Shown piece by piece: positions 1 through 64,000 of a stretch of DNA of 64,000 bases. Positions within the stretch are counted from its first letter, which is position 1; the number at the start of each line of letters is the position of its first letter. A program made the translations under genes and the position numbers. The stretch is from Clostridiales bacterium. GTDB taxonomy: Bacteria > Bacillota > Clostridia > Lachnospirales > CAG-274. Location: the NCBI GenBank assembly GCA_021204175.1, contig JAJPZT010000059.1, positions 1-64,000 of the forward strand, written 5' to 3'. The notes beneath the pieces were generated by a model. It was not told where the DNA came from, did not search any database, and saw nothing but the letters and a program-made list of their open reading frames with translations.

Positions 1-84
1 GCAAATGATTTTATACTTAAAATAAATGAAAATATATAGTTTTCATATTAACTTATACAAACAAAAATAGTTTAGGAGTATTAA

Positions 85-333
85 ATGAGCAAGAAAGACA
101 AGTTAATCGAAAAACTGCTAAAACTTCCTAAAGATTTTACCTTTGCCGAAATGGAAACTCTTTTATCTTATTATGGATATGCCTTAAAGCAAGGTAAGGG
201 TTCGGCTGTTAAATTTATAAAAGAAGGTTCAAGTGAAGTTATAAATTTCCATAAACCTCACCCTGACGGTGTATTGAAAAAATATATTTTGGAACAGGTT
301 ATATCAAAACTGCAAAAGGAAGGGTTATTATGA
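85..333 (+). CDS. hicA: HicA-family toxin (mRNA interferase), type II toxin-antitoxin
   Basis: 82 aa ORF with dsRBD-like HicA pattern (FTFAEMETLLSYYGYALKQGKGSAVKF...HKPHPDGVLKKYIL); overlaps the downstream HicB-like ORF. Confidence 0.8.
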   Translation: MSKKDKLIEKLLKLPKDFTFAEMETLLSYYGYALKQGKGSAVKFIKEGSSEVINFHKPHPDGVLKKYILEQVISKLQKEGLL

Positions 334-647
334 ATAATTTATTGTCTTATAAAAACTATTACGGAACAGTTGAATATTCCGCCGCAGATGACTGTCTTTT
401 CGGAAAGGTTACGGGCGTAAAGTCTCTAATCTCCTACGAGGGAAGTTCTTTGAACGAGTTAAAATCAGACTTCGAAAATGCGGTTGATGAATATTTAGAG
501 GACTGCAAAGAAAGAAATGTAACTCCCGAGATTTCAATAGCCCAGCCCATTGAAGAAGATACTGTTGCTGAATGGGTTGAAACAATAATAAAAATTTTAG
601 CCCCCAAGGGTAAGACTCTTGCGGTAGTTCCCATTGAAAACAAATAA
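330..647 (+). CDS. hicB: HicB-family antitoxin
   Basis: YYGTVEYSAADDCLFGKVTGVKSLISYEGSSLNELKSDFENAVDEYLEDC is a typical HicB partial RNase-H fold; ATG overlaps the hicA stop. Confidence 0.8.
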   Translation: MNNLLSYKNYYGTVEYSAADDCLFGKVTGVKSLISYEGSSLNELKSDFENAVDEYLEDCKERNVTPEISIAQPIEEDTVAEWVETIIKILAPKGKTLAVVPIENK

Positions 648-653
648 AACAAA

Positions 654-698
654 AGGCTGTGAAAAGATTTTACTCAATTCACAGCCGTTTTTATTGCT
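654..698 (+). terminator. Rho-independent terminator after hicAB
   Basis: AGGCTGTGAA...TTCACAGCC followed by GTTTTTATT. Confidence 0.6.
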
Positions 699-716
699 TA
701 TTTTTATTGCATTTGA

Positions 717-1844
717 TTAGCCTATAACTCTTACCTTAACAACGCCCTCCAAAGCCTGAGCCTTTTCGGCTGCTTCTTCGGCTTTGTCGCCTGCGGCGAT
801 AATTGTGTAGGAATATGCTCCCTTGGAAGCCTGAGCGGTTTCGCTGCCCTCGGGGGCTGTCTTTAAAATTTCGTCAGTGTCGGCGTCCTTAGCCAAAACG
901 CAAACCTTTGCCTTATCCGAATTTAAAGACAGGTCGGGATAATTTACGGAGTGGGTAATATTGCCCTTTTCCAAATAATCCATAATTTCATTAGCCGCCA
1001 TAACCGCACAGTTATCCTCGGCTTCGGGGGTGGAAGCTCCCAAATGGGGAAGAGTAATTACGTTGGGCGTGCCAATTATATCGTCATTGGGGAAGTCCGT
1101 AACATAACAGCTTACCTTGCCTGCGGAAAGAGCCGCCTTAATGGCTTCTGTGTCCACAAGCTCACCTCTTGCAAGGTTAATAACCCTTACTCCGTCCTTA
1201 GCCTCAGCAAGAGCCTCTGCGTTAATCATACCCTTAGTGTCACGCATAAAGGGAACATGAATTGTTATGTAGTCTGAATTTTTATAGATTTCGTCAAGGT
1301 CTGTTATTTTAACATTGCCCTCAACTGCCTTAGCTGATTTTTCAGAAAGATAAGGGTCATAGCCCAAAACAGTCATACCCAAAGCCTTAGCTGCGTTGGC
1401 TACCAAAACGCCTATTGCGCCTAAGCCTATAACGCCAAGTGTCTTTCCCATAATTTCAGGACCTGCAAACTGAGCCTTTCCCTTTTCTACCTTAGCTGCT
1501 GCGTCCTCAGAAAGTGTCTGAGTCCAGTTATAGCCGCCTACGATATTTCTTGAAGAAATAAGAAGGGCTGTTAAAACAAGCTCCTTAACTGCGTTTGCGT
1601 TAGCACCGGGTGTATTGAAAACAACAATACCCTTGTCTGCGCACTTGTCAAGAGGAATATTGTTTACCCCTGCGCCGCAGCGGGCAACTGCCAACAAGCT
1701 GTCGGGCAGTGTCATATCGTGCATTTTAAAGCTGCGGAGAAGAATACCGTCGGGGTTTTCAACGCCGTCGCCGTAGCTGTAGTTTTCGGTGAGAACACTT
1801 AAGCCCACCTTTGAAATTTTATTCAGTGTCAAAATATTATACAT
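717..1844 (-). CDS. serA: D-3-phosphoglycerate dehydrogenase
   Basis: 375 aa; NAD-binding GKTLGVIGLGAIGVLVANAA, RGELVDTEAI, C-terminal ACT-like region; adjacent to serC. Confidence 0.9.
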   Translation of the reverse strand: MYNILTLNKISKVGLSVLTENYSYGDGVENPDGILLRSFKMHDMTLPDSLLAVARCGAGVNNIPLDKCADKGIVVFNTPGANANAVKELVLTALLISSRNIVGGYNWTQTLSEDAAAKVEKGKAQFAGPEIMGKTLGVIGLGAIGVLVANAAKALGMTVLGYDPYLSEKSAKAVEGNVKITDLDEIYKNSDYITIHVPFMRDTKGMINAEALAEAKDGVRVINLARGELVDTEAIKAALSAGKVSCYVTDFPNDDIIGTPNVITLPHLGASTPEAEDNCAVMAANEIMDYLEKGNITHSVNYPDLSLNSDKAKVCVLAKDADTDEILKTAPEGSETAQASKGAYSYTIIAAGDKAEEAAEKAQALEGVVKVRVIG

Positions 1845-1884
1845 TAATGAAAACTCCCTTTTATCTTTTCAAATCTCTCTCTGA

Positions 1885-2973
1885 TTACTTATTATCCTTT
1901 TCAAATTTTGCCATAAAGCCGGTAAGAGCCTTTACGCCTTCAATAGGCATAGCGTTATAAATAGATGCTCTCATACCGCCTACTGTTCTGTGACCCTTAA
2001 GGTTTACAAGGCCGGCTGCAGTTGCTTCTTTAATGAATTTAGCTTCCAAATCCTTGTCGCCGTTCTGTGAAACGAAAGGAACGTTCATAAGAGAACGGTC
2101 TTTGGGAACAACCGTACCCTTGAACATTGAAGAATTATCCAAATAATCATAAAGAATACCGGCTTTTTCTTCGTTTATTTTCTGCATTTCGGCTACGCCG
2201 CCCATATCCTTAAGCCATTCAAAGACCATTTTTGCAATATAAATTGCATAGCAGGGAGGTGTATTGTAAAGTGAGCCGTTGTCTGCGTGGGTTTTATAGT
2301 CAAGCATTGTAGGAGTAATGTCCATAGCCTTGCCTAAAAGATCCTCTCTTGCGATTACGATTGTTACTCCGGCAGGGCCTACGTTTTTCTGAGCACCGGC
2401 AAAAATAAGACCGTACTTTGAAACGTCAACAACCTCAGACATAATACATGAGGAAAGGTCTGCTACAAGAGGAACACTGCCTGTATCGGGAAGTGTTGTG
2501 TAGCGTGTGCCGTAGATTGTGTTGTTCTGGCAGATATAGAAATAGTCTGCGTCGGGGGTAAAATCAGCCTTGTTAAGAACGGGTATATATGAGAAAACCT
2601 TGTCCTCAGACGAAGCCACAATGTTTACACTGCCGTATTTTGAAGCCTCGGCAGCCGCCTTTTTAGCCCACTGACCTGTTTTAACATAGTCGGCCTTTTT
2701 TGAGCCGTTAAAAAGATTTAAAGCAACCATTGCAAACTGAGTGGAGCCACCGCCCTGAACAAACATAACCTTATAGTTATCGGGTATGTTCATAAGCTCT
2801 CTCAACAGCTTTTCGGCGTCTTTAATAATATCGTCATAAGCCTTTGAACGGTGGCTCATCTCCATAACCGACATTCCCGTATCGCCGTAGCAAAGCATTT
2901 CCTTTTGCGCTTTTTCAAGAACAGGCAGGGGAAGCATTGAAGGACCTGCCGAAAAATTGTATACTCTGTTCAT
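1885..2973 (-). CDS. serC: phosphoserine aminotransferase
   Basis: [38 protein letters not shown]-lysine motif. Confidence 0.95.
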
Positions 2974-3006
2974 TTTTTAGTCTCCTCCAAAAAAAGATTT
3001 TTAATC

Positions 3007-3035
3007 ATTATACTACATCACATTTAATTCGTCAA
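3007..3035 (-). promoter_or_regulatory. Sigma-A type promoter for serC-serA
   Basis: On the minus strand TTGACG-17 bp-TATAAT upstream of serC. Confidence 0.6.
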
Positions 3036-3166
3036 ATAAAATTTACAGTTTTCTTACTGTTTCTTGCTTTTATAAAAACATAAGCCTTTTCGGCACAGTT
3101 AAAACCTACCAAAAAGGTTCGTAAATCATAGTGATATATTTATGAAAATTTTATGTAAATTTTCTC

Positions 3167-3195
3167 TTGCAGAAATTATATTCTTGTAGTATACT
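3167..3195 (+). promoter_or_regulatory. Sigma-A type promoter for metNIQ
   Basis: TTGCAG-17 bp-TATACT. Confidence 0.5.
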
Positions 3196-3306
3196 AAGTT
3201 AAATATTTCCTTAAGAAAAGGCTCCCCTTGAGGGGATCAAACCTTTTGGTGTACAACAGAAAAATTTTTATTTTAAATAGAGTGTAAAGTATGGGAGTTG
3301 ATTTTT

Positions 3307-4332
3307 ATGGCTGCCGAAAAGACGGTTATAATTAAAAATCTATATAAAACCTACGGCGAGGGCTCTTCTAAGGTAGAAGCCCTTAAGGATATAAATATTG
3401 AGATTGAACGGGGAGAAATTTTCGGAATAATCGGGCTTTCCGGCGCAGGGAAAAGCTCTCTTGTAAGATGTATAAATCTTCTTGAGGTTCCTGAGCGGGG
3501 CGAAGTGTTTATTAACGGAAAGGACATAACCAAAATAAGCAAGAAGGAGCTCAGAGCCGAGCGAAAGAACATAGGCATGATTTTTCAGCACTTTAACCTG
3601 CTTATGAATTCAACGGTTTATGACAACATAGCCTTCCCTCTTAAGCTTATTAAGACCCCCAAGGAGCAAATAGACAAAAGGGTCGGCGAGCTTCTTGAAA
3701 TCGTAGGGCTTGCGGATAAAAAGGACGTTTATCCGGCTCAGCTTTCCGGCGGACAAAAGCAAAGAGTGGGCATAGCCAGAGCCATAGCCACACAGCCTGA
3801 CATAATTATGTGCGATGAAGCCACCTCGGCTCTTGACCCCGAAACAACAAAGTCCATTTTGCAGCTTATTAAGGAAATCAACCAAAGCCTTAAAGTAACC
3901 GTTATTATAATCACCCACGAAATGGAGGTTATAAAACAGGTCTGCGACAGAGTGGCAGTTCTTGACAGCGGTTCGGTTGTGGAAACCGGAAGCGTTTCAG
4001 ATGTTTATATTAACCCTAAAACAGAAACCGCCAAGAAATTTTTTAAGTCAGTTGACCTTGAGCTTGACAACAGAGTTTACAACAAAGCCCTTAATGAAGG
4101 CGGAACGGTTATTCAGGCGATTTTCAGAGGGGACAAGTCTACAGACCCCTACATAAGCCAAATGATAAAGCAGTTTGACGTAGAAGCCGCCATTCTTTTG
4201 GGCAATATTCAAAGTATGGAAAATATGCTTGTGGGAACTCTCGTTTTGAGAGTTGACGGAAAAGAAGAAAACGTAAAAGCCGCCGTAAATTATCTTAAGG
4301 ATAACGGCGTAATTGTGGAGGTGGTTAAATGA
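3307..4332 (+). CDS. metN: methionine ABC transporter ATP-binding protein
   Basis: Walker A GLSGAGKSSLVRCINLL, LSGGQKQRVGIARA, NIL domain at C-terminus; followed by MetI and MetQ. Confidence 0.93.
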   Translation: MAAEKTVIIKNLYKTYGEGSSKVEALKDINIEIERGEIFGIIGLSGAGKSSLVRCINLLEVPERGEVFINGKDITKISKKELRAERKNIGMIFQHFNLLMNSTVYDNIAFPLKLIKTPKEQIDKRVGELLEIVGLADKKDVYPAQLSGGQKQRVGIARAIATQPDIIMCDEATSALDPETTKSILQLIKEINQSLKVTVIIITHEMEVIKQVCDRVAVLDSGSVVETGSVSDVYINPKTETAKKFFKSVDLELDNRVYNKALNEGGTVIQAIFRGDKSTDPYISQMIKQFDVEAAILLGNIQSMENMLVGTLVLRVDGKEENVKAAVNYLKDNGVIVEVVK

Positions 4333-5021
4333 GGGAGTTTTTTGAAGAAAGCTTAAAAAGCCCCGAATATTGGGCCGACATTCACAAAATAATAACACCT
4401 GCCGTCGGCAGTACAATTTATATGGTGTTCTTTTCAAGCCTTTTTTCTATAGTAATAGGCTGTATTTTAGGCATAATATTATATGTAACCCAAAAGGACA
4501 ACATTTTGGAGAATGCCCCGGTTAATAACATTATAGGCACAATCGTAAATATAGGCAGGTCTGTTCCTTTCGTTATTCTTATGATTGCGGTGTTCCCTCT
4601 TTCAAAGTTCATTGTGGGCACCAGCATAGGCTCTACCGCTTCCATAGTGCCCCTTACGGTTGCCGCTATACCATTTGTGGCAAGACTTATAGAAACCTCT
4701 CTTAACGAGCTTGACAAGGGTATTATAGAAGCTTCTGTTTCTATGGGTGCAAACGAAGCCCAAATCATAACAAAGGTTATGCTGCCCGAGGCTGCGCCCT
4801 CTATAATTTCCGGCATAACCATTACCATAATAAACATTATAGGCTACTCCGCTATGGCAGGCACCATCGGCGGCGGCGGTTTGGGAGACGTCTGTATAAG
4901 ATACGGCTATCAGAGGTCGAGAACGGACATCCTCATTTACAGCGTAATTATAATGATTGTTATGGTTCAGATAATTCAGTGCATAGGCAACTTCTTTGCA
5001 AGAAGGCTTGACAAGCGCTGA
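4329..5021 (+). CDS. metI: methionine ABC transporter permease
   Basis: ABC permease EAA region, SAMAGTIGGGGLGDVCIRYGYQR typical of MetI. Confidence 0.93.
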   Translation: MREFFEESLKSPEYWADIHKIITPAVGSTIYMVFFSSLFSIVIGCILGIILYVTQKDNILENAPVNNIIGTIVNIGRSVPFVILMIAVFPLSKFIVGTSIGSTASIVPLTVAAIPFVARLIETSLNELDKGIIEASVSMGANEAQIITKVMLPEAAPSIISGITITIINIIGYSAMAGTIGGGGLGDVCIRYGYQRSRTDILIYSVIIMIVMVQIIQCIGNFFARRLDKR

Positions 5022-5092
5022 TAAACAAATAATTTTTTATGTCTACCGGCAATTCAATTTGCAAAAATTTTTATATAAAAGGAGTTTTTAAA

Positions 5093-5959
5093 ATGAAAAG
5101 AAAATTAAGCTTTGCTGCATTACTTCTTACAGCAGTATTTGCATTTACAGCCTGCGGCGGAAGCAGCGATACAGCAGTTGACGAAACAGCCGCTGAAGCA
5201 GAAGCCGAGGGTGAAGAAGCCGCTGCAGAGGATGACGGCGAGGTCGTTACCCTTAAGGTTGGCGCAACAGCTGTTCCTCACGCTGAGATTTTAAACGAGG
5301 TTGTCGATGATTTGGCAGAAGAAGGCATTGACCTTCAGGTTGTTGAATTCTCAGACTACACACTTATCAACAAAGCCCTTGTTGAAGGCGAGGTAGACGC
5401 AAACTACTTCCAGCATCAGCCCTATCTTGACGAATTTATCGAAGAAAGCGGCGCAGATCTCGTTTCTGCCGGCGGTATTCACATCGAACCTATGGGAGTT
5501 TATTCAGAAACACTTGAGTCTCTTGACGAACTTAAGGACGGCGACAAAGTGGGTATTCCCAATGACGCTACAAACGAAGGCAGAGCTCTTCTCCTTCTTC
5601 AGAGCGAGGGTCTTATAACTCTTGCAAGTGATTCTCTTACACAGACACCTGCCGACATAGTTGAAAACAATCTTAACCTTGAATTTGTTGAGCTTGCAGC
5701 TGAACAGCTTCCCAGAACATTAAGCGAAACAACAATTTCGGTTATTAACACAAACTATGCTCTTGAAGGCGGTCTTTCACCCAGCGAAGACTCAATCGCT
5801 ATGGAAGCCGGAGATTCTCCTTATGTAAACATCGTAGCAGTAAGATCAGAGGACGCCGACAGCGAAACAATTGCTAAGCTTATGGCAGCTCTTCAGTCTG
5901 ACGAAGTAAGAACCTTCATTAATGAAAGCTATAACGGCGAGGTTGTTCCCGTCTTCTAA
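5093..5959 (+). CDS. metQ: MetQ/NlpA-family substrate-binding lipoprotein
   Basis: Lipobox FAFTACGG; VGATAVPHAEILNEV, DANYFQHQPYLDEF; ATG at 5093 preceded by AAAGGAG. Confidence 0.93.
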   Translation: MKRKLSFAALLLTAVFAFTACGGSSDTAVDETAAEAEAEGEEAAAEDDGEVVTLKVGATAVPHAEILNEVVDDLAEEGIDLQVVEFSDYTLINKALVEGEVDANYFQHQPYLDEFIEESGADLVSAGGIHIEPMGVYSETLESLDELKDGDKVGIPNDATNEGRALLLLQSEGLITLASDSLTQTPADIVENNLNLEFVELAAEQLPRTLSETTISVINTNYALEGGLSPSEDSIAMEAGDSPYVNIVAVRSEDADSETIAKLMAALQSDEVRTFINESYNGEVVPVF

Positions 5960-5981
5960 TTAATCCTAAATAATACTAAAG

Positions 5982-6018
5982 AAAGCTTCTTCCCGAAATT
6001 CTGAGAAGAAGCTTTTTT
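5982..6018 (+). terminator. Rho-independent terminator after metNIQ
   Basis: AAAGCTTCTTC...GAAGAAGCTTTTTT. Confidence 0.75.
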
Positions 6019-6034
6019 ATTTGTTTAAATATTT

Positions 6035-6571
6035 TCAGTTTAAAATTAAACGGGCGATATTCACCATTTTTTCGCCTGTATTCATACTCTTGGTCTGCAT
6101 ATATCTGTGAGCCTGCTCCTCAGACATATGATATTTATGAATTAAAACGGCTTTAGCCTGCTGAATTATTATTTCTTCATTTTCCGTTCTGAAACGGTTA
6201 TGTATAAGACTGCCGTGATTGTCTAAGTTTATAAGCGTTGAAACAGAGTAAATAAGGTCTGTTCTGTTAAGGGGTATGGAAAGCTTAAAAACCCTGTTGT
6301 CGGGGAGGTCGTCTAAAAAGCCTATTGAGCCTATAGCCACAATATGAAAATATTCGGGAATGTAGTCGATTATATCAAGAAGAACGGTGTCTTTAAACTT
6401 CGGTCCGCAGACAATTATTCCGTCCTCATAGTGATTGAGCTTTGCCAAAAGGTCGGCGCCTGTATGTGTTGTAAAGTTGGGATAAATCCCTCCCGATTTA
6501 AGCATAGCGGCAACCTTGCCCGCTGTCTTGTCACTGCCGAAGGCAATGAAAACATTGTTATTTATAATCAT
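6035..6571 (-). CDS. ANTAR-domain response regulator (NasT/NitR-like putative transcription antiterminator)
   Basis: C-terminal IIQQAKAVLIHKYHMSEEQAHRYMQTKSMNTGEKMVNIARLILN matches the ANTAR pattern; located downstream of glnA on the same strand. Confidence 0.85.
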   Translation of the reverse strand: MIINNNVFIAFGSDKTAGKVAAMLKSGGIYPNFTTHTGADLLAKLNHYEDGIIVCGPKFKDTVLLDIIDYIPEYFHIVAIGSIGFLDDLPDNRVFKLSIPLNRTDLIYSVSTLINLDNHGSLIHNRFRTENEEIIIQQAKAVLIHKYHMSEEQAHRYMQTKSMNTGEKMVNIARLILN

Positions 6572-6988
6572 TTTTCAAACTCCTTTTGGTTATTTGGGGT
6601 TGTTCTAATATACTTATACTGTTTCAAAAACTTATATATTTATCAGGCAACACCTTTATTATACTTATGGGGATTTTCTTTGTCAATAGAAAATTGGCTT
6701 CAAAGGCTGATTATTCGACCTATGAAACAAGACGGTGATTATAGGTTTAAAGTTATAACCGATTCAACATTTTTTTGCTTTTATTAATACAAAATATTTT
6801 AGCTTTATTAATATACATAATAAAGTAACCGTCAAGTCTTTGCTGGGGAAATGACGGTTATCTATTAATAATCATTAAACTTAGCAGGGTTTAACTAAAG
6901 TTATTCCCTTTTATATTTTTATAATATCACACAAACCTTAAACTGTCAAGGTTTAACTAATGTAGAACATCAAAGGCGGTATTTATCA

Positions 6989-7135
6989 GTGGTTAAAGAA
7001 TTTGTTGCTTACTGCCGAAAATTATTAAGGGTACTTAATGAGTTAGAAACAGCCCTTGAAAATGATGAAATTAATTCGGCAAAGAGAATCGTTAAAGAGC
7101 TAAAGGAAGATACTCAAAAAGATATTGAGGTATAA
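6989..7135 (+). CDS. Putative 48-aa small protein (GTG start)
   Basis: VVKEFVAYCRKLLRVLNELETALENDEINSAKRIVKELKEDTQKDIEV; AAAGGCGG upstream as possible RBS; followed by a terminator-like hairpin. Below the length cut-off of the supplied ORF track. Confidence 0.4.
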   Translation: MVKEFVAYCRKLLRVLNELETALENDEINSAKRIVKELKEDTQKDIEV

Positions 7136-7138
7136 AAC

Positions 7139-7171
7139 AAAGCCCCCTTACAGAGCAAGGAGGCTTTTTGA
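7139..7171 (+). terminator. Rho-independent terminator
   Basis: AAAGCCCCCTTacagagcAAGGAGGCTTTTT. Confidence 0.65.
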
Positions 7172-7189
7172 TTACATTTTTTTATTCTA

Positions 7190-8539
7190 TTAATAAGCGA
7201 AGAGATAGTTGTCAAGCTCCCACTGAGAAATACTCATACGGAAAGCGTCCCATTCAACCTTCTTCATCTTCTTAAAGCAGTTATAAGCGTGGTTTCCGAG
7301 AACGTCCTTAACCAAGGGATCTTTATCCATAGCCTTAATAGCTGCATCCAGGCTTCCGGGAAGGTTATCAACACCGAGAGCGTCTCTTTCTTCCTGTGTT
7401 GAAGCGAAAAGGTTAATATCAACAGAGTCTCTGATCTTCATATTCTTTTCGATACCGTCAAGACCTGCGGCTATACAGCATGCAAGGCAAAGGTAGGGGT
7501 TTGTTGAGGGGTCGGGGCTTCTGAGCTCACAACGTGTACCCATTCCTCTTGAAGCAGGGATACGAATAATATCTGAACGGTTTGAAGCCGACCAAGCGAT
7601 ATAACAGGGAGCCTCATAATCGGGAACAAGTCTCTTATAGGAGTTTACCAAAGGATTGGTAATAGCAGTAATTGCCTTAACGTGTGTCAAAACGCCTTCG
7701 ATATAGCTGTAAGCAACAGATGAAAGCTCAAGACCGTTAGGATCTTCGGGGTCATAGAAAGCGTTTACTGTCTTTCCGTCCTTCTTTGTCATAAGTGACA
7801 TATTTGTGTGCATACCTGAGCCGTTGATACCGAATTTAGGCTTGGGCATAAATGTTGCATGAAGACCGTACTTCTTGGCAATTGTCTTAACGGTTGTTCT
7901 GAATGTAACAACATAGTCTGCTGTTGTAACGGCGTCCTCATATTTAAAGTCGATTTCGTGCTGACCAGGAGCAACCTCGTGGTGAGAAGCCTCGATTACA
8001 TAGCCCATTTTTTCAAGAGCAAGACAGATTTCACGGCGGCAGTCAACAGCTAAGTCAACGGGAGCAAGGTCAAAGTAGCCTGCTGTATCGTTTACGTTTT
8101 CTGTGGGGTAGCCGTCCTCGTCTGTATGGAAAAGGAAAAATTCGCACTCGTTGCCGATGTTTACTGTGTAGCCCATATCGGCTGCTTTCTTAACAACTCT
8201 CTTAAGTATTCCTCTGGGGTCGCCTTCAAATGGTTCTCCTGCAGGAGTATAAACATCACAGATGAAACGTGCAACCTTGCCGTGCTGGGATCTCCGGGGG
8301 TAGATTACGAAAGTGTCAAGGTCGGGCTTCAAATACATATCGGACTCGTCGATTTTAACAAAGCCTTCGATTGAAGAGCCGTCAAACATCATACCGTTGT
8401 CCAAAACACTCTCAAGAGAGGAACGAACGATAGCTACGTTTTTGGGCTGACCTGCTATGTCTGTAAACTGAAGTCTTATAAACTTAACATCTTCTTCATC
8501 ACACATTCTGATAATGTCTTCTTTACTATACTTTGACAT
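7190..8539 (-). CDS. glnA: type I glutamine synthetase
   Basis: MFDGSSIEGF, NPLVNSYKRLVPDYEAPCYIAWS, NRSDIIRIPASRG. Confidence 0.97.
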   Translation of the reverse strand: MSKYSKEDIIRMCDEEDVKFIRLQFTDIAGQPKNVAIVRSSLESVLDNGMMFDGSSIEGFVKIDESDMYLKPDLDTFVIYPRRSQHGKVARFICDVYTPAGEPFEGDPRGILKRVVKKAADMGYTVNIGNECEFFLFHTDEDGYPTENVNDTAGYFDLAPVDLAVDCRREICLALEKMGYVIEASHHEVAPGQHEIDFKYEDAVTTADYVVTFRTTVKTIAKKYGLHATFMPKPKFGINGSGMHTNMSLMTKKDGKTVNAFYDPEDPNGLELSSVAYSYIEGVLTHVKAITAITNPLVNSYKRLVPDYEAPCYIAWSASNRSDIIRIPASRGMGTRCELRSPDPSTNPYLCLACCIAAGLDGIEKNMKIRDSVDINLFASTQEERDALGVDNLPGSLDAAIKAMDKDPLVKDVLGNHAYNCFKKMKKVEWDAFRMSISQWELDNYLFAY

Positions 8540-8584
8540 ATAATTATCTCCTTTCAGATTTATGTAACTGTAATTAAACTAAAA

Positions 8585-8626
8585 AAGGACGTAATACAAA
8601 CGCGTAAGCGAATGTATTACGTCCTT
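8585..8626 (-). terminator. Promoter-proximal attenuator/terminator hairpin in the glnA leader
   Basis: Minus strand AAGGACGTAATACA-ttcgcttacgcgtt-TGTATTACGTCCTT + TTTT: perfect 14-bp stem with U-tract. Confidence 0.75.
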
Positions 8627-8635
8627 GTTGTTTAT

Positions 8636-8664
8636 ATTATATTCAAAGAGCTGTGTTTTGTCAA
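8636..8664 (-). promoter_or_regulatory. Consensus sigma-A promoter of glnA
   Basis: Minus strand TTGACA-17 bp-TATAAT. Confidence 0.85.
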
Positions 8665-8754
8665 CAGTTTTTTGCCTTCGGTAATAATTTTGTGCATTTT
8701 TAATAAAAAGATTAAAAATAAATAAAAAGCTTCGTGAATTTTTCAGGGATTATT

Positions 8755-9216
8755 TTACGTAAATGAGTTGAAAACCTCTTCCAAGTCCTTTGAATTATCG
8801 CAGACCGCCAAGAGCGTCAGCGTGTCTCGGGTTTTAAAAAGATGATTTTCTATTTTTTTGCTTTCCTCGGGGTAGTCCTTATAGGTTGATGTGAGATTTA
8901 TAAGAACGTTTGACAAAGACTTTTCTATGTTTTCAACAGATGTTCTGTCCTTGCCCTTAACAAGAATTATTTTGTCCGGCTTTCCGTTTTCCGATGAGGT
9001 TATAACATAGCCCTCTTCAATATCCGAAGGGTTTAAGCCGTAGCGTTCCGCAATGTTTATGTCCGAAAGGCTTTCCACGGTTTCCTCCGCAAGAGAAGTG
9101 CCTGCTGCCAAAAGAGCTATGCCCTCTGCGGCTTCCGTGTTTTCTATTGTTGGGCGGCTGCACGCCGTTAAAAGCATACACCCCGTAAGCATTAACGCAA
9201 AATATATTTTTCTCAA
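8755..9216 (-). CDS. DUF4358-like lipoprotein
   Basis: Lipobox MLLTACSR; pattern resembles small DUF4358 lipoproteins of Clostridia. Confidence 0.6.
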   Translation of the reverse strand: MRKIYFALMLTGCMLLTACSRPTIENTEAAEGIALLAAGTSLAEETVESLSDINIAERYGLNPSDIEEGYVITSSENGKPDKIILVKGKDRTSVENIEKSLSNVLINLTSTYKDYPEESKKIENHLFKTRDTLTLLAVCDNSKDLEEVFNSFT

Positions 9217-9362
9217 AAAAACATCTCCCCAGAGTTATTGAAGAAAGCTTTTTTATAAGCCTTTCCTCAATATAGATTATTTGCACTTACAGAGATTTTT
9301 ATGCAAAAAATTGCTGCGCTTTTCTTGTTTATTTTTACATTTTCTGCTATGTATATACCACA

Positions 9363-9542
9363 TACTATAAAAGTCGATTGCTGCGTGCTTCGCACTTTCG
9401 CAATCGCCGCCGGCATTCGTAATCCGCTCATTTTCATATAGAAAATGGCTACTTACTCATACCGGTTAGGTTCTCTAATGCCCAATCATTTATGCAAGCA
9501 AGCTTGCCTATCTGATTGTCCATTGAGAACGCTTTTATAGTA
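9363..9542. other. Structured intergenic element (multi-hairpin, closed by an 11-bp inverted repeat)
   Basis: TACTATAAAAG (9363-9373) pairs with CTTTTATAGTA (9532-9542); inside are CGATTGC...GCAATCG, CATTTTCatataGAAAATG and GTTCTC..AATG..CAATC/GATTG..CATT.GAGAAC stems; no ORF. Confidence 0.55.
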
Positions 9543-9617
9543 AATGGTTGGACAGAGTAATAAACGGCAATCAGCCTAAGGAATAAACCACCTTTTAAAT
9601 GGTTTATAACCAACATA

Positions 9618-9652
9618 AAAGCCCGAAGGCTGCTACCCTTCGGGCTTTTTTT
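9618..9652 (+). terminator. Rho-independent terminator
   Basis: AAAGCCCGAAGGctgctaCCCTTCGGGCTTTTTTT. Confidence 0.85.
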
Positions 9653-9861
9653 GTGCTCATTAATGCAATGTTGTTGTCATCGTATCATTGCGTCAGTCAT
9701 ATTATAGCACACAAAAATAAGTATTGCAAGCATTAACTTAATTTTTTTCGTCTGAATTTCAGTAACAGAAAGGGTGTGCCAAATGACTTTTAACATCCTT
9801 CTTATCAAAACATATTATAACATAGAAAAAATATAATTACAAGTATTATTTTTCAAATTTT

Positions 9862-10329
9862 TTACGTCTGAAGATTAAGCTTAAAGTCCTTTTCGGCTTC
9901 ACGCTTTTGGTCACGCTTAGCTATATCCTGACGCTTATCATAGAGCTTCTTGCCCTTAGCCAAGCCTATATCCATTTTAACGAGACTGCCTTCAAAATAG
10001 ACCTTAAGCGGAACTATGGTCAGCCCCTGCTGCATTGTTCTGCCCTCAAGCTTATTAATTTCATATTTATGAAGAAGAAGGCGGCGTTCACGAAGAGGGT
10101 CATGGTTAAAGCGGTTGCCCTGTTCAAAGGGGCTAATGTGCATGCCCTTTATAAAGGCTTCTTTATTCGTAATGGAAATGTAGCTGTCCTTAAGGTTGCA
10201 TCTGCCTGCGCGCATAGACTTAACCTCAGTGCCCTGAAGCTCTATTCCCGCCTGAATTGTTTCGAGAATAAAATAATCGTGATATGCTTTTTTATTTTGT
10301 GCTATTATTTTAACTGATTTTTTTGCCAT
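9862..10329 (-). CDS. smpB: SsrA-binding protein
   Basis: [44 protein letters not shown]...[19 protein letters not shown]. Confidence 0.97.
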
Positions 10330-11170
10330 ATTTTTTCACCTTCAAGTCATCTAAAATTTGCCTCGGAACCTCTAAGCCGCCGTAGCCAGTACCCAGCTCA
10401 AGTCCCGGCTTGTTATCCCCGTGAAAGTCGCTTCCTCCCGAGGGAAGAAGGTCATACGTTCGGCAGAGAGACAGGACAAGCCGTGTTTCCTCTTCTGTGT
10501 GGGTGGAATAATAGCATTCCATACCCACAGCACCCCAGCAGGAAAAATCCGCCGCCATTTGCTCAAGCTCATCAATATTAAAGCCGTAGGCAAAGGGGTG
10601 GGCGACTACAGGCAGTCCGCCGCCGGTCTTTATAAGGGCTATAGCTTTTTCCGCTGTTAAAACCTCTCTTTTGACATAGCCCGGCTTTCCTGCGCCTATA
10701 TATTTCAAAAAGGCTTCGTTCTTGCTTTCAGCATAGCCCTTCTCCTGCAAAAGACGGGCAAAATGGGCTCTGGTAACAACCTTTCCGCCGCTGACGGAAA
10801 GAAGCTCCTCATAGCTTAAGTCAAGCCCTAACCCCCTGAGCTTATTTATCATTTTCTTATTTCGTTTTATTCTTTTTTCCTTTAAATCGTCCAAAGCCGA
10901 TACAAATTCCTTATTAGTTAAATCCAAAAACAGACCCACTATGTGAATTTCCCTGTTCTTATAAAGCGAAGAAAGCTCAGTACCGGCTATAACCTCCAAA
11001 CCCGGAAAAGCCTTTGCAGCTTCAAGCGCCTCCCCTACCCCTTCAATTGTGTCATGGTCTGTAAGCGCTATCGTCTCCAAGCCGATTTCAGCTGCCTTGT
11101 TTATAAGCTCCGTAGGTGTCAAAGTTCCGTCTGAAACTGTTGAATGAGTATGAAGGTCTGTTTTATTCAT
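10310..11170 (-). CDS. PHP-domain phosphoesterase (TrpH/YciV-like)
   Basis: [38 protein letters not shown]. Confidence 0.88.
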
Positions 11171-11241
11171 AAATATTCTCCTAAAATAATATAATTATAC
11201 AAAGGGTCAATACACAAAATTTCTTGAAAGGGTGACAGGCT

Positions 11242-11637
11242 GTGAGAAGAAAAAAGGAAACCGAAGCCAAGGGCTTAAACCCTGTTTTGGCTGTGTGCTT
11301 GTGTTCCGCTCTGGGTTATGCCATAACGGCAGCTGTGTTTTTAATTTACGCCGCACTGCTTACATATACCGATATAAGTGAAGGGTCTATGAAAATTGTT
11401 GTAACGGCAGCGGTCGGAGTGTCCGTAGTTATAGGGGGCTTTTTTGCCGCAAAGGCAATAAAAAAGCGGGGTATCGTGTGGGGCGTTTTGACAGGGCTTA
11501 TGTGCGGCATTTTAATGATCATAACCGCCGTCTGCTTTAAGCCCGACTTCGCCCCAAGCCTTAAAACCGGAATTATTTTAAGCCTTTGTCTCTGCGGCGG
11601 AGGCGTCGGGGGAATAATAGGTATAAACTTTAAGTAG
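11242..11637 (+). CDS. TIGR04086-like four-TM membrane protein
   Basis: 131 aa with four predicted TM segments and the CLCGGGVGGIIG C-terminus; GTG start. Confidence 0.6.
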   Translation: MRRKKETEAKGLNPVLAVCLCSALGYAITAAVFLIYAALLTYTDISEGSMKIVVTAAVGVSVVIGGFFAAKAIKKRGIVWGVLTGLMCGILMIITAVCFKPDFAPSLKTGIILSLCLCGGGVGGIIGINFK

Positions 11638-11679
11638 CCGACAGCTCCCCTTAAAAGGGGAAGCTTGTCGCCCTTAAAT

Positions 11680-12816
11680 CTATGACAAAGCTTTAATATA
11701 TATCTCCTCTGCCTTTTCGGCGAAAATCTGTGTTGAATAGCCCTGTGCGGTTTCATAAGCGGCTTCTGACATTTCCTTTCGGAAGGCTTCATCCTCCAAA
11801 ACCTTTTCCGCAAAGGTCTTAAACTCTTCAAAGCTTTCATATTGAAAGCCGTTTATATTGTTTTTAACAACTCCGTCTATACAGGGGTCTTTTCTGCAAA
11901 GCGCCGGCAGTGAATTTGCAAGGGCTTCTATATAGGTAAGCCCCTGCGTTTCGCTTGTGGAAGCGCTGACAAAAAAGTCGCCTAACTTATAATATTTCCA
12001 AACATCGTCGGGCTTAATCATTCCCGTAAAAACAACGCTTAAGCCCTGACATTTTTTCTCCGCTTCAGCCTTAAGCTCCTTAAAATAAGGTCCCCCTCCG
12101 GCAATTAAAAGTGTAACGTCGCTGCGGTTAAGCTCTTTAAAATACTCTATAATTTCAGATACGTTTTTTTCTTTGGCAAGTCTGCCCAAAAAGAGCATTA
12201 TTTTGTTTTCGGGCGGTATTTCAAGCTCCTGTCTCAGAGCTGCCTTTTCTTCCTCCGAAAGAACCTTTTCAAACCTTTCAAGCTCAATTCCCGTAGGCAA
12301 AACATAAAGCTCCTTGTGAACTTTGTATTCCGCAAGAAGGTTTTTAACCTTCTCCGTAGGGGCTATAACAGCTTTTACGGGCTTAAGAAGATTTCTCGTC
12401 AAAACCGAAACCACAACCTTCCCCAGTTTCTTGTTTGGACAGAAATAATGAGTATATTCCTCATAGACGGTGTGATATGTATGAACAACGGGAATTTGAA
12501 GCTTTTTGGCGATTGCAAGCGCCATAATATAGGTAGAAAACTCACACTGTGTGTGAATAATATCCGGCGCCCATTCAACAATTTCTTTATAATATCTGTG
12601 TTTTACAAAGCCTATTCGGGCTTCGGGGTAAATCGGCGCAGAAACGGAACGAATATAATAGGTTGTGTCGGTTTTGTGCGAACGCAGCTTCTCAGAAACA
12701 GTCAAAACCCTTACCTCGTGTCCCCTTTCTCTCAGCCGCCTTTCCAAATTGAGAACCGAGGTAACAACCCCGTTCACAGTGGGCGCATACCAGTCGGTAG
12801 CTATAAGAATTTTCAT
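11680..12816 (-). CDS. GT4-family glycosyltransferase (diacylglycerol glucosyltransferase-like)
   Basis: MKILIATDWYAPTVNGVVTSVLNLERRLRERGHEV, PTGIELERF, LFLGRLAKEKN. Confidence 0.85.
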   Translation of the reverse strand: MKILIATDWYAPTVNGVVTSVLNLERRLRERGHEVRVLTVSEKLRSHKTDTTYYIRSVSAPIYPEARIGFVKHRYYKEIVEWAPDIIHTQCEFSTYIMALAIAKKLQIPVVHTYHTVYEEYTHYFCPNKKLGKVVVSVLTRNLLKPVKAVIAPTEKVKNLLAEYKVHKELYVLPTGIELERFEKVLSEEEKAALRQELEIPPENKIMLFLGRLAKEKNVSEIIEYFKELNRSDVTLLIAGGGPYFKELKAEAEKKCQGLSVVFTGMIKPDDVWKYYKLGDFFVSASTSETQGLTYIEALANSLPALCRKDPCIDGVVKNNINGFQYESFEEFKTFAEKVLEDEAFRKEMSEAAYETAQGYSTQIFAEKAEEIYIKALS

Positions 12817-12856
12817 AAATACAATCTCCTTAACTTCTTCTTTACTAAGAAAAATG

Positions 12857-13279
12857 TTATTTAGACGCCACTTTTTCCTTTAAAGCCTCTTGAAGAAATT
12901 TAGAAACATTAAGATTTATTTTTTCAGCTTCATAATTAAGCCAAGCAGGTAAAGTTACATTTCTTCTGACCATTCTGTTATCGTACTTTTCCCGATACTC
13001 CGAAAAATTCACATCGACATATGTTAATACTCCTTTGGAATAATCAAAAATATCATCAGCTTCAGCTTCGGCTTTTGAAATTGCTTCTTCACTGTCAGAG
13101 GGTCTTGGAACGATTATACCTTCATTTTCATAAGTAATTCCCTTTGAAGCTATGGCGTCTCTTGCCATTTCTATAGCATCTACAAAGCTTGAGCCTTCTG
13201 TATAAATTTCAAAATCGGGAACAAAAACCAAACAACAATTGTCATTCTTTGCAATAAAAGTCGGATATGCTGTTTTCAT
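12857..13279 (-). CDS. hicB: HicB-family antitoxin, orphan
   Basis: MKTAYPTFIAKNDNCCLVFVPDFEIYTEGSSFVDAIEMARDAI plus a C-terminal RHH/HTH-like tail; no HicA-like ORF beside it. Confidence 0.75.
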   Translation of the reverse strand: MKTAYPTFIAKNDNCCLVFVPDFEIYTEGSSFVDAIEMARDAIASKGITYENEGIIVPRPSDSEEAISKAEAEADDIFDYSKGVLTYVDVNFSEYREKYDNRMVRRNVTLPAWLNYEAEKINLNVSKFLQEALKEKVASK

Positions 13280-13415
13280 AATAATATATTTTCTTATAAA
13301 ATGCACTGATTAAACATTCAATTTCTTTATAAAAACCTCTTGTGTACTTGCAGAAAATTCTGCGTCTTTATGTTTTATAATTATATTACAAACAAAAAGC
13401 AAAGGAGAGATTTTT

Positions 13416-13688
13416 ATGAAAACACGAAACTATTACACGCTTATGATGCTGCTTTGTTCAGCCGGTGCGGTTTTCGGGGGATTTATGCTTATAATAAGCT
13501 TCGGAACAGCTCTGCCCCTGAGATTATTAATCTGGGCTTTAACCCTGTGTTATATGCTTTTTGCGGCAAGGTACAAAAAATGCCTTGATGACATAGAGAG
13601 ACGTGAAAAAGAGGAAAGGCATTTAAGACGTACAAACAACAAATGCCCCGAAAACAGCTATTACAACGGCATAAGAAGATCGGTTTAA
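13416..13688 (+). CDS. small membrane protein of unknown function
   Basis: 90 aa with two hydrophobic segments; AAAGGAGAG RBS upstream. Confidence 0.5.
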   Translation: MKTRNYYTLMMLLCSAGAVFGGFMLIISFGTALPLRLLIWALTLCYMLFAARYKKCLDDIERREKEERHLRRTNNKCPENSYYNGIRRSV

Positions 13689-14611
13689 ATTTCAGTTAAA
13701 ACAACCTTTTTGAGCAGCTCGTCAACAACCTCTTTGGACGCAGGCTTAGTACCCTCTGTGGTAACCGAGCCTGTGGAAACAGCCATACTCATTTTAGCGG
13801 TTTCTTCAAAGCCGTAGCCTCTTTCTGCCGAATAGGCGAAAACAGCCATCATAGCGTCCCCTGCTCCAACAGTTGACTTTGCTTCAACCTGAACCGCCGG
13901 GCTCTTATAAACCTTGTCTCCGTTAAAGAACAGAGCTCCGTCAGCTCCGCATGAAATAATAACGGTTTTAACGCCCTTTTCTATGAAATATTTACCCATT
14001 TCAACAAGCTCCTCCTGAGTTGCTTCAGTCTTTCCGAAAAACTTAAGCACCTCCGACTTATTGGGCTTTAAAAGGTCGGGAACAGCCTCCATAGCTAACC
14101 TAAAGGCTTCTCCGTCAATGTCCGAAAAAACTCTTGCTCCTTTTTCGTGAAGGGCAAAGGTTAAGTCACGGTAAACGGTTTTTTCAACGCCGTGGGGAAT
14201 GCTTCCCGAAAGAACGAAAATTGCGTTTTCATCAGCCATTCCCACAAGCTTTTCGAAAAGCCTGTTTTTTTCGAACTCCGTAATATGGGGTCCCGGCTCG
14301 TTAAGCTCCGTTTCTCCCCCTGTCAGGCTCAAAATCTTTGTGTTTGTACGGGTTTCGGCGTCTATATGAACAAAGGCAACGGGTATGCCGTTATCAACTA
14401 AGTCTCTTTCGAGCATCATTCCGAAATAGCCGCCTATATAGCCTGTGGCAATGGAGTTGCCCCCTAATGACAAAATCGTCTTTGAAGCGTTTATGCCCTT
14501 TCCGCCTGAGTCGTGAACGATATTGTAAATTCTGTTGATTTTGCCCACGTTAAAGCTGTCAACAACAGCTGTCTTGTCGATTGCGGGATTAAGTGTAACC
14601 GTAATTATCAT
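13685..14611 (-). CDS. fruK: PfkB-family 1-phosphofructokinase
   Basis: MIITVTLNPAIDKTAVVDSF, GGKGINASKTILSLGG, VGAGDAMMAVFAY. Confidence 0.88.
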   Translation of the reverse strand: MIITVTLNPAIDKTAVVDSFNVGKINRIYNIVHDSGGKGINASKTILSLGGNSIATGYIGGYFGMMLERDLVDNGIPVAFVHIDAETRTNTKILSLTGGETELNEPGPHITEFEKNRLFEKLVGMADENAIFVLSGSIPHGVEKTVYRDLTFALHEKGARVFSDIDGEAFRLAMEAVPDLLKPNKSEVLKFFGKTEATQEELVEMGKYFIEKGVKTVIISCGADGALFFNGDKVYKSPAVQVEAKSTVGAGDAMMAVFAYSAERGYGFEETAKMSMAVSTGSVTTEGTKPASKEVVDELLKKVVLTEI

Positions 14612-14801
14612 AATTGCACCGTCCTTTTGTATTTTATATTTTGATTTTCTTCTGTTACCATAATTATACTATTTTAAAGCATATTTGTAAACCGTAAATT
14701 ATTTTAAAAATTTTTTACTTTAACTGCCGCCTCCTCCGCCTTATGTCAGCTCCCGCCATCCAAAAAATTATACTCTGCCTGCTTTTTTAACCGCTGCCGG
14801 C

Positions 14802-15496
14802 TTATACCTCTCTGCCGAAATAATCGGAAATGCCTATAAAGATTGCCCATGCGATTTTTTTCTGATATTCCTCGGTATTTAAAAGTCTGTTTTCCTCGGG
14901 GTTTGACAAAAAGCCGCACTCAACAATAACAGAAGGCTTTTCAGCCCCCTTAAGCATGTAATAGCTGTCGTTTTCCTTGATTACCCTGTTGTTTTCGCCG
15001 TCCGCAAGCTCCTTTATTCGGCTTTGAATATCATCCGCAAGGGCTTTGCTTTCCTCCGAGCTTTTGGGGTAAAACACCTGTGCGCCCTTAACATCTTCGG
15101 AGGGATAAAAGTTTTGGTGAATGCTTACGAAAAGGTCAACCTCATCGTCTTGTGCTAAGCTTCTTCTTTCTCTTAAGTCGGCTCTTTTGCCCTCCGCCGG
15201 AGTTTCGTCATCGGTTCTTGTCATATAAACCCCTGCCCCTGCCTGAAGCAAATATTCCCTGAGAAATCCGGCAATTTTAAGATTAATTTCCTTTTCCTCC
15301 GCACCTTCCGAAACAACCTTCCCCGGGTCTGTCCCTCCGTGACCGGCGTCAATTAAAATAACCTTTTTTCAAGGGAAAAAACCTCTTCTCTTTCACCTGT
15401 CATACTGAAGCCAACCCCCAAAATCAAAAGCAGAAAATATCCGCAGGTCAAAATTTCTATCTTTCGTTTTTTCCAAAGCTCCTTAAGCCCTGTCAC
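14802..15496 (-). pseudogene. cwlD: N-acetylmuramoyl-L-alanine amidase (CwlD-like), frameshifted as sequenced
   Basis: Upstream frame (GTG at 15496) VTGLKELWKKRKIEILTCGYFLLLILGVGFSMTGEREEVFSLEK; downstream frame VILIDAGHGGTDPGKVVSEGAEEKEINLKIAGFLREYLLQAGAGVYMTRTDDE...HQNFY...ECGFLSNPEE. The frames are separated by a 1-nt shift at an A6 run (15364-15369 on +). Confidence 0.8.
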
Positions 15497-16539
15497 AAAA
15501 GCTCACTTCCTTTTTTATCGAAAAAATCCTTAAAGCGGTAATCCCCCATAGGCTTTTCTCTGTGAAAGCTCAAAAAGTTATCGTCCATTTCGGGATATAT
15601 CTGCGCGTCCCATGGCTTTTCGGCATTCACAAGAACCTCGTCAGCCTTTATTCTTCCTCCGTTTTTGTCTATGAAGACGCCTCTTTTTAAGTCCTCGCAG
15701 ATTTTTCCCTTAAAGGCTTGGGGCTTAAAATCCTCAAGGCATATATAGGCTCTTCCTCCGCATTTAAAAAATATAACCGGGTGTCTGTCAAACAAAAACA
15801 CAAGAGGTGATGATATTCCCTTCATATCCGCCGCAGTTTTCAGGTCGGAAAAACCTTCTGAACCCCTCGTTTTGAAAATAAGCTTTGAAGTGAAAAAGCT
15901 TGTTATAACCGCCGCAAAATAAAATCTTTCACGACGAATAAGCATACTGTATTCTTCAAAATTAAGCCCTGTTTCAAAAACAGTGTTAAAGCCCCCGGCT
16001 CTCTCCCCCAAAAGCTCCCTATAGCCCAAGCGGCTGCCCCTTGACACGCCGAAAGCCTTATAATAAAACAAAAGCCTTAAGCCCCCTCCTGCCCTGACAG
16101 CCCGAAAAGCTTCACCCTTTAAGGGCTTGGCTTCGTCCAAAAGAACAGGCGCAGTTTTGTTTTTCGAAAGTTTCTGAAAGTAAATGCCCTCAAAGCCGTC
16201 CTTTAATGGGGCGTTGAAAATCAGGTCTATGCCCTCTTTGCCGAAATGTGCGTCAAAAAGAATATTCCCTTTAATTATGTTTTCCATGCTTTCAAGAATT
16301 GTTTTGCCCTTAACCCCTTCCTTTTCATCCCTCAAAAAAATTATGTTTCCCCTTAAGTCTCTGCAAAATATGCAGACCTTCCCCTCGTCGGTTAAATTAA
16401 GCGAAAAGCCGGGTCTAACTCCCGACATTACAGAGATTTCACCCGAAAGCCCTGTCTCGTTTCTTATTCTTTTTAAAAGCCTTCCGTCTTGATAATAATA
16501 GCAAATCATAGCCTGTTTTGTTTTTATTATGTAAGTCAT
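15493..16539 (-). CDS. hypothetical protein upstream of cwlD
   Basis: Long ORF whose TGA stop overlaps the GTG start of the amidase (GTGA overlap). Confidence 0.55.
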   Translation of the reverse strand: MTYIIKTKQAMICYYYQDGRLLKRIRNETGLSGEISVMSGVRPGFSLNLTDEGKVCIFCRDLRGNIIFLRDEKEGVKGKTILESMENIIKGNILFDAHFGKEGIDLIFNAPLKDGFEGIYFQKLSKNKTAPVLLDEAKPLKGEAFRAVRAGGGLRLLFYYKAFGVSRGSRLGYRELLGERAGGFNTVFETGLNFEEYSMLIRRERFYFAAVITSFFTSKLIFKTRGSEGFSDLKTAADMKGISSPLVFLFDRHPVIFFKCGGRAYICLEDFKPQAFKGKICEDLKRGVFIDKNGGRIKADEVLVNAEKPWDAQIYPEMDDNFLSFHREKPMGDYRFKDFFDKKGSELL

Positions 16540-16564
16540 TATAATCACTCCTCAATATAGCTTA

Positions 16565-16615
16565 GCTTCCCCTTTTAAGGGGAAGTACCTGCCCACAAGG
16601 GCAGGGGATAGGGTG
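16565..16615. repeat. Variant of the CTCCCC...GGGGAG dispersed repeat
   Basis: CTTCCCCTTTTAAGGGGAAGTACCTGCCCACAAGGGCAGGGGATAGGGTG; same two-hairpin layout as the copies at 39306, 39398, 44039 and 48958. Confidence 0.45.
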
Positions 16616-16714
16616 CTTTCCTTGCCAAGCACTAATTGACGGTTTTGGAAGCTGTCGCATACAATAAATTATATGACGTTCATAAAATATTATTCTTTTG
16701 TCGATTACCCTTTA

Positions 16715-16743
16715 TTGACATAGATAATTTTTAAAGCTATAAT
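16715..16743 (+). promoter_or_regulatory. Consensus sigma-A promoter of the ABC exporter cassette
   Basis: TTGACA-17 bp-TATAAT. Confidence 0.8.
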
Positions 16744-16774
16744 AAGCTTATGAAACCAATAGGAGGACGGGCTT

Positions 16775-17443
16775 TTGATTGAAGTTAAAAACATAAACAA
16801 AAAATACAAGGCAAAGGTTCTTGAAAACCTCTCCCTTACTGCGGAAAAAGGCGAATGTATAGGCATTTTGGGGGCAAACGGCTGCGGAAAAACAACCCTT
16901 TTGGAGATATTGTCGGGCAGCCGAAAGCCCGACAGCGGCGTTATAACCGTTGCGGGGAAAAACGCCCTTAAAAGCAAGGGACTGTTTTCGGAATATATAG
17001 GCTATGTTCCACAGGAAAATCCGCTGATTGGGGAGTTAAGCGTTAAAGACAACTTATGGCTTTGGTTTAACGGCTCGAAAAAAGAGCTTAACTCTGTCAT
17101 AAATGAGGGAATTGTTAAACGTCTGGGGCTTGCGGAGCTTAAAGACCGCCGAACGGACAAGCTTTCCGGCGGTATGAAACGGCGTCTTTCAATAGCCATA
17201 GCCCTTTTGCACTCTCCCCCTGTTTTGATTTTGGACGAGCCCACCACAGCTTTAGACCTGAAGCTTAAGGCGGATATAAGAAGCATTTTAAAGGCATATC
17301 TTCAAAGCGGCGGAACTATAATTATGTCTACCCACGACGAGGGCGATTTAAAGCTCTGCACCCGCTTAATGCTTATGAAAAAGGGAAAGCTTCTTGAGCT
17401 TGACAAAAACATAACCCAAGGCGAGCTTTTAAGGCTCTTATAA
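16775..17443 (+). CDS. ABC transporter ATP-binding protein
   Basis: GANGCGKTTLLEILSG Walker A, LSGGMKRRLSIAIAL signature; TTG start with AGGAGG RBS. Confidence 0.9.
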   Translation: MIEVKNINKKYKAKVLENLSLTAEKGECIGILGANGCGKTTLLEILSGSRKPDSGVITVAGKNALKSKGLFSEYIGYVPQENPLIGELSVKDNLWLWFNGSKKELNSVINEGIVKRLGLAELKDRRTDKLSGGMKRRLSIAIALLHSPPVLILDEPTTALDLKLKADIRSILKAYLQSGGTIIMSTHDEGDLKLCTRLMLMKKGKLLELDKNITQGELLRLL

Positions 17444-17461
17444 CAACCGAAAGGAAAGAAT

Positions 17462-19132
17462 ATGAACGAAAAAGAAAATAAAAAGGAAGAAACAAAAGCT
17501 AATGACAGCTTAATAAATGAAAATGAGGAAATAACCCCGGCTGACTTTAAGTTTGACCTTAAGTCACCCGAGGACGAAGAGGACAAAATCATAACAAGGG
17601 GCAACAGGCTTAAAATTGCCCTATATGCCCTTTGTTTTATTGCGGCGGCTGTGGTTATATCGGTTTTTGCCTATAACTATGCCCTTAAAAACCCTAAAAG
17701 TACAATAATAAAGGCATACAACAACACCTTGGAAGAGGTTTTGTCAGCCGACAGCAGTGAAATCGACACAGAAGCCCTCAAAACATTTTTAACCACTGTT
17801 CCCACTGAAACAGACCTTAAGCTGACCTATAAAGGCTCAGACAAAATCGACGGCTCTATGCCCATAAGTTTAGCCGGTTCGGGCTTAAGTGCCGAGGTTC
17901 TTTACGACCCCGTAAACAAGGAAACAGGGGGCTCGGTCAGCTTAAACTTAGGCTCAATGCCCATTGAAGCGGCAAAATTTTATGCGGATGAAACAACTCT
18001 TAAGGGCAAGGTTCCCCTTCTTGAAGAGGAATGGGTCAATATGCCCCTTAACAACATTTTTTCAGCCTACAACGCTTCGGTCCTTTCCGACCACTTGGGG
18101 GATTTTGAATATGCGGAAGACTTCAGCCTTAATATATTCTCGCTTTCCGAAATTTTAGATTCAACCTCGGTTTCGGAGCTTATGAGGGAATATCTGACCT
18201 CTGAAAGAGAGGTTTTTTCAAATCTTAAGGAAAATATGTCAGCGGCAAAATCCTCTCAAATCTATACTCTTGAAAACGGCAAAACCGCTCAGGGCTACAA
18301 CGTAATTTTTAAAGGCTCAGACCTTAAAGCTCTGTTCAATGACATAGCGGATTTCGGCGAGGAAAAAACAGACTATCTTCCTGTTATAAGCGCCTTTATG
18401 CCTGTTATAAAGGTTATGACAGGAAACTATAACACTACGGCGGACGAGCTTTCGGCGGATTTGACATCCTCCGCCTATGAAGCCCTTCGTGCCTTTGCCG
18501 ACAGCTTAACAGATGATTATTATACCCTTACGGTTTATGTCTATAAGAAAAAAATTGCCGGGGCTGAATGGCAGCTTAGCTTAAATGACAGTGAAGATAA
18601 AGGCTGTTCACTTGCTCTTTACTGCCCTACGGGCAGCATATCCGAAAAGCAGAGTCTTTCCGTCGATGTCCCCGATTTGTTAAGCTTAAGCTTAAATTCA
18701 GAGGATAGCCTTAACGAAAAAACGCTGTCGCTTGAAAGCGGCTTCACCTATTACAATGCACCTTACACCGCTTCTTTAAACACAGGCTATAACAAAGGCA
18801 CTGCCGAATATACCGTTTCCGCAAATGTCTTAAACAGCGAAAACTCCGATGACTGCTATTCTTTCGCTTCATCGGGAACTCTTTCACAGACAGACACAAC
18901 CTTTGACCTGTCTGCCCAAAATTTAAGCATAACAAGCGGTAATAAAAATATTATAACCCTTGACTTTGACACATCAATAAGCGAACTGACCTCCCAAATA
19001 GAAAAGCCCTCGGGATCTGAAATCAACCTTTTCACAATAAATGATGAAGAGCTTATGTCTCTCGTCAGTGAAGTAAGGTCAAACTTTCAAAGCCTTTTGG
19101 GAATGATCGCCCTTATGGGCTTAGGCAGTTAA
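17462..19132 (+). CDS. membrane-anchored extracytoplasmic protein of unknown function, ABC-cassette associated
   Basis: Acidic cytosolic N-terminus, single TM (LKIALYALCFIAAAVVISVFAYNY), ~450 aa extracytoplasmic region; lies between ATPase and permeases. Confidence 0.6.
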   Translation: MNEKENKKEETKANDSLINENEEITPADFKFDLKSPEDEEDKIITRGNRLKIALYALCFIAAAVVISVFAYNYALKNPKSTIIKAYNNTLEEVLSADSSEIDTEALKTFLTTVPTETDLKLTYKGSDKIDGSMPISLAGSGLSAEVLYDPVNKETGGSVSLNLGSMPIEAAKFYADETTLKGKVPLLEEEWVNMPLNNIFSAYNASVLSDHLGDFEYAEDFSLNIFSLSEILDSTSVSELMREYLTSEREVFSNLKENMSAAKSSQIYTLENGKTAQGYNVIFKGSDLKALFNDIADFGEEKTDYLPVISAFMPVIKVMTGNYNTTADELSADLTSSAYEALRAFADSLTDDYYTLTVYVYKKKIAGAEWQLSLNDSEDKGCSLALYCPTGSISEKQSLSVDVPDLLSLSLNSEDSLNEKTLSLESGFTYYNAPYTASLNTGYNKGTAEYTVSANVLNSENSDDCYSFASSGTLSQTDTTFDLSAQNLSITSGNKNIITLDFDTSISELTSQIEKPSGSEINLFTINDEELMSLVSEVRSNFQSLLGMIALMGLGS

Positions 19133-19135
19133 GCT

Positions 19136-20305
19136 ATGTTTTTACGTCTATTAAGAGCAGAGCTTAAACAGGCTTTAAAAAATGCACCTTATCTTTTGGT
19201 TGCCTTTGCGGTTTTGGGGCTTATCTGCGGAGGCTTTGTTCTGACAGGTGCAAAAAGCTTATATTCTAAAACAGACAGTAAAATTACAATTGCCCTTTAC
19301 TACCCCGAAGACGAAGCAAGCGATCTTATGATTGCAGCCATAGAAAAAATGGACAGTGCAAAGCAGAATTTGGAGATAAAAAGGGTTGAAGAGAACGAGG
19401 TTCTGCCTATGGTTGAAAACGGGGAAGCCTACGGCGGAGTAATTATTCCCGATGATTTTGTGAAGGATATTATAACGGGGAAGAACACCCCTGCTACTGT
19501 GTATCTGCCCCAAAGCAATTCCGTCGACTCCCTTCTTGTGCGGTCATATTTAAGCGCCGGCATAGGTGATCTTGCGGCGGCTCAGGCTGCAATTTATGCC
19601 CTTTTGGAGTGCTTCGGCTACGGCAGTGACAAAACCGACCTTATAAACATAAACCTTGTTTATCTGAATGCCGCCTTTACCCGTGAGGATATTTTTAAGG
19701 ATATAACATTTTCCGCCTCGGGCAGTCTTTCAACTCTTCAATATTACGCCGTCAGAGGGTTTATAATCTTTCTTATGCTTTTCGGCTCTCTTTTTTCAGG
19801 TGTGGGGCTTTCCTCTGAGGGGGCTGTAGGCTCAAGGCTTAAAGCTTTCGGCATATCAGCCTATAAACAGTGGCTTATAAGCCTAATAGTCCGCTTAATT
19901 CTCTACGGAGCTATTTCAGCTGTTATAGTGTCGGCAGCCTTTCTCCTGCCTGAAAGCCTAAACCTTGCACCTGAAATAAGTCTTCAATTTATAATAAGCC
20001 TTTTAAGCGTAATTATTTTCTGCGGAATTTTTTCAAGCGGTGTTTTAAGCCTTTTCGGCGTTTGGGGTTCTTTGGTTATATTTATATCAACCCTTATTTT
20101 TTCACTGCTTTCGGGAGCAATCCTCCCGGTAAGCTTTCTGCCGGAAAGAGTTCAGGCGGTTGCTCCCTATATGCCGGTTAAGGCTTTGGCTGAGGCTCTT
20201 TCTTCCGTTTACGGTTCGGAAACCGGTTCAACAGGCTTAATTGTTCCCATAGCGGCATTTTTGCTCATAAGTATAATAATTTTAATCAAAGACAGGTTAA
20301 ACTGA
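19136..20305 (+). CDS. ABC-2 type transporter permease
   Basis: N-terminal TM, long extracytoplasmic loop, five C-terminal TMs; follows the ATPase gene. Confidence 0.8.
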   Translation: MFLRLLRAELKQALKNAPYLLVAFAVLGLICGGFVLTGAKSLYSKTDSKITIALYYPEDEASDLMIAAIEKMDSAKQNLEIKRVEENEVLPMVENGEAYGGVIIPDDFVKDIITGKNTPATVYLPQSNSVDSLLVRSYLSAGIGDLAAAQAAIYALLECFGYGSDKTDLININLVYLNAAFTREDIFKDITFSASGSLSTLQYYAVRGFIIFLMLFGSLFSGVGLSSEGAVGSRLKAFGISAYKQWLISLIVRLILYGAISAVIVSAAFLLPESLNLAPEISLQFIISLLSVIIFCGIFSSGVLSLFGVWGSLVIFISTLIFSLLSGAILPVSFLPERVQAVAPYMPVKALAEALSSVYGSETGSTGLIVPIAAFLLISIIILIKDRLN

Positions 20306-20306
20306 A

Positions 20307-21389
20307 ATGAAGCTATATTATTTTACGATTTTAATGTTTAAGAGATATTTAAAAAGCCCCGGCTTTGCGGCTGTCTTACTGCTGATTGTTTTGGGGCTTT
20401 TCGGGCTGCGGTTTTTGGGCTTCGGCGAGGATATAAAAATAAACGCCGCCATATACAGCGAAAGCGAAATTGACCTAAGTGCCTTTGCCGACTATGAGGG
20501 CGGTGTAAAATTCACCGTTTTTGAAAGCTTGGAAAAAATGGAAGAAGCCGTAATAAGCAAAAAATGCGAATGCGGATATTTTTTCACAGAAAAGCTTTCT
20601 GAAAGCTACAGCGGAGACGGCTTAAAAGGCTCAATAGTTTGTTATAAATCCCCCTCCACATCCTTTGACAAGGTGGTAAACGAAATAATTTTTTCCGAGC
20701 TTTTCAAGGGCTACGCCGAGGACATAGGCTTAAGCCTTTCCGCCGAAAAGGGCTTCACCGATAAAGCCGCCTTTAAGGAAGCCTATAACCGCTTTTTAAA
20801 CGAGGACGCTGTCATTTCTCTTTCTTATGAATATACAGAGGGGTCTGCTTCTGAAGAAGCAAACATAAACGCTTTTTCATATTTAAGGGGAATTTTAGGC
20901 ATTTTTGTAATGATAGGTGCTCTTTCGGGAGCTTTCAGAGCTTATAAGGATCAAAAAAACGGCATTTTAAAGACTCTGCCGCCGTATAAAAAGGCACTTT
21001 TGACATATTCTTATTTTGTTGTTCCTTCCTTGCTTTGCGGAGCGGCGGTGGGAGTTGGACTTTCTTTAAGCGGTTCATTTTCGCCCAAAGAGGAAATAAC
21101 AGACGCTTTAGTTTTTTCTCTTTCTGCGTCAATGTATGCAGCTTTAATATATGCCCTTTTGCCCGGTTCAAAATCTCTAAGTGCGGTTTTGACTTTTCTG
21201 CCCCTTGCCTGTCTTATATTCTGCCCTGTTTTTACAGACATTTCGGCTGTAATAAGACCTGCCGTCTACATCCAAAAGCTTCTTATTCCCACATATTATA
21301 TAAACAGGGAAGCCCTCGCTCCCCTGATAATCTGCCTTATACTTTCATACCCCTGTATGACCGCAAGGTTTTATCTTCAAAAGCAATAA
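20307..21389 (+). CDS. ABC-2 type transporter permease
   Basis: Same topology as the preceding ORF, nearly abutting it. Confidence 0.7.
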   Translation: MKLYYFTILMFKRYLKSPGFAAVLLLIVLGLFGLRFLGFGEDIKINAAIYSESEIDLSAFADYEGGVKFTVFESLEKMEEAVISKKCECGYFFTEKLSESYSGDGLKGSIVCYKSPSTSFDKVVNEIIFSELFKGYAEDIGLSLSAEKGFTDKAAFKEAYNRFLNEDAVISLSYEYTEGSASEEANINAFSYLRGILGIFVMIGALSGAFRAYKDQKNGILKTLPPYKKALLTYSYFVVPSLLCGAAVGVGLSLSGSFSPKEEITDALVFSLSASMYAALIYALLPGSKSLSAVLTFLPLACLIFCPVFTDISAVIRPAVYIQKLLIPTYYINREALAPLIICLILSYPCMTARFYLQKQ

Positions 21390-21540
21390 AACCGAAACAC
21401 ATTTCTAAGCTGATTTTAATTTTTGCATAATGACATTCTTATTTAAATAGTTTATATTAATAGCTGTAAACAGAAAAACACACACACAACTGTTTATATC
21501 ATAATTTTTTCTCCCTTTCTTAAAATTATAAAAGCAAAGT

Positions 21541-21570
21541 CAGGATATGGTCGCCGCCATATCCTGTTTT
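21541..21570 (+). terminator. Rho-independent terminator of the ABC cassette
   Basis: CAGGATATGGtcgccgCCATATCCTGTTTTG. Confidence 0.7.
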
Positions 21571-21662
21571 GTTTATGGAAATATTTTTATAAGCCGAGAC
21601 AAACCTATTTTTCCCGACACATAAAAACGGCTTCGGATATTAACCGAAACCGCTGTCTTTTA

Positions 21663-22571
21663 TTATGATTTTTCGCTTTCTTCCGCTTCCGCCAAAAGCT
21701 CTCTAACCTTTTTCGCCTGTCTTTTTTTGATGTGAGCGCCTACAATTTCAGATACATCCGAAATTGTCATAAAAGCGCTTGCATCATCGTCTCTTATAAG
21801 TCTTTTAAGCTCGTGAAGCTCCACTCTTGTTACAACACAGTAGAGAACAACCTTTTTTCCGCTTATAAGCCCTTCGCCTTCAAGCATAGTGACGGTTCTG
21901 CCCAGCTTATCATAAATTGTATTGGCAATTCTCTTTCCCTCGTTGGTTATAATCATAACCGCCTTACCCTGTTCGAAGCCGGACTCCACAAAGTCAACAA
22001 CCTTAGAGGTTATGAAGTAGGTCAGAAGGCTGTACATAGCCCTGTCCATAGTGAAAACCAAGCCTGCGCAGCCGAATATAACAACGTTGCATATAAGCAC
22101 AAACTGCCCTACCGAAATAGAATATTTTTTGCTGACAAGAAGTGCAAGAGATTCCGTTCCGTCAAGACAGCCGCCGCCTCTTAAAACAGAGCCTACGCCT
22201 ACCCCCAAAAATACGCCGCCGAAAACAGCCGCCAAAAGGGGGTCGTCTGTTACGCTTTTGTCAAGACTTCCGAAAATTTCAAGAAACGCCGAAAATATAA
22301 TCATTGCGGCTCCGGCTCTTAAAAGAAATCTCTTTCCCATTTGCCTGAAGCCCAAAAACAAAAAGGGCAGATTTAAAATAAATACCAAAATACCCAAGGG
22401 CAGGCTGAAAAGCTGATGAATTATTATGGCAACGCCTGTTATGCCGCCGTCCAAAATAAGCACAGGCACTAAAAAAAACTCAAGCGCCGCCGCGGCAATT
22501 ATTGCGCCCAAAACCAAAAGCAGCAAATTTGATATATAATAAAGCGGTGAATTTTTCTTAAACAAAGGCAT
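21663..22571 (-). CDS. YitT family (DUF2179) membrane protein
   Basis: Multi-TM N-terminus, GGCLDGTESLALL, C-terminal DUF2179 (VTMLEGEGLISGKKVVLYCVVTRVELHELKRLI). Confidence 0.88.
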   Translation of the reverse strand: MPLFKKNSPLYYISNLLLLVLGAIIAAAALEFFLVPVLILDGGITGVAIIIHQLFSLPLGILVFILNLPFLFLGFRQMGKRFLLRAGAAMIIFSAFLEIFGSLDKSVTDDPLLAAVFGGVFLGVGVGSVLRGGGCLDGTESLALLVSKKYSISVGQFVLICNVVIFGCAGLVFTMDRAMYSLLTYFITSKVVDFVESGFEQGKAVMIITNEGKRIANTIYDKLGRTVTMLEGEGLISGKKVVLYCVVTRVELHELKRLIRDDDASAFMTISDVSEIVGAHIKKRQAKKVRELLAEAEESEKS

Positions 22572-22607
22572 AGCCCTAAGACCTTCTTTCCCTTACATCA
22601 ATAATTT

Positions 22608-23273
22608 TTACAATTCAATATTTCCCTTTAAATCCTCAGGGGTGGTTATTTTTATGTTATAATATCCCCCTTCAACAATTCTTACCTTTTCTCCCAAAAG
22701 CTCAGCCGCCATAGCGTCGTCGGTTAAAACAGCCTTTTCTTTCGCCGCCTTTTTATAGGCTTTTTTGATTAGGTCTGTTTTAAAAGCCTGGGGCGTTTGG
22801 GCATTCCAAAGGGCGCTTCTGTCGGGAGTTGCTTTAACAAAGCCGTCCTTGGCAATTTTGACAGTGTCCTTGCTTTTAACCGCCATAACACAGGCTCCCC
22901 ATTTCTTGACCGCCTCTATAACCCTTAAAATATCATCGTTTTTAATAAAGGGTCTTACTCCGTCATGAATTAAGACGTACTCGCAGTCCTCGGAAAGGGC
23001 TTCGATCCCCTTGACAACGGAGTCCTGACGCTCTTTTCCGCCGCTCACAACTGTTTTCAGCTTGTCAACATCCTTTAAAATGTCCAAACAGGTCTTTATA
23101 TGCTCTTTTCCCGTCACAACAACAATTTCGTCTATTTTTTTGCAGTTTTGAAATTTTTCAACCGTATGCCTAATTATAGGCTCGTCATTCAAAAGCAAAA
23201 ACTGCTTGGGAATATCCGTTCCCATTCTTTTTCCGCTGCCTGCGGCAACAATAACGGCTCCGACCTTTCCCAT
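22608..23273 (-). CDS. ispD: 2-C-methyl-D-erythritol 4-phosphate cytidylyltransferase
   Basis: VGAVIVAAGSGKRMGTDIPKQFL, VLIHDGVRPF, TPQAFKTDLI, TDDA. Confidence 0.95.
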   Translation of the reverse strand: MGKVGAVIVAAGSGKRMGTDIPKQFLLLNDEPIIRHTVEKFQNCKKIDEIVVVTGKEHIKTCLDILKDVDKLKTVVSGGKERQDSVVKGIEALSEDCEYVLIHDGVRPFIKNDDILRVIEAVKKWGACVMAVKSKDTVKIAKDGFVKATPDRSALWNAQTPQAFKTDLIKKAYKKAAKEKAVLTDDAMAAELLGEKVRIVEGGYYNIKITTPEDLKGNIEL

Positions 23274-23293
23274 AAAACATCACCTTCAAAATC

Positions 23294-24326
23294 TTATGAC
23301 AGCTCAAGCATTTTATCCAGAGCCAAAACAGCCAAAGCCGCCGTCTCATCGTCAACGCTTACCTGTCTCTTAAAATTGCCCTCTCTTATTTCGCAAAGAG
23401 TTTCGTATAAATTTTCAGTGTTAATCTTGTTCATATTTCGGCAAATGCTGTTTGAGTCGAGAAGCTTAATTTCTTTTCCGGGGTTGTCGTGGGCAATTCT
23501 TTCCACAAGGTTCTTTTCCGTTCCTACAAGGAACTTGCTGCCGTCGGGAGCACCCTTCACAACATTTATAATAAACTCCGTTGAACCTTTTCCGTCAGCT
23601 TCCTTAACAATGTCATATCTGCACTCGGGGTGAAGAAGCACCTTATAGCCCTCGTTTGCCTTCTTTGCTTCAAAAAACGTCTCGTCGGTTATAAAGTGGT
23701 GAACGTGGCAGTAGCCGCCCCAAAGCACTATTTTAACCTTGTCAGCCGGGCAGTTTAAATAAAGCTCGTCTTTAAGCTGATTGTATAAAGCCATTTCATC
23801 AAGAGAAACGCCTAAGTCAACCGCCGTATTTCTTCCCAAATTTTGGTCGGGCAAAAACAAAACTATTTTTCCGCTGTTTAAGCCCCATTTCAGGATTTTG
23901 GGCGCATTGCCGGAGGTAACAACCGTTCCGCCGTATTTTCCGCAGAACGCCTTAACCTCAGCCTTTGAATTTACATATGTAATGGGCAAAATTCTGCCCT
24001 TTCCGAACTTCTCCTCCAAAAGCTTCATGCAATTTTCTGCGCTTTTTCTGTCTGCCATATCCGCCATAGGGCAGCCTGCAGATCTTTCAGGAAGCAGAAC
24101 CCTCTGACCCTTTTCGGTCAAAATATCGGCTGTTTCCGCCATAAAGTGCACTCCGCAAAAAAACAATATATTCAGCCTTTTTATTTTCAGCCGCAAGCCT
24201 TGCAAGCTTTAATGAGTCGCCTACCGCGTCGGCACACGCCACAATCTCGTCCGGCTCATAATGATGAGCTAAAATATAGAGCTTATCTCCCATTTCCTTT
24301 TTTATTTTTTGAATTTCTTTAAGCAT
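23294..24326 (-). pseudogene. nadA: quinolinate synthase A, frameshifted as sequenced
   Basis: LAHHYEPDEIVACADAVGDSLKLARLAAENKKAEYIVF in one frame and CGVHFMAETADILTEKGQRVLLPERSAGCPMADMA... in another; junction is a T7 run (A7 on +, 24157-24163). T6 would restore EYIVFCGVHFMAETA. Confidence 0.85.
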
Positions 24327-24442
24327 TTTTCTCCTCCAAATTAAGGAACCCTTCCATTCCTGTCTTGCTACAAAAATACTAACACAGACCTTAAAAAAAG
24401 TCAAGGGAAAGGGCTTAACTGAATAATTAAAAGTCTCTTCCC

Positions 24443-24688
24443 CTACTTTTCCTCATTTTCTTTATTTTCGTACATCTCCTTTACGGAGTGTATATACTGC
24501 TCTGCGGCGGCTTGTGCATCTTCAAAAATACGGTTAAGGCTTAAAGCCGCTTCCGCAATAGACCCTGCCTCGCTTAAACGAATTGTTTTTTCCTCAAGCT
24601 TTTCCTTAAGCTCTTGGTTTTCTTTGCGAAGCCCTTTTTCATTTTGCTGAAGGGCATAAATAATTTCTATAAGCTCGGTGCGGTTCAT
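24443..24688 (-). CDS. coiled-coil hypothetical protein
   Basis: MNRTELIEIIYALQQNEKGLRKENQELKEKLEEK, heptad-rich. Confidence 0.5.
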   Translation of the reverse strand: MNRTELIEIIYALQQNEKGLRKENQELKEKLEEKTIRLSEAGSIAEAALSLNRIFEDAQAAAEQYIHSVKEMYENKENEEK

Positions 24689-24906
24689 TTTCCGCAGTTC
24701 CTTTTCTTTATCAGCCAATTTTTTGCGTTCCTTCCTTATAAAAATCAAGTGCTCGGGTTAGTTTTAATAATTATAATCCTGTTGATATTCATTTGTCAAC
24801 AGATATATTTTGAACTTTCTCCGCATTGACCGCAATAAAAAAAGGCTTCGCCGCTGCGGAGACCGAAAACAAAAAATATGTATATGTATGATAGGCGAAA
24901 GAACGC

Positions 24907-25626
24907 CTAATCATCTGCGAGAGCTTTTTTAAGCTTCAACAGGGCTTTTTTCTCGATACGGCTGACATAGCTTCGGCTTATGCCGAAAATATCGGCAATT
25001 TCCCTTTGGGTCATTTCCTCATTTTCCGAAAGAGCATAGCGCAGAGCTATAATCTGCCTTTCCCTTTCTGTCAGGTTCTCGTTAATGCAGCTTAAAAGAC
25101 TCTTCATTTGAAGCCGTATCTCCACCTCCTCCGCTATGGGCAGCCTGTCGTCGGCTATTCTGTCCTGAAGGGCAACCTCGCTGCCGTCTTTGTCAAAGCC
25201 AACAGTGTCCTGTAGGGAACAATCCTTTCTGTGCCGCTTGTTTCGGCGAATATACATCAGAATTTCATTTTCGATACACCTGGCTGCGTAAGTGGCAAGT
25301 CTGACTTTCTTTTGTGAGTTGTAGGTGTTTACGGCTTTTATTAAGCCTATGGAACCTATTGATAGAAGGTCTTGAAAGTCGCTTTGAAAGTTTATATATT
25401 TTTTGGCTATGTGGGCAACAAGGCGGAGGTTGTGTTCGATAAGAGTGTTTTTGGCTTGTGTATCGCCGTTTTCTGCCTTTTGTATATACTCCTGTTCCTC
25501 TTCGGGGGTAAGAATCGGGGGAAAAGAGGTTTGAAGGTCGGAATATAAGGACAACTTTCTCACATCCTTAAAGGCGTATTTTACAGTATATTCCTTAAAG
25601 GAGAGGTCTGTGCCTGTCAAAAGCAA
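24907..25626 (-). CDS. sigK: sporulation RNA polymerase sigma factor, SigK-like
   Basis: FPPILTPEEEQEYIQKAENGDTQAKNTLIEHNLRLVAHIAKKY, DLLSIGSIGLIKAVNTY, LATYAARCIENEILMYIRR, ISRSYVSRIEKKAL; start uncertain. Confidence 0.8.
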   Translation of the reverse strand: MLLTGTDLSFKEYTVKYAFKDVRKLSLYSDLQTSFPPILTPEEEQEYIQKAENGDTQAKNTLIEHNLRLVAHIAKKYINFQSDFQDLLSIGSIGLIKAVNTYNSQKKVRLATYAARCIENEILMYIRRNKRHRKDCSLQDTVGFDKDGSEVALQDRIADDRLPIAEEVEIRLQMKSLLSCINENLTERERQIIALRYALSENEEMTQREIADIFGISRSYVSRIEKKALLKLKKALADD

Positions 25627-25783
25627 ATTAAAACAGAGCTAATTGCTGCGTCAACAACAGCACCGTGTATAAAATTAACCAAATAATATTGACGGATGAA
25701 TTGTCACAAAAATTTTAATCAGTATTTTTTCTTCAAAATCGAACAAACTATATAAAAATACAAGTTGTTTGGAGGAGATTTTA

Positions 25784-26731
25784 TTGATTAAGGGAAAAAT
25801 TGCCATAATAGGGTCGGGGTTTGTAGGTTCAACCACCGCATACACGTTATTTTTAAGCGGACTTATAAACGAAATCGTTCTTGTGGACGTAAACAGAAAC
25901 AAAGCGGAGGGCGACGCTATGGATTTAAACCACGGCTTGCCCTTTGTGTCGCCTGTGAAGGTAACCGCCGGAGACTACAGCCTAATAAAGGACTGCGATA
26001 TGGTCATAATTACCGCCGGAGCAAACCAAAAGGAAGGGGAAACACGAATTGACCTTTTAAAGCGAAATTACGTTATTTTCAAAAGCATAGTTGACGAAAT
26101 TGTGAAATACTGCACAGACGACACGATTTTAATGGTGGTCTCCAACCCCGTTGATATTTTGACCTACGTAACCTACAAGCTGTCGGGCTTTTCTAAGAGA
26201 AAGGTTTTCGGCTCGGGAACGGTTTTGGACACAGCCCGTCTCAAATATATAATAGGCGAACACACAAACATTGACGCCAGAAACGTCCACACCTACATCA
26301 TCGGTGAACACGGCGACTCGGAAGTCCCCACGTGGAGCTTGACCCGTTTGGCAGGCTTAACAATCGAGGACTACTGCCTGAAGTGCGGTTCCTGCGACGA
26401 TATAAACTGCTGTAAAGACGATTTTTATCACGAAACCAAAAATGCCGCCTACGAAATCATAAGCAAAAAAGGCGCTACCTATTACGCCATAGCCTTGGCG
26501 GTACGCCGAATTTGCGAAGCAATTATAGGTGACGAAAACTCAATTTTGCCCCTTTCCGGAGTTTTTGAAGGGGAATACGGAATTAAGGATATTTGTCTCA
26601 GCGTTCCCACTGTTGTAAACGCCAACGGCGCAAGCCGAATTTTGGAGCTGCCCTTCTCGGACGTTGAAATTGCGGCTTTGAAAAACAGCTCCGAAACATT
26701 AAAGGGTTATTGTAAGGAATTGGGATTATAA
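25784..26731 (+). CDS. ldh: L-lactate dehydrogenase
   Basis: [55 protein letters not shown]; probable TTG start at 25784 after GGAGGAG. Confidence 0.93.
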
Positions 26732-26738
26732 TTTAGAA

Positions 26739-27926
26739 TTATACAACTATCAAGCCTTCGGTAAAATCGGAGGCTTTGTTTTTTGCGTCTCTGAGCCCTG
26801 TTGAAAAAATCTCCTTTTCCAAAATTTTCTTTGCATTACCGTCAAGCCCTTCGGCGTCCTTTTTTACATTTATAATTACGGGAGCTTTTGCCTTTTCTTT
26901 AAGCTCCGATAGAAGCCCCTTTGCTTCTTTTTTAACGCCCAAAACCCTGATATAAGGGGCTTGGGGCAGGGGAAAAACATCTTCCTTTTTTATGTCAAGA
27001 AGTATATGGGCAATTGCCCTTTTAAGCTTGCTTTCAGTATATCTTTTTGACTTTAGGGCTGAAACAAGCCCCTCTACACTTTCAAAACCGGCATTTTTAT
27101 AAATTTTGTTTTCGAGCCCCTCTGTTATGTCGCAGATATTTTCAAGCCCCTCGGGCTTAAGCCTTAAAATCAAATACTTCAAAGCCTCTTTATAGTTTTC
27201 AAGGCTCGGCTGCTTTTCTCCGAAATGCTCCTTATAAAGGCTGTATGCACTTATGGGAACAGCAGCTTTAACCTCCTCAAAAAGCCCCTCCCCTATTGAC
27301 CGTCTTACTGCCGCCCCCGACGAAAATTCACCCTTAAATTCCGGGTCGTTATACCCTGAGCCTATTCTCTGAATACCGGCTGCTGTAAGAGGGCAGTTTT
27401 TAACCTTAATTGCTTTTAAATATTCCAAAGCCAAAATATTGTTGGGCTTATTGAAAATGCCTTCGGGAAAGTCGAAAATCTGTCTTAAGGCAAGCTCTCT
27501 TGCTTTGGGAAAGCTGAAACCCTCATTGCTGAAGCCCCTAAGGGATGTTTTAAACTCATCAGGCTCAAGGCTTAAAACCTCAGCCGCTTTTTCAAGGTCT
27601 TTAAGGCTCTCCGCTTCAACCCCGAAAGCCATATGAGAAAAAATTCCGGCTTTTTCTATTGTTTCAACCGAACCCCATGCGAAAGCGTCTGCCGCCGAAG
27701 AAGCGAAAATTACAGGCAGCTCAATAACAATATCAGCTCCGTTTAAAAGAGCCGCCTTTGTCCTCAAAAATTTGTCAAAAACAGCCGGTTCCCCTCTCTG
27801 ACAAAATGACCCCGACATAACAACCCCGGCAAAATCACAGCCTGTCCTCTTTTTGGCTTCTTCTATTATATATTTGTGTCCCCTGTGAAAGGGGTTAAAT
27901 TCCGCCGCAATACCTACGCCCTTCAT
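26739..27926 (-). CDS. tmcAL: tRNA(Met) cytidine acetate ligase (TmcAL/YlbM family)
   Basis: GVGIAAEFNPFHRGHKYIIEEAKKRTGCDFAGVVMSGSFCQRGEPAVFDKFLRTKAAL. Confidence 0.9.
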   Translation of the reverse strand: MKGVGIAAEFNPFHRGHKYIIEEAKKRTGCDFAGVVMSGSFCQRGEPAVFDKFLRTKAALLNGADIVIELPVIFASSAADAFAWGSVETIEKAGIFSHMAFGVEAESLKDLEKAAEVLSLEPDEFKTSLRGFSNEGFSFPKARELALRQIFDFPEGIFNKPNNILALEYLKAIKVKNCPLTAAGIQRIGSGYNDPEFKGEFSSGAAVRRSIGEGLFEEVKAAVPISAYSLYKEHFGEKQPSLENYKEALKYLILRLKPEGLENICDITEGLENKIYKNAGFESVEGLVSALKSKRYTESKLKRAIAHILLDIKKEDVFPLPQAPYIRVLGVKKEAKGLLSELKEKAKAPVIINVKKDAEGLDGNAKKILEKEIFSTGLRDAKNKASDFTEGLIVV

Positions 27927-28031
27927 AAAGCCCGTCTCCTTAAAACTTTAATTATACCCTCATTATGCATTATTTAAAGCTTTATGTCAATATCAATATA
28001 TCTATCTCACTTATCATATTCATAAAAATTA

Positions 28032-28192
28032 GTAACAGTTCAGCCAACCATTCGCTAAACGTCTGCTACGCATCCTTCGCAGCTACGCTGCTCTGTTTAG
28101 CTCATTATTTGGCGCTCCGCTCGTGTCTTATTTTCAGCTTTTGCATATAAATATGCACAAGCTAAAAATAAAAGACACGGCTGAACTGTTAC
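28032..28192 (+). repeat. Palindromic structured element, copy A
   Basis: GTAACAGTTCAGCC...GGCTGAACTGTTAC perfect 14-bp terminal inverted repeat; internal GCAGCtacGCTGC hairpin and long GTGTCTTATTTTCAGCTT...AAGACAC hairpin. Confidence 0.8.
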
Positions 28193-28233
28193 AGAAAATT
28201 TAGAAATTTATTATTAAATATAGTAAATATTGC

Positions 28234-28261
28234 TTGAAACTTTACGTAAAAGTGGTATAAT
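28234..28261 (+). promoter_or_regulatory. Sigma-A promoter of pta-ackA
   Basis: TTGAAA-16 bp-TATAAT. Confidence 0.65.
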
Positions 28262-28318
28262 TAAGGTTGAAGGTTATTAACTTTACCGAAAAACATAAAA
28301 ACGAAGGGAGTTTTTAAA

Positions 28319-29311
28319 ATGGCTTTTTTAGACACAATTAAAGAAAGAGCAAAGGCAAACAAAAAGACAATTGTTTTGCCCGAATCTATGGACAAGAGAA
28401 CTTTTGCCGCTGCCGAGCAGATTTTGAAAGAGGGTCTTGCTAACCTGATTATCATAGGCACGCCCGAAGAAATCGCTGAAAACGGCGCAGGCTATGACAT
28501 AAGCGGAGCAACAATAGTTGACCCCTTTAACGACCCCAACAAGCAGAAATATGTTGACAAATTCGTTGAACTCAGAAGCAAGAAGGGCGTAACCCCTGAA
28601 ATCGCAGCTAAAACTATGGAAGACGATTATATGTATTACGCTTGCCTTATGTGTAAGTGCGGAGACGCAGACGGTGCTGTTTCAGGCGCTTGCCACTCAA
28701 CAGGCAACACAATCCGTCCCGCTTTGCAGCTTCTTAAAACAAAGCCCGGTATCAGCAGCGTTTCAGGCTATTTCCTTATGGAAGTTCCCAACTGCGACTT
28801 AGGCGAAAACGGTCTTTTCGTATTTGCAGACTGCGCAGTAAACACAGACTTCGACGCACCCAAGCTTGCAGAAATTGCCGAGCTTTCAGCAGAGAGCTTT
28901 AAGATGTTAGTAGGCAAAGAGCCCAAGGTTGCTATGCTTTCATATTCTTCAAAGGGCAGTGCAGCTCATGCAGACGTTACCAAAGTTGCAGACGCAGTTA
29001 AGCTTGTTAAGGAAAAATGTCCCGATTTGGCAGTAGACGGCGAGCTTCAGCTTGACGCAGCTTTGGTTGAAAGCGTTGGTCAGAGCAAAGCACCCGGCAG
29101 CCCCGTAGCAGGCAAAGCAAACACTCTCGTATTCCCCAGCCTCGAAGCAGGAAATATCGGCTATAAGCTTGTTCAGCGTCTCGCTAAGGCTGAAGCATAC
29201 GGCCCCGTTCTTCAGGGTCTTTCAATGCCCGTAAACGACCTTTCAAGAGGCTGCTTCGCAGAGGACATCGTAGGCGTTGTTGCTATAACAGCCGTTCAGG
29301 CTCAGCTTTAA
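28319..29311 (+). CDS. pta: phosphate acetyltransferase
   Basis: IVLPESMDKRTFAAAEQILKEGLANLIIIG, DGAVSGACHSTGNTIRPALQLLKTKPG, followed by ackA. Confidence 0.96.
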   Translation: MAFLDTIKERAKANKKTIVLPESMDKRTFAAAEQILKEGLANLIIIGTPEEIAENGAGYDISGATIVDPFNDPNKQKYVDKFVELRSKKGVTPEIAAKTMEDDYMYYACLMCKCGDADGAVSGACHSTGNTIRPALQLLKTKPGISSVSGYFLMEVPNCDLGENGLFVFADCAVNTDFDAPKLAEIAELSAESFKMLVGKEPKVAMLSYSSKGSAAHADVTKVADAVKLVKEKCPDLAVDGELQLDAALVESVGQSKAPGSPVAGKANTLVFPSLEAGNIGYKLVQRLAKAEAYGPVLQGLSMPVNDLSRGCFAEDIVGVVAITAVQAQL

Positions 29312-29340
29312 TAATTACATATAAAGGAGATTAAAAACCT

Positions 29341-30531
29341 ATGAAGATTTTAGTTTTAAACTGCGGCAGCTCATCTCTTAAATATCAGCTTATAGATATG
29401 GATACAAACGAAGTTATGGCTGTAGGTCTTTGCGAAAGAATAGGCATTGACGGCAGACTTAAGCACGAAGCAGGGGACAAGGAATTTATAAGCGAAGATC
29501 CCCTTCCCGATCATGACGCAGCCGTTACAGCTGTTATGAATGCCCTTTTGGATAAAGACCACGGCGTAATTTCAGACATTTCCGAAATCGGCGGCGTTGG
29601 TCACAGAGTTGTCCACGGCGGCGAAAGCTTTGCTTCCTCAGTTGTTATTACCCCCGAGGTTAAGGCAGCTATTCAGGACTGCTCAAAGCTTGCTCCTCTT
29701 CACAACCCCGCAAACCTTATCGGTATTAATGCTTGCGAAAAGCTTATGCCCGGTGTTAAGCAGGTTGCCGTTTTCGACACAGCCTTCCATCAGACAATGC
29801 CCGAAAAGGCTTATCTCTACGGTCTGCCCTACGAGCTTTATGAAAAGCATAAAATCCGTAAATACGGCTTCCACGGAACAAGCCACAAATATGTAACTCA
29901 GAAATGCGCTGAGCTTATGGGCAAGCCCGTTGACGAAATCAACATCATCACCTGCCACTTAGGCAACGGCGGTTCTCTTGCAGCTGTTAAAAACGGCAAA
30001 TGCGTAGACACAACTATGGGTCTTACACCTCTCGCAGGTATCATTATGGGTACACGCTGCGGCGATATCGACCCCGCTATCGTAAACTTCCTTATGGAAG
30101 CAGAAGGCTTAAGCGGCAAGGACGTAGACAACATTATGAACAAGCAGTCAGGCGTTTTGGGTCTTTCAGGCGTTTCTTCAGACTTCCGTGACCTTGACGC
30201 AGCTGCAGCAGAGGGCAACAAGAGAGCAAAAATCGCTCTTGACGCTTTCCACTACAGAGTTGCTAAGTTCATCGGCGAATACCTCGTTGCCATAAACGGC
30301 GCAGACGCTATCGTATTCACAGCCGGTATCGGCGAAAACTCAGGCTCTACCAGAAAGGCTATCTGCGACTACCTTTCATTCTTAGGCGTTGAGCTTGACC
30401 CCGAAAAGAACAGCCAGAGAGGCAAGGCTCAGATGATTTCCGTTGAAAGCTCACCTATTAAGGTTTATGTTATCCCCACAAACGAAGAGCTTATGATCGC
30501 TCAGGATACAAACAGACTTATCAACGGCTGA
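29341..30531 (+). CDS. ackA: acetate kinase
   Basis: MKILVLNCGSSSLKYQLIDM, YGFHGTSHKYV, GIGENSGSTRK. Confidence 0.98.
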   Translation: MKILVLNCGSSSLKYQLIDMDTNEVMAVGLCERIGIDGRLKHEAGDKEFISEDPLPDHDAAVTAVMNALLDKDHGVISDISEIGGVGHRVVHGGESFASSVVITPEVKAAIQDCSKLAPLHNPANLIGINACEKLMPGVKQVAVFDTAFHQTMPEKAYLYGLPYELYEKHKIRKYGFHGTSHKYVTQKCAELMGKPVDEINIITCHLGNGGSLAAVKNGKCVDTTMGLTPLAGIIMGTRCGDIDPAIVNFLMEAEGLSGKDVDNIMNKQSGVLGLSGVSSDFRDLDAAAAEGNKRAKIALDAFHYRVAKFIGEYLVAINGADAIVFTAGIGENSGSTRKAICDYLSFLGVELDPEKNSQRGKAQMISVESSPIKVYVIPTNEELMIAQDTNRLING

Positions 30532-30552
30532 TTAAAGCTTAAAATATAATTT

Positions 30553-30600
30553 TCAAGAGGATTTTTTCTCAGACAAATGAGGAAAAATCCTCTTTTTTTC
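30553..30600 (+). terminator. Rho-independent terminator after ackA
   Basis: AGAGGATTTTTTCTCAGACAAATGAGGAAAAATCCTCTTTTTTT. Confidence 0.85.
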
Positions 30601-30780
30601 GTCTTAAACACAAAGTTTTCAAAAACGTTATAAAAAACTTTTCATACTTTGCCTTAACTGCCAAAATATTCCTGTGCAGTTCAATCATATATTCTGCATT
30701 TTTCTCGAAATCATTTTATGCTTGAAAACAAAGGCAAAGAGGGTTATAATAGGTAAATAAAAAGGAAAGTGGGAAAAAGT

Positions 30781-31656
30781 ATGAAAAAGCTGAGACTGAT
30801 TTACAATCCATATTCGGGCAGCCGAACCTTCGGCGAATACCTAGACCTTATAATAGGTCAGCTGCAAAATTCGGGATATGAGGTCTGCCCTTTCAGAATA
30901 GGCGGCAGTCTGCCCCTTTCGGAAGCTTTCGGCTCTGAGTTTTCGGCTTTTGCCGCTGCCGGAGGAGACGGAACAATAAACATTGTTCTTAATCACATTA
31001 TGAACAAGGGCTTAAATGACATTCCCTTAGCTGTTTTTCCTTCGGGCACAGCCAACGACTTTGCTTCTTTCTTAGACCTTCCTCAAAGCCCCGAGGAAAT
31101 CTGCAAAATTATAGGCGAAAACAGAACTGTTCCCTTAGACGTAGGAAAAGCCGGCACGAAATATTTCATAAACGTCTGCGCCGGAGGGCTTTTTTCAGAC
31201 ATAAGCTCAATTATTGACAATAACCTGAAAGCCAACATAGGCAGGCTTGCCTATTATATAGAAGCCGTTCGGCAGATTACGGAATATACCCCTTTGGAGC
31301 TTAAAATCACTACTTCGGAGGGAAAGATTTTTCACGAAAAGGCGGTTTTGTTTTTGGCTCTCAACTCATCGGGTACGGGAGGAATTAAAAATCTGACCCC
31401 TGCCGCCGACATGCAGGACGGCAACTTGGATTTTTTGTTTTTCAGAGACTGCGATGTCCTTGAAGTGCCAAAGCTTTTGATACAATATTTCAAGGGTGAG
31501 CTTCCCAAAAACAAAAATATACTTCACTTTAAAGACAAAAGCGTCAAAATAGAATGCTTCGGCGGAAAAACCACCACCGACATCGACGGCGAGGTGGGAG
31601 ACAACCTCCCCTTAACAATAGAAAACATTCCCAAAGCAATCAAACTCTTTTTATAA
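30781..31656 (+). CDS. YegS/DAGK-family lipid kinase
   Basis: LIYNPYSGSRTFGEYLD, AAGGDGTINIVLN, VFPSGTANDFASFL, IDGEVGDNLP. Confidence 0.88.
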   Translation: MKKLRLIYNPYSGSRTFGEYLDLIIGQLQNSGYEVCPFRIGGSLPLSEAFGSEFSAFAAAGGDGTINIVLNHIMNKGLNDIPLAVFPSGTANDFASFLDLPQSPEEICKIIGENRTVPLDVGKAGTKYFINVCAGGLFSDISSIIDNNLKANIGRLAYYIEAVRQITEYTPLELKITTSEGKIFHEKAVLFLALNSSGTGGIKNLTPAADMQDGNLDFLFFRDCDVLEVPKLLIQYFKGELPKNKNILHFKDKSVKIECFGGKTTTDIDGEVGDNLPLTIENIPKAIKLFL

Positions 31657-31674
31657 ACTCAGGAGGAAACTAAA

Positions 31675-33375
31675 ATGGATTTTAAACAAAAAATTGCGGA
31701 GCTAAGAGCTCAGGCGGATGAACAGCCTGTTGAAACGATATTTTCGGGCATAGAAATTCCCAAGGCGGCAATGGGCGATTATGCCTACCCCTGTTTTAAG
31801 CTTTCAAAGGCTTTGAGAAAGGCTCCCCCTTTAATTGCGTCGGAGATTTCTTCAAAAATAGAAAAGCCCGATTTTATAGAAAAAATAGAAATTGTGGGGG
31901 GCTATCTTAACTTTTTCGTAAACAAGTCGGCTATAGGCTCGGCGGTTTTGGATAAAATTCTTTCAGAGGGAGAGGACTATATAAGGTCCGAAGAGGGCAA
32001 GGGCAAAACAGCCGTTGTGGATTATTCCTCACCCAATATAGCCAAGCCCTTTCATATAGGTCATCTTCGTTCAACTGTTATAGGAAACTCAATCTGCCGA
32101 ATTTATGACACATTGGGCTGGAAAACAGTGGGCATAAACCATTTGGGCGACTGGGGAACACAGTTCGGAAAGCTTATTTCGGCTTATACACGCTGGGGCA
32201 AAAAAGAGGACGTTGAAGAAAAAGGCATAAGCGAGCTTAACCGCCTTTATGTTCTCTTCCACAGTGAAGCGGAAAAACACCCGGAGCTTAATGACGAAGC
32301 AAGAGAAAATTTGGTTAAAATGCAGAACGGCGACCAAGAGGCTTTGTCTCTTTGGAAGTGGTTTGTGGATATTTCAATGCGTGAATTTCAGCGTGTTTAC
32401 GATATGCTTGATATAACATTTGATGCCTGTACGGGAGAAAGCTTTTATAACGACAAAATGCCTGCTGTAGTTGAGGAAATAAAGTCAAAGGGCATTTTGA
32501 AGGAAAGCGACGGGGCTATGATTGTTGACCTGTCGGATTATAAAATGCCGCCATGTCTTATTCTTCGCCGTGACGGCGGAACTCTTTACCCCACACGTGA
32601 CATAACCGCCGCTCTTTACAGAAAAAAGACCTATGACTTTTCAAAGTGTATTTATGTAACCGCCATTGACCAAAATCTTCACTTTGCACAGTGGTTTAAG
32701 GTTTTGGAGCTTTTGGGCTATGACTGGGCAAAGGACGAGCTTGTTCATGTTCCCTTCGGCTTGGTGAGCTTAGGAAATGCCGGAAAGCTTTCCACAAGAA
32801 CAGGCAATGTTGTGCTTATGGAGGACGTACTTAAAGAAGCAATTTCAAAGACAAAGGCAATTATAGAGGAGAAAAACCCCGACCTTGAAAATAAGGATCT
32901 GGTTGCTTCGGAGGTAGGCATAGGGGCTGTTATTTTCGACAATATGTATAACGGCAGAATTAAGAATATCGCCTTTGACTGGAACAAGATTTTGAATTTT
33001 GAGGGCGAAACAGGGCCTTATGTTCAGTATACCCACGCAAGAGCCTGTTCCCTTCTTAAAAAAGCGGGCTTTGAAAAGCCTATTGAAAAGGTTGACTATT
33101 CCGAAATTTCAGACCCCTCGTCTCAGGCGCTTATAAAGGCTTTGGGAGATCTTCCCGGTAAGGTTTCGGAGGCTGCGGAAAAATATGAGCCCTATATAAT
33201 TTCACGTCAGCTTATAGAAATTTGCCGTTCCTTCAACCGCTTCTACAGAGACAACTCCGTTTTAGGCAGTGAGGGAGCAGCAAGAAACGCCCGTCTCTCT
33301 TTGGTTTGGGCAGCAAAAACAGCAATCAAATCAGGACTTTACCTCTTGGGAATTAAAGCCCCTGAGCAAATGTAA
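31675..33375 (+). CDS. argS: arginyl-tRNA synthetase
   Basis: SSPNIAKPFHIGHLRSTVIGNSICRIY, VPFGLVSLGNAGKLSTRTGNVV, DALM-type C-terminus. Confidence 0.97.
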   Translation: MDFKQKIAELRAQADEQPVETIFSGIEIPKAAMGDYAYPCFKLSKALRKAPPLIASEISSKIEKPDFIEKIEIVGGYLNFFVNKSAIGSAVLDKILSEGEDYIRSEEGKGKTAVVDYSSPNIAKPFHIGHLRSTVIGNSICRIYDTLGWKTVGINHLGDWGTQFGKLISAYTRWGKKEDVEEKGISELNRLYVLFHSEAEKHPELNDEARENLVKMQNGDQEALSLWKWFVDISMREFQRVYDMLDITFDACTGESFYNDKMPAVVEEIKSKGILKESDGAMIVDLSDYKMPPCLILRRDGGTLYPTRDITAALYRKKTYDFSKCIYVTAIDQNLHFAQWFKVLELLGYDWAKDELVHVPFGLVSLGNAGKLSTRTGNVVLMEDVLKEAISKTKAIIEEKNPDLENKDLVASEVGIGAVIFDNMYNGRIKNIAFDWNKILNFEGETGPYVQYTHARACSLLKKAGFEKPIEKVDYSEISDPSSQALIKALGDLPGKVSEAAEKYEPYIISRQLIEICRSFNRFYRDNSVLGSEGAARNARLSLVWAAKTAIKSGLYLLGIKAPEQM

Positions 33376-33439
33376 AATATCTCGCAAAAATGCTTGCTTG
33401 TTAAATATATAAATGTAAATATTAAGGAAAGTGATATAT

Positions 33440-34318
33440 ATGTCTAAAAAAACAAAGGGCATAATTTTAATAATATGCTCAGCATTCTTTTTTGCCCTTA
33501 TGAATATGTTTGTAAGGCTTTCGGGGGACTTGCCTTCGATACAAAAAAGCTTTTTCAGAAATTTCGTTGCCCTGTTTTTCGCCTTGGCAGTGCTTTTGAA
33601 GAACAGAACAGATTTGTCACCGGTAAAGGGCAACGTAAAATTTCTTCTTATACGTTCCGTTTTCGGCACAATAGGCATTTTGGCAAACTTCTACGCTATT
33701 GACCATATGATTTTGACGGACGCTTCAATGCTTAACAAGCTTTCGCCCTTTTTCGCGGTAATTTTTTCCGCAATATTCTTAAAGGAAAGGGTTCGCCCCT
33801 GGCAGATGCTTGCGGTAATCGGAGCGTTTATAGGCAGTCTATTTATAATAAAGCCAAGCCTTGAAATAGAACAGGTTTTCCCCTATATTATAGGCTTTAT
33901 CGGCGGTATGGGAGCCGGTGCGGCTTATACCGCAGTAAGACATTTAGGCAGCCGGGGCGTACCCGGCGGAGTTATTGTCTTTGTGTTTTCGGCTTTCTCC
34001 TGTCTTTTCTGTCTGCCCTTTGCCTTAGCTTCATACGTGCCTATGAGCCTTGCGCAGATAGTTCTTCTGCTTTTCGCCGGTCTTTCCGCCACAGGGGGAC
34101 AGTTCTGCATAACCTATGCCTATACCTACGCTCCGGCAAGAGAGATTTCGGTTTATGACTATACACAAATTATATTTTCGGCGGTTCTGGGCTATTTTGT
34201 TTTGAGCCAAACTCCCGATTTATACAGCTTTTTGGGCTATGTGATTATATGCTCAATGGGTATTCTGAACTTTCTCTTTAATAAAAAGCACAGTAACCAA
34301 ACTGTAACACAAAAGTAA
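33440..34318 (+). CDS. DMT-superfamily (EamA) transporter
   Basis: Ten hydrophobic segments, two EamA repeats. Confidence 0.85.
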   Translation: MSKKTKGIILIICSAFFFALMNMFVRLSGDLPSIQKSFFRNFVALFFALAVLLKNRTDLSPVKGNVKFLLIRSVFGTIGILANFYAIDHMILTDASMLNKLSPFFAVIFSAIFLKERVRPWQMLAVIGAFIGSLFIIKPSLEIEQVFPYIIGFIGGMGAGAAYTAVRHLGSRGVPGGVIVFVFSAFSCLFCLPFALASYVPMSLAQIVLLLFAGLSATGGQFCITYAYTYAPAREISVYDYTQIIFSAVLGYFVLSQTPDLYSFLGYVIICSMGILNFLFNKKHSNQTVTQK

Positions 34319-34350
34319 TCTTTTGGTAATATAAAAAACGAAAAAGTAAT

Positions 34351-34378
34351 TTGACTTATGATGATTATAGTTTATAAT
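34351..34378 (+). promoter_or_regulatory. Sigma-A type promoter of the SurA-N-like lipoprotein
   Basis: TTGACT-16 bp-TATAAT. Confidence 0.55.
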
Positions 34379-34446
34379 AATGGTATATAGTATGAGAAAC
34401 TTTTCACAGGAGTTATTCTAAAGCTTTCTTATCAGAGGTTATAATA

Positions 34447-35139
34447 ATGAAAAAACTTTTTTTATGCTTTGTTTTAATATTATCTCTGCTGTTTACGGGC
34501 TGTTCACTGTTTTCTTTTGAGGATAGTGAAAACTATGCTATGACAATTGACGGAGAAAAAATTTCCGTAGGAGAATTTTCCGTCTATCTTTATGAGCAAA
34601 AAGCTACCTTTGAGCAGACAGGAGGCACCGATATTTGGGAAACGGACTTTAACGGAACCCCTGCCGCAGATGTTGCAAAGGAAAACGCCTATAATTCAAT
34701 AATTTATGTTAAAACAGCCTGTAAAAACGCCGGGGATGTAGGAGTTTCTCTCACCGATGAGGATAAAGCCGAGGCAGAAAGCCTTGCGGAGGAAACCCTT
34801 GAAAAAATGAATGCCGATTATGTTGCTTCCGTTGGCTTAAGCTCAGAGCAGACCGCCGAAATTATGGAGGAAATTATTCTTCATCAAAAGGTTATGGAGT
34901 CTGTCACTAAAACATTTCTTTTAAGCGAAGCAGACTACAGCGCATATATAGATGATTATCAGGCTGAAAACCCCGACGACGATACCCCCAGGGCTTATCT
35001 CGAAAGCTCAATGAGAGAAGCCTATATTAAGGATAAAAAAGATGAGATTTATAAGGAACAGATTAAAAGCTGGGCTGAGGACACAGTTGTTGAAAAAAAT
35101 GAAGCCGTTTGGGCTGAAATTGATATAACAGTGTTGTAA
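34447..35139 (+). CDS. SurA-N-like lipoprotein without a rotamase domain
   Basis: Lipobox LLFTGCSL; MTIDGEKISVGEFSVYLYEQK resembles SurA/PrsA N-terminal chaperone segments. Confidence 0.55.
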   Translation: MKKLFLCFVLILSLLFTGCSLFSFEDSENYAMTIDGEKISVGEFSVYLYEQKATFEQTGGTDIWETDFNGTPAADVAKENAYNSIIYVKTACKNAGDVGVSLTDEDKAEAESLAEETLEKMNADYVASVGLSSEQTAEIMEEIILHQKVMESVTKTFLLSEADYSAYIDDYQAENPDDDTPRAYLESSMREAYIKDKKDEIYKEQIKSWAEDTVVEKNEAVWAEIDITVL

Positions 35140-35149
35140 GAGTAAGCAT

Positions 35150-35188
35150 AAAGGGGCTGTGAAAAAATTGAATTTTCACAGCCCCTTT
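35150..35188 (+). terminator. Rho-independent terminator, repeated sequence
   Basis: AAGGGGCTGTGAAAAaattgaaTTTTCACAGCCCCTTTTTT. Confidence 0.85.
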
Positions 35189-35197
35189 TTTGAGGTC

Positions 35198-35785
35198 TTA
35201 TTTCTTCAGCATAGCGTCCTTTTCGGTCAAGGTTCTTATAACCCGACAGGGATTTCCTGCGGCAAGGCTGTTTGGGGGAACATCTCTTGTGACCACACTG
35301 CCTGCCCCTATAACCGACCCCCTGCCTATTTTAACCCCGCCGCAGATAACCACGTTTGAAGCTATCCAGCAGTCGCTTTCAATAATAACGGGCTTTGCAA
35401 ATTCTATAACTTCCGCTCTCTCTTCTGCAAGGAAAGGATGAAGAGCGGTTGCGATTGTGCAGTTAGGTCCGAAAAGCACTCTGTCGCCTATATTAACGGG
35501 ACAGCAGTCAAGAACGGTCAGATTAAAGTTGGCGTAGCAGTTCTTTCCGAAGGTTGTAAAAACGCCGTAGTCAAAGCTTACAGGCCCCTGAAGATAGGTT
35601 CCCTCGCCCATATTGGGCAGAAGCTCCTTTAAGATTTGCTCTCTTTTTTCATATTCATCCTCATAGGTGCGGCTATAGTCCAAAGAAAGCCTGTGAGCCT
35701 TTTCTCTTATTTTTGTAAGCTCCTCGTCTCCGGGATAATACATTTCCCCTGTTATCATTTTTTCAAGCTCTGTTTTTTTATTCAT
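35198..35785 (-). CDS. maltose/galactoside O-acetyltransferase family
   Basis: MNKKTELEKMITGEMYYPGDEELTKIREKAHRLSLDYSRT, hexapeptide repeats, NVVICGGVKIGRGSVIGAGSVVTRDVPPNSLAAGNPCRVI; start moved in from the ORF-track start. Confidence 0.92.
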   Translation of the reverse strand: MNKKTELEKMITGEMYYPGDEELTKIREKAHRLSLDYSRTYEDEYEKREQILKELLPNMGEGTYLQGPVSFDYGVFTTFGKNCYANFNLTVLDCCPVNIGDRVLFGPNCTIATALHPFLAEERAEVIEFAKPVIIESDCWIASNVVICGGVKIGRGSVIGAGSVVTRDVPPNSLAAGNPCRVIRTLTEKDAMLKK

Positions 35786-35811
35786 TTTTTTCAGTTTCCT
35801 TTCGTAAAAAT

Positions 35812-35979
35812 GCAACAGTTCAGCCAAATAATTCGCTAAACGTCTGCTTCGCATCCGTCGCCGCTAAAGCGGCTATCTTTTAGCTCATTATTTGGCGCTC
35901 TGCTCGTGGTTATAAAAAGCTCCTTTAGTGTACAAGTACACACAGGAGCTTTTTATATTAACCACGGCTGAACTGTTGC
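35812..35979 (+). repeat. Palindromic structured element, copy B
   Basis: GCAACAGTTCAGCC...GGCTGAACTGTTGC; internal GCCGCtaaaGCGGC hairpin and GTGGTTATAAAAAGCTCCT...AGGAGCTTTTTATATTAACCAC hairpin. Confidence 0.85.
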
Positions 35980-36049
35980 GAAAGACGCCCCCGAGGGTCG
36001 GTCGGGGGTGTCTTTTTAAGTTTAATTAGCTGTATATAGTGATTTCATA

Positions 36050-39000
36050 TTATGAGAAATCATATGAAGCTTTAAGAACCTTAGTAAGTATTTTAGCTGC
36101 GTCGCCTGCGTCAATTGTTCCGTTTCCGTCAACGTCTGCTGTGTCTGCGTCTACGTTCCACTCAGCGTTTGCGGAAGTATTTCCTGAAATTACATACTGA
36201 AGAAGTGCTGCTGCGTCGTTTGCCGTAAGCTTTCCGTTTCCGTCAACGTCGCCCTTGTCGCCTGTTGTTACGGGAGCTTCCGTTGTGGTTTCAACAGGAG
36301 TATCTGTTGTGGTTTCAGTAGGTGTTTCGGTAGTTGTTTCGCTGCCGCCTTCCAAAGCTACGCTTGCATAGTAGAGGTAGGTTGAGGTTGTACCCTTTGT
36401 GATTTCGTGAGATCCTGCTGCAAGAGCTGTTTCAAGAACGTATACATTAGAACCTATTGACGAGTCTGCCGTCAATGAATATGTTTCGCCGTCAATCTTA
36501 ACTGTGGGGCTGTCAGCTGTAGCATAGAATACCATTGTAATAGTTCCGGCTGAACCTGTTGTAAATGCCATACTTGTTTTGGATTCCATTTTAACAGCTG
36601 CATTAAGAGTTTCGCCGTTATATGTAACGGGGTTATTCTTTGCACTGCTCCACATACTGCCTGTTAAAGATATGCCGAGAGTATTTTCTCCCGAAGTCGG
36701 GTTATAAATAAGAGTACCTTCTGCAGGAGCTGCCGTTGTGGTTTCGCTGTCTTCCTCTTCGGTGGTTGTTTCAGTTTCATCTTCAGTTGTGGTTTCGTCT
36801 GCGTCGCCGTCGTCTACGTCGTCATCGCCGCTGCTGCCGCTTGATGAAGTATAGCTTACGCCTACGAATGTAACATTAAGTCCGCCTGACAATGAGTAAA
36901 TATAATATGTTCCGGCAGAAAGCTCATGGTCTGTAGCCTGTTTTGATATTGAACCGCCTGCTGCTATTTCCTGTGAAAGATCGTATGTTGTGCCGTCAGC
37001 GGAAACAACAATTGTTCTTGCGGCAGAACCTGAATTTGTTACGGAAACGGCAATTGTTCCCGGTTCTGAAAGCGTTACTGCAATAACTCTTGAAACAGGT
37101 GTGCCGTCGGTAATTGTTCCGCCGCCGCCAAGTCTTATTTCATCATTATTTATTGTAACTGTTTTGTCTGATGTAGCATAAATTGTAAATGCTCCGTCTG
37201 TACCCAAACCTGTGGTTATTGATGAAATTGTAGAAGAAGAAACATCGCTGCCTGTAAGCTCTAAGTCGTAGCTTGTCTGCCCGCCTGTTGAACCGGGGTT
37301 AGCCGAAGGCTCGTCTGATTCCGTGCTGAGAGAAGCTGCGTCCTCTGCGTTAGCTGTTTCTCTTTCGGTATAAGCTGTGTTTCCATCAATACCTGTAGCT
37401 GAGCTTGCAGCTGCCGAAGAGTCAAGTGCGCTTGTGTCAACTGTTCCGCCGATAACTCTGAGACTTGAGGTGTAGTTTGTAACCATTGTCTTAAGAGCTG
37501 AAACTACAGAATAGTTTGTGTCTTCTGTGCTGTCTGCGAATGTATAGAAAATGTCGCCGCCGTTACATCTTCCGGCTTCTGCCATAACAATTGCGGGAAC
37601 ATCTGCCGCTGCGTCAACATCGCTTTCGTCAACGCCTAAATAAGCTGCGTTAGCTGTGTCGAAGTTATTGTATGTTCCGCCTGCGGCTGTAACTGTTGAA
37701 GGAATAGTCTCGCTTCTTGAAGAAACGGTATATCCGTCGAAGTCGTCATTGTTTACGGAATAGTCTGTATATCCGTAAGAGCCTGTCATAATATTGCCGT
37801 ACATCTTTATGGGCGTACCTGTTTCGCCTGAAAGAATAGCACCGGCCTCGTGACCCTGACCGCCTATAATAACAGGGTATTTACAGTTTCTGAAATAGTT
37901 CTGTTCTACAAAGAGACTTGAAGACATTGCGGAAGCTGAGCCGTATTTGGCGTTTCCGTCAAAGTAGTTGTTGTAAACATGAACAGACATAGATCTTACA
38001 CGGGGATGTCTTGAGTCTGAATGGTCGAACCAGTTGTGGTGATATGTAATGTAGTTGTTTCCGCTTTCGGACTTCATACCGCAGAGAGAAGACTTGCCTG
38101 AATCCCAGAAATGGTTATAGGAAACTGTGATATACTGTGAATCATTTTTAATATCCACTGTTCCGTCGCCCTTAGCTTGGTCTGCGTCGCCGCCTGCCTG
38201 ACCGTAGAAGAAATCCATATTATGAACCCAAATATTACAGTTGTCTGTGTCCATTGAAACTCCGTCATCCATACAGTTAAGAATTGCGAAGTTTCTGAAC
38301 TCTACGTTTCCGGCATTTCTTACAAGGAAGCCGAAGCCGCTTACTGCTGCGTCGTTTCCTATACCTTCGAATGTCATAGGCATAAGAGCATAGCTGTTTT
38401 TACCTTTAACCTGAAGACCTTCTGCGGAGCTGTCGATTCTGTCTAAATCGTCCTTTGTAATTGTTCCTACAATACGGAAGTCTATAGGCGTTGTGTCATA
38501 GCCCTTCTGATAGTAGTAGACAATGTCCTGTAAGCCCGTAGCTGTGGTTGTTGAACCCTTGCTGTTTGTAATAACGTCTGTTGTAATTGTGGCTGCGTTT
38601 TCGGCTGTTACATAGAAAACCTTTGCGCCGCTCTTCAATGTACCGTCATTGTTATAAGCGCCTATGCCGCCTTCGCTGTAATAGGTTGACTTTGTTGAGA
38701 AAGCAGAGCCGCTTCTGTCATAAGCTTCTGCTGTTAAACCCGTAACCTCTTTCTCTGCAACAACTGAGCCTGCTTCTTTGTCATATGCCACAACCTTGAT
38801 GTCATAGCTGCCGGCTTTAAGACCCACAGCGTCTGCTCTCATATATGTGTCATATTGTCTTATAAGCTCATCGTCAAGCTGATCTTCATCGCTGTAGGCT
38901 GAGTCGCTGCTTGATTTTACATAAACTTCATAAAAGCCTGCGCCGCTGACATACTGCCATTCGGCGTAAACCGATTCAAACCAGCCTGCCGCACTGACAT

Positions 39001-39103
39001 TTAAGTCAGCAGCCGAAGCACTGATTTGGCTGAATGTAAAGCATGAGAACAGCATTACGAGAGATAAGACTGCTCCCAAAAATCTTTTGCTTTTGATTTT
39101 CAT
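36050..39103 (-). CDS. secreted PL1-family pectate lyase with CBM-like modules and C-terminal type I dockerin
   Basis: Signal peptide MKIKSKRFLGAVLSLVMLFSCFTFSQISASA; Amb_all core VHNMDFFYGQAGGDADQAKGDGTVDIKNDSQYITVSYNHFWDSGKSSLCG...DHSDSRHPRVRS; dockerin GDVDGNGKLTANDAAALLQYVI...ADVDGNGTIDAGDAAKILTKVL. Confidence 0.93.
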   Translation of the reverse strand: MKIKSKRFLGAVLSLVMLFSCFTFSQISASAADLNVSAAGWFESVYAEWQYVSGAGFYEVYVKSSSDSAYSDEDQLDDELIRQYDTYMRADAVGLKAGSYDIKVVAYDKEAGSVVAEKEVTGLTAEAYDRSGSAFSTKSTYYSEGGIGAYNNDGTLKSGAKVFYVTAENAATITTDVITNSKGSTTTATGLQDIVYYYQKGYDTTPIDFRIVGTITKDDLDRIDSSAEGLQVKGKNSYALMPMTFEGIGNDAAVSGFGFLVRNAGNVEFRNFAILNCMDDGVSMDTDNCNIWVHNMDFFYGQAGGDADQAKGDGTVDIKNDSQYITVSYNHFWDSGKSSLCGMKSESGNNYITYHHNWFDHSDSRHPRVRSMSVHVYNNYFDGNAKYGSASAMSSSLFVEQNYFRNCKYPVIIGGQGHEAGAILSGETGTPIKMYGNIMTGSYGYTDYSVNNDDFDGYTVSSRSETIPSTVTAAGGTYNNFDTANAAYLGVDESDVDAAADVPAIVMAEAGRCNGGDIFYTFADSTEDTNYSVVSALKTMVTNYTSSLRVIGGTVDTSALDSSAAASSATGIDGNTAYTERETANAEDAASLSTESDEPSANPGSTGGQTSYDLELTGSDVSSSTISSITTGLGTDGAFTIYATSDKTVTINNDEIRLGGGGTITDGTPVSRVIAVTLSEPGTIAVSVTNSGSAARTIVVSADGTTYDLSQEIAAGGSISKQATDHELSAGTYYIYSLSGGLNVTFVGVSYTSSSGSSGDDDVDDGDADETTTEDETETTTEEEDSETTTAAPAEGTLIYNPTSGENTLGISLTGSMWSSAKNNPVTYNGETLNAAVKMESKTSMAFTTGSAGTITMVFYATADSPTVKIDGETYSLTADSSIGSNVYVLETALAAGSHEITKGTTSTYLYYASVALEGGSETTTETPTETTTDTPVETTTEAPVTTGDKGDVDGNGKLTANDAAALLQYVISGNTSANAEWNVDADTADVDGNGTIDAGDAAKILTKVLKASYDFS

Positions 39104-39305
39104 TAAGTTTCCTCCTTCATAGATAACCCGAGGGAATGCGTTATTGTATTTCCTCATATTCCATGTAATACACGTTCGGAATGATACATTAATTATATAA
39201 CATTCCCAAATTAAAATCAATAAATAATTTTACTTTAAGTCGTTTTTAAGCGTTTTGTACATTTGAAAAAAATTTTTTTGTTCACTTTTACAATAATAGA
39301 AAAAT

Positions 39306-39374
39306 CACCTCTCCGTCAGCAACACTGATTTTAAAAAATCAGTGTTGCTGCCACCTCCCCTCAAGGGGAGGCTT
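39306..39374 (-). repeat. CTCCCC dispersed repeat, copy a
   Basis: Minus strand GCCTCCCCTTGAGGGGAGGTGGCAGCAACACTGATTTTTTAAAATCAGTGTTGCTGACGGAGAGGTG. Confidence 0.75.
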
Positions 39375-39397
39375 TTGCAGCTGACTGCAGTCGCTTA

Positions 39398-39442
39398 GGC
39401 TCCCCTTGAGGGGAGCTGTCAGCGAAGCTGACTGAGAGGTGA
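39398..39442 (+). repeat. CTCCCC dispersed repeat, copy b
   Basis: GGCTCCCCTTGAGGGGAGCTGTCAGCGAAGCTGACTGAGAGGTG. Confidence 0.8.
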
Positions 39443-39451
39443 AACAAATAA

Positions 39452-42400
39452 TTATTGATTATCCAAAATATACTGAGCAACAATTGAAGCGTCAAGAGCT
39501 GTAATAACTCCGTCGCCGTTTACATCTGCTTTTGTTGCGTCAAAGCCTGAAGAAACTGCATACTTATTAAGAGTATACTGCAAAATCTCATTTGCATCGT
39601 CCATATCCATACTTCCGTCGCCGTTTATATCATAAGCTTCGTTATAAGCGGGTTCGTCAGGTTCTGTGGGCTCATCGGGTTCTGTAGGTTCGTCAGGTTC
39701 TTCTGTTTCTTCGCTGCCCACTGCCAGTGAAACATTGTCAAAATATACTGTGCTTGAAGCAGTTCTTACAAGTCTTATCTGCTTAATCTGCATAGGTGAT
39801 TTTGAAACAAGGCTTGTGGTTTCGGAAACAAGAGGTGTGTCGAAGGCTGCGTCGGGTGCGTAGCTTCCGTCATCGGAGTGGCTGTAGATTGATGTAGTGG
39901 CTGTCTTAGCGTCTACGTCAACTGTTACAACAACTCTGTACCAACCGTCATCGTCAAGGCTTATGCCCAAATCTGTGTCAACTGCCGAATTAGCACCGGG
40001 TGCGTCTGAAATTACTGAGTAAACCTCGTCATTTACGTCCATAAGGTGATAGATTATGTTCTCGGAGGAGAAATCCTCTGTGGCAACTCCGCCGCTTGCT
40101 GCTGTTTCGGCATTTTCAAGGTAAATTCTGAAGGATCTGCCTGTTGTGTTGTCACTGCCCTTAACCTTATAAATATCGGCTGTGAATGTGACTGTTCCCG
40201 TACCTACGGTAGAATCCAATACCTTAAATACTGCCTTATTGTCAAGTCTGATCTTAGTTGTTGCGTTTCCGCCTATGTCGCTTGTATCTGCAAGGTCAAC
40301 AACCTCTGTCTGATCCTTCTGAATGTTCCAGTCGGAGTAGTCGTCTGTGTTTTCAAAGCTGGGGTCAGCTGCTTCAACTGTTCCGCTGCCTGTACCTGTA
40401 AGGCTTAATGTAATAACGGAGGTTTCCGCTGTGCCTACAAGGTCGTCGCCGGCGCTTACAACGCCCTTAACCTTAACCGTAGCTGTTTCGAATGCACTGT
40501 AATTAATTGTTCCGTCGCTGTTTACAATGCCCGATGTTCCGTCAACTGCGCTCCATTCGATTGATGTCATATGTGCGCCGTAAACGGGAAGGCTGTCGCC
40601 GGAGGTCATTGTAAGAGAAGTGTCCTCAGAAATAATAGCTGCGTCCTCTTCTGCAAGCTCTGTAAGGTTTGTATAGCTTAAGTTATCAACGTAGAACTTA
40701 ACTGTGTCATAGTTTCTGTTAGGTCTGAAAACTATTCTGTTTGCTGCAAACATATCGTTTGTATAGCCGTCAGTTCCGAAATATTTTGAGCCTATCTGAC
40801 AGTTTTTAGCCGATGTAACAAGCTCGCCGTCGGAGTCGTAGAGGTAATAATTTACTGTAGGTTCTGTGCCTGCGCTTAAGCCCACTGCGTCAACAACAAC
40901 CTTTACTGTGTACCACTGTGAGCCTGCCGTTACAAGCTCGGTGTCAGCAGAACCGTTTACATAATTCTTAATGCTGTAGTCGCCGCCGTCTTCTGTAAAT
41001 CTCAGCTGACCTACTGTCTGAGAGCCTCTTACATAGGCTTCGCAGTAGCCGTCTGTTGAAATATTTGTAATATATACGTCATAGCTTGTCTCATAAACCT
41101 GATCGGATACACCCTCATCGGCAAAGTAATATGTAAAATCGTGAATAGTGTCGCCTGTTGATGCCGACTGGTTAATCATATAGAAATTGCCGTGATCCGA
41201 GAAGGTTATGCCGTCGATGTTGTCAACAACATATCCCTCGATTGAGTCGCCGTTTCCTGCGTTTGAGTCATAGAACTCGGCACTTGTGTCTCCTACTGAG
41301 AAGCTGTCGAAGGTATAAACTCCGTCTGTGGTCTCTGTCTTAGAGCCTACTGTTACTGTGAAGGTTCTTACCTCGTCTGTAAGACCTGTCTTTGAAAGTG
41401 TAACAGTTAATGTAATTGTTGTTGCGCCTTCGCCGTAGTCGCCTATAAGAATTGTGTTGTTGCTGAAGCGTTGGCTGTTATTGCTGCTCCAGGTTACTGT
41501 TACGTCGGGGTCGCTGTCAAAGCTTGTAACAACTGCTGTGTCCTTGGAGATCATACTTGAAACAGTTATGCTGTCTGCAAGAGCGGCTAAGCTTTCCTGG
41601 GGTGTAAGTGTGTCCCAGCCGCCGGGATTCCAGCTGTCAGAACCCTTTGTGAAGTTATAAGGACCGTAGTATGCGTTCAAAAATTCTGTCTCGGAAAGAA
41701 CCGTTGCGGAGCTGTCGCCAGTTACTCCGCAGACAACCCCTGTTACTCCGTCAAACCATGTGCCGCTTACGGAAACTGTTCCGCCGTAAACTGCCACTAA
41801 GCCTGTGCCTGAAGCAATTGAAACTGCGGTGATTGTACAGTCCTTAAATTCTATAGTATAAGCCTCTGCAGAGCTTGCCGTAATCTCGGCAAGGGTATCA
41901 TTTCTGCTGAAGGTACAGCCTTCAAAAACAGCCTGTGCCTTGTCGGATATTATATTTCCTTTTATATCACAGCCGCTGAAATAGCTTCTTGTGCCTGAAG
42001 CCAGTTCAACACTTCCTGTGAGCAAATCGCTGAAAACGGATTCATCGCCGTTAATTACAACATAATCTGAATTAATGCCTGTTACGGAGCAGCTTGAACC
42101 GTTTACAGTAATAGAATGAACAGTTACATTGGTTGAACCCTCTGCAGGCTGAACAACAACATTGTCAATGTTGATTTCCAAATCTTCGTCATATTCTCCG
42201 TCTGTGATGTAGATTGTCTTTGTGCCGGATACGCCTTCGGCTGCGGCTGCTTCAACATAAGCTTCAGCCTCTGCAATAGTAGCTACAACAGATGAGTCAG
42301 ATCCGTCGGCGTTGGGGTCAACAGTAACCTCTGAGCCTACCTTGGGAGATGTGGTAACTGTTCCTTCAGGGAAGCTGTTTACCGTTAAGTCGTTTAAATA

Positions 42401-43828
42401 ATATTCAATGTTTGTATATCCCTGACCGCAGTAGTCGCCGTTTGTCTCAGCTGTAGAAGCACTGTAGGGGTCAAGACCTCTTTCAAGCTCCCACCAGTCG
42501 GGCATTCCGTCGCCGTCTGTGTCGGTGTATGTGTCGCCGTAGTCTGAAGCGTAGGTTGCTGCAGGGTAGTTATAGGTTACGCCGCAGGTAATTCCGTACT
42601 TTTCGATTTCTTCAAGCTGTGAAGAAGAAGCCTCTGAGAGGGGCCTTGCGCCTGTAAGAGTACCTGTGCCGTTGATTGTGTCGCTTATAACCTCTGCGTC
42701 GATTTCGGTTCTTGAGTCTGCGTCAACGGCAGGACCTACGTATGAGGTTACGTTTGCATAAGCCTCGTCTGCTGATTCGGCTTGAGTTGCGTATGCAACA
42801 TTTTCCGAATTGTAGGTAATTTCAAAGGGTGTTGATGAGCCGTAGGTAGCTTCGTCAAAGCCGTTTGAGCCCGACCAGTCGTCGCCCTCTGCTATAAGAA
42901 CAGTGCCGTCCTTTTCAACAATCTTGTTGCCTGTTAAATAGAACTTCATATTCTCGTAGTTTGAGCCTGATGACTTGTTTATGTAGCGGATACCTGTGGT
43001 ATATGTACCTTTCTTAAGGTAGTTATTTACGTAGTTTAAGTGACCGAGAGTACCGTAGGCTGTCTGATAGCCCCAGTCGTAAATTACGTTGTTTACAAAC
43101 TCGGCTACGTCTGTGCCTCCAACCTTGCCTCTGAAGTTTCTGGAAATGTTGTGAACGATAAGATTGTGATGCCAGGTGTTGTTGCTCTTACCGAACATTA
43201 TACCGAAGCCGTGAATACCCTTGCTGTGGTATGAGAAGCTGTTGGCAGGGCCGATGATTGTCCACTGTGTGGTGTACATATCGTTGTTTGAATAAAGTCC
43301 CCACTGCTCGTCGTTTGCCCAGCCGAAAGCACAGTGGTCGATAATTGAGTTTGAGCCGTCAGAGCCGCCCAAAGCGTCATATTCCGCCGAAGAGCCTCTT
43401 TCACCGGGTCGGCTGCTTATGTAACGCATTATAATGTTTGAGCCGCCTAAGCCCACCTTGTAGTTTTTAAGGGTTATGCCGTGACCGCCGGGAGCTGTCT
43501 GACCGGCGATTGTGATGTTGCTTTTAACAACAACGTCGCTTTTAAGCTCGATTGTGCCGCCTACATCGAAAACGACAATTCTCTTTGATGATGAAACGGC
43601 GTCTCTGAATGAGCCTGTTCCGCTGTCGTTAAGGTTGGTTACGTGATAAACCGTGCCGCCTCTGCCGCCTGTAGCGTATTTGCCGCCGCCTTCCGCACCG
43701 GGGAAAGCCACAATGCTTGAAGCTGCATAAGCGGTCTCGGCAGATTTTTCATTGGTAACAGCTGTCAGGGAAACCGCCGAAACAGCCATAACCGCCGATA
43801 AAACTAAAGATAAAAGTCTTTTTTTCAA
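39452..43828 (-). CDS. multidomain secreted pectate lyase (1458 aa) with C-terminal type I dockerin
   Basis: Signal peptide; AFPGAEGGGKYATGGRGGTVYHVTNLNDSGTGSFRDAVS...IAGQTAPGGHGITLKNYKVGLGGSNIIMRYISSRPGERG; dockerin YDINGDGSMDMDDANEILQYTL...ADVNGDGVITALDASIVAQYIL. Confidence 0.92.
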   Translation of the reverse strand: MKKRLLSLVLSAVMAVSAVSLTAVTNEKSAETAYAASSIVAFPGAEGGGKYATGGRGGTVYHVTNLNDSGTGSFRDAVSSSKRIVVFDVGGTIELKSDVVVKSNITIAGQTAPGGHGITLKNYKVGLGGSNIIMRYISSRPGERGSSAEYDALGGSDGSNSIIDHCAFGWANDEQWGLYSNNDMYTTQWTIIGPANSFSYHSKGIHGFGIMFGKSNNTWHHNLIVHNISRNFRGKVGGTDVAEFVNNVIYDWGYQTAYGTLGHLNYVNNYLKKGTYTTGIRYINKSSGSNYENMKFYLTGNKIVEKDGTVLIAEGDDWSGSNGFDEATYGSSTPFEITYNSENVAYATQAESADEAYANVTSYVGPAVDADSRTEIDAEVISDTINGTGTLTGARPLSEASSSQLEEIEKYGITCGVTYNYPAATYASDYGDTYTDTDGDGMPDWWELERGLDPYSASTAETNGDYCGQGYTNIEYYLNDLTVNSFPEGTVTTSPKVGSEVTVDPNADGSDSSVVATIAEAEAYVEAAAAEGVSGTKTIYITDGEYDEDLEINIDNVVVQPAEGSTNVTVHSITVNGSSCSVTGINSDYVVINGDESVFSDLLTGSVELASGTRSYFSGCDIKGNIISDKAQAVFEGCTFSRNDTLAEITASSAEAYTIEFKDCTITAVSIASGTGLVAVYGGTVSVSGTWFDGVTGVVCGVTGDSSATVLSETEFLNAYYGPYNFTKGSDSWNPGGWDTLTPQESLAALADSITVSSMISKDTAVVTSFDSDPDVTVTWSSNNSQRFSNNTILIGDYGEGATTITLTVTLSKTGLTDEVRTFTVTVGSKTETTDGVYTFDSFSVGDTSAEFYDSNAGNGDSIEGYVVDNIDGITFSDHGNFYMINQSASTGDTIHDFTYYFADEGVSDQVYETSYDVYITNISTDGYCEAYVRGSQTVGQLRFTEDGGDYSIKNYVNGSADTELVTAGSQWYTVKVVVDAVGLSAGTEPTVNYYLYDSDGELVTSAKNCQIGSKYFGTDGYTNDMFAANRIVFRPNRNYDTVKFYVDNLSYTNLTELAEEDAAIISEDTSLTMTSGDSLPVYGAHMTSIEWSAVDGTSGIVNSDGTINYSAFETATVKVKGVVSAGDDLVGTAETSVITLSLTGTGSGTVEAADPSFENTDDYSDWNIQKDQTEVVDLADTSDIGGNATTKIRLDNKAVFKVLDSTVGTGTVTFTADIYKVKGSDNTTGRSFRIYLENAETAASGGVATEDFSSENIIYHLMDVNDEVYSVISDAPGANSAVDTDLGISLDDDGWYRVVVTVDVDAKTATTSIYSHSDDGSYAPDAAFDTPLVSETTSLVSKSPMQIKQIRLVRTASSTVYFDNVSLAVGSEETEEPDEPTEPDEPTEPDEPAYNEAYDINGDGSMDMDDANEILQYTLNKYAVSSGFDATKADVNGDGVITALDASIVAQYILDNQ

Positions 43829-44038
43829 TATCTTTCTCTCCTTTTCTATATATATTTTTGAAACTTACCTAATTTCTATTATACACAAAACCGAAAATTT
43901 GTCAATTATGACAATGGATTTTTTGAATTTTTTTAATTTATTGGTTATATTCAAATAAAAAACAGGCTCGAAAAAACGAACCTGTTAAATAAATCGTGAT
44001 TTGCAGCAAGCAACGCCGTTAGATTGAAGTGCACGACA

Positions 44039-44082
44039 GGCTCCCCTTGAGGGGAGCTGTCAGCGAAGCTGACTGAGAGGTG
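44039..44082 (+). repeat. CTCCCC dispersed repeat, copy c
   Basis: GGCTCCCCTTGAGGGGAGCTGTCAGCGAAGCTGACTGAGAGGTG, identical to copy b. Confidence 0.8.
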
Positions 44083-44094
44083 GAGCGGTTAAAA

Positions 44095-44934
44095 TTAATA
44101 CTCACTAATAGTCACAGAATTTATAACAACATCCTCAAGGGGCTTATCGTTTTCATCTGTTTCAACAGCGGCAATAGCGTCTACAACGTCCATACCCTCT
44201 ATAACCTGACCGAAAACGGTATATGAATTATCGAGGTAAGGTGCACCGCCGTTATTTATATATTCGTCCAAAACCTCTGTGGGGTAGAGCTGTGAGAAAA
44301 GAACTCCGCTGCCCTCTTCGATTTCCTGATCCTGCATTTCCTTAGCCTGTTCATAGGCTTCTCTGTAGTCATCACCTATGTCTGTCTGCTGAACGATATA
44401 AAACTGGCTGCCGTTTGAGTTTTCTGCCCCTGTGTTAGCCATAGCAAGAGCCCCTCTGAAGTGTCTTAAACAGGGTGATGTTTCAAGACCGAAGTCCTCG
44501 CCGAAATAGCTTTCGCCGCCTGTGCCCGTACCTGTGGGGTCACCGCCCTGAATCATAAAGTCGTTTATAACTCTGTGGAATATAATTCCGTCATAATAGC
44601 CCTCTGACGCAAGACCCAAAAAGTTTTGAACAGCCGCAGGAGCGAAGTCAGGGAAGAACTTTACCGTAATGTCGCCCATAGTTGTGCTGATTGTGGCTAT
44701 GGTTTCGCCCTCCTGGGGCTCTTCAAGCTGGGGCAGACCGTAGTTTTCTATGTCATAAAGATAGGATGTGTCAACCTCTTCATCCTCCGAACCCTCAGCA
44801 GCTTCTTCATCTTCAGCCGCTGTTTCGTCCTCAGCTGTCTGTTCCGTTTTCGTTTCCGCCGAGCTTCCACAGCCCGTAAAGCCTATTGCGGAAAATGCTA
44901 TAACTACCGAAAGCAGTATTGCTTTAAATTTCAT
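44095..44934 (-). CDS. cyclophilin-type peptidyl-prolyl isomerase lipoprotein
   Basis: Lipobox IGFTGCGS; GDITVKFFPDFAPAAVQNFLGLASEGYYDGIIFHRVINDFMIQGGDPTGTGTGG. Confidence 0.93.
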   Translation of the reverse strand: MKFKAILLSVVIAFSAIGFTGCGSSAETKTEQTAEDETAAEDEEAAEGSEDEEVDTSYLYDIENYGLPQLEEPQEGETIATISTTMGDITVKFFPDFAPAAVQNFLGLASEGYYDGIIFHRVINDFMIQGGDPTGTGTGGESYFGEDFGLETSPCLRHFRGALAMANTGAENSNGSQFYIVQQTDIGDDYREAYEQAKEMQDQEIEEGSGVLFSQLYPTEVLDEYINNGGAPYLDNSYTVFGQVIEGMDVVDAIAAVETDENDKPLEDVVINSVTISEY

Positions 44935-44955
44935 AAAAAATCTCTCCTTGAAATA

Positions 44956-46233
44956 TTATTTAATAACGTCTTTGCCGCCCATATAAGGTCTTAAAACCTC
45001 AGGAATATTGATTGAACCGTCCTCGTTCATATTGTTCTCCAAAAATGCAATGAGCATTCTGGGAGGTGCAACACAGGTGTTGTTAAGTGTGTGGGCAAGA
45101 TACTTTCCCTTTTCGCCGGCAATTCTTATTTTAAGTCTCCTTGCCTGAGCGTCTCCCAAGTTGGAGCAGCTGCCAACCTCAAAATATTTCTTCTGTCTGG
45201 GGCTCCATGCTTCAACGTCATAGCTTTTAACCTTTAAGTCAGCCAAGTCCCCTGAACAGCACTCGATTGTTCTTACGGGAATATCAAGGCTTCTGAAAAG
45301 GTCAACTGTGTTCTTCCAAAGCTTGTCAAACCACATAGGCGAATCTTCGGGCTTACAGATTACAATCATTTCCTGCTTTTCAAACTGGTGTATTCTGTAA
45401 ATGCCTCTTTCCTCAATGCCGTGAGCGCCCTTTTCCTTTCTGAAGCAGGGTGAATAGGATGTAAGAGTGTGGGGCAGAGTTTCTTCCTTAATAATGGTGT
45501 CGATGTACTTGCCTATCATAGAGTGTTCGGATGTGCCTATAAGATAGAGATCCTCTCCCTCGATTTTATACATCATAGCGTCCATTTCGGCAAATGACAT
45601 AACGCCGTCCACAACCTTGCTTCTGATCATAAAGGGAGGAACGCAGTAGGTAAAGCCTCTGTCGATCATAAAGTCTCTTGCGTAGGAAATAACTGCAGAA
45701 TGAAGTCTTGCTACGTCGCCCATAAGATAATAGAAACCGTTGCCTGCTACCTTTCCGGCTGCGTCAAGGTCGATGCCGTTAAGCTTTTCCAAAATGTCAA
45801 CGTGATAGGGGATTTCAAAATCGGGAACAACAGGGTCGCCGAATTTTTCGATTTCAACGTTTTCGCTGTCGTCTTTGCCTATGGGAACACTGGGGTCGAT
45901 AATGTTGGGAATAACCATCATTATTTTGGTGATTTCAGCCTGAAGCTCGTCCTCAAGCTTTTCAAGCTCTTCTCTTCTTGCTGAAAATTCCTGAACCTGA
46001 GCCTTAGCGGCTTCAGCCTCTTCCTTTTTGCCCTGTGCATAAAGACCGCCTATCATTTTGGAAAGCTTGTTTCTTTCGGCTCTTAAAGAGTCGGCTTCCT
46101 GCTTTGCGGCTCTGAACTGCTTGTCGAGGTCAATAACCTTGTCCACAAGCTCTAACTTTGAATCCTGAAATTTTTTCCTGATATTTTCCTTAACTATATC
46201 GGGGTTTTCCCTCAAAAATTTTAAATCAAGCAT
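44956..46233 (-). CDS. serS: seryl-tRNA synthetase
   Basis: MLDLKFLRENPDIVKENIRKKF, IGTSEHSMIGKY, YRIHQFEKQEMIVIC, ECCSGDLADLKVKSYDVEAWSPRQKKYFEVGSCSNLGDAQARRLKIR. Confidence 0.98.
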   Translation of the reverse strand: MLDLKFLRENPDIVKENIRKKFQDSKLELVDKVIDLDKQFRAAKQEADSLRAERNKLSKMIGGLYAQGKKEEAEAAKAQVQEFSARREELEKLEDELQAEITKIMMVIPNIIDPSVPIGKDDSENVEIEKFGDPVVPDFEIPYHVDILEKLNGIDLDAAGKVAGNGFYYLMGDVARLHSAVISYARDFMIDRGFTYCVPPFMIRSKVVDGVMSFAEMDAMMYKIEGEDLYLIGTSEHSMIGKYIDTIIKEETLPHTLTSYSPCFRKEKGAHGIEERGIYRIHQFEKQEMIVICKPEDSPMWFDKLWKNTVDLFRSLDIPVRTIECCSGDLADLKVKSYDVEAWSPRQKKYFEVGSCSNLGDAQARRLKIRIAGEKGKYLAHTLNNTCVAPPRMLIAFLENNMNEDGSINIPEVLRPYMGGKDVIK

Positions 46234-46362
46234 TTTGTTTTTTACCTCCGTAAAACCATAGTTTTCAAAATATAACAATATCAATTATACCACATATTTA
46301 AAAAAAAGGAATAGCAAATTTGACGAAATTAAATATTTTTGTTAATAATAAAAATATAAGTA

Positions 46363-46391
46363 TTGACACATAACATCTGTTGTGATATTAT
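46363..46391 (+). promoter_or_regulatory. Sigma-A promoter of copA
   Basis: TTGACA-17 bp-TATTAT; spacer carries an imperfect dyad around AACAtcTGTT. Confidence 0.7.
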
Positions 46392-46442
46392 ACTTGAAGA
46401 AAAACCCACCTTTTTAGTTGGGATTGTTATAGAGGTGAATTT

Positions 46443-48932
46443 ATGGAACGGAAATTTAATGTTACGGGAATGAGCTGCGCCGCCTGTTCAGCCAGGGTTG
46501 ACAAGGCTGTCAGAGGGCTTGAAGGCGTGAAAGAGGTAAACGTTAATCTCTTGCAGAACAGAATGACCGTTGAATTTGACGAAAACGCCGTCGGCGATAA
46601 TGAAATAATTGAGGCTGTTGTTAAAGCGGGCTACGGAGCATCTGTTTTCGGAAAGAAGGCGGAAAAAGCCGCTGAAGAGACGTCCGACGAAAGCTATAAG
46701 GTTAAGAGACGGCTCATAATTTCAATATGCTTTTTAATTCCTCTTATGTATGTGAGTATGGGACATATGATAGGTCTGCCGACACCTTCGGTTATTCATG
46801 ATTATCCCCTTATCATGGGACTGAGCGAGTTGTTTTTAACCTTGCCGATTATGTATGTAAACGATAAGTTTTACAAGACAGGCTTTAAAACGCTGTTTAA
46901 GCTTTCCCCAAATATGGACAGTCTTATTGCCATAGGCTCGGGAGCAGCATTTTTATACAGCTCGGTGACGCTTTTCAGAATGGCTCTTGACCCAATGGAT
47001 ATGTCTCTTATGCACGAACTCTACTACGAGTCGGCGGCTACTATTTTGACCCTTATTACCGTAGGAAAATATTTGGAGAGCCGTTCGAAAAAGAAGACCT
47101 CCGACGCCATAACCAAGCTTATGAATTTAGCCCCCAAAACAGCCGTTGTTGTGAGAGAGGGCAAGGAGGTTGTTATTTCCTCAGATGACGTTGTTGTGGG
47201 AGACATAGTTGTGGTTAAAAGCGGTATGTCAATTCCCGTTGACGGGGTGATTACCGAAGGGACAGGGTCTGTTGATGAATCTGCAATAACAGGGGAAAGT
47301 CTCCCTGTGGACAAAAAGCCGGGAGATAACGTAACCGGAGCAACTGTAAACAAAAGCGGTTACTTTAAGTTTAAGGCTTCAAAGGTCGGCGAAGACACAG
47401 CCCTTTCCCAGATTATAAGGCTTGTGGAGGATGCCGCCGGGTCGAAAGCACCTATTGCAAAGTTAGCCGACAAGGTAGCAGGGGTTTTCGTTCCCACGGT
47501 TATTGCCATAGCGGTTTTGGCGGCGGTTGTTTGGCTGCTTTTGGGTTATTCCGTAGGCTTTGCCTTAAGCTTGGGAATTGCCGTTTTGGTTATAAGCTGT
47601 CCCTGTTCTCTGGGGCTTGCTACGCCTACTGCCATAATGGTGGGAACAGGAAAGGGCGCAGAGCTGGGCATTTTGATAAAGTCCGCCGAAAGTCTTGAAA
47701 CAGCCCATTCCATAGACACAGTTGTTTTGGACAAAACAGGAACTATTACAACAGGCTCGCCGAAGGTAACGGATATTTACCCGATTAACACAAGCAAAGA
47801 TGAGCTTCTGAAAAAAGCCGCTTCAATCGAAGCCCTTTCGGAACACCCTTTAGGCAAGGCAATCTGTGAGGAATACGGAAAAGGTGAGCTTTTCGAAGCC
47901 AAAGACTTTGTTCAAAAGCCGGGTGAAGGTGTTAAAGCTGATGTTTCGGGCAAGACCCTTTCAGGGGGAAATAAAAAAATGATGACCGCCGAGGGCATAG
48001 ATATTTCTTTTCTTGAGGATAAGGCGAGAGAGGGAGCGGACGAGGGGAAAACTCCCCTGTATTTTGCCGAAAACGGAGTATGTATAGGAGCAGTGTTTAT
48101 TGCAGACGCCATAAAGCCTTCAAGTGCTCAGGCTGTTTCGGAGCTTGAAAAACAGGGAATTGATGTTATAATGGTAACAGGGGACAACAAAAAGACCGCC
48201 GAAGCCATTGCAAAGAAAGCGGGAATTAAACACGTTATTTCCGAGGTTTTGCCGGAGGATAAGGAGGCTGAGGTGAGAAAGCTTCAGCAGTCCGGCAAAA
48301 AGGTAGCTATGACAGGCGACGGAATAAACGATGCTCCGGCTTTAACAAGAGCCGACATAGGCATAGCCATAGGAGCAGGAACGGACATTGCCATAGATTC
48401 CGCAGACATTGTTTTAATGAAAAACGATCTTTTGGATGTGCCTGCGGCAATTAAGCTCAGCAAGGCGGTTATGAAGAATATTAAGGAAAATTTGTTTTGG
48501 GCATTTTTCTATAATATTATAGGCATACCCGTTGCCGCCGGAGTTTTGTATATTCCTTTCGGAATAAAGCTTAACCCTATGATAGGGGCTGCGGCAATGA
48601 GCTTAAGTTCAGTTTTTGTTGTTTCGAATGCTTTAAGGCTGAGATTTTTCAAAACAGGCTATGAAAAAGCGGCTGTAAATAATAATATTATTAATGAAGA
48701 AAGCATAAAGGAGGAAAAAATTATGCAGAAGAAAACAATTAAAATCGAGGGTATGATGTGTACTCACTGTACAGGCAGTGTTTCAAAGGCTCTTAACGCT
48801 CTTGAGGGCGTTGAAGCTGAGGTAAGCCTTGAAAATAAGTGCGCCGAGGTTACACTTTCAAAGGACGTAAGCGATGATGTTCTTAAGTCAACGGTTACGG
48901 ATCTCGGTTATGAAGTTATTTCAATAAAATAA
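46443..48932 (+). CDS. copA: copper-translocating P1B-type ATPase fused in frame to a C-terminal CopZ-like HMA domain
   Basis: GMSCAACSARVDKAV, SCPCSLGLATPTAIMVGTG, DKTGTIT, MTGDGINDAPAL; C-terminal KIEGMMCTHCTGSVSKALNALEGV. Confidence 0.93.
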   Translation: MERKFNVTGMSCAACSARVDKAVRGLEGVKEVNVNLLQNRMTVEFDENAVGDNEIIEAVVKAGYGASVFGKKAEKAAEETSDESYKVKRRLIISICFLIPLMYVSMGHMIGLPTPSVIHDYPLIMGLSELFLTLPIMYVNDKFYKTGFKTLFKLSPNMDSLIAIGSGAAFLYSSVTLFRMALDPMDMSLMHELYYESAATILTLITVGKYLESRSKKKTSDAITKLMNLAPKTAVVVREGKEVVISSDDVVVGDIVVVKSGMSIPVDGVITEGTGSVDESAITGESLPVDKKPGDNVTGATVNKSGYFKFKASKVGEDTALSQIIRLVEDAAGSKAPIAKLADKVAGVFVPTVIAIAVLAAVVWLLLGYSVGFALSLGIAVLVISCPCSLGLATPTAIMVGTGKGAELGILIKSAESLETAHSIDTVVLDKTGTITTGSPKVTDIYPINTSKDELLKKAASIEALSEHPLGKAICEEYGKGELFEAKDFVQKPGEGVKADVSGKTLSGGNKKMMTAEGIDISFLEDKAREGADEGKTPLYFAENGVCIGAVFIADAIKPSSAQAVSELEKQGIDVIMVTGDNKKTAEAIAKKAGIKHVISEVLPEDKEAEVRKLQQSGKKVAMTGDGINDAPALTRADIGIAIGAGTDIAIDSADIVLMKNDLLDVPAAIKLSKAVMKNIKENLFWAFFYNIIGIPVAAGVLYIPFGIKLNPMIGAAAMSLSSVFVVSNALRLRFFKTGYEKAAVNNNIINEESIKEEKIMQKKTIKIEGMMCTHCTGSVSKALNALEGVEAEVSLENKCAEVTLSKDVSDDVLKSTVTDLGYEVISIK
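48723..48932 (+). CDS. copZ: CopZ-like copper chaperone, nested in-frame start inside the copA ORF
   Basis: ATG at 48723 preceded by AAAGGAGG (48707-48714) with 8-nt spacing; product MQKKTIKIEGMMCTHCTGSVSKALNALEGVEAEVSLENKCAEVTLSKDVSDDVLKSTVTDLGYEVISIK. Confidence 0.65.
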   Translation: MQKKTIKIEGMMCTHCTGSVSKALNALEGVEAEVSLENKCAEVTLSKDVSDDVLKSTVTDLGYEVISIK

Positions 48933-48957
48933 AAGTAAAACTAAAAAGTGCCGATTA

Positions 48958-49003
48958 GCCTCCCCTTGAGGGGAGGTGGCACACGTAGTGTGACGGAGAG
49001 GTG
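48958..49003 (+). repeat. CTCCCC dispersed repeat, copy d
   Basis: GCCTCCCCTTGAGGGGAGGTGGCACACGTAGTGTGACGGAGAGGTG. Confidence 0.75.
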
Positions 49004-49058
49004 AAGCGGTTTCCATTTTTGAAAAACTGCTTTTTGAAAAAATCTCTCAGTTTTTTTC

Positions 49059-49970
49059 TCATAAAATCTTTTTCTTTTTAAAAATAAGCAGACATATAAT
49101 AATTACCGCAAGGCTTACCAAAATTATAACCGGGTAGCCTGTTTTAAGCTCGGGCATATTTTCGAAATTCATTCCGTACCAGCCTGTAATAAGGGTCAAA
49201 GGGAAGAATATTGTGGAAACGATTGTCAGAAACTTCATATTTTCGTTTTGCTTTGCGTCAATCAGTGCCTGATAGGCGTCTCTGACCTGTCTTGCATATT
49301 CCAAAAGATAGCCTGTCCTGTCCTTAAGGCGCTCCGCTCTGTCGGCGGCTGTGCCGAAATATTTAAGCTGCTTTCGGGCAAAGTAGCGGTCTTCGTTTTC
49401 TTCCAGTTCACGGGACATATCCATAAGCTGGTCATAATAGCTTCTCAGGGTCAAAAGCTGTTTTCTCACAGGCTGAAGACGGCTTTGAAAATGCTCGGAA
49501 ACGCCTTTAGAGGCTTCGTCCTCCATTTCCATAAGTGTGTTTTCATAGGTTTCCAAAATTTCGGCGTCTCTTGAAATAAATTCCGCAATAAAATTGGATA
49601 AAAACCTTTCTCTTGTTTCCCCTTGGTGAACCTTTCTTGTTCTTATTCTGTTTACAAGTCGCAAGGCAAATGTTCCGTTGTCGATAAGAACCACATATTG
49701 GGGAGTAACCACATAGGCAATTTGATATTTCTGACCCAAAATATCCAAAAGGAGAGGTATGGAAAGGGTTCCGAAAAGACAGTCGGGCTGGCTTTCAAGC
49801 TTGCAGAAAAAAATTTCCGAAAGTGAAATATCCGCTTCAGCCTGAATTTTGAGCCTTTCCGCTATATAGGGATATTCCCTTTCGGTTGTAATAATCACCG
49901 CAGAGGTTTCTTCATTAATTATTGTTTCCAAATCAGTCTCCTGAAGCTGACTTCCCAGTTTGTAAATCAT
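49059..49970 (-). CDS. CorA-family divalent cation transporter
   Basis: C-terminal FPLTLITGWYGMNFENMPEL, i.e. the GMN motif with two C-terminal TMs. Confidence 0.93.
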   Translation of the reverse strand: MIYKLGSQLQETDLETIINEETSAVIITTEREYPYIAERLKIQAEADISLSEIFFCKLESQPDCLFGTLSIPLLLDILGQKYQIAYVVTPQYVVLIDNGTFALRLVNRIRTRKVHQGETRERFLSNFIAEFISRDAEILETYENTLMEMEDEASKGVSEHFQSRLQPVRKQLLTLRSYYDQLMDMSRELEENEDRYFARKQLKYFGTAADRAERLKDRTGYLLEYARQVRDAYQALIDAKQNENMKFLTIVSTIFFPLTLITGWYGMNFENMPELKTGYPVIILVSLAVIIICLLIFKKKKIL

Positions 49971-50150
49971 TTTTAAAACATCGCCTTTTCTTTAAACCTT
50001 TAAAACTTAAATATCGCAAAACAAGCCTATTTTATTCATATAATAACGTATTTTCAAAAGGCTTTATAGCATATAGACGTAAAAATTTTGTAAAAAGATT
50101 GTTAATACTTAAAGATGAAAAATTTTAATTCCGAAAACTTGTTAATTTTA

Positions 50151-50315
50151 GCAACAGTTCAGCCGTGTCATTTGTTTTCAGATTTTTGCATATTTATATG
50201 CATAAAAGATGAAAATATGACACGAGCGGAGCGCCAAATAATGAGTAAAACAAAGCCGTGCAACGGCGAAGGCTGCGAAGCAGACGTTTTGCGAATTATT
50301 TGGATGAACTGTTAC
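50151..50315 (-). repeat. Palindromic structured element, copy C (opposite orientation)
   Basis: Minus strand GTAACAGTTCATCCAAATAATTCGCAAAACGTCTGCTTCGCAGCCTTCGCCGTTGCACGGC...ACTCATTATTTGGCGCTCCGCTCGTGTCA...TGACACGGCTGAACTGTTGC. Confidence 0.85.
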
Positions 50316-50436
50316 GAATTTTACAATTTTAATAAATAAATGCTTTGTTTTATTAAAGAATTGTGATATAATGAATAAAGAAGCGGCGTTGACTGCCGCA
50401 GGTATACAGAAAATTACATAACAAGGAGGAAAAACT

Positions 50437-53400
50437 ATGAAGAAACGACTTTTGGCTGCTTTAACGGCTGTTGTTATGGCGGCGGCAAGCGTTAATTTGG
50501 CAGTGCCTGTTTTCGGACGGGCTACCCCAAGTACGGACACCTATGAATACAGAAACACAAAAGGGCTTGAAGCGGACTATGTCGACGGCGCACTTATTCT
50601 TACGTGGCCTTCCGTAGCCAAGGACGGAACACTTTTAAACCAGAACCCTTTGACAGCCTATGCTCAGTCAGACGAGGCTGTAGATTCGGCTGACCCTATG
50701 GCAAGCTGGACTATGCCCTACAGAGGTCTTATTGTAAACTATAACGGTTACAGCCCGTCATACAGCGCAAGCAAGGTAAGTATAAGCCTTACAGGCGAAG
50801 AAGAGGTTTATATGGGCTTTGTTGAAGGCGAAGCAGACGGCTGTCAGACCATACTTGACTATGCCTATGATTCAAATGCATCAGCTTACCTTACAGGCAA
50901 AACTTCTCACGTTGACACAACCGTTGTAACAACAGGCTATGCTACATCCTACAGAATAGATTATTCCGAGGACGGCACAAACTGGACAGCAGCCGACACA
51001 ACATCAACCTTCAACACACAGAAAAAGGTTGATATGCCCGTTCAGGAAGGCGTAACAGCCAAAACAGACAAAAACGGCAATGAATATATTCAGGATAACA
51101 AAAACACTGTTTTCCTTGTTACACAGCAGGTTGAGCAGTTTCCGAACGATATAGAGCTTGAAGAGGGCGAAACCTACTACGTAAGAGTTGTTCCTCTTGA
51201 TTCAAGCGGAAACGAAATTACAATAACAGATGAAGATGCTGAGGATTTCGCCATTTCCTTTACGGCTGAAAACAGCAACACTATAAAGGTTCCCGCATTC
51301 CCCACAGTTGTAGGCGGCGGAACATATACCTCAGGCGGAAGATCAACTCTTACAACAGAGGGTCAGGTTTATGTGGTTACAAGTCTTGACGACAGCGTTT
51401 CAGACCCTCAGGAGGGCACACTGAGATACGGTCTTAACAAGGCAAGATCCTCTACTGACACACCTTTGACAATTGTTTTTGCAGTCGGCGGAACAATTCA
51501 TGTTGACCCGGCGGCTACAAAGAGCCAGAGAAGATTTGTTTTCGGCAGCAACCTGACAGTTGCCGGTCAGACAGCACCCGGCGAGGGCATAACCATTGCC
51601 GGAGGCACCTGCAACATTTCAGGTGAAAACATTATGCTCAGATATTTGAGATTCAGGCTGGGCGAAGGCTATGACCTTGACGGTGCTACTGCTTCAGGCA
51701 AGAACATAGTTGTTGACCACTGTACATTCAGCTGGGGTGTTGACGAAACCTTCAGTGCTAAGGAGCTTATAAACTCAACCCTTTCATACAACATTATTAC
51801 CGGCGGTCTTGCTATGGTAAACAAGAACGGCGAAAATACTACCGACGCCGAGCTTTTAAGCGGCGAAAGCGAAGCTAAGCACGGCATGGGAAGTATTATG
51901 AACGGCTATAACTCAACCATAGTTCACAATATCTGGGCAGGCAACGGAACAAGAAACCCCAGATTTGAAGGCGGCTTTACATACGGAAACAAAGACTACG
52001 ACAACCTTTTGGAATTTGCCAACAATGTTGTTTATAACTGGGGTCATATGTCCTCATACGGCGGCGACAGAGGCAAGACCGAGGGAGGCCCTAAGACCAA
52101 CTTCGAAAGCAACTATTATAAGTCAGGACCTAACACACTTGAAAAGGTAAAGGCTTATTTCTTTGACTGCGACACAGACTCAACCTACGGCGGATATAAG
52201 AGCTCATATTATATTGACGGCGGAAACATTATGGAGGGCAACGATACCCTTAACAATGATAACACAAAGGGCTTTATCGACCTTTCATCTCTTGCTTATC
52301 AGCTTGACGAAAAGGCTGAGCTTAAAATACCCTATGAGCCTACAGACGCCAAGACGGCTTATGCAGATGTTCTTGCAGGAGCAGGCGCAAGCTTTGTAAG
52401 AGACGCTCAGGACGACAGGCTTATTTCTCAGATTGAAAACGGAACAGGCAGATTTATAAACAACGAAGGCGAAGCCGGCGGATATATTACAGTCGAAAAT
52501 GCTCTGCATAATGCAAGCACAGGCGCAGCTTACGATTCGGACAGCGACGGTATTCCCGACGCATATGAAACAGCTTTGGGAACAGACCCAAGCACTGCCG
52601 ACTCAACAATTCTTATTACAGACGAAACAAGCCCTTTCTACGGCTATACATATCTTGAGGTTTACTTAAACGATATTTTAGGCGAATGGGGCGAAAACTC
52701 AGTAAGCAGCGTTGACAGCTTTACAAGCTACGCTTCAGACCGTACACTTTCAAGCGACGACATTGAAATTACGGGAATTTACGACGCAGAAGGCAATAAC
52801 ATTCTTTCAGACGGAAACACTGACCTTATCGCAGGCGAAAAGTATTATCTTGAGCTGGGCGGAAGCACCGCTATGGAAGATGTTTATAACTACAATGTAT
52901 TGTTTGACGATGAAACGGTTTCAACAAGCCTTGAATTTACACCTGAGGAAATAGGCTCATATCTGCTTCAGGTAGCTGTTGCACCCGACATTGTGGGAAG
53001 CTATGCACCTTATACAATTTCCGACCAGGTAGGTATAACTGTTCTTGAGTCGGAGGAGAATATTCCCGATTTCACCGCTGTTGATATTGGCTCGGTAAGA
53101 GAAAGCGGAAATGTTTCTTATGACGCACAGGACGGCTCAATCATAATCGAAGGCGCAGGTCTTGTAGGCAGAACCTCTGCCGCTTCAAACAGCGCAGACG
53201 ATGCTTTCTACTTTGACTATACCGAAATGACAGGCGACTTCGACATTAGTGCACAGGTTGAAATGTGGGCTAAGCTTGACTATTATCAGAAGGTCGGTAT
53301 TATGGCAAGAGCTTCCGTAGACGAGGGCAAGCCCGAATTCTATTGGAACGCAGTAACCTATATTAAAGGCGAGGATTATGAGAAATATACCGGTGCTGAC

Positions 53401-54024
53401 GGCGGAGCTATTTTGGCAAGAAATATAGGACCTTTTGTAAGAACCTCAACTAATGGCTCTGTTTCGGATATTTCAAGTTCAACTATAGGAACATTTATGA
53501 GCGTTGCCAAGAAGAGAATGAACGAAGAACAGACACCTATGTATATGAGAATGACAAGGGTCGGCGACACAATAACTCTTTACGGCGGAACAGACGGCGA
53601 AAATTGGACACAGCTCAGCTCTTATGAAACCACACTGCCCGATACCTGCTATGTTGGCTTTGCCATTGACGCAGCTCAGGACAATATGGACTTTATAAGA
53701 TATAATAAGGTTCTTATAACAAACGTTACTATAAACGGCGTAGCTTTGGGTGAAAGCGGCGGCAGCTCAGGCGGCGAAAGCGGCGGCGATGACGAAAACA
53801 ACGGTGTTGTAGGCGACGTTGACCAAAGCGGAGCAATTACCGCAAATGATGCGGCTGTGCTTTTGCAGTATATTATAGGAGAAAATACTGCCAATGATGA
53901 ATGGGCAGTTGCTAATGAGGTTGCAGACGTAAACAACGACGAGGTTGTTGATGCGGCGGATGCGGCGAAGATTTTGGCTAAGGTGCTTAATGCATCTGTA
54001 AGCTTTGAAAGAACCAATCAATAA
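50437..54024 (+). CDS. multidomain secreted pectate lyase (1195 aa) with C-terminal type I dockerin
   Basis: Signal peptide; NLTVAGQTAPGEGITIAGGTCNISGENIMLRYLRFRLGEG...VDHCTFSWGVDETFS; concanavalin-like module; dockerin GDVDQSGAITANDAAVLLQYII...ADVNNDEVVDAADAAKILAKVL. Confidence 0.92.
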   Translation: MKKRLLAALTAVVMAAASVNLAVPVFGRATPSTDTYEYRNTKGLEADYVDGALILTWPSVAKDGTLLNQNPLTAYAQSDEAVDSADPMASWTMPYRGLIVNYNGYSPSYSASKVSISLTGEEEVYMGFVEGEADGCQTILDYAYDSNASAYLTGKTSHVDTTVVTTGYATSYRIDYSEDGTNWTAADTTSTFNTQKKVDMPVQEGVTAKTDKNGNEYIQDNKNTVFLVTQQVEQFPNDIELEEGETYYVRVVPLDSSGNEITITDEDAEDFAISFTAENSNTIKVPAFPTVVGGGTYTSGGRSTLTTEGQVYVVTSLDDSVSDPQEGTLRYGLNKARSSTDTPLTIVFAVGGTIHVDPAATKSQRRFVFGSNLTVAGQTAPGEGITIAGGTCNISGENIMLRYLRFRLGEGYDLDGATASGKNIVVDHCTFSWGVDETFSAKELINSTLSYNIITGGLAMVNKNGENTTDAELLSGESEAKHGMGSIMNGYNSTIVHNIWAGNGTRNPRFEGGFTYGNKDYDNLLEFANNVVYNWGHMSSYGGDRGKTEGGPKTNFESNYYKSGPNTLEKVKAYFFDCDTDSTYGGYKSSYYIDGGNIMEGNDTLNNDNTKGFIDLSSLAYQLDEKAELKIPYEPTDAKTAYADVLAGAGASFVRDAQDDRLISQIENGTGRFINNEGEAGGYITVENALHNASTGAAYDSDSDGIPDAYETALGTDPSTADSTILITDETSPFYGYTYLEVYLNDILGEWGENSVSSVDSFTSYASDRTLSSDDIEITGIYDAEGNNILSDGNTDLIAGEKYYLELGGSTAMEDVYNYNVLFDDETVSTSLEFTPEEIGSYLLQVAVAPDIVGSYAPYTISDQVGITVLESEENIPDFTAVDIGSVRESGNVSYDAQDGSIIIEGAGLVGRTSAASNSADDAFYFDYTEMTGDFDISAQVEMWAKLDYYQKVGIMARASVDEGKPEFYWNAVTYIKGEDYEKYTGADGGAILARNIGPFVRTSTNGSVSDISSSTIGTFMSVAKKRMNEEQTPMYMRMTRVGDTITLYGGTDGENWTQLSSYETTLPDTCYVGFAIDAAQDNMDFIRYNKVLITNVTINGVALGESGGSSGGESGGDDENNGVVGDVDQSGAITANDAAVLLQYIIGENTANDEWAVANEVADVNNDEVVDAADAAKILAKVLNASVSFERTNQ

Positions 54025-54040
54025 AATCATTAAGTTTTTT

Positions 54041-54070
54041 GTCCCCCCTCTTCCGGAGGGGGATTTTTTT
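54041..54070 (+). terminator. Rho-independent terminator after the pectate lyase
   Basis: GTCCCCCCTCttccGGAGGGGGATTTTTTT. Confidence 0.8.
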
Positions 54071-54083
54071 GTGTCAAAGACTA

Positions 54084-54211
54084 TGCGCGTTTTTGCTTAC
54101 GCGAAACCCGTGCTTCGCACGTCCCGATGTCTTTCGGGTTCTCCTTGTAACCCCTACTGAGTGAAATGTAAGTACCCACCGCTTAAGAAGTGGGGGCTTA
54201 CTTTGTTGGAT
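54084..54211 (+). mobile_element. Possible IS200/IS605-type right-end / omega-RNA-like remnant (no transposase or TnpB)
   Basis: Chain of hairpins CGCGTttttgcttACGCG, CGTGCttcGCACG, CCCGAtgtcttTCGGG, then GTAAGTACCCACCGCTTAAGAAGTGGGGGCTTAC, similar in form to IS605-group right ends. Confidence 0.35.
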
Positions 54212-54216
54212 AAAAA

Positions 54217-54272
54217 CAGCCGCCTCGGAAAAGGAAAAAGCTTATTTTTCCAAATCCGAGACGGCTTTTTAA
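54217..54272. terminator. Rho-independent terminator
   Basis: AGCCGcCTCGGA...TCCGAGaCGGCTTTTT. Confidence 0.7.
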
Positions 54273-54292
54273 ATGTCTGAGCTTAACATTTT

Positions 54293-54736
54293 TCAATTTA
54301 TTTTTTTCATTTCCGTATAGGGCAAAATGTCAAAGCCCTCTTTTTTATAGAGATGAATTGCGGCTGAGTTTTCCTCCTGTACTTCAAGACGGAATATGAC
54401 ACCGGTATATTTTCTGCCTAAAAAATCAAAATATTCCTTACCTATGCCCTTGCCTCTGAAGCCTTCTTTTATATAAATATCCTCAATCCAAATGCAGGGC
54501 TTGCCGAACTCAGTTGAAAAGCTTTTTGAAACCATTCCATAGCCGCAGACCACTTTGCCCTCCTCAAAAATAAACCCCTCCGAATAAGGGCCTTCACTTA
54601 CACAGCTGTTGAAGTCATTAATAAAAATATCCTCCGACCCCTCTGTGTATACCGCCGAGGAAGAATAAAATGTTTTCATCATAGAAATAACCTCTTCCCT
54701 GTGGCTTTCGTTCATATCTCTTATTTTTATATTCAT
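54293..54736 (-). CDS. GNAT-family N-acetyltransferase
   Basis: IWIEDIYIKEGFRGKGIGKEYFDFL, ENSAAIHLYKKEGF. Confidence 0.9.
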   Translation of the reverse strand: MNIKIRDMNESHREEVISMMKTFYSSSAVYTEGSEDIFINDFNSCVSEGPYSEGFIFEEGKVVCGYGMVSKSFSTEFGKPCIWIEDIYIKEGFRGKGIGKEYFDFLGRKYTGVIFRLEVQEENSAAIHLYKKEGFDILPYTEMKKIN

Positions 54737-54783
54737 ATTGTTTTGCCTTTCTTTTGCCTTTTTGAGCAAACTTACATCTCTGC

Positions 54784-55776
54784 TTAACTGTTTGAAGTTG
54801 TTTCTTCCAACTGTTTTATGGAATCCAAATAATCCTGTTCGACTGCACTCAGTGTTCTTTTCTTATATTTTCTATATTCATCCGTTGCTTTATCCACTGC
54901 TTGCTTATGTGTCACACTTCCGTTGCCTCGAAGCAGCTGCTCGCCGCTCATTGTCAATATACGATCCAAATGCTCTGCCCAGTCTTTCATAGTCATTATT
55001 TGTTCCCGTTCGGCTTGACGTTCGGCAAAATCCAAATATCCGGAGACAAGCTGTCCCATAGCTCTAAGTTCATTTTCATCCAAATAATTTTTCGCAATAA
55101 CGGCTTCTTTTAATGTGGGTTGGCTTCCCGAAAAGGTCGTGAGACCCATAAATTCTTTTTCGGCGTCTGCCCTGTTATAAATAACCTCTGCTGCGGTCTG
55201 CCCATGTATTGCATAATGAATTTTATTTTGAACCTTTTTGAAAAAAAGAACAGATATATCAGCTTTTGGGTCATAGTCTATACTTGTTGCATAAATTTCC
55301 AACACTTGCCTGTAAAACACTTTTTCAGAAGCCCTGATGTCTCTGATACGTTCAAGCAGTTCTTTGAAATATCCTCCGCCGCCTAATTTCTTTAAACGGT
55401 CATCATCAAGCGCAAAACCCTTTTGTATATATTCCTTCAATATACCAAGTGCCCAAATTCTAAACTGGGTTCCTCGTTTTGACTTTACACGATAGCCAAC
55501 TGAAATTATAACATCTAAATTGTAATAATCAACCTGATAAGTTTTTCCGTCAGCGGCAGTGTAGGCAAATTTTGCCCAAACTGATTCCTTTAGTAATTCT
55601 CCCTCTTTAAAAATATTTCTGATATGCTTTCCGATAACACTTTTGTCACGCTGAAACAGTTCCGCCATTTGATCAATAGACAGCCAAACTGTATCACCGT
55701 CAAAAGCCGCATCGATTTTTGTTAAACCATCCTCTGTTGTATAAATTATAATATCGGAATTTGTATTTATATCCAT
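54784..55776 (-). CDS. RhuM family protein
   Basis: VWLSIDQMAELFQRDKSVIGKHIRNIFKEGEL, YNLDVIISVGYRVKSKRGTQFRIWAL, YFKELLERIRDIRASEKVFYRQVLEIYATSIDYD. Confidence 0.9.
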   Translation of the reverse strand: MDINTNSDIIIYTTEDGLTKIDAAFDGDTVWLSIDQMAELFQRDKSVIGKHIRNIFKEGELLKESVWAKFAYTAADGKTYQVDYYNLDVIISVGYRVKSKRGTQFRIWALGILKEYIQKGFALDDDRLKKLGGGGYFKELLERIRDIRASEKVFYRQVLEIYATSIDYDPKADISVLFFKKVQNKIHYAIHGQTAAEVIYNRADAEKEFMGLTTFSGSQPTLKEAVIAKNYLDENELRAMGQLVSGYLDFAERQAEREQIMTMKDWAEHLDRILTMSGEQLLRGNGSVTHKQAVDKATDEYRKYKKRTLSAVEQDYLDSIKQLEETTSNS

Positions 55777-55808
55777 ATTGTCTTGCCTTTCTTTTTATAT
55801 TTTACTTC

Positions 55809-56423
55809 TTATTTTCCGTCTGCATAAGCTGCCAAATCATAAACCCTTGCTTTAGTCAGCTCCGCCCCTTCCATTGCTCTCACCATAGGCTGCATACTTC
55901 CCCCTTCATACTCCGCACCGGCTTCATCTATTTGGGCTTCTTTATATTCAATCCATTCCTGTTCCTCTTCTCTTAAAGCCGCCATATCCTCTTCGCTTAA
56001 GCCTTCCTCCAATATAGCCCACACATTATTAAGAGTGTCGTCCCAAAGCCGATATAATTCATCAGCGGCAACGTTCATTTCCCACTGTGTTAAGGCTTCA
56101 TTATACAGCTTATTTTCCGCTTCCGTATTTTGCTCCAGCGCATAGGAAATTTCTATGGCGATACTGTCTGAAAGTGTCTGCTCATCCGAGCCCTCAGACA
56201 AAATATAATCATCAGTTGATGTTTCATAAACTTCTTCCGTCTCGAAGAGCTCCTCTGTTTCATAGGTCTCCTCCTCTTCCGAAGTCTCCTCCCGGTCAGA
56301 ACCGGTTATATTTTCACGCATCTGACCTATTTCGTCAAACAAAGAAGAATAATAATTTTGAATTCTGCTGCAGCTGCACAGCATAACAGCACTTAATAAT
56401 ATTGCCGGCAATGCTTTTTTCAT
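55809..56423 (-). CDS. LprI/DUF1311-like lipoprotein
   Basis: Lipobox VMLCSCSR; ALTQWEMNVAADELYRLWDDTLNNVWAIL...LREEEQEWIEYKEAQ. Confidence 0.7.
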   Translation of the reverse strand: MKKALPAILLSAVMLCSCSRIQNYYSSLFDEIGQMRENITGSDREETSEEEETYETEELFETEEVYETSTDDYILSEGSDEQTLSDSIAIEISYALEQNTEAENKLYNEALTQWEMNVAADELYRLWDDTLNNVWAILEEGLSEEDMAALREEEQEWIEYKEAQIDEAGAEYEGGSMQPMVRAMEGAELTKARVYDLAAYADGK

Positions 56424-56592
56424 TAAAAATACCTCCCCAATACGGTTGTTATTTACAATTTCTTATTATATTATGATGTTTTATTATATCACAGCCGCCC
56501 GATTACTTCAACGGAAAAAGAATTTTTATTTCGGTTTCGCCAAAAAAAGCTTGATTTTAAAAAAGATTGTGATATAATCACTTTATGGCTAT

Positions 56593-56686
56593 GGGTAGTA
56601 TCCCCCAAAGAGGGGAACTGCACCTCGGATCTTTTATATATTTTTTATAATGAAAGCAGTACCTCGTTTTATAAGGGGATTGCATT
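56593..56686 (+). promoter_or_regulatory. Tandem pan-motif-like RNA stem-loops upstream of panBCD
   Basis: GGGTAGTATCCCC...GGGGAACTGCACC and AAAGCAGTACCTC...GGGGATTGCATTT: both have a bulged A on the 5' side, 5 bp, then a bulged A on the 3' side (GYAGUA / AYUGCA). Confidence 0.65.
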
Positions 56687-56752
56687 TTAAAAACAATTTT
56701 TTTCCGAAGCTTTTATCCACAGCTAAATATTAAAATATTTAGGAGAAAATCA

Positions 56753-57580
56753 ATGAAAATTACAACGGAATATTTCAAAAGGGCAAAGGCGGAGGGCAAC
56801 AAGCTTACTATGCTTACAGCCTATGACTACACCACTGCAAGTCTTGTTGACGCAGCGGGCATTGAATCCATTTTAGTAGGTGACTCACTGGGCAACACCA
56901 TTTTGGGCTATGAGTCAACCATTCCCGTAACAATGGAGGATATGATTCACCACACAAAGGCAGTTTCAAGAGGGGCTAAAAACGCCCTCGTTATAGCGGA
57001 TATGCCCTTTATGAGCTATCACGTTTCAATCGAGCAAAGCTGCATAAACGCCGGAAGACTTATTAAAGAGGGCGGAGCGGCAGCGGTTAAGCTTGAAGGG
57101 GGAACTGAATTTGCCGACACAATCAAGGCTATTGTAAGATGTCAAATTCCCGTTTGCGGTCATATAGGCTTAACACCCCAGTCGATAAATGCTTTCGGCG
57201 GCTTTAAGGTTCAGGGAAAGACCGCAGAAGCCATTAAAAAGCTTATGGAGGACGCAAAGGCTCTTGAAGAAGCAGGGGTTTTCGCCGCTGTTGTTGAAGG
57301 TGTGCCTGCAAAGGTGGGCAAAATGATTTCCGAAAGCGTTTCATACCCCGTAATCGGTATAGGCGCAGGAAAGGACTGTGACGGACAGGTTCTTGTATAT
57401 CAGGATATGTTGGGAATGTACCCCAATTTCAAGCCTAAGTTTGTAAAACAGTTTGCTCAGGTGGGCAAGGTTATGACAGACGCCTTTAAGGCATATTCGG
57501 ACGAGGTTAAAAGCGGAGCTTTCCCGGCTGAGGAACACACATATAAAATCAAGGACGAAGAAATAGAAAAGCTTTATTAA
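56753..57580 (+). CDS. panB: 3-methyl-2-oxobutanoate hydroxymethyltransferase
   Basis: [52 protein letters not shown]. Confidence 0.97.
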
Positions 57581-57595
57581 AAAGAGGGCAAATCA

Positions 57596-58450
57596 ATGAA
57601 AATTTTAAAAACAGTTAAAGAGGTTAAGGAAGAGGTTAAAAGCTGGAAGGAACAGGGGCTTCAAATAGGGCTTGTTCCCACAATGGGCTGGCTTCACGAG
57701 GGTCACTTAAGCCTTATAAAAAACGCAAGAGAAAACAACGACAGAGTTGCTGTAAGCATTTTCGTAAACCCTATGCAGTTCGGCCCTGATGAGGATTTTG
57801 ACAGCTACCCCAGAGATTTGGAAAGAGATGCAAAGCTCTGTGAAGAAGCTGGGGTTGACCTGATTTTTGCTCCCCAGCCCGAAGAAATGTATCCCAACGG
57901 CTTCTGCTCATATGTAGATATGAACGGTCTTACAGGGGGCTTATGCGGTAAGAGCCGCCCCATTCACTTCAGAGGGGTTCAGACAGTTGTAAACAAGCTT
58001 TTCAACATAGTTACCCCCGACAATGCCTATTTCGGCGAAAAGGACACTCAGCAGCTTGCTGTTATAAAGCGTATGGTTTTGGATTTGAATATGAATGTTA
58101 AAATCTGCGGCTGTCCCATAATCAGAGAAGAGGACGGACTTGCAAAAAGCTCGAGGAATTCATATTTAAGCCCGGAGGAAAGAGCTCTTGCCCCCATTAT
58201 AAACAAGGCTATGACAGCCGGTAAGGAAATGATTATAAAGGGCGAAAGAGACTCCGCAAAGGTAATTAAGGCGATTTCCGACATTATATTAAGCGTTGGA
58301 GTAACCAAAATAGACTATGTAAGCATTGTAGACAGCCTGACCTTAGAGCCTGTTGAAAAAATAGAAAGTGATATTTTGTGTGCCTGTGCCGTATATATGG
58401 GCACTTCCGCAAGGCTTATTGACAATTTCAGCCTTGAAATTAAGGGGTGA
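57596..58450 (+). CDS. panC: pantothenate synthetase
   Basis: [50 protein letters not shown]. Confidence 0.98.
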
Positions 58451-58455
58451 TTTTT

Positions 58456-58842
58456 ATGACACTGACAATGTTAAAGGGAAAAATTCACAGGGCAACAGTT
58501 GTTCAGGCAGAGCTTGACTATGTGGGCAGCATAACCGTTGACCCCCTGCTTTGCGACGCTGCGGGTATTCTGGAATATGAAAAGGTTCATATAGTGGATA
58601 TTGACAACGGCGAAAGGTTTGAGACTTATGTTATTTACGGCGATGAGGGCAGCGGTATGATCTGCTTAAACGGAGCTGCCGCAAGAAAGGTTTCCGTAAA
58701 GGATAAAATCATTATTATGGCGTATGCGTCAATGTCTGCCGAAGAGGCAAAAAACCATAAGCCAAAGGTTGTTTTTGTAAATGACGACAACAGTATAAAG
58801 TCTGTTTCGCGCTATGAAAAGCACGGAAAACTGACTATGTAA
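58456..58842 (+). CDS. panD: aspartate 1-decarboxylase
   Basis: [34 protein letters not shown] with the GS self-processing site. Confidence 0.97.
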
Positions 58843-58857
58843 ATTAAATAGAGTGTT

Positions 58858-58905
58858 AAAGGGGCTGTGAAAAAATTGAATTTTCAATTTTTCGCAGCCC
58901 TCTTA
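58858..58905 (+). terminator. Rho-independent terminator after panBCD
   Basis: AGGGGCTGTGAAAAAATTGAATTTTCAATTTTTCGCAGCCCTCTT. Confidence 0.8.
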
Positions 58906-59213
58906 ACATTATAAACTGTTATCATTTATTCCAAAATATATGAAAATGGACACCATTCTTGTCGCTCAGTTTTATCTTGTGAATTATTTTCATTTTTAAC
59001 CTCCAAAATCGAAAAATTGTCTGTTTCTATTTTGGAAAAACCTTTTTTTGTTATCAAATTGCTTTTTCCTAAAAAAAGATTAACAAATATTTAAGCCAAA
59101 TCTTTTAAATAATACTTGTTTTATACGTCCGAGAATGTTAAAATAGTAATAAGTTTACAAACTTAACCTAATTTTTACAGGGTTTTTACAAAAAAATATT
59201 TTGGAGGAATTTT

Positions 59214-60875
59214 ATGGAAAGTACCGGTTTGGATTATGCAACAATGCTTGTGACCTTCGCCGGAGGTTTGGGGCTGTTTCTTTTCGGTGTCAGCCTTATG
59301 TCATCGGGTCTTCAAAAGGTAGCAGGCAACAAAATGAGAAAGGTTTTGGCGGCTTTGACCAAAAACAGGCTTTTGGGAGTATGTATAGGCGCTTTGGTTA
59401 CGGCTATTATTCACTCATCCGCCGCCACAACAGCTATGGTTATAGGCTTTATTAATGTAGGGCTTTTAAACCTGACCCAGTCCGTAGGCATTATAATGGG
59501 TGCAAACATTGGTACAACCTTTACCAGCTGGCTTGTATCAATGTCTAACATAGGCTCGTTTATGGAGCCTTTGGTTATGGGTCCCGTAGCTATTGCCATA
59601 GGCGCGGTAACAGGCACCTTTATATCTAAGGGAACGATTAAAAGCGTCAGCGAAATTATAGTGGGCTTCGGTATGCTCTTTATGGGTATAGGGCTTATGA
59701 CAGAGGGCGCTTCGCCTCTTGCAAACCTGCCTGCCTTTACAACGGCATTTGCGAAGCTTGGGGCAAACCCTTTCTTAGGCGTTTTGACAGGTGCGGTTGT
59801 TACGGCGATTATTCAGTCGTCAACGGCTTCAATAGGTATTTTGCAGTCTTTGGCAAACACAGGCGTTGTAACATGGAACAGTGCTGTTTACATAATAATG
59901 GGTCAGAACATAGGTACTTGTGTAACGGCTATTTTCTCCGCTATGGGCGCTTCCAAAAACGCCAAATCGGCAGCCTGTATTCACCTTATGTTCAACGTTA
60001 TAGGCTCGGTTATTTTCAGCGTCATAGCTTATATCATATTCAAATTCTTTATGGTTGACTTAGGCAACACAACTATTTCAATCGTAGAAATTTCAGAGGT
60101 TCATACGGGCTTTAACCTTTTGAACACTCTTCTTATGTATCCCTTTGCAGGGCTTCTTGTTAAGGCGGCTGAAAAGGTTACTTCATTTATTAAGGCAGAT
60201 GAAGACGAAGCTATGCCCGTACATCTGGATATGAGACTTCTCAATACACCTTCGGTAGCTATTGACAACTGCGTTAAGGAAATAGTAAGAATGGGCAGAA
60301 TTTCTCTTGACAATCTGACCCTTGCATGCGATGCTCTTTTCGACCACGACACCGAAAAAATCGAAAAGGTTGACTCACGTGAAAACAGCATAGACACACT
60401 TCAGACTACCATAACTAAATTTTTGGTTAAGCTCTGCAACACTTCAAGCCTGAGCTCCGGAGAAAACAAGGTTGTTACATCTCTTTTCCATACGGTCAAC
60501 GATATGGAAAGAATTGGGGACTACAGCGAAAACCTTGTTGAGTCCGCTCAGTTTATGATGAAGGAGGAGCTTGAGTTTTCAGATGTTCAGAAGAAGGAGC
60601 TTAGAGAAATGGGAGACGCAGCCATAAAATGTGTTTCCGACGCTCTTAACGCTCTTGAAAACAACGACTACGCCAGCGTTGAAAGCACAATTAAGGAAGA
60701 GCAGGAAATCGACGATATGGAATCTCTTTACAGAAAGAAACACGTTGAAAGGCTCAGCACAAACAGCGTTGACCCCACAACCGGCATTTCTTATCTGGAT
60801 ACTTTGACAAATTTGGAAAGAGTAGGCGACCACGCTCTGAATGTTGCACAGGTTGTTATGAAAAGATTTTTATAA
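59214..60875 (+). CDS. Na/Pi-cotransporter family protein with PhoU-like tail
   Basis: GLGLFLFGVSLMSSGLQKVAGNKMRKVLAALTKNRLLGVCIGALVTAIIHSSAATTAMVIGF; two QSSTA/HSSAA repeats; PhoU-like C-terminus. Confidence 0.95.
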   Translation: MESTGLDYATMLVTFAGGLGLFLFGVSLMSSGLQKVAGNKMRKVLAALTKNRLLGVCIGALVTAIIHSSAATTAMVIGFINVGLLNLTQSVGIIMGANIGTTFTSWLVSMSNIGSFMEPLVMGPVAIAIGAVTGTFISKGTIKSVSEIIVGFGMLFMGIGLMTEGASPLANLPAFTTAFAKLGANPFLGVLTGAVVTAIIQSSTASIGILQSLANTGVVTWNSAVYIIMGQNIGTCVTAIFSAMGASKNAKSAACIHLMFNVIGSVIFSVIAYIIFKFFMVDLGNTTISIVEISEVHTGFNLLNTLLMYPFAGLLVKAAEKVTSFIKADEDEAMPVHLDMRLLNTPSVAIDNCVKEIVRMGRISLDNLTLACDALFDHDTEKIEKVDSRENSIDTLQTTITKFLVKLCNTSSLSSGENKVVTSLFHTVNDMERIGDYSENLVESAQFMMKEELEFSDVQKKELREMGDAAIKCVSDALNALENNDYASVESTIKEEQEIDDMESLYRKKHVERLSTNSVDPTTGISYLDTLTNLERVGDHALNVAQVVMKRFL

Positions 60876-60970
60876 ATTTGTGGAATAATTTAACAAATAA
60901 TTAATTGTAATTAAGGGTAAAATATGCTATAATAATCTTAACTGTGAAATAATGAAAGGAGAGCAGACAG

Positions 60971-62173
60971 ATGCTTAATAAGAAAAATGTTGATGACTTT
61001 AATGTTGCAGGCAGAAGAGTGCTTGTAAGATGTGACTTTAACGTACCTCTTAAGGACGGCGTTATTACAGACGAAAACAGAATAGTGGCTGCACTGCCTA
61101 CTATCGAAAAGCTTATAAACAGCGGAGCAAAGGTTATTCTTTGTTCACATTTGGGCAAGCCCAAGGCTCCCGAGGCTAAGTTTTCACTTGCTCCCGTAGC
61201 AAAGAGACTTTCCGAAAAGTTAGGCAAAGAGGTTATTTTTGCAGCCGACGAAACAGTTGTAGGCGAAAACGCAAAGAAGGCTGTAGCCGAAATGAAGGAC
61301 GGCGACGTTGTTCTTCTTGAAAACACACGTTTCCGTAAAGAAGAAACAAAGAATATCGATGATTTCTCAAAGGAGCTTGCTTCACTTTGCGACGTATATA
61401 TCTGCGACGCTTTCGGCTCATCACACAGAGCTCACTGCTCAACAGTAGGCGTTACAAAATATGTTGACGAATGCGGCGTAGGCTATCTTATGGAAAAGGA
61501 AATCGCTTATTTGGGCAATGCCGTAAATTCACCTAAGAGACCTTTCCTTGCTATTTTGGGCGGCGCAAAGGTTACCGATAAAATTGCCGTTATCGACAAC
61601 CTTCTCGAAAAGGTTGACAAGCTTATAATCGGCGGCGGTATGGCTTATACATTCCTTAAGGCTCAGGGCTATGAGGTAGGTCAGTCGCTTCTTGACACAG
61701 ATAAGCTCGACTACTGCAAGGAAATGCTTGAAAAGGCTAAGGCTAAGGGCGTAGAGCTTCTTCTGCCCGTTGACACCGTTGTGGCTTCGGAGTTTCCCAA
61801 TCCTATTGACGCTGAGATCCCCTTCGAGGTTGTTCCCTCAACAGATATCCCCCAGGACAAGCAGGGTCTTGACATAGGCCCCGAAACAAGAGAGCTTTTT
61901 GCTAAGGCTGCTAAAGACAGCAAGACAGTTGTTTGGAACGGACCTATGGGCGTTTTTGAAAACCCCGTTTTCGCAAGAGGAACAATTGCAGTTGCTGAGG
62001 CTTTAGCTGAAACAGACGCAATTACAATAATCGGCGGCGGCGACTCCGCAGCAGCAGTAAACAACTTAGGCTTCGGCGATAAGATGACACATATCTCTAC
62101 CGGCGGCGGAGCAAGCCTTGAATTTTTGGAAGGCAAGGAACTTCCCGGCGTAGCTGCAGCAGACGATAAATAA
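60971..62173 (+). CDS. pgk: phosphoglycerate kinase
   Basis: [42 protein letters not shown]-type motif, GGGDSAAA. Confidence 0.98.
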
Positions 62174-62279
62174 TAATTAATAAACACTGTCTAAGCCGAT
62201 TTTCCGAACAAGCGAATATCGGCTTAGGCTCTGTAACAAAGTTTTATGTTATAAAGAATATAAGGAAAAGGTGACTATA

Positions 62280-63035
62280 ATGCGTAAAAAAATTATTGCA
62301 GGCAACTGGAAAATGAATATGACCCCCAGTGAAGCAGTAAATCTTGTAAATCTTCTTAAGGACGGCTGTGAAAACGCTCTCTGCGACGTTGTTTTCTGCG
62401 TACCTTTTGTTGATATTGCAGCAGTAACAAAGGAGTTTGAAGGCTGTAAGAATATTGCCGTAGGCGCTCAGAATATGCACTTTGAAAACAACGGAGCATA
62501 TACGGGAGAGGTTTCGGCTGATATGCTTAAGGAACTGGGCGTAAAATATGTTATTTTGGGCCACTCCGAAAGACGTGAATATTTCGGCGAAACAGACCAT
62601 ATGGTAAACAAGAAAATGAAGCAGGCTCTTAAGAGAGGACTTATTCCCATTGTATGTGTAGGGGAAAGTCTTGAAATGAAGGACGAGGGCATAACAATCG
62701 ACCATATCGCAATTCAGATTAAGAGAGCCTTCAAGAAGATTGACGCTGACGACGCTAAGAAGGTTATAATAGCTTATGAGCCTATTTGGGCTATCGGCAC
62801 AGGCAGAACAGCTTCGGCTTATCAGGCTGAAGAGGTATGCGCAGGCATAAGAGCAATTATAAATGATATTTACGGCGACGAAACAGCCGAAGCAATCAGA
62901 ATACAATACGGCGGAAGTATGAACGCAGAAAACTGCGAATCCCTTTTGGCTATGCCCGATATTGACGGCGGTCTTATCGGCGGAGCAAGCCTTAAGGCAG
63001 ATTTTAATTTGATAACAGGCTGTGTCAAAGAATAA
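62280..63035 (+). CDS. tpiA: triosephosphate isomerase
   Basis: KKIIAGNWKMNMTPSEA, VILGHSERREYFGETD, YEPIWAIGTGRTAS, YGGSMNAEN. Confidence 0.98.
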   Translation: MRKKIIAGNWKMNMTPSEAVNLVNLLKDGCENALCDVVFCVPFVDIAAVTKEFEGCKNIAVGAQNMHFENNGAYTGEVSADMLKELGVKYVILGHSERREYFGETDHMVNKKMKQALKRGLIPIVCVGESLEMKDEGITIDHIAIQIKRAFKKIDADDAKKVIIAYEPIWAIGTGRTASAYQAEEVCAGIRAIINDIYGDETAEAIRIQYGGSMNAENCESLLAMPDIDGGLIGGASLKADFNLITGCVKE

Positions 63036-63051
63036 GGAACAGGGTGTTTTT

Positions 63052-64000
63052 ATGAAAAAAACTACAATATTAATGATACTTGACGGCTTTGGAATTAATG
63101 AAAACAAAGAGGGAAACGCTATTGAAATGACCCCTACCCCCAATATCGACAGACTTAAGAAGGAATATCCCTATGTAAAGGGCTATGCTTCGGGTCTTGA
63201 CGTAGGACTTCCCGACGGACAAATGGGTAATTCCGAGGTAGGTCACCTTAATATGGGTGCAGGAAGAATAGTTTATCAGGAACTGACAAGAATAACAAAA
63301 GCCATAAATGACGGAGACTTTTTCACAAACGAGGAGCTTATGAAGGCTGTTGAAAACTGTAAGAAAAACAACAGCGCACTCCATGTTTTCGGTCTTGTGT
63401 CAAGAGGCGGCGTTCACAGCTCACTTGAGCATATTTTCGCAGTGTTTGAGCTTGCCAAGAGAAACGGACTTGAAAAGGTTTATATGCACGCTTTTCTTGA
63501 CGGCAGAGACACACCTCCTACATCTGCAAAGGGCTTCTTAACAGAGCTTGAAAACGAAATGGCAAAAATCGGCGTAGGCAAAATCGCCACTATCAGCGGC
63601 AGATATTACGCTATGGACAGAGACAAGAATTACGACAGAGTTGAAAAGGCTTATGCCGCAATAGCATACGGCGAAGGCAGAACAGCCGGCTCTATGGCTG
63701 AGTGTATGGACAGAACCTATGCCGAGGGAGTAAACGACGAGTTTGTTATTCCCACCGTTATCCTTGACGGCGACAAGCCCACAGCAACGGTAAATGACGG
63801 CGACAGCATAATCTTTGCAAACTTCAGACCCGACAGAGCAAGAGAAATTACAAGAAGCTTTTGTGATGATGACTTCCCCTATTTCGAAAGAAGAAAGGGA
63901 CATATAAAGGTTACTTATGTATGCTTTACTGAGTATGACCTGACAATCGAGAACAAGCTTGTTGCCTTTAAGCCCCAGGTGCTTAAGAACACATTGGGCG
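63052..64000 (+). CDS. gpmI: 2,3-bisphosphoglycerate-independent phosphoglycerate mutase (partial, runs off the window)
   Basis: ATG at 63052, MKKTTILMILDGFGINENKEGNAIEMTPTPNIDRLKKEYPYVKGYASGLDVGLPDGQMGNSEVGHLNMGAGRIVYQEL. Confidence 0.95.
   Translation, partial: MKKTTILMILDGFGINENKEGNAIEMTPTPNIDRLKKEYPYVKGYASGLDVGLPDGQMGNSEVGHLNMGAGRIVYQELTRITKAINDGDFFTNEELMKAVENCKKNNSALHVFGLVSRGGVHSSLEHIFAVFELAKRNGLEKVYMHAFLDGRDTPPTSAKGFLTELENEMAKIGVGKIATISGRYYAMDRDKNYDRVEKAYAAIAYGEGRTAGSMAECMDRTYAEGVNDEFVIPTVILDGDKPTATVNDGDSIIFANFRPDRAREITRSFCDDDFPYFERRKGHIKVTYVCFTEYDLTIENKLVAFKPQVLKNTLG

What the first reader, a model, noticed from the sequence alone, without database searches (positions are those of the whole stretch)
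28032..28192. Three-copy family of 161-168 bp palindromic elements with conserved frame and variable hairpin arms (copies at 28032, 35812, 50151)
Copies A (28032-28192), B (35812-35979) and C (50151-50315, inverted) share 14-bp terminal inverted repeats GTAACAGTTCAGCC/GGCTGAACTGTTAC. They also share the inner blocks CAAATAATTCGCTAAACGTCTGCTTCGCATCC and TCATTATTTGGCGCTCCGCTCGTG. AAATAAT also pairs with ATTATTT, and GCTAAA with TTTAGC, so the whole element can fold as a branched structure. There is no ORF of its own. This could be a MITE/REP-like non-autonomous element, a structured RNA or a DNA-protein site; I do not recognise it as a named family.
Basis: seen in the sequence. Interest (0 to 1): 0.8.

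Follow-up and report, generated by a model that had tools for sequence, protein, structure and literature searches.

The report
IS66-type mini-transposon that folds
The three repeats are copies of a small gene-less jumping DNA (about 165 bp) found across gut Lachnospiraceae and related bacteria, very probably moved by an IS66-type transposase, and unusually its inside is kept foldable on one particular strand, which hints that it also works as a folded RNA or single-stranded DNA.

Summary
Copies A, B and C are three of 16 full copies in this genome; exact-TIR relatives occur in over 100 contigs, mostly Lachnospiraceae. The element is a MITE: 14-bp terminal inverted repeats (TIRs), no ORF, and an 8-bp target-site duplication (48 of 163 copies perfect; 0.3 expected; no other length). 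Sister genomes lack A and B, and for two further insertions carry an empty site with the 8-bp target once. The same TIRs, exactly, bound a 1815-bp IS66-family (ISBst12-like, single 505-aa DDE transposase) element in another Lachnospiraceae genome. Degraded pieces of that transposase, beside the same TIR, lie in two congeners; the window genome has none. MITE and IS share only the TIR. The interior is unusual: two stems plus a linker, conserved across Lachnospiraceae while the arms change freely (28 of 42 pairs with two-sided compensatory changes). Stem-2 mismatches are strand-asymmetric (G·A versus C·T 25:1; G·U versus A·C 35:19), and a G(CUYG)C apical loop appears on the same strand. So one defined strand seems selected to fold, as RNA or ssDNA. 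I found no description of it, no Rfam family, and no orientation bias towards neighbouring genes. The role of the fold is inferred, not shown.

The parts
28032..28192 (+). Copy A, complete MITE (161 bp); the strand inferred to fold is the - strand
   Evidence: absent from the orthologous spacer of G001 and G006
28032..28045 (+). Left TIR of A, GTAACAGTTCAGCC
   Evidence: identical to both ends of the IS66-family element in L335
28179..28192 (+). Right TIR of A, GGCTGAACTGTTAC
28054..28101 (.). Stem 1 of A with two small hairpins (28064-28072 and 28079-28091)
   Evidence: fold; covariation of the homologous helices in 36 elements
28111..28122 (+). Conserved linker GGCGCTCCGCTC (GAGCGGAGCGCC on the inferred folding strand)
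   Evidence: alignment; linker variants counted
28123..28178 (.). Stem 2 of A, long hairpin with freely varying but complementary arms
35812..35979 (+). Copy B, complete MITE (168 bp) with an unrelated stem-2 arm sequence
   Evidence: absent from the orthologous spacer of G001 and G006
50151..50315 (-). Copy C, complete MITE (165 bp), inverted; 7 of 8 target-site duplication TAATTTTA/GAATTTTA

Best explanation
The repeats are copies of a non-autonomous miniature transposon (MITE, about 165 bp) mobilised in trans by an IS66-family transposase of the single-ORF ISBst12 type. The transposase recognises the 14-bp ends and inserts the element into A/T-rich intergenic DNA with an 8-bp staggered cut. 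Shown: TIRs, exact 8-bp duplications, empty sites in sister genomes, and an autonomous IS with identical ends. Inferred: mobilisation in trans by that IS. No source IS was found in the window's genome, so its copies may now be immobile. The interior, not derived from the known IS, is a conserved two-stem fold kept by compensatory change on one specific strand (5'-TIR, stem 2 with a CUYG apical loop, GAGCGGAGCGCC linker, stem 1 with tandem G·A, TIR-3'). The most likely reason is that this strand acts as a folded single strand, RNA more likely than ssDNA, that favours persistence or transposition of the element; this last step is inference.
For: 8-bp TSD exact in 48 of 163 elements versus 0.28 expected, other lengths essentially absent. 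A and B missing from orthologous spacers of sister genomes; precise empty sites with the 8-bp target once for TGAAAAAT and CATATTAT. L335: 1815-bp element, 505-aa PF03050 transposase, exact TIRs at both ends. Broken pieces of the same transposase beside the same TIR in congeners G003 and G005. Multi-copy IS with homologous ends in G070. TIR and 8-bp repeat like ISBst12-group ISDge4. Interior: 28 of 42 pairs with two-sided changes, covariation score 0.426 versus 0.141 in shuffles. Strand asymmetry of stem-2 mismatches, apical loop and folding energy.
Against: No transposition assay. The one intact IS copy (L335) has no recognisable TSD itself. The window genome holds no IS66 transposase. A and B have no recognisable TSD. 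The elements show no orientation bias towards genes (36:32) and no obvious internal promoter in copy A, which leaves it open how the strand would be transcribed. Relatedness among elements inflates covariation and mismatch counts, only partly corrected by clustering.
Confidence: 0.88

Rival explanations
1. Ordinary IS66-type MITE whose palindromes are neutral: hairpin arms are made and kept self-complementary by DNA-level processes (quasi-palindrome correction, template switching, hairpin gain in loops), with no selected function of the fold.
For: Some copies carry extra hairpins inserted in the stem-1 loop (L013, L073, L077, L078). Copy C23 and L067 have the stem-1 mismatch replaced by perfect pairing, as correction would do. 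No orientation bias towards genes.
Against: DNA-level correction treats both strands alike, but mismatch types are strongly strand-asymmetric (C·T versus G·A 25:1; same direction in the genus and outside it). The architecture and linker are conserved across many genera.
Confidence: 0.35
2. A host-beneficial structured RNA or regulatory element (terminator, leader or small RNA) that happens to be spread by transposition.
For: Strong covariation and RNA-like features on one strand. Intergenic location, close to genes (median about 94 bp).
Against: No orientation bias relative to neighbouring genes (36:32), context like background spacers, presence or absence differing between sister genomes, no Rfam family, and no shared neighbouring genes noticed.
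Confidence: 0.08
3. A REP/BIME-like or IS200/IS605-type element moved as single-stranded DNA by a Y1 (HUH) enzyme.
For: Imperfect hairpins with a strand preference are typical substrates of Y1 enzymes (general knowledge).
Against: Exact 8-bp TSDs and 14-bp TIRs are present, and the IS with the same ends encodes a DDE IS66 enzyme; Y1 transposition makes no TSD.
Confidence: 0.02

Closest known systems
IS66 family, ISBst12 group (ISBst12 of Geobacillus stearothermophilus; ISDge4 of Deinococcus geothermalis, PMC12898284)
   Same: TIR GTAACAGTTCAGCC matches GTAACTGCTCAGCA of ISDge4 at 11 of 14 positions; 8-bp direct repeat; the autonomous relative L335 has a single DDE transposase ORF (505 aa; ISDge4 449 aa)
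   Different: The element studied has no transposase, is about 165 bp, and shares only the TIR with the IS; the L335 protein is below the NCBIfam IS66 equivalog cut-off (157.9 versus 180 bits)
Bacterial MITEs (e.g. MITEPsy1/MITEPsy2 of Pseudomonas syringae, PMC3189936)
   Same: Short, TIRs, TSD, no ORF, ends shared with an IS
   Different: Those cited derive from IS5 or Tn3 relatives; here IS66/ISBst12. The interior has a conserved, strand-specific fold with compensatory evolution rather than an internal deletion of an IS
IStrons (group I intron plus IS; survey PMC4227781)
   Same: A structured single strand carried by a transposable element
   Different: No group I intron (no Rfam match), no ORF, far smaller; self-splicing not indicated
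REP/BIME palindromes with RAYT transposases
   Same: Repeated intergenic palindromes with imperfect, strand-specific hairpins
   Different: REPs have no TIR/TSD and belong with Y1 enzymes; here a DDE transposase and 8-bp TSD

Membership tests
MITE | Short (below about 300 bp), multi-copy, no coding capacity | tested here: met
   161-168 bp, 16 full copies in the genome, no ORF of its own
MITE | Terminal inverted repeats | tested here: met
   14-bp TIRs in window and related elements
MITE | Target-site duplication of fixed length | tested here: met
   8 bp, 48 of 163 exact versus 0.28 expected
MITE | Empty sites in related genomes | tested here: met
MITE | Mobilised in trans by an autonomous relative | not testable with these tools
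   Same TIRs as the IS66-family element L335; movement itself needs an experiment
IS66 family, ISBst12 group (as source) | DDE_Tnp_IS66 transposase as the only ORF between these TIRs | tested here: met
   L335: 505 aa, PF03050 E 2.4e-21, no accessory ORF in 1815 bp
IS66 family, ISBst12 group (as source) | TIR beginning GTAA and 8-bp duplication | tested here: met
   TIR exact; 8-bp duplication seen for the MITEs, not recognisable at the single intact IS copy
IS66 family, ISBst12 group (as source) | Source IS present in the same genome | tested here: not met
   None in the window genome; degraded pieces with the TIR in two congeners
Rfam structured RNA | Match above the gathering score | tested here: not met
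Structured RNA (new) | Covariation supporting a fold | tested here: met
   0 of 500 shuffles reach the observed covariation score; relatedness not fully controlled
Structured RNA (new) | Strand-specific folding constraint | tested here: met
   G·A versus C·T 25:1, G·U versus A·C 35:19 on the folding strand; does not separate RNA from ssDNA
Structured RNA (new) | A transcript from that strand | not testable with these tools
   No transcriptome data available here
REP/RAYT or IS200/IS605 | No TIR and no TSD | tested here: not met
   14-bp TIRs and 8-bp TSD

The most novel reading that the evidence does not exclude
An IS66-driven mini-transposon family of gut Clostridia carries a conserved structured RNA (or ssDNA) of a new kind on one strand: two stems in a branched fold with a CUYG-capped arm, tandem G·A and a GAGCGGAGCGCC linker. 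The fold is selected for the element's own spread or harmlessness, a 'structured-RNA MITE'.
Probability: 0.4. Interest if true: 0.75.

Novelty: new variant of a known kind. Interest (0 to 1): 0.5.

Why it matters
It explains a common but apparently undescribed repeat of Lachnospiraceae and related Clostridia and ties it to a transposase family. It also shows that the interior of a MITE can evolve under strand-specific folding constraint, which is not expected of a passive deletion derivative. That makes a concrete question testable: does a transposon need an RNA or ssDNA fold on one strand? The family offers many natural compensatory variants for such tests.

Tried and rejected
Phage, plasmid and viral carriage: no match; a TIR-only scan of viral contigs returned many single sites, which I took as chance. 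Far-apart TIR pairs in isolate genomes (3-8 kb; L318, L325, L326) enclose ordinary genes and no transposase, so they are unrelated insertions. IS66 copies in G061, G062, G064 and G068 do not have these ends, so the ends belong to one IS66 subgroup. Terminator or leader role: no orientation bias. Rfam with permissive settings gave only sub-threshold microRNA-type matches to the long hairpin. Literature: no paper found on IS66-derived MITEs of this kind or on this TIR; subscription journals and ISfinder were not searchable. L024 (contig C99) and L368 look like chance TIR pairs or unrelated elements. An R-scape test was not available; pair counts with shuffles and slid partners were used instead.

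Full report
What was checked. The three copies are at the stated coordinates. Only A has both ends exactly GTAACAGTTCAGCC/GGCTGAACTGTTAC; B and C carry small changes, and the inner blocks are similar rather than identical. The genome (2.34 Mb, 128 contigs) holds 16 full copies and about ten partial ones. The TIR pattern occurs 34 times against 1 for a reversed control.

Distribution. 6 of 9 genomes of the genus have copies. Nearly all are Lachnospiraceae or other Clostridia, such as Acetatifactor, Mediterraneibacter, Dorea, Roseburia, Anaerobutyricum and Catenibacillus. In an order-wide sample 12 of 392 genomes had exact-TIR pairs, up to 20 in one genome. Phages, plasmids and viral contigs gave none.

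It moves. Of 163 distinct elements, 48 are flanked by a perfect 8-bp direct repeat where 0.28 is expected when flanks are shuffled. Exact repeats of 7, 9 or 10 bp are essentially absent. The flanks are 76% A+T. Orthologous spacers in congeners G001 and G006 lack A and B. For C42b (TGAAAAAT) and for a copy in G006 (CATATTAT) the sister genome has an empty site with the target once; for C61 the sister site is empty and near-identical. The 296-bp copy in C17 is also absent from G001 and G006, but that junction aligns with small gaps. Copy C in the window keeps a 7-of-8 duplication. A and B have none that I can recognise; they are probably older.

Who moves it. TIRs starting GTAA plus an 8-bp duplication pointed to IS66 (general knowledge of the family). 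Among the IS66 transposases found in 12 element-bearing genomes, one (L335) is flanked on both sides by the exact 14-bp TIR. It is a 1815-bp element with a single 505-aa ORF (PF03050, E 2.4e-21; DUF6444) and no accessory gene. In G070 several contigs end inside a multi-copy element with homologous ends. Two congeners of the window genome, G003 and G005, hold broken pieces of this transposase beside the same TIR; the window genome has none. ISDge4, an ISBst12-group element observed to transpose, has an end GTAACTGCTCAGCA and made an 8-bp duplication (PMC12898284). That the MITE moves in trans is inferred.

The interior. MITE and IS share only the ends. Most copies have a fixed plan: stem 1 with two small hairpins, a linker GGCGCTCCGCTC, then a long hairpin (stem 2). 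In 36 diverse elements 28 of 42 pairs show changes on both sides; the covariation score is 0.426, against 0.141 (sd 0.009) in shuffles and at most 0.103 with slid partners. The TIR helix hardly varies, as expected of a transposase site. Sequence relatedness is not removed by these controls.

Strand asymmetry. In double-stranded or cruciform DNA both strands would be equivalent. With the element oriented so that stem 2 is on the right, and counting each stem-2 cluster and position once (35 clusters), isolated mismatches are C·T 25 versus G·A 1 (p = 8e-7) and A·C 35 versus G·U 19 (p = 0.04). Without clustering, and with a laxer definition, the same direction is seen in the window's genus (23:1 and 16:3) and in other genera (73:4 and 59:26). 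So on the opposite strand the tolerated mismatches are G·A and G·U, the mild ones. That strand also shows the apical loop G(CUYG)C in 89 of about 146 elements and a recurrent tandem G·A in stem 1, and it folds more stably as RNA in 94% of 135 elements. The energy difference partly restates the same mismatches and shared motifs and is not independent evidence. I read this as selection on one strand as a single strand. RNA is the simpler reading; ssDNA is not excluded, since DNA parameters give the same direction. Elements are not oriented with neighbouring genes (36:32) and rarely lie inside ORFs (2 cases), so a host regulatory role is unlikely.

Verdict. A MITE, very probably of the ISBst12 group of IS66, widespread and apparently undescribed in the open literature that could be searched, with an unusual strand-specific fold. 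New variant of a known kind.

Noticed in passing
L013 1499-1794 (contig C17), L073, L077, L078: Some copies carry extra hairpin modules (GAACTTTTCC...GGAAAAG, CAGCTTCGCTG, CCGACATCTTTCGG) inserted in the stem-1 loop; parts of these modules recur elsewhere in the genome as repeats of their own.
   Followed up: partly
54080-54230: Intergenic stretch with another repeated hairpin family (CCCGATGTCTTTCGGG) followed by a degenerate GTAAGTACCCACCGCTTAAGAAGTGGGGGCTTAC hairpin, resembling an IS200/IS605-type end remnant; similar sequence at L414.
   Followed up: no
9365-9540: Clostridiales-1 RNA (RF01699), 116.6 bits, - strand.
   Followed up: no
L081, L117, L164, L108, L110; L327 196-237: Other small elements share the same TIRs but have unrelated interiors, or almost none (about 43 bp in Catenibacillus), so several MITE types seem to use the same ends.
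   Followed up: no

Follow-up and report, generated by a model that had tools for sequence, protein, structure and literature searches.

A conserved ribosome-binding site inside the fused copA-copZ gene of Clostridia points to a free copper chaperone made by internal initiation

The window analysed here, the whole 64,000-nt stretch at the start of contig JAJPZT010000059.1 (assembly GCA_021204175.1, Clostridiales bacterium), carries a copA frame that continues through an AT-rich linker into a CopZ domain (Table 1). This had been noticed from the sequence alone and was confirmed: all 829 codons are open, and a second HMA domain lies at the end. Pfam places HMA in two stretches, E1-E2_ATPase and Hydrolase on the frame, which scores 609.9 bits against a cut-off of 397 for TIGR01511 (Cu-translocating P-type ATPase). 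Invariant in 40 homologues are the catalytic and transport motifs CPC (C386-P387-C388), DKTGT (D430-K431-T432-G433-T434), TGE (T283-G284-E285) and GDG.ND (G625-D626-G627/N629-D630); family score and motifs together identify a copper P1B-type ATPase. The AlphaFold2 model of the 829-aa product has a mean pLDDT of 77.7. The linker of the window gene reads ...NNNIINEESIKEEKI-MQKKTIKIEGMMCTHC; in homologues its length ranges from 3 to 141 aa (median 28), and its residues upstream of the internal Shine-Dalgarno (SD) sequence are little conserved among 71 distinct genes.

Table 1. Features of the copA-copZ locus (positions in the window)
Feature	Position	Strand	Remark
Promoter-like site of copA, TTGACA-17-TATTAT, extended -10	46363..46391	+	consensus match only
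copA-copZ fused frame, long product	46443..48932	+	829 aa plus stop, open throughout
N-terminal HMA domain, GMSCAAC, CopA type	46455..46634	+	Ala before second Cys in 140/163 homologues
A5 run, suspected indel	48664..48668	+	frame identical in L007 and L008
AT-rich linker between CopA and CopZ domain	48669..48722	+	pLDDT <50 at residues 741-760
Internal SD sequence AAAGGAGG	48707..48714	+	anti-SD energy -11.7 kcal/mol, conserved in homologues
Internal copZ start ATG	48723..48725	+	ATG in 39/44 and 45/49 fused genes (two samples)
CopZ domain and predicted free chaperone, short product	48723..48932	+	69 aa plus stop, CxHC signature

Two other observations concern the surroundings of the gene. 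A palindromic repeat (CCTCCCCTTGAGGGGAGGTGGCACACG...) directly follows it at window positions 48959-49002 and is also found at 39349-39366 and 44045-44062; allowing up to 2 mismatches, the genome contains 45 copies of the repeat's 18-base core and none of a reversed control, and the repeat looks like a dispersed element of the REP type. At 50437-54024, a 1195-aa ORF with a dockerin-like end (GDVDQSGAITANDAAVLLQYIIG) probably encodes a secreted polysaccharide-degrading enzyme, a judgement made by eye only.

Had the A5 run suffered a sequencing or assembly indel, the fusion would be an artefact and two normal genes would stand in its place, a possibility raised in the sequence-only reading together with a proposal to compare the stop position in relatives. 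Loss of one A from the run, which lies one base later than the 48663-48667 given there, does indeed yield ...YEKRL-stop upstream of the ribosome-binding site (RBS), and relatives with split, neighbouring copA and copZ exist. However, two separately assembled species of the genus (G001 and G006), 97% and 96% identical, share the A5 run, the open frame and the GAAAAAGC stretch, with no stop before the RBS in either, and the fused state is widespread across families. Because relatives this close show an identical frame, the two-gene account is refuted, and we see next to no chance that an indel explains the fusion.

The fused arrangement is common in relatives. Among 88 copA genes classified in the order, 49 were fused, 14 had a separate copZ downstream and 25 had none nearby, and matches to the full fused length recur across many families of the class. 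Where the genes are split, copA and copZ are neighbours, and copZ has its own RBS of the same kind as the internal one of the fused genes. On a tree of CopA cores (170 rows, labelled fused, split or none), no fewer than 12 changes are required to explain the fused state, which implies repeated fusion or splitting; the sample behind this tree was enriched for fused genes and so gives no measure of prevalence.

The C-terminal domain has the character of CopZ. In the window gene its copper site is GMMCTHC. A His stands before the second Cys in 114 of the 122 C-terminal domains, and all 19 separate CopZ proteins share it, as against the Ala typical of the N-terminal HMA (Table 1). A separate-CopZ profile outscores an N-terminal-HMA profile for every one of the 122 domains, with a median difference of 29 bits, and the AlphaFold2 model makes this region an ordered HMA (pLDDT 82-90) with HMA-type strand and helix order. 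The test for a CopZ copper chaperone, namely an HMA fold with a CxHC copper site, is met. The curated NCBIfam CopZ cut-offs were not reached (best score 55.7 bits versus 91 for NF033795), so we call the domain CopZ-type and not a member of NF033795. Its existence as a free protein and its binding of Cu(I) are inferred.

Not every small HMA protein can be counted as CopZ. That reading was rejected, as many of them are partners of Zn-type ATPases (DCANCA) or belong to a CxMCEAH family. The latter, distinct from CopZ and recognizable by its CxMCEAH-type motif and YEKKGLFG tail, includes G000:C21:26773-26952 (L225), L196, L202, L199, L227, L229 and L230; in G002 and G076, both of which lack the internal start, it neighbours the fused copA. 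Small proteins of the form MKKSYKIDVDCANCANKME... (L226, L205, L208, L217, L224 and others), several of them encoded near Zn/Cd-type ATPases, are possibly the N-terminal HMA of such a pump encoded on its own, which would be the copA fusion in reverse. L209, L211 and L216 have their HMA domain behind a hydrophobic helix at the N-terminus and a segment rich in Cys (GCCGSGG or similar), and are possibly membrane-anchored metal carriers.

The SD sequence lies 8 nt upstream of an in-frame ATG, exactly as first reported for this locus, and in two of the fused homologues (L173 and L269) a GTG with an SD takes the place of the ATG at the CopZ start. In the order sample, where 39 of 44 distinct fused genes have an ATG at the CopZ start, the anti-SD energy there had a median of -11.1 and a mean of -9.81 kcal/mol, compared to a mean of -5.66 when synonymous codons were redrawn from each gene's own usage (Wilcoxon P=5e-10) and of -3.03 kcal/mol at other in-frame ATGs of the CopA cores (n=780). 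Energies of -9 kcal/mol or lower were reached at the CopZ start in 69% of homologues versus 1.8% of these 780 ATGs, which puts the site well outside what chance would produce. A second sample of 45 genes from across the class gave a median of -9.0 against a null of -5.77 (P=7e-11), with 93% at -6 or lower. The P values are optimistic, since neighbouring genomes are not independent. A set of 80 loci had been found partly with a peptide pattern, KEEKIMQK, and because this pattern covers the linker, the statistics quoted come from pattern-free samples; the exceptions, which pool all loci, are the domain counts (122 C-terminal, 163 N-terminal) and the count of joint absence of SD and start given below.

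Codon choice carries the same signal. When Lys-Glu codons at the SD site were counted without reference to the presence of an SD, AAG and GAG were each used in 24 of 24 cases, versus 52/112 (AAG) and 29/112 (GAG) in the CopA cores of those genes, and each in 28 of 30 cases in the second sample. Depending on the gene, the SD is translated as Lys-Glu-Glu, Lys-Gly-Glu/Asp or Lys-Arg-Arg and so is found in each of the three codon phases; these phases, together with the codon choice, led us to reject the idea that KEE is merely a protein motif. G fills the third codon position at -13 in 69% and at -10 in 73% of the 71 distinct genes, and the remaining third positions from -22 to -1 in only 7-17%. 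The distance from SD to ATG is unchanged in 30 of 36 genes, and mRNA folding around the internal start is weaker than in the gene's median stretch in all 41 genes compared. The test for internal in-frame initiation, that is, a conserved SD-bearing start inside a longer frame beyond what protein coding needs, is met. Along with the CopZ character of the domain, the analysis shows that the frame is fused and that selection at the nucleotide level has conserved the SD and the start. Some fused genes, a minority, show only a weak SD (about -5.9) or lack one, and part of the SD signal could have come down from fairly recent split ancestors.

On a rival account, the long fusion is the sole product made and put to use, and the SD and ATG are functionless remnants of a former copZ, renewed by repeated recent fusions. 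The 12 or more changes on the CopA tree show that fusions or splits do recur, and a fresh remnant could not be told from a working RBS. We nevertheless hold this to be improbable, because mutation would have eroded a functionless SD and ATG: large, nearly all-fused clades keep the SD, its spacing and the ATG despite widely differing linker lengths and sequences, and the codon choice and third-position G amount to selection on the DNA.

SD-like sites have been suggested as general places of ribosome pausing, and since the model puts the internal SD shortly after the last transmembrane helices, it might serve as a pause that aids folding of the membrane part and not as a start. A pause has no need of an ATG at a fixed distance, yet the spacing is kept, the start is placed exactly where a CopZ protein would begin, and SD and start are missing together: an SD was found in 123 of 143 fused genes with a start versus 2 of 9 distinct fused genes without ATG or GTG at the CopZ start (P=8e-5). 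This joint absence fits a start site and does not fit a pause site, and we give the pausing account very little credence.

Free CopZ might also be made, through the same RBS, mainly from a separate shorter transcript begun inside copA. A strong promoter-like TTGAAA-16-TATAAT with an extended -10 is present at 48145-48172, and differential transcript formation has been reported for E. coli copA, to go by the title of Drees 2017 as cited in PMC7558416. Against this, only 3 of 43 genes score 11 of 12 matches in the corresponding position, the TATAAT falls within the codons of a conserved protein motif, and the element that is conserved is the RBS. As a candidate internal promoter the site was rejected, as its full score is confined to the group of the window gene and is not conserved; we consider it unlikely that a shorter transcript is the main source of CopZ.

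We compared genomes whose fused copA has no usable internal start (G002, G004, G005, G008, G076 and G096) with 42 genomes that have one. A free CxHC CopZ was found in 3 of these 6 genomes (G004, G008 and G096, in the last directly upstream of copA) versus none of the 42 (Fisher P=0.001), and the other three are without a CxHC CopZ. The table underlying this count was compiled from ORFs by eye, and because G004 and G008 are sisters it represents about two independent events; we regard the association as supporting, not decisive. Certain CopA-bearing relatives lack any CopZ, so the need for a free chaperone is not universal.

Internal initiation on a single copA transcript is the reading that we prefer. 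That one mRNA could give both a CopA-CopZ fusion and free CopZ had been put forward in the sequence-only reading, and is now strongly supported: SD and start are conserved at the nucleotide level in both samples, and where one is missing the other mostly is too; the products themselves are inferred. Translation from the first ATG would yield the 829-aa copper-exporting ATPase, in which a flexible linker at the C-terminal end carries the CopZ-type domain, while other ribosomes, starting at the internal ATG behind an SD held within linker codons, would yield free CopZ of 69 aa. In its presumed role, free CopZ would pick up Cu(I) in the cytosol and deliver it to the pump; having an RBS of its own would permit an amount of CopZ that differs from that of the pump. 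The evolutionary route is inferred: adjacent copA and copZ frames were probably joined when the stop that separated them was lost, and selection probably preserved the copZ RBS. We consider it very likely that two starts in the same frame of one transcript produce pump and chaperone, with the products and their amount inferred; likewise, the production and amount of free CopZ, its role in copper delivery and any control by copper are inferences made without protein or ribosome data.

A wider reading, which we find plausible and favour with some reserve, is that in a large part of the Clostridia the usual source of free CopZ is a start within copA, that the fusion arose more than once with the RBS kept each time, that this is a second independent route to pump and chaperone, and that the ratio of the two is set by the internal RBS, possibly in response to copper. 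Should this hold, a copper chaperone lies hidden in many gut and anaerobic bacteria, overlooked by gene finders because of its position inside copA, and evolution has arrived at a single gene for pump and chaperone along at least two translational routes: in E. coli by frameshifting, here by internal initiation. The series of split genes, fused genes with the start, and fused genes without it but with a separate copZ would allow the need for a free chaperone and its ratio to the pump to be probed.

Several known systems resemble parts of this arrangement. The CopA of Archaeoglobus fulgidus, to which the solved chain 3j09 is related, is likewise a copper ATPase that bears metal-binding domains at both its N- and C-terminal ends; we know of no internal start described for it. 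The chaperone of E. coli is the N-terminal metal-binding domain of CopA, released by a frameshift to an early stop, so that there, too, one gene gives a copper-exporting ATPase and a small copper chaperone. As PMC9548414 relates, Meydan 2017 reported programmed ribosomal frameshifting in E. coli copA and Drees 2017 confirmed it; a description is also given in PMC10187127. The Clostridia gene differs in that the chaperone would be the C-terminal domain in the same frame, reached from an internal start with an SD and with no frameshift needed. Otherwise the copper chaperone typically comes from a separate gene (PMC10187127), and a separate copZ beside copA, for example in the copYAZ and copZA operons (PMC10187127), with the same two proteins encoded side by side and copZ under its own RBS, is the likely ancestor of the fusion, an arrangement that persists in the split relatives; by comparison, the intervening stop codon is gone here and the RBS lies inside coding sequence. 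Cas11b, the product of an internal in-frame start of cas8b (PMC11899642), follows the same principle, in that the short protein acts as a partner of the full-length one; the proteins and their function are unrelated. Among the open-access papers searched, which left most subscription papers outside the scope, we found no published account of an internal start yielding CopZ from copA. Taken together, a pump and its chaperone from one gene are of a known kind; new here is that they would arise through internal initiation and not through frameshifting.
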